Origin: Candidatus Aerophobota bacterium
GTDB lineage: Bacteria; Aerophobota; Aerophobia; Aerophobales; B3-G15
Assembly (NCBI GenBank): GCA_014859225.1
Contig: JACUUP010000067.1
Coordinates: forward strand, 1 to 8,074
Length of the DNA: 8,074 bases
Direction of reading: 5' to 3'
Positions 1 through 8,074 of this stretch are shown one piece after another. The notes under the pieces are model-generated. The model made no database searches. It was not told the DNA's origin and saw only the letters and a program-made list of their open reading frames with translations. Numbering within the stretch: the stretch's first letter is position 1; each line of letters starts with the position of its first letter. A program made the position numbers and the translations under genes.

Positions 1-800
1 ATTTCCAAAGGAACATCAGTAGTCTTTGCTCTTTCAGGGTCAATATTTGCCCATAGAGTTCGATATTTCAATATCTTCAGAGGAGTTCCTTTTTGATATT
101 CTGTATCGGAACGCTGGGAAATATATTGAAATAACTTATGAGTCTCTTCTTTTGTAAGAAACCAATCTCTAATTTCAGTACCTCTTCCCCCTGGTACAAA
201 CCTCTCAATAGTAAGAGCATCTATTTTCTCTTTCATAGCAAGATCAATCAGTGAAGGTACCTCCTGAAGATTTCTCTTATGCACAGTGAACATCAGTCGT
301 GTATTTATTCCTTTCTTATGAAGCAGACTGAAAGAGTTTATGGCTTTTCTGTAGGATCCCTTTCCTCTGATAGAATCATTGGTTTCTTCTGATGCGCCAT
401 CCAAAGAAATCTGGATATAATACAATTTTTGAAAAGTCTTCAGTTTGTCCGCTATTTTTTCGTCTATTAGGATTCCGTTAGTAAGTATTCCAATTCTCCA
501 AATATATTCGTTTTGTTCCAGATACTCCATAAGGGGAAACAGCTCTTTTTTCAGAAAGGGTTCGCCGCCTGTTAAGGCAACTCTTCCTCTCTTATGCCAC
601 TTTTTTAAAGCAAGGATAATCCGATCGGCAATTTTTTCAAGTTGAGCAAGAGAAAACTCAGACTGGATATTATATCCTTCTTGATAACAGTGGATACAAC
701 GAAGATTACATCTTTCAGTAATATGCCATTGAAAATAAAATTCATCCAAATCGGTGTTCGGATATTTCTTGGATGATATAGTTGGTTCTGGATTATTCAT
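1..800 (-). CDS. Radical SAM enzyme, N-terminal part (runs off the left edge)
   Basis: Reading the minus strand from the ATG at 800-798 gives 266 codons without a stop, continuing past the left edge. Residues 31-38 (CNLRCIHC) are the CX3CX2C cluster motif that binds the 4Fe-4S cluster cleaving S-adenosylmethionine. Residues 77-81 (TGGEP) are the SAM-contacting GGEP motif, and ISLDGA at 131-136 is a further conserved strand of the family's barrel. The start is supported by AGAAGG on the minus strand about 8 nt upstream. The CNLRCIHCYQ and ERFVPGGRG style resembles SPASM-type enzymes that modify peptides or make cofactors, but the C-terminal half, where a SPASM or second cluster would sit, is outside the window, so the substrate is unknown. 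No cysteine-rich precursor peptide was found next to it. The gene diverges from the defence operon and has its own promoter, so it is probably an unrelated neighbour. The fold is sure; the exact role is not. Confidence 0.93.
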   Translation of the reverse strand, partial: MNNPEPTISSKKYPNTDLDEFYFQWHITERCNLRCIHCYQEGYNIQSEFSLAQLEKIADRIILALKKWHKRGRVALTGGEPFLKKELFPLMEYLEQNEYIWRIGILTNGILIDEKIADKLKTFQKLYYIQISLDGASEETNDSIRGKGSYRKAINSFSLLHKKGINTRLMFTVHKRNLQEVPSLIDLAMKEKIDALTIERFVPGGRGTEIRDWFLTKEETHKLFQYISQRSDTEYQKGTPLKILKYRTLWANIDPERAKTTDVPLE

Positions 801-881
801 CAAGAGTACCTTCTATCCCAAAATAAATTATATTGAAAGAGATATGGAAATAAGTTTACGATATTTTTTCAGAATTATTTT

Positions 882-971
882 ATAAAAAGTATAGTTTTTC
901 ATTAAGGCTCAAGTGATAATATAACACAACTTTACAGATAGTCAAGTAATAACTATTAGATAAAAAGTATA
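882..971. repeat. 12-bp direct repeat flanking the leftward promoter
   Basis: ATAAAAAGTATA occurs exactly at 882-893 and again at 960-971, 78 bp start to start. One copy lies about 15 bp upstream of the -35 box and the other just inside the predicted transcript of the radical SAM gene. The placement would suit paired operator sites, but the sequence is AT-rich and a chance match cannot be excluded. Confidence 0.4.
916..945 (-). promoter_or_regulatory. Sigma70-like promoter for the radical SAM gene
   Basis: On the minus strand the -35 box is TTGACT (945-940). The -10 box is TATATT (923-918, spacer 16) or the overlapping TATTAT (921-916, spacer 18). This predicts transcription starting near 909-912 and a leader of about 110 nt before the ATG at 800. 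Both boxes are near consensus and lie in the spacer upstream of the only leftward gene. The call rests on motif reading alone. Confidence 0.6.
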
Positions 972-1449
972 ATAAAAGTTCAATTTTTTATTGAAAGTAA
1001 GGAAGATATTTTATAGCTTCTCTGGTTGCACAAACTAGATCATTCTCTTGTAATCGTCTGACTTTCCATATTATGTCCCATAATTTCCGTAAATTCAAAG
1101 CTTTTTGACAAAATAAGATTATCTGAAAAAATACAGAGGTGGGTGAAAATTCAATAGCGAAGACGTTTCAATTTTGCGTGGCGATCAACACGACGATTAC
1201 GGAAAGAAGAGTGAGATGAGATCAATCAAAAGCTTCAAAGTCTTACCAATTATAGGCCAGAGCTAATACATCATAAAAATTGTATAAGTCAGAAGATTTG
1301 TTATGGTTAAGTAAATTGAGGAGGAAATTGTCTTGCTTGAGAAAAAAATGCAGGTAATGGATGAGAATTGCAAAGCAAAAACCAACCCTTTAGCATGGAG
1401 GATACAAAGAAGGTATTAATTAAGAAAGAAAAATCTGTTACTATTTTCC

Positions 1450-1478
1450 TTGACTTTCTGCGCTTTTCTCTGCATAAT
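1450..1478 (+). promoter_or_regulatory. Sigma70-like promoter of the BREX-like operon
   Basis: The -35 box TTGACT (1450-1455) and -10 box CATAAT (1473-1478) are separated by 17 bp. Transcription would begin near 1484-1486, leaving a leader of only about 14 nt made almost wholly of the ribosome binding site ATGGAGG (1486-1492). The downstream genes overlap or nearly abut, so this one promoter could drive everything from 1499 to the right edge. No second promoter was seen between the genes. Confidence 0.55.
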
Positions 1479-1498
1479 CTAAAGTATGGAGGCAAAGA

Positions 1499-3928
1499 AT
1501 GATTCTTATCAAAGACATCATCAAGCCCAGGCGAGAAATTTTAGAGGGGAAATTCCAGGGAGTAATCCAGTCCCACAAAGTAGACAGCAAGGAAAAGCGT
1601 CTTGAGAGCAATAGCCAGGATTTACTGAGCGTAACTTATGTATCATCGGCACTGAAAAGGGTACTAGAAAGGGTCAATGAAAAACTTACCGGAGCATCCA
1701 ATCAGGGTGCCATTTTACTGATAGGACCCTACGGAGCAGGAAAAACCCACGGTCTTATAACGTTATACCACCTTCTGAAGGAACCGAAGATTGCTAAAAA
1801 CTGGTTACGAAATTGGAAGATTGATATTGCCTTGCCCTCTTCTCCTAAAACCTGCATTATTTCTACCCGCAGATACGACGTAGATTTTCTCTGGGAGCCA
1901 ATCTTTTCCAAACTCAGCAGAAAAGATATACTTCCGAAAATCAAACGCTTTCCTACCATAGACCAGATTGAGGAAATTGTCGGGGATGAAACCTGTGCCA
2001 TTTTTATTGACGAAATTGAGAACTGGTACGGATCCTTTGATGCTGAAAAACAAGCAGACCTCATAGAGCGAAACGAAACTTTTTTTGAGCATCTTTTTGA
2101 GGTTGCCAATGACCCGAACAGAAAGCTTCTTGTCTTTTTGACTTTTCTGGAAGAAAAAGAAGGTTTGAAAAAAGTCTTTAACCGCACCAAACCAGTAAGG
2201 ATTGATGTAAGCGTTACCGAAGACAGGGAAAAGATTGTTTTGCATCGTCTCTTTGAAGACGCTGATAAAAAAGATTTAGAGAAAATAGAAGAGGTTGTGC
2301 AGGGCTACATGGAAAAATATACTGAGCCTATACACATTGAAAATCCTTATAACTATAAACAAAGGATGACCGAGACGTACCCCTTCCATCCCTTACTTCT
2401 TGAGACTTTGACTCAGGTTTATGAGGCTGCTACTGAAAGACAGGATATACGGGGAATGATGAATGTTCTGGCTGATATGATAAAGGACAACTACGACAAA
2501 AAAGACCTCCTTCTCATCTCTCACCTGGATGAAAATGCCTTTCGGGGCATAGACCTTCGGCTGGTAGAAAAATATAACTACGACCTCAAAAGGGTGAGCG
2601 AGCTTGCATACGGGGCTGACATATTAAAGTCTATTCTGGTATTCACTCTTAACGACAAAACCATAGGTGCAACTGAATCTGATGTTCTGCTCTCGGTTTT
2701 TAGCCCCAACCAGGGACAGGCACTGAACGCACTTATGATGGATTTAGAGAACATATACGGTAAACCACACTATCTCCATAAAGAAGGAGACCTGTATCTT
2801 TTCAGGCACGACTTGAATATCTTTGCTCTAATGGAGAAGGAGAAGAAAAACATCACCAATGAGGTTATCAAAAACAAAATCGCCGAGATTACCAAAAGGG
2901 ATGTTTTTGAGAACAGGGTCCTCATCTACGGATTTGAAAGCATTCCCGATGATAGCAAGATTAAAATGATTCTTATCCTGGAATCATGGGGGGAAAACGA
3001 TTCTCTTAAAGATAACCTAACTACATTTTACCGGGGAAAAAGCTGGCAGAATACCTACATCATCATCCTGCCGAGTACTGACGGAGTTCTTTCATCATAC
3101 GAGATCACAGAAAAAACAAGAAGAATTCTGGCAGCGGAGAATTTACTGGGACAGGTTGAGGATAAAGAAAGAAAAATCCAGAAATTAGTTGCTGAGGAAA
3201 GAGGGCAAATAGTAGATAAAATAAAGGCATCCTATGGACGAATCGTAAAATGGGTGGCAAGGGAAAAGGAGTTACTTGTTCCACGGCTCATTAATGTGAG
3301 CTGTGATATAAGTGCCATACGAGAAAAAGCAGGAAGCGACCCTTCCCTGGTTGCTGACTACATACTTCAGGAAATAAAAGAAGAAGCGCAAGGAGTGAGG
3401 CTTGAGATTCTCATAAATGATTTCAAGAAACTGAGGAAATTTCCGTTCATTTTAGATGATGAAGCTATTTTCAGTGCCATACGCAACCTTCACAGAGATA
3501 AAAGACTGGTAATCCAGGGTGACCGGGGAAAATGGTACATAACTGAGATACCGAAGAGTTTGGAATTTGGCTTTGTTATCTTTGACCCTAAGTATGCGCC
3601 CCCGGAGGAAACAATTGAGAAAGAGGGAGATAAAATTCGTGAGGGAGAAGAAATACCAGAGGAAAAAACTGACCAGGAAGTAAAGCCCCCCGAAGTTGAA
3701 AGAAGGGAAAAGAAGCAGCTTTCTTTGCGAGGAAATTCGCCTCGTGTCATACTTAGCAACATTGAAGCACGAACCCAGAGTAAAGACCTGTTCAGCGGGA
3801 TAGATATAAAATACCAGTTTGCGCGTGAGCTTTCCAAGCAAGAAATTATGAAATTCATTAAACAGCTTCCTCAAGAAGAAGGAGAAATTGAGGGAGAAGT
3901 TGAGCTCTGGAGAGAACATGAAGATTGA
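1499..3928 (+). CDS. DUF499-type (BrxC/PglY-like) AAA+ ATPase of a BREX-like system
   Basis: The 809-residue protein is probably the cytoplasmic ATP-driven component of the defence complex. Residues 75-83 (IGPYGAGKT) are Walker A, with K82 and T83 binding the phosphates. Residues 167-173 (AIFIDEI) are Walker B, with D171 and catalytic E172. The strand LLVFLTF (210-216) sits where AAA+ sensor 1 is expected. TETYPFHPLL (291-300) and the strand after SWQNTY (515-520) resemble the YPFHP and RNT-type motifs of DUF499/COG1483 and BrxC proteins. Residues about 640-685 look like a winged-helix module ending in GDRGKWYI, followed by a strongly charged Glu/Lys/Pro linker (about 700-740) and a short C-terminal domain. 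BrxC/PglY proteins are usually near 1,200 residues, so this is a short form. The ATG at 1499 follows ATGGAGG by 6 nt. The end overlaps the PglZ gene by 11 bp. The ATPase assignment is firm; the BREX role is inferred from the neighbours. Confidence 0.9.
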   Translation: MILIKDIIKPRREILEGKFQGVIQSHKVDSKEKRLESNSQDLLSVTYVSSALKRVLERVNEKLTGASNQGAILLIGPYGAGKTHGLITLYHLLKEPKIAKNWLRNWKIDIALPSSPKTCIISTRRYDVDFLWEPIFSKLSRKDILPKIKRFPTIDQIEEIVGDETCAIFIDEIENWYGSFDAEKQADLIERNETFFEHLFEVANDPNRKLLVFLTFLEEKEGLKKVFNRTKPVRIDVSVTEDREKIVLHRLFEDADKKDLEKIEEVVQGYMEKYTEPIHIENPYNYKQRMTETYPFHPLLLETLTQVYEAATERQDIRGMMNVLADMIKDNYDKKDLLLISHLDENAFRGIDLRLVEKYNYDLKRVSELAYGADILKSILVFTLNDKTIGATESDVLLSVFSPNQGQALNALMMDLENIYGKPHYLHKEGDLYLFRHDLNIFALMEKEKKNITNEVIKNKIAEITKRDVFENRVLIYGFESIPDDSKIKMILILESWGENDSLKDNLTTFYRGKSWQNTYIIILPSTDGVLSSYEITEKTRRILAAENLLGQVEDKERKIQKLVAEERGQIVDKIKASYGRIVKWVAREKELLVPRLINVSCDISAIREKAGSDPSLVADYILQEIKEEAQGVRLEILINDFKKLRKFPFILDDEAIFSAIRNLHRDKRLVIQGDRGKWYITEIPKSLEFGFVIFDPKYAPPEETIEKEGDKIREGEEIPEEKTDQEVKPPEVERREKKQLSLRGNSPRVILSNIEARTQSKDLFSGIDIKYQFARELSKQEIMKFIKQLPQEEGEIEGEVELWREHED
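3908..3914 (+). promoter_or_regulatory. Ribosome binding site that fixes the pglZ start
   Basis: GGAG (3909-3912) lies inside the end of the ATPase gene, 5 nt before the ATG at 3918. A longer reading starts at TTG 3888, but its only purine run ends 3 nt before the codon and TTG is rarer, so ATG 3918 is preferred. The arrangement suggests translational coupling to the ATPase gene. Confidence 0.6.
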
Positions 3929-4856
3929 AAATACTTTCATAAAATCAGTTCTCAGGGAAGCTAATCCGATTCCCCATATCTGGCAACACCTTTGTGACAT
4001 CTGGCATAAGCATGTAACCGAAGATTTGAAAGATTACTACTACCACGGCGAGGAAGAGGCTTTTTTATTTGAGGATTTTCTGCTCAAAGCCTACGATGAA
4101 TTTTTCTCAAAAGAGCTTCCCCGCGCTTGCCTGAACACACCCTCACCTTTTCAGAGCGCTTCTCATGATTCCTGTTTTGTAGTGATGGACGGGATGAGCA
4201 TCCGGGAAGGCATTCTTATTTGCGAGGCTCTAAAAAAAGAAGGATTTACACCCAGAATGCGTTGTTCATTTTCCGCCATTCCCTCGGATACTCAAAGTTT
4301 CCGGGAAAAGATGAAATCCGATGTAGCAAACTCAAGCCTGCCTGCCGCATCTTTCACAACCAGGATAGGTAAGTTTGCAGAAATCAATAACCCCAAAAAG
4401 ATTATGATTTCAGGAAAAGAAAAGTGCATCTGGTCTCATTTTCCTGATGTAATGCTGGATAAGATACAGGTAGGCCACACGGTAATTTCCGACCTTGAGA
4501 ATATGTACAGGACCTCAGAACAAATTGTCTTTGAGCTCGTGAGAAAAGCTCATGCAAAGAAAATTATCATCTTATCTGACCATGGTTATATTCGTTTTGA
4601 ATCCGGCTTTTCTTTTTCCCTGCCTGAGGCAAGCAGGAAAAAGTTACGAGAAACCTTCGCCAGTTCTCGCTTCACTACTATGAATACAACTGACCTCTCA
4701 GAGCTTGTAGGTGATGGCTACATAACCGAGTTTTCAGGCTACTACCTTGTGAAATCTCGCTACGTCTGGCCAGTGCCGGGCAAATATAGCATTTACCTTC
4801 ACGGAGGTATAAGCCTTATGGAGTGTCTCACTCCATTAATTGAGGTGGAGAAATGA
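3918..4856 (+). CDS. pglZ: Minimal PglZ-domain protein (alkaline phosphatase fold)
   Basis: The 312-residue protein shows the marks of the PglZ family, metal-binding members of the alkaline phosphatase superfamily that are core components of BREX and Pgl phage resistance. FVVMDGMSIREG (87-98) holds the first metal-binding Asp (D91) and a possible Ser nucleophile (S94). LSDHGY (219-224) gives D221 and H222. HGGISLMECLTPLIEV (295-310) is the C-terminal His-Gly-Gly motif typical of PglZ and related phosphomutases. An alpha-helical segment of about 85 residues precedes the catalytic part. BREX PglZ proteins are commonly around 800 residues or more, so this one is little more than the catalytic core, yet all the visible motifs are intact and it does not look broken. 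It overlaps the ATPase gene by 11 bp and the methyltransferase gene by ATGA (4853-4856), so the three proteins are probably made in balanced amounts. The exact enzymatic activity of PglZ proteins in defence is not settled. Confidence 0.85.
   Translation: MKIENTFIKSVLREANPIPHIWQHLCDIWHKHVTEDLKDYYYHGEEEAFLFEDFLLKAYDEFFSKELPRACLNTPSPFQSASHDSCFVVMDGMSIREGILICEALKKEGFTPRMRCSFSAIPSDTQSFREKMKSDVANSSLPAASFTTRIGKFAEINNPKKIMISGKEKCIWSHFPDVMLDKIQVGHTVISDLENMYRTSEQIVFELVRKAHAKKIIILSDHGYIRFESGFSFSLPEASRKKLRETFASSRFTTMNTTDLSELVGDGYITEFSGYYLVKSRYVWPVPGKYSIYLHGGISLMECLTPLIEVEK
4842..4850 (+). promoter_or_regulatory. Ribosome binding site for the methyltransferase gene
   Basis: GAGGTGGAG lies at the very end of the pglZ coding sequence, 2 nt before the ATG at 4853, which overlaps the pglZ stop as ATGA. 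This supports the start and termination-reinitiation coupling. Confidence 0.6.
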
Positions 4857-7615
4857 GGCAAAAGCCCATTGAGATTGATTTTCCCATTGAGCAGGTAAAT
4901 GAGATCGCCGAAAAGGAAGCTCATGCCAAGGAAAAATACCGTCCCATCTATTTTATCCATAAATGGTGGGCAAGAAGACTGGGAAGTGTCTTTAGAACTA
5001 TTGTGCTTTACAGTCTCCTGGATGAAAACGCGAAAGTCCTTGAAGATAGTGGTTCATGGCGTCCGCTGACAACTGAAGAGCTGGAAAACCCCTGGCTTCT
5101 TTACTTAAAGGATGTAGACCTTGGTGGGAAGATAGTGCTTGACCCCATGATGGGAGGCGGCACTACCGTTATTGAAGCATTGAGACTTGGTTGCAAAGTC
5201 GTTGCCCAGGATTTAAACCCGGTTGCCTGGTTTCTGGTGAAAAAGATGGTTGAGCCGGTAGATATTGATGCATTGAAAAAAGCTTTCGGCACATTGGAGG
5301 ATGAAGTTGCAGATGAGATAAAGAAATATTATAGAAGCGTATGTCCTCACTGCTTGAAAAAGTTCTCTCAGAGTGAAAGGAAAAATCCAGAGGCTATGAT
5401 TAAACAACTCGCAAACAAACTGCACGTACAAAAGCCGCATACTCTTTATGAGGAGTATAATTTCCAGGATGACAAAAGTTATGAACACAGGACGAACCAG
5501 AAGCAACTACCGCAAAGAAAGAACATATTCGCCGATGCAATGTATTACTTCTGGATCAAGGAAGTTTCCTGCCTGAATTGTGATGCAAAAGTTCCCCTTT
5601 TCAGAGGATACATGCTTGCCCAGAAAAGAGATGGCAGAGGCTATCACATCATCTGTCCTGATTGCGGCAATCTCTTTGAGGTGGAAGATTACAAAAAAGA
5701 TACTCTCTGCCCGAGGTGCGAAAAGAAATTCAACCCTGACAGAAATGGAAATGTGGACAGACAGTATTACATATGCCCTGAATGTGGACAGAAAAGCAAA
5801 ATTGTTGAGACAATCCAAAGAAGAGGAAAACCAGCAGAAAGGCTCTACGCAGTTGAGTATTACTGCCCTTCCTGCAGCCAGAAAGACTACAAACAGGCAG
5901 ATGAGTTTGATATAGCACTCTTTGAGAAGGCAAAAGATGAGTACAAAAATGTAGAGGCTGAATGGGTAGGGGAATTTATACCGGATACATCGATTCCAAA
6001 TGGAGAATCTTTTCAAAGTCTTTTAAACCATGGTTTTAAATATTGGAAAGATATGTTCAATGAGAGACAGATTTTAAGTTTGGGAAAATTGTTAAAAACT
6101 ATATTAGAAAGAGAAATAAGGGATATAAATGAGTTCTTTGTAATTGCTTTTTCGGACACTTTAGAATTTAATAATCTTTGTTGTGATTACCTTCAGACAA
6201 GGAACCATCTTGGTAAATTATTCACAATGCATGCTTTCAGAACACCGCATAATCCCGTAGAAAACAATGTTTGGGGTTCAAATGGTGGTGGAAGAGGAGT
6301 TTTTAAAAATGAAATTGAAAAAATAATTCGCGGTAAATACTATAACAATTTTCCTTTTGAAAAATACATAAACTCCGGTCGAACATTAGAAAAGCCATCA
6401 AAAATCAAAATTCAGGGAAAAATCGGCGATATATGTAACGGCAATGGAAATATTCAACTTGCCTGTGGTGATTCTTCCTATCTTCCCATCCCCGATAGCT
6501 CTATTGATGCCATCATTACAGACCCCCCTTATTACGGTAATGTTATGTATTCTGAACTTTCAGAGTTCTACTACTCGTGGCTTCGGCTGGCACTCAAAAA
6601 CAAATACGAATACTACCAGAGTGAACACGTGCCCAATACAGCAGAGGTAATTGTCAATAAGGCTCAGGAAAAAGATGAAAAAGACTTCATTGATGGACTG
6701 ACGGCTGTATTCAGGGAAGCGAGTAAAAAACTCAAAAAAGACGGCATAATGACCTTCACCTTCCACCACCAGGAAGAAAAAGCCTGGGGAGCGGTTTTGC
6801 AATCAGTTTTAACTGCGGGGTTTTATATCGCCTCAATTTATCCGGTGCAATCAGAAAAAAGTTCGAGTCCCCACATCTTCCAGAAAGCCAATGTGCGCTA
6901 CGACATGGTGGTTGTCTGTCGCAAAAGAGAAGTTGCACCAGAGAAAAAACACTGGTCTACACTGGAGGATGAGATTTACTTCAAGGTTGAGGCTGAACTT
7001 GGAAGACTGGAAAAGCATAAAAAGAACCTTTCCTCAGAAGATGTGTTTGTGGTAAGTATCGGCAAGTGCCTTGAAGTTTACTCAAAACACTATCCAGAAG
7101 TTTACCGGGGCGAAAAAAAAGTCTCCATTGATGAGGCATTATCGTCCATCAGGGAGATTGTGGATTCACAACTGATGCATACCAGATTCAACCAGGTCGC
7201 CTCGGAAACAGATATCCTGACCGCAATTTATTTATTTTATCTTGCAGGTAAAACGAGTATGTCCTATGAGTCCCTGAACAAAGCCTTAAAGATGAGAAGT
7301 CTTGGAGTGAAAGAGGTGGTAGATTCAGGGCTCGTGGAAAGAGAAGGAAGCCAGCTCCTTGTTTTAACCCCATCAGAGCGGGAAAAAATATTAGAATCCA
7401 GGCGCAAAGAGAACCTCTCTGCAATTGATAGGGTGCATTATCTTTTTGTGCTCTTTACAAAGGACAAATTCTTCGCCTTTGAAAAACAGCTTCCCGAGAG
7501 TGAAAAAAACTTGTGGAAAAATGAGAAGGTGTTCAAGGCGCTTGAAATGGTGAGTGAAATTGAAAATGATAAAACCTATGGCGACATAATGAAGTTAGTA
7601 AAGATGAGGTGGTAG
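4853..7615 (+). CDS. DUF1156 (COG1743, PglXI-type) adenine-specific DNA methyltransferase with zinc ribbons
   Basis: The 920-residue protein probably transfers a methyl group from S-adenosylmethionine to adenine N6 in host DNA, marking it as self. The N-terminus, with IHKWWARRLGSVFRTI (35-50), is the hallmark of DUF1156. Motif I for SAM binding is LDPMMGGGTT (96-105), followed by QDLNPVAW (119-126). The catalytic motif IV is DPPY (557-560), followed by a tail (FHHQ 637-640, AGFYIASIYPVQSE 655-668) usual in these enzymes. The order motif I, long insert, motif IV is alpha-like. The insert carries six CXXC pairs (164, 240, 268, 286, 308 and 338 as first Cys), enough for three zinc ribbons. The C-terminal 200 residues hold no motif I recognise. 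Residues about 383-522 are encoded by clearly more AT-rich DNA. No restriction nuclease is fused or adjacent, which fits BREX rather than ordinary restriction-modification. Recognition sequence unknown. Confidence 0.94.
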   Translation: MRQKPIEIDFPIEQVNEIAEKEAHAKEKYRPIYFIHKWWARRLGSVFRTIVLYSLLDENAKVLEDSGSWRPLTTEELENPWLLYLKDVDLGGKIVLDPMMGGGTTVIEALRLGCKVVAQDLNPVAWFLVKKMVEPVDIDALKKAFGTLEDEVADEIKKYYRSVCPHCLKKFSQSERKNPEAMIKQLANKLHVQKPHTLYEEYNFQDDKSYEHRTNQKQLPQRKNIFADAMYYFWIKEVSCLNCDAKVPLFRGYMLAQKRDGRGYHIICPDCGNLFEVEDYKKDTLCPRCEKKFNPDRNGNVDRQYYICPECGQKSKIVETIQRRGKPAERLYAVEYYCPSCSQKDYKQADEFDIALFEKAKDEYKNVEAEWVGEFIPDTSIPNGESFQSLLNHGFKYWKDMFNERQILSLGKLLKTILEREIRDINEFFVIAFSDTLEFNNLCCDYLQTRNHLGKLFTMHAFRTPHNPVENNVWGSNGGGRGVFKNEIEKIIRGKYYNNFPFEKYINSGRTLEKPSKIKIQGKIGDICNGNGNIQLACGDSSYLPIPDSSIDAIITDPPYYGNVMYSELSEFYYSWLRLALKNKYEYYQSEHVPNTAEVIVNKAQEKDEKDFIDGLTAVFREASKKLKKDGIMTFTFHHQEEKAWGAVLQSVLTAGFYIASIYPVQSEKSSSPHIFQKANVRYDMVVVCRKREVAPEKKHWSTLEDEIYFKVEAELGRLEKHKKNLSSEDVFVVSIGKCLEVYSKHYPEVYRGEKKVSIDEALSSIREIVDSQLMHTRFNQVASETDILTAIYLFYLAGKTSMSYESLNKALKMRSLGVKEVVDSGLVEREGSQLLVLTPSEREKILESRRKENLSAIDRVHYLFVLFTKDKFFAFEKQLPESEKNLWKNEKVFKALEMVSEIENDKTYGDIMKLVKMRW
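7606..7612 (+). promoter_or_regulatory. Ribosome binding site that fixes the nucleotidyltransferase start
   Basis: GAGGTGG covers the last codons of the methyltransferase gene and lies 5 nt before the ATG at 7618. An in-frame GTG at 7609 falls inside this site and has no binding site of its own at proper distance, so ATG 7618 is chosen. Confidence 0.6.
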
Positions 7616-7617
7616 GG

Positions 7618-7923
7618 ATGGATAAAGAGGATAGAAAAAAGCTCTTGCTTGAGTTAGCTCATGAATGTGCAAGGGTATTGAAGGAAAAATACAAGGTAAA
7701 GAGGGTTTTTCTCATAGGTTCTCTTGTTTATGGAATTGTTCACGAAAGATCCGATATTGACCTGGTGGTTGAAGGGTTAGCACCTGAGCTATATATTAAG
7801 GCATTGGTGGATATCAGCGATACTCTTCAATGGAAAGTAGAAGTTAATTTAATCCCTTTTGAAGATGCTTTCGAAAGTTTAAAGGAAAAAACCCTAAAAA
7901 AGGGAAAACTAATTTATGGATAA
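7618..7923 (+). CDS. Minimal nucleotidyltransferase (MNT), likely antitoxin of an MNT-HEPN pair
   Basis: The 101-residue protein is a stand-alone DNA polymerase beta-type nucleotidyltransferase. G34-S35 followed after exactly ten residues by D46-I-D48 makes the GSX10DXD catalytic motif that binds the metal and nucleotide. E75 in KVEVNLI is a likely third carboxylate, where Asp is more usual. Short MNT proteins encoded just before a HEPN protein act as antitoxins; in the studied MntA-HepT pair the MNT adds AMP units to the HEPN toxin and silences it. The same role here is inferred. The gene begins 2 nt after the methyltransferase stop, so it probably belongs to the same transcript, and its end overlaps the next gene by 8 bp. 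Its DNA is more AT-rich (roughly 30-35% G+C) than the three genes before it, suggesting a separately acquired module. Confidence 0.9.
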   Translation: MDKEDRKKLLLELAHECARVLKEKYKVKRVFLIGSLVYGIVHERSDIDLVVEGLAPELYIKALVDISDTLQWKVEVNLIPFEDAFESLKEKTLKKGKLIYG

Positions 7924-8074
7924 GAAAGAATTAATTGATGAAATAAAGGAAGAGATTAAAAATCTTGAAAGATTAGAGAAAGAAACAAAAAGTCTTCTAT
8001 CCAACCTGGGAGAAGAGCTGACTTTCATGGAGATAAGGACTTCAGCGAGTATTTTACATGATTTTTACTCAGGT
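7916..8074 (+). CDS. HEPN/HepT-like protein, N-terminal part (runs off the right edge)
   Basis: From the ATG at 7916, 53 codons are open to the window edge. The sequence begins with a charged helix rich in Lys and Glu (residues 1-26) and continues to EIRTSASILHDFYSG (39-53), a helix like that near the N-terminus of HepT-like ribonuclease toxins paired with MNT proteins. The catalytic RX4-6H motif of such toxins usually lies in the C-terminal half, which is not present here; R41 and H48 happen to fit the spacing but I do not take them as the active site. The start overlaps the MNT gene by 8 bp, and a weak AAGGG lies 12 nt upstream, so translation probably depends on the preceding gene. The DNA is very AT-rich (about 22% G+C at 7921-7980). 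The call rests on the partial motif plus its position behind the MNT gene. Confidence 0.72.
   Translation, partial: MDKKELIDEIKEEIKNLERLEKETKSLLSNLGEELTFMEIRTSASILHDFYSG

Follow-up and report, generated by a model that had tools for sequence, protein, structure and literature searches.

Do overlapping genes for a short ATPase, a small PglZ protein and a DUF1156 methyltransferase form a compact three-gene BREX-like system, or are they the left half of something larger? The initial annotation of this DNA put forward the first reading and named the second as an alternative. The window, the whole stretch of 8,074 nucleotides analysed here, is an entire contig (C172) from end to end, and this contig breaks off inside the operon, which is why the three-gene reading is wrong. 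We find that the window is the 5′ half of a genuine operon of a kind already described in 2026, and that an XPB-type helicase sets it apart from the described form. Sequence comparison makes it probable that this operon is a Type-3-BR-like DNA modification and phage-exclusion system. Systems of this class, centred on DUF499 proteins, were described by Rakesh & Krishnan (NAR 2026; PMC12839542), and the closest named system is their Type-3 BREX-Related (BR) system. Type-3 BR loci combine a DUF499 ATPase, expected to carry an RRM/ferredoxin-like domain at its C-terminus, a standalone active PglZ, a DUF1156 methyltransferase, an iSTAND component (in 82% of loci) and a nuclease-less BrxHII-type Snf2 helicase.

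Limits of the operon and the contig joint

The window carries the following operon features.

1450..1478, plus strand: operon promoter, TTGACT-17 nt-CATAAT, common to four relatives from different phyla
1499..3928, plus strand: DUF499-type (BrxC/HmaC-like) AAA+ ATPase, 809 aa, assigned from profiles and motifs
3918..4856, plus strand: standalone PglZ, a predicted phosphodiesterase of the alkaline phosphatase superfamily, 312 aa, assigned from profile, fold model and conserved residues
4853..7615, plus strand: predicted DUF1156 N6-adenine DNA methyltransferase, 920 aa, assigned from profiles and motifs
7609..7923, plus strand: MNT-type nucleotidyltransferase (MntA-antitoxin-like), accessory cargo; the start is either GTG 7609 or ATG 7618
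7916..8074, plus strand: 5′ part of a HepT-like_2 gene cut by the contig end; the rest lies on contig C236 (L086:19622-19999, minus strand)

The genes for the ATPase, PglZ and methyltransferase follow one another in overlapping frames, all three within the limits given by the initial annotation. The first two overlap by 11 bp (3918-3928) and the last two by ATGA (4853-4856). The gene list had ended at 7615 and so left out the MNT gene, whose start overlaps the methyltransferase stop codon and which is kept in the same position in L085, and the HepT-like gene that follows it. To the left, the spacer was said to hold no further component; this is true of the window, where the HTH_17 gene of relatives is missing and the conserved promoter is present. 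A radical SAM protein gene on the minus strand (3-803), cut at the left contig end, shows no evident relation to the operon.

C172 ends in 55 bases identical to the last 55 bases of C236 on the reverse strand, and a genome-wide search found this overlap to be unique. The HepT-like reading frame from 7916 reads across the joint, and past it C236 completes HepT and continues with p130, a protein of 130 aa, and a helicase of 526 aa. An end overlap of this length with a reading frame across it is the usual sign of a single path split by the assembler. The predicted course of the operon beyond base 8074 rests on this overlap within one metagenome-assembled genome (MAG) and on relatives. In G290 a single 236-kb contig spans the whole gene order (L048, L083), in G213 PglZ, methyltransferase, p130 and helicase share one 7.6-kb contig (L130), and in G293 two contigs have an exact 127-bp end overlap inside PglZ. 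The alternative of a left half is thus borne out, with MNT, HepT, p130 and helicase continuing to the right, whereas the compact three-gene system falls, as p130 and helicase follow both on the joined contig and on the single contig of G290. A 29-bp match of the window to contig C11 falls within the P-loop region and is treated as coincidence. The window PglZ used as a query found no match among the contigs of the genome, and an Rfam search returned nothing.

Proteins encoded by the operon

The ATPase has a Walker A motif, GPYGAGKT, at residue 76 and a Walker B motif, IFIDEI, at residue 168. It matches DUF499_antiphage (E 1.4e-22, under the equivalog cut-off), PADLOC HmaC (1.5e-24) and DUF499 (5.9e-15), and its haloarchaeal orthologues carry a DUF499 annotation. 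The methyltransferase matches DUF1156 (PF06634) with 27.3 bits against a cut-off of 24, and N6_N4_Mtase at 7.6e-13. Its motif I lies at residue 97 and DPPY at residue 557, with six CxxC motifs between them. Together with the PglZ match, these assignments uphold the kinship to BREX that had been proposed. Because scores lie well under the curated equivalog cut-offs, the window proteins are relatives rather than members of the modelled subfamilies.

The Pfam PglZ match to the 312-aa protein falls just below threshold (4.3e-5, 24 bits against a cut-off of 25). An AlphaFold model built from 11 sequences (pLDDT 73.7) aligns over residues 1-312 with the PglZ domain of PorX (Z 12.1, rmsd 4.5, 248 aligned) and with the Acinetobacter BREX PglZ (Z 9.6). 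Residues D91, S94, D177, D221, H222 and H295 are kept in nearly all homologues, and by comparison with the alkaline phosphatase superfamily we read them as the probable active site. One Spirochaete PglZ (L044:10936-11838) carries N at the position of the conserved D91 and is possibly inactive, or the difference is a sequencing error. The window protein is standalone: it has no fusions and lacks the N-terminal domains of BREX PglZ. The small sizes reported for PglZ and the ATPase are correct, but they are not foreign to known systems, as Type-3 BR is defined by standalone PglZ and DUF499 ATPases. Against relatives, dN/dS is about 0.09 for the ATPase and 0.07-0.16 for PglZ, values that are rough because dS is near or above 1 and that indicate purifying selection. 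The locus is real, conserved and selected. PDB sequence searches with the window PglZ and ATPase alone gave no match. No relative of the window PglZ was found in phage records, nor were the ATPase, p130 or helicase found in viral contigs, where a PglZ alignment search matched canonical Snf2-type loci only.

The helicase, 526-531 aa across the lineage, is XPB-type and has no nuclease domain. Its best match among solved structures is archaeal XPBII (E 2.7e-30), and in PADLOC it matches PbeA (4e-78) over the helicase portion, the nuclease portion being missing. Against the Snf2 helicase from a canonical locus, blastp gave nothing better than E 0.1 and profiles gave a weak match confined to the motor core. 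The preceding protein, p130, matches nothing in Pfam or PADLOC and occupies the slot of an iSTAND-like protein of ~165 aa in canonical loci. Searching with a p130 profile picks up a bridge protein (E 2.2e-7), the small protein encoded at L136, a Snf2-type locus. The model of this bridge protein is poor (pLDDT 50.6). Profile–profile comparison (hhalign) of p130 with the iSTAND set gives a weak match (E 0.0014, 18% probability). In a second alignment set the probability ranges from 3 to 28% with the placement of the bridge protein, compared to 0.1-0.3% for six unrelated small proteins. Homology of p130 to iSTAND is probable, though not shown. Helicase and p130 diverge in parallel between relatives (identity 79/79 and 57/54%), as would be seen in co-inheritance.

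Lineage, defence cargo and relics

For ATPase and methyltransferase alike, the trees unite the window's lineage in one clade (100/100) and place it beside haloarchaeal plasmid loci (93/94 and 94/93, respectively). Loci bearing Snf2 helicases are apart (98/98 in the ATPase tree, 100/99 in the PglZ tree), and in the PglZ tree the window's lineage and the haloarchaea fall together (100/99), with no firm order inside this group. One row of the methyltransferase tree (G262) is mistranslated and has a very long branch; only other branches were relied on. On these sequences the three trees agree on the split from the Snf2-bearing loci. We claim the split and not its age, since the trees are midpoint-rooted and contain some long branches.

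Comparison of gene neighbourhoods, which had been proposed as a check, found the order conserved across phyla. An ATPase scan of 84,980 species gave at least seven close loci, a lower bound because they were found via short conserved peptides. Among 386 genomes scanned, p130 was present in two, the window's own and G213. ATPase identity is 66-84% among L044-L047 and L050, from MAGs assigned to different phyla, which reflects either recent transfer or mis-binning; many of the loci come from MAG contigs, and mis-binning may account for part of the spread across phyla.

An XPB-type helicase lies right after p130 or within ~1.3 kb of it in L083, L084, L085, L086, L087 and L130, and these are all the loci of the window's own lineage with enough sequence on that side. 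A search for the SNF2 family gave no match at all in G292 and weak matches only in G290, so no Snf2 partner was identified at another site in these genomes. Seven haloarchaeal loci from complete plasmid records have the order ATPase-PglZ-methyltransferase-p130 with no adjacent same-strand helicase. In four haloarchaeal plasmid loci (L090-L093) a gene for a D12-class adenine methylase comes after p130, and several haloarchaeal loci have McrBC-like or PD-(D/E)XK/UvrD gene pairs nearby. The seven plasmid loci are what favours a truly minimal system that needs only ATPase, PglZ and methyltransferase (and p130), with the helicase as an optional neighbour. We regard this as unlikely, given the constant presence of the helicase in the window's own lineage; a helicase acting in trans could serve the haloarchaeal loci, and UvrD/PD-(D/E)XK pairs lie near some of them. 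The helicase appears instead to be the variable part of a larger system: XPB-type here, BrxHII-like Snf2 in canonical loci and none adjacent in the haloarchaeal plasmids.

The space between core genes also holds other defence genes. Between PglZ and methyltransferase, L048 (L048:13304-20923, a Desulfofervidaceae MAG) has a TrlF/Ppl-like gene, a Schlafen AlbA_2 gene and a Gabija pair (GajA 5e-104, GajB 1e-154). In G292, an Actinomycetota MAG, type III-B CRISPR genes occupy this position on two contigs between which the gap is not closed: one carries MNT, HEPN and Cmr1 (L046:12417-14657), the other Cmr4, Cmr5 and Cmr3 ahead of the methyltransferase (L087:850-5792). The same interval contains an HD-domain protein and a DarG-like protein in L130 and MNT-HEPN in L011. 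On the canonical side, L012 and L013 have Schlafen genes there. Auxiliary nucleases inside BREX operons were already reported by Rakesh & Krishnan; type III CRISPR genes in such operons are not named in the covered portions of PMC12839542.

The promoter, TTGACT-17-CATAAT, is conserved in the window, L044, L045, L046 and L050. An HTH_17 gene follows it directly upstream of the ATPase in L045, L046 and L050, and in broken form in L044. In the window (1425-1498) this gene is missing, as it is from the rest of the genome, so that promoter and ribosome binding site nearly touch. Just after the helicase, C236 carries a relic (L086:17400-17660, minus strand) in which the promoter junction and start codon (56 bp, 93% identical to window 1443-1498) are fused to a PglZ tail (the last 40 bases, 90% identical to window 4818-4857), followed by intact MNT and HEPN genes. 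This relic is best read as a second operon copy from which the ATPase and PglZ were deleted. Two genomes with the same gene order have broken copies (L010/L050 and L011), frameshifted in G008 and reduced to fragments in G003, where an intact MNT-HEPN pair adjoins the broken PglZ and methyltransferase genes. A toxin–antitoxin pair that outlasts its decaying host operon would fit addiction. The broken copies and the collapsed second copy could also mean that the window locus itself is decaying or serves modification only, with a working methyltransferase and its defence lost. This is improbable, as the window genes are full length, keep all catalytic motifs and have dN/dS near 0.1.

Proposed function and relation to named systems

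In BREX, self is marked by methylation and replication is blocked by PglZ, according to work cited in PMC12839542, and we infer that both may hold in the window's lineage. The DUF1156 enzyme would methylate adenine at a fixed site of host DNA as the self mark, and the DUF499 ATPase and p130, a probable iSTAND-like sensor, would assemble on unmethylated incoming DNA. The XPB-type helicase, with no nuclease domain, could open the incoming DNA or translocate along it, and PglZ, as a metal-dependent phosphodiesterase, would nick DNA or hydrolyse nucleotides, whereupon replication would stop. MNT-HepT and MNT-HEPN pairs and other cargo may be toxin–antitoxin or back-up defences riding in the operon. 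The BR helicase is exchangeable while ATPase, PglZ, methyltransferase and small protein stay together, and natural variants with Snf2, with XPB or poor in helicases offer a test of its role. The inserted whole defence systems and the promoter/MNT-HEPN relic suggest how cargo rides on a host operon and outlives it.

Among named systems, PbeABCD (archaeal, phosphorothioation-linked) shares with the window's lineage the XPB-like SF2 helicase core of PbeA, and its authors report methyltransferases near many solitary pbeAC pairs; descent from a Pbe-type system that acquired a methyltransferase is nevertheless very improbable, since only the helicase part of PbeA matches and its HKD nuclease is missing, the ATPase is DUF499-like rather than a CxC ABC ATPase (no PbeC match), no DndE/PbeD-like protein occurs among the scanned neighbours, and a methylation enzyme stands where PbeABCD has Dnd genes. 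Hma (Type-1 BR) resembles the window in its methyltransferase (HmaB) and ATPase (HmaC) but has a Snf2 helicase (HmaA), usually nuclease-fused, and no PglZ, whereas the window has PglZ and an XPB-type helicase. Type-3 BREX has related methyltransferase and ATPase cores and a PglZ; its PglZ carries long extra domains and its locus includes BrxA, BrxF and BrxHII. PADLOC scans of the operon proteins tested gave no BrxA or BrxF match, and no BrxHII-like helicase occurs at the window-lineage locus.

Type-3 BR is closest. L096, L126, L128, L129, L133 and L136-L141 fit it, and in L096, L126 and L136-L141 the iSTAND-like protein and a Snf2 helicase of ~930 aa fill the p130 and helicase slots. The window's lineage shares the DUF499-type ATPase, the DUF1156 N6-methyltransferase, the standalone PglZ whose active site appears intact, a small protein at the iSTAND position, a nuclease-less helicase and the gene order of canonical loci. 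It differs in the shorter XPB-type helicase in place of the BrxHII-like Snf2 protein, in the shorter and only weakly iSTAND-like p130, and in the accessory defence genes between core genes. Among the papers searched, none joins PglZ with XPB. The claim of a distinct system survives for the helicase; with the downstream genes in view, most of the locus agrees with a named type. On balance we lean towards a branch of BR that is separate and so far undescribed, where BrxHII has given way to an XPB-type helicase (in haloarchaea, to no adjacent one) and the operon nests whole defence systems (Gabija, type III-B CRISPR, TrlF, MNT-HEPN) between PglZ, methyltransferase and p130.
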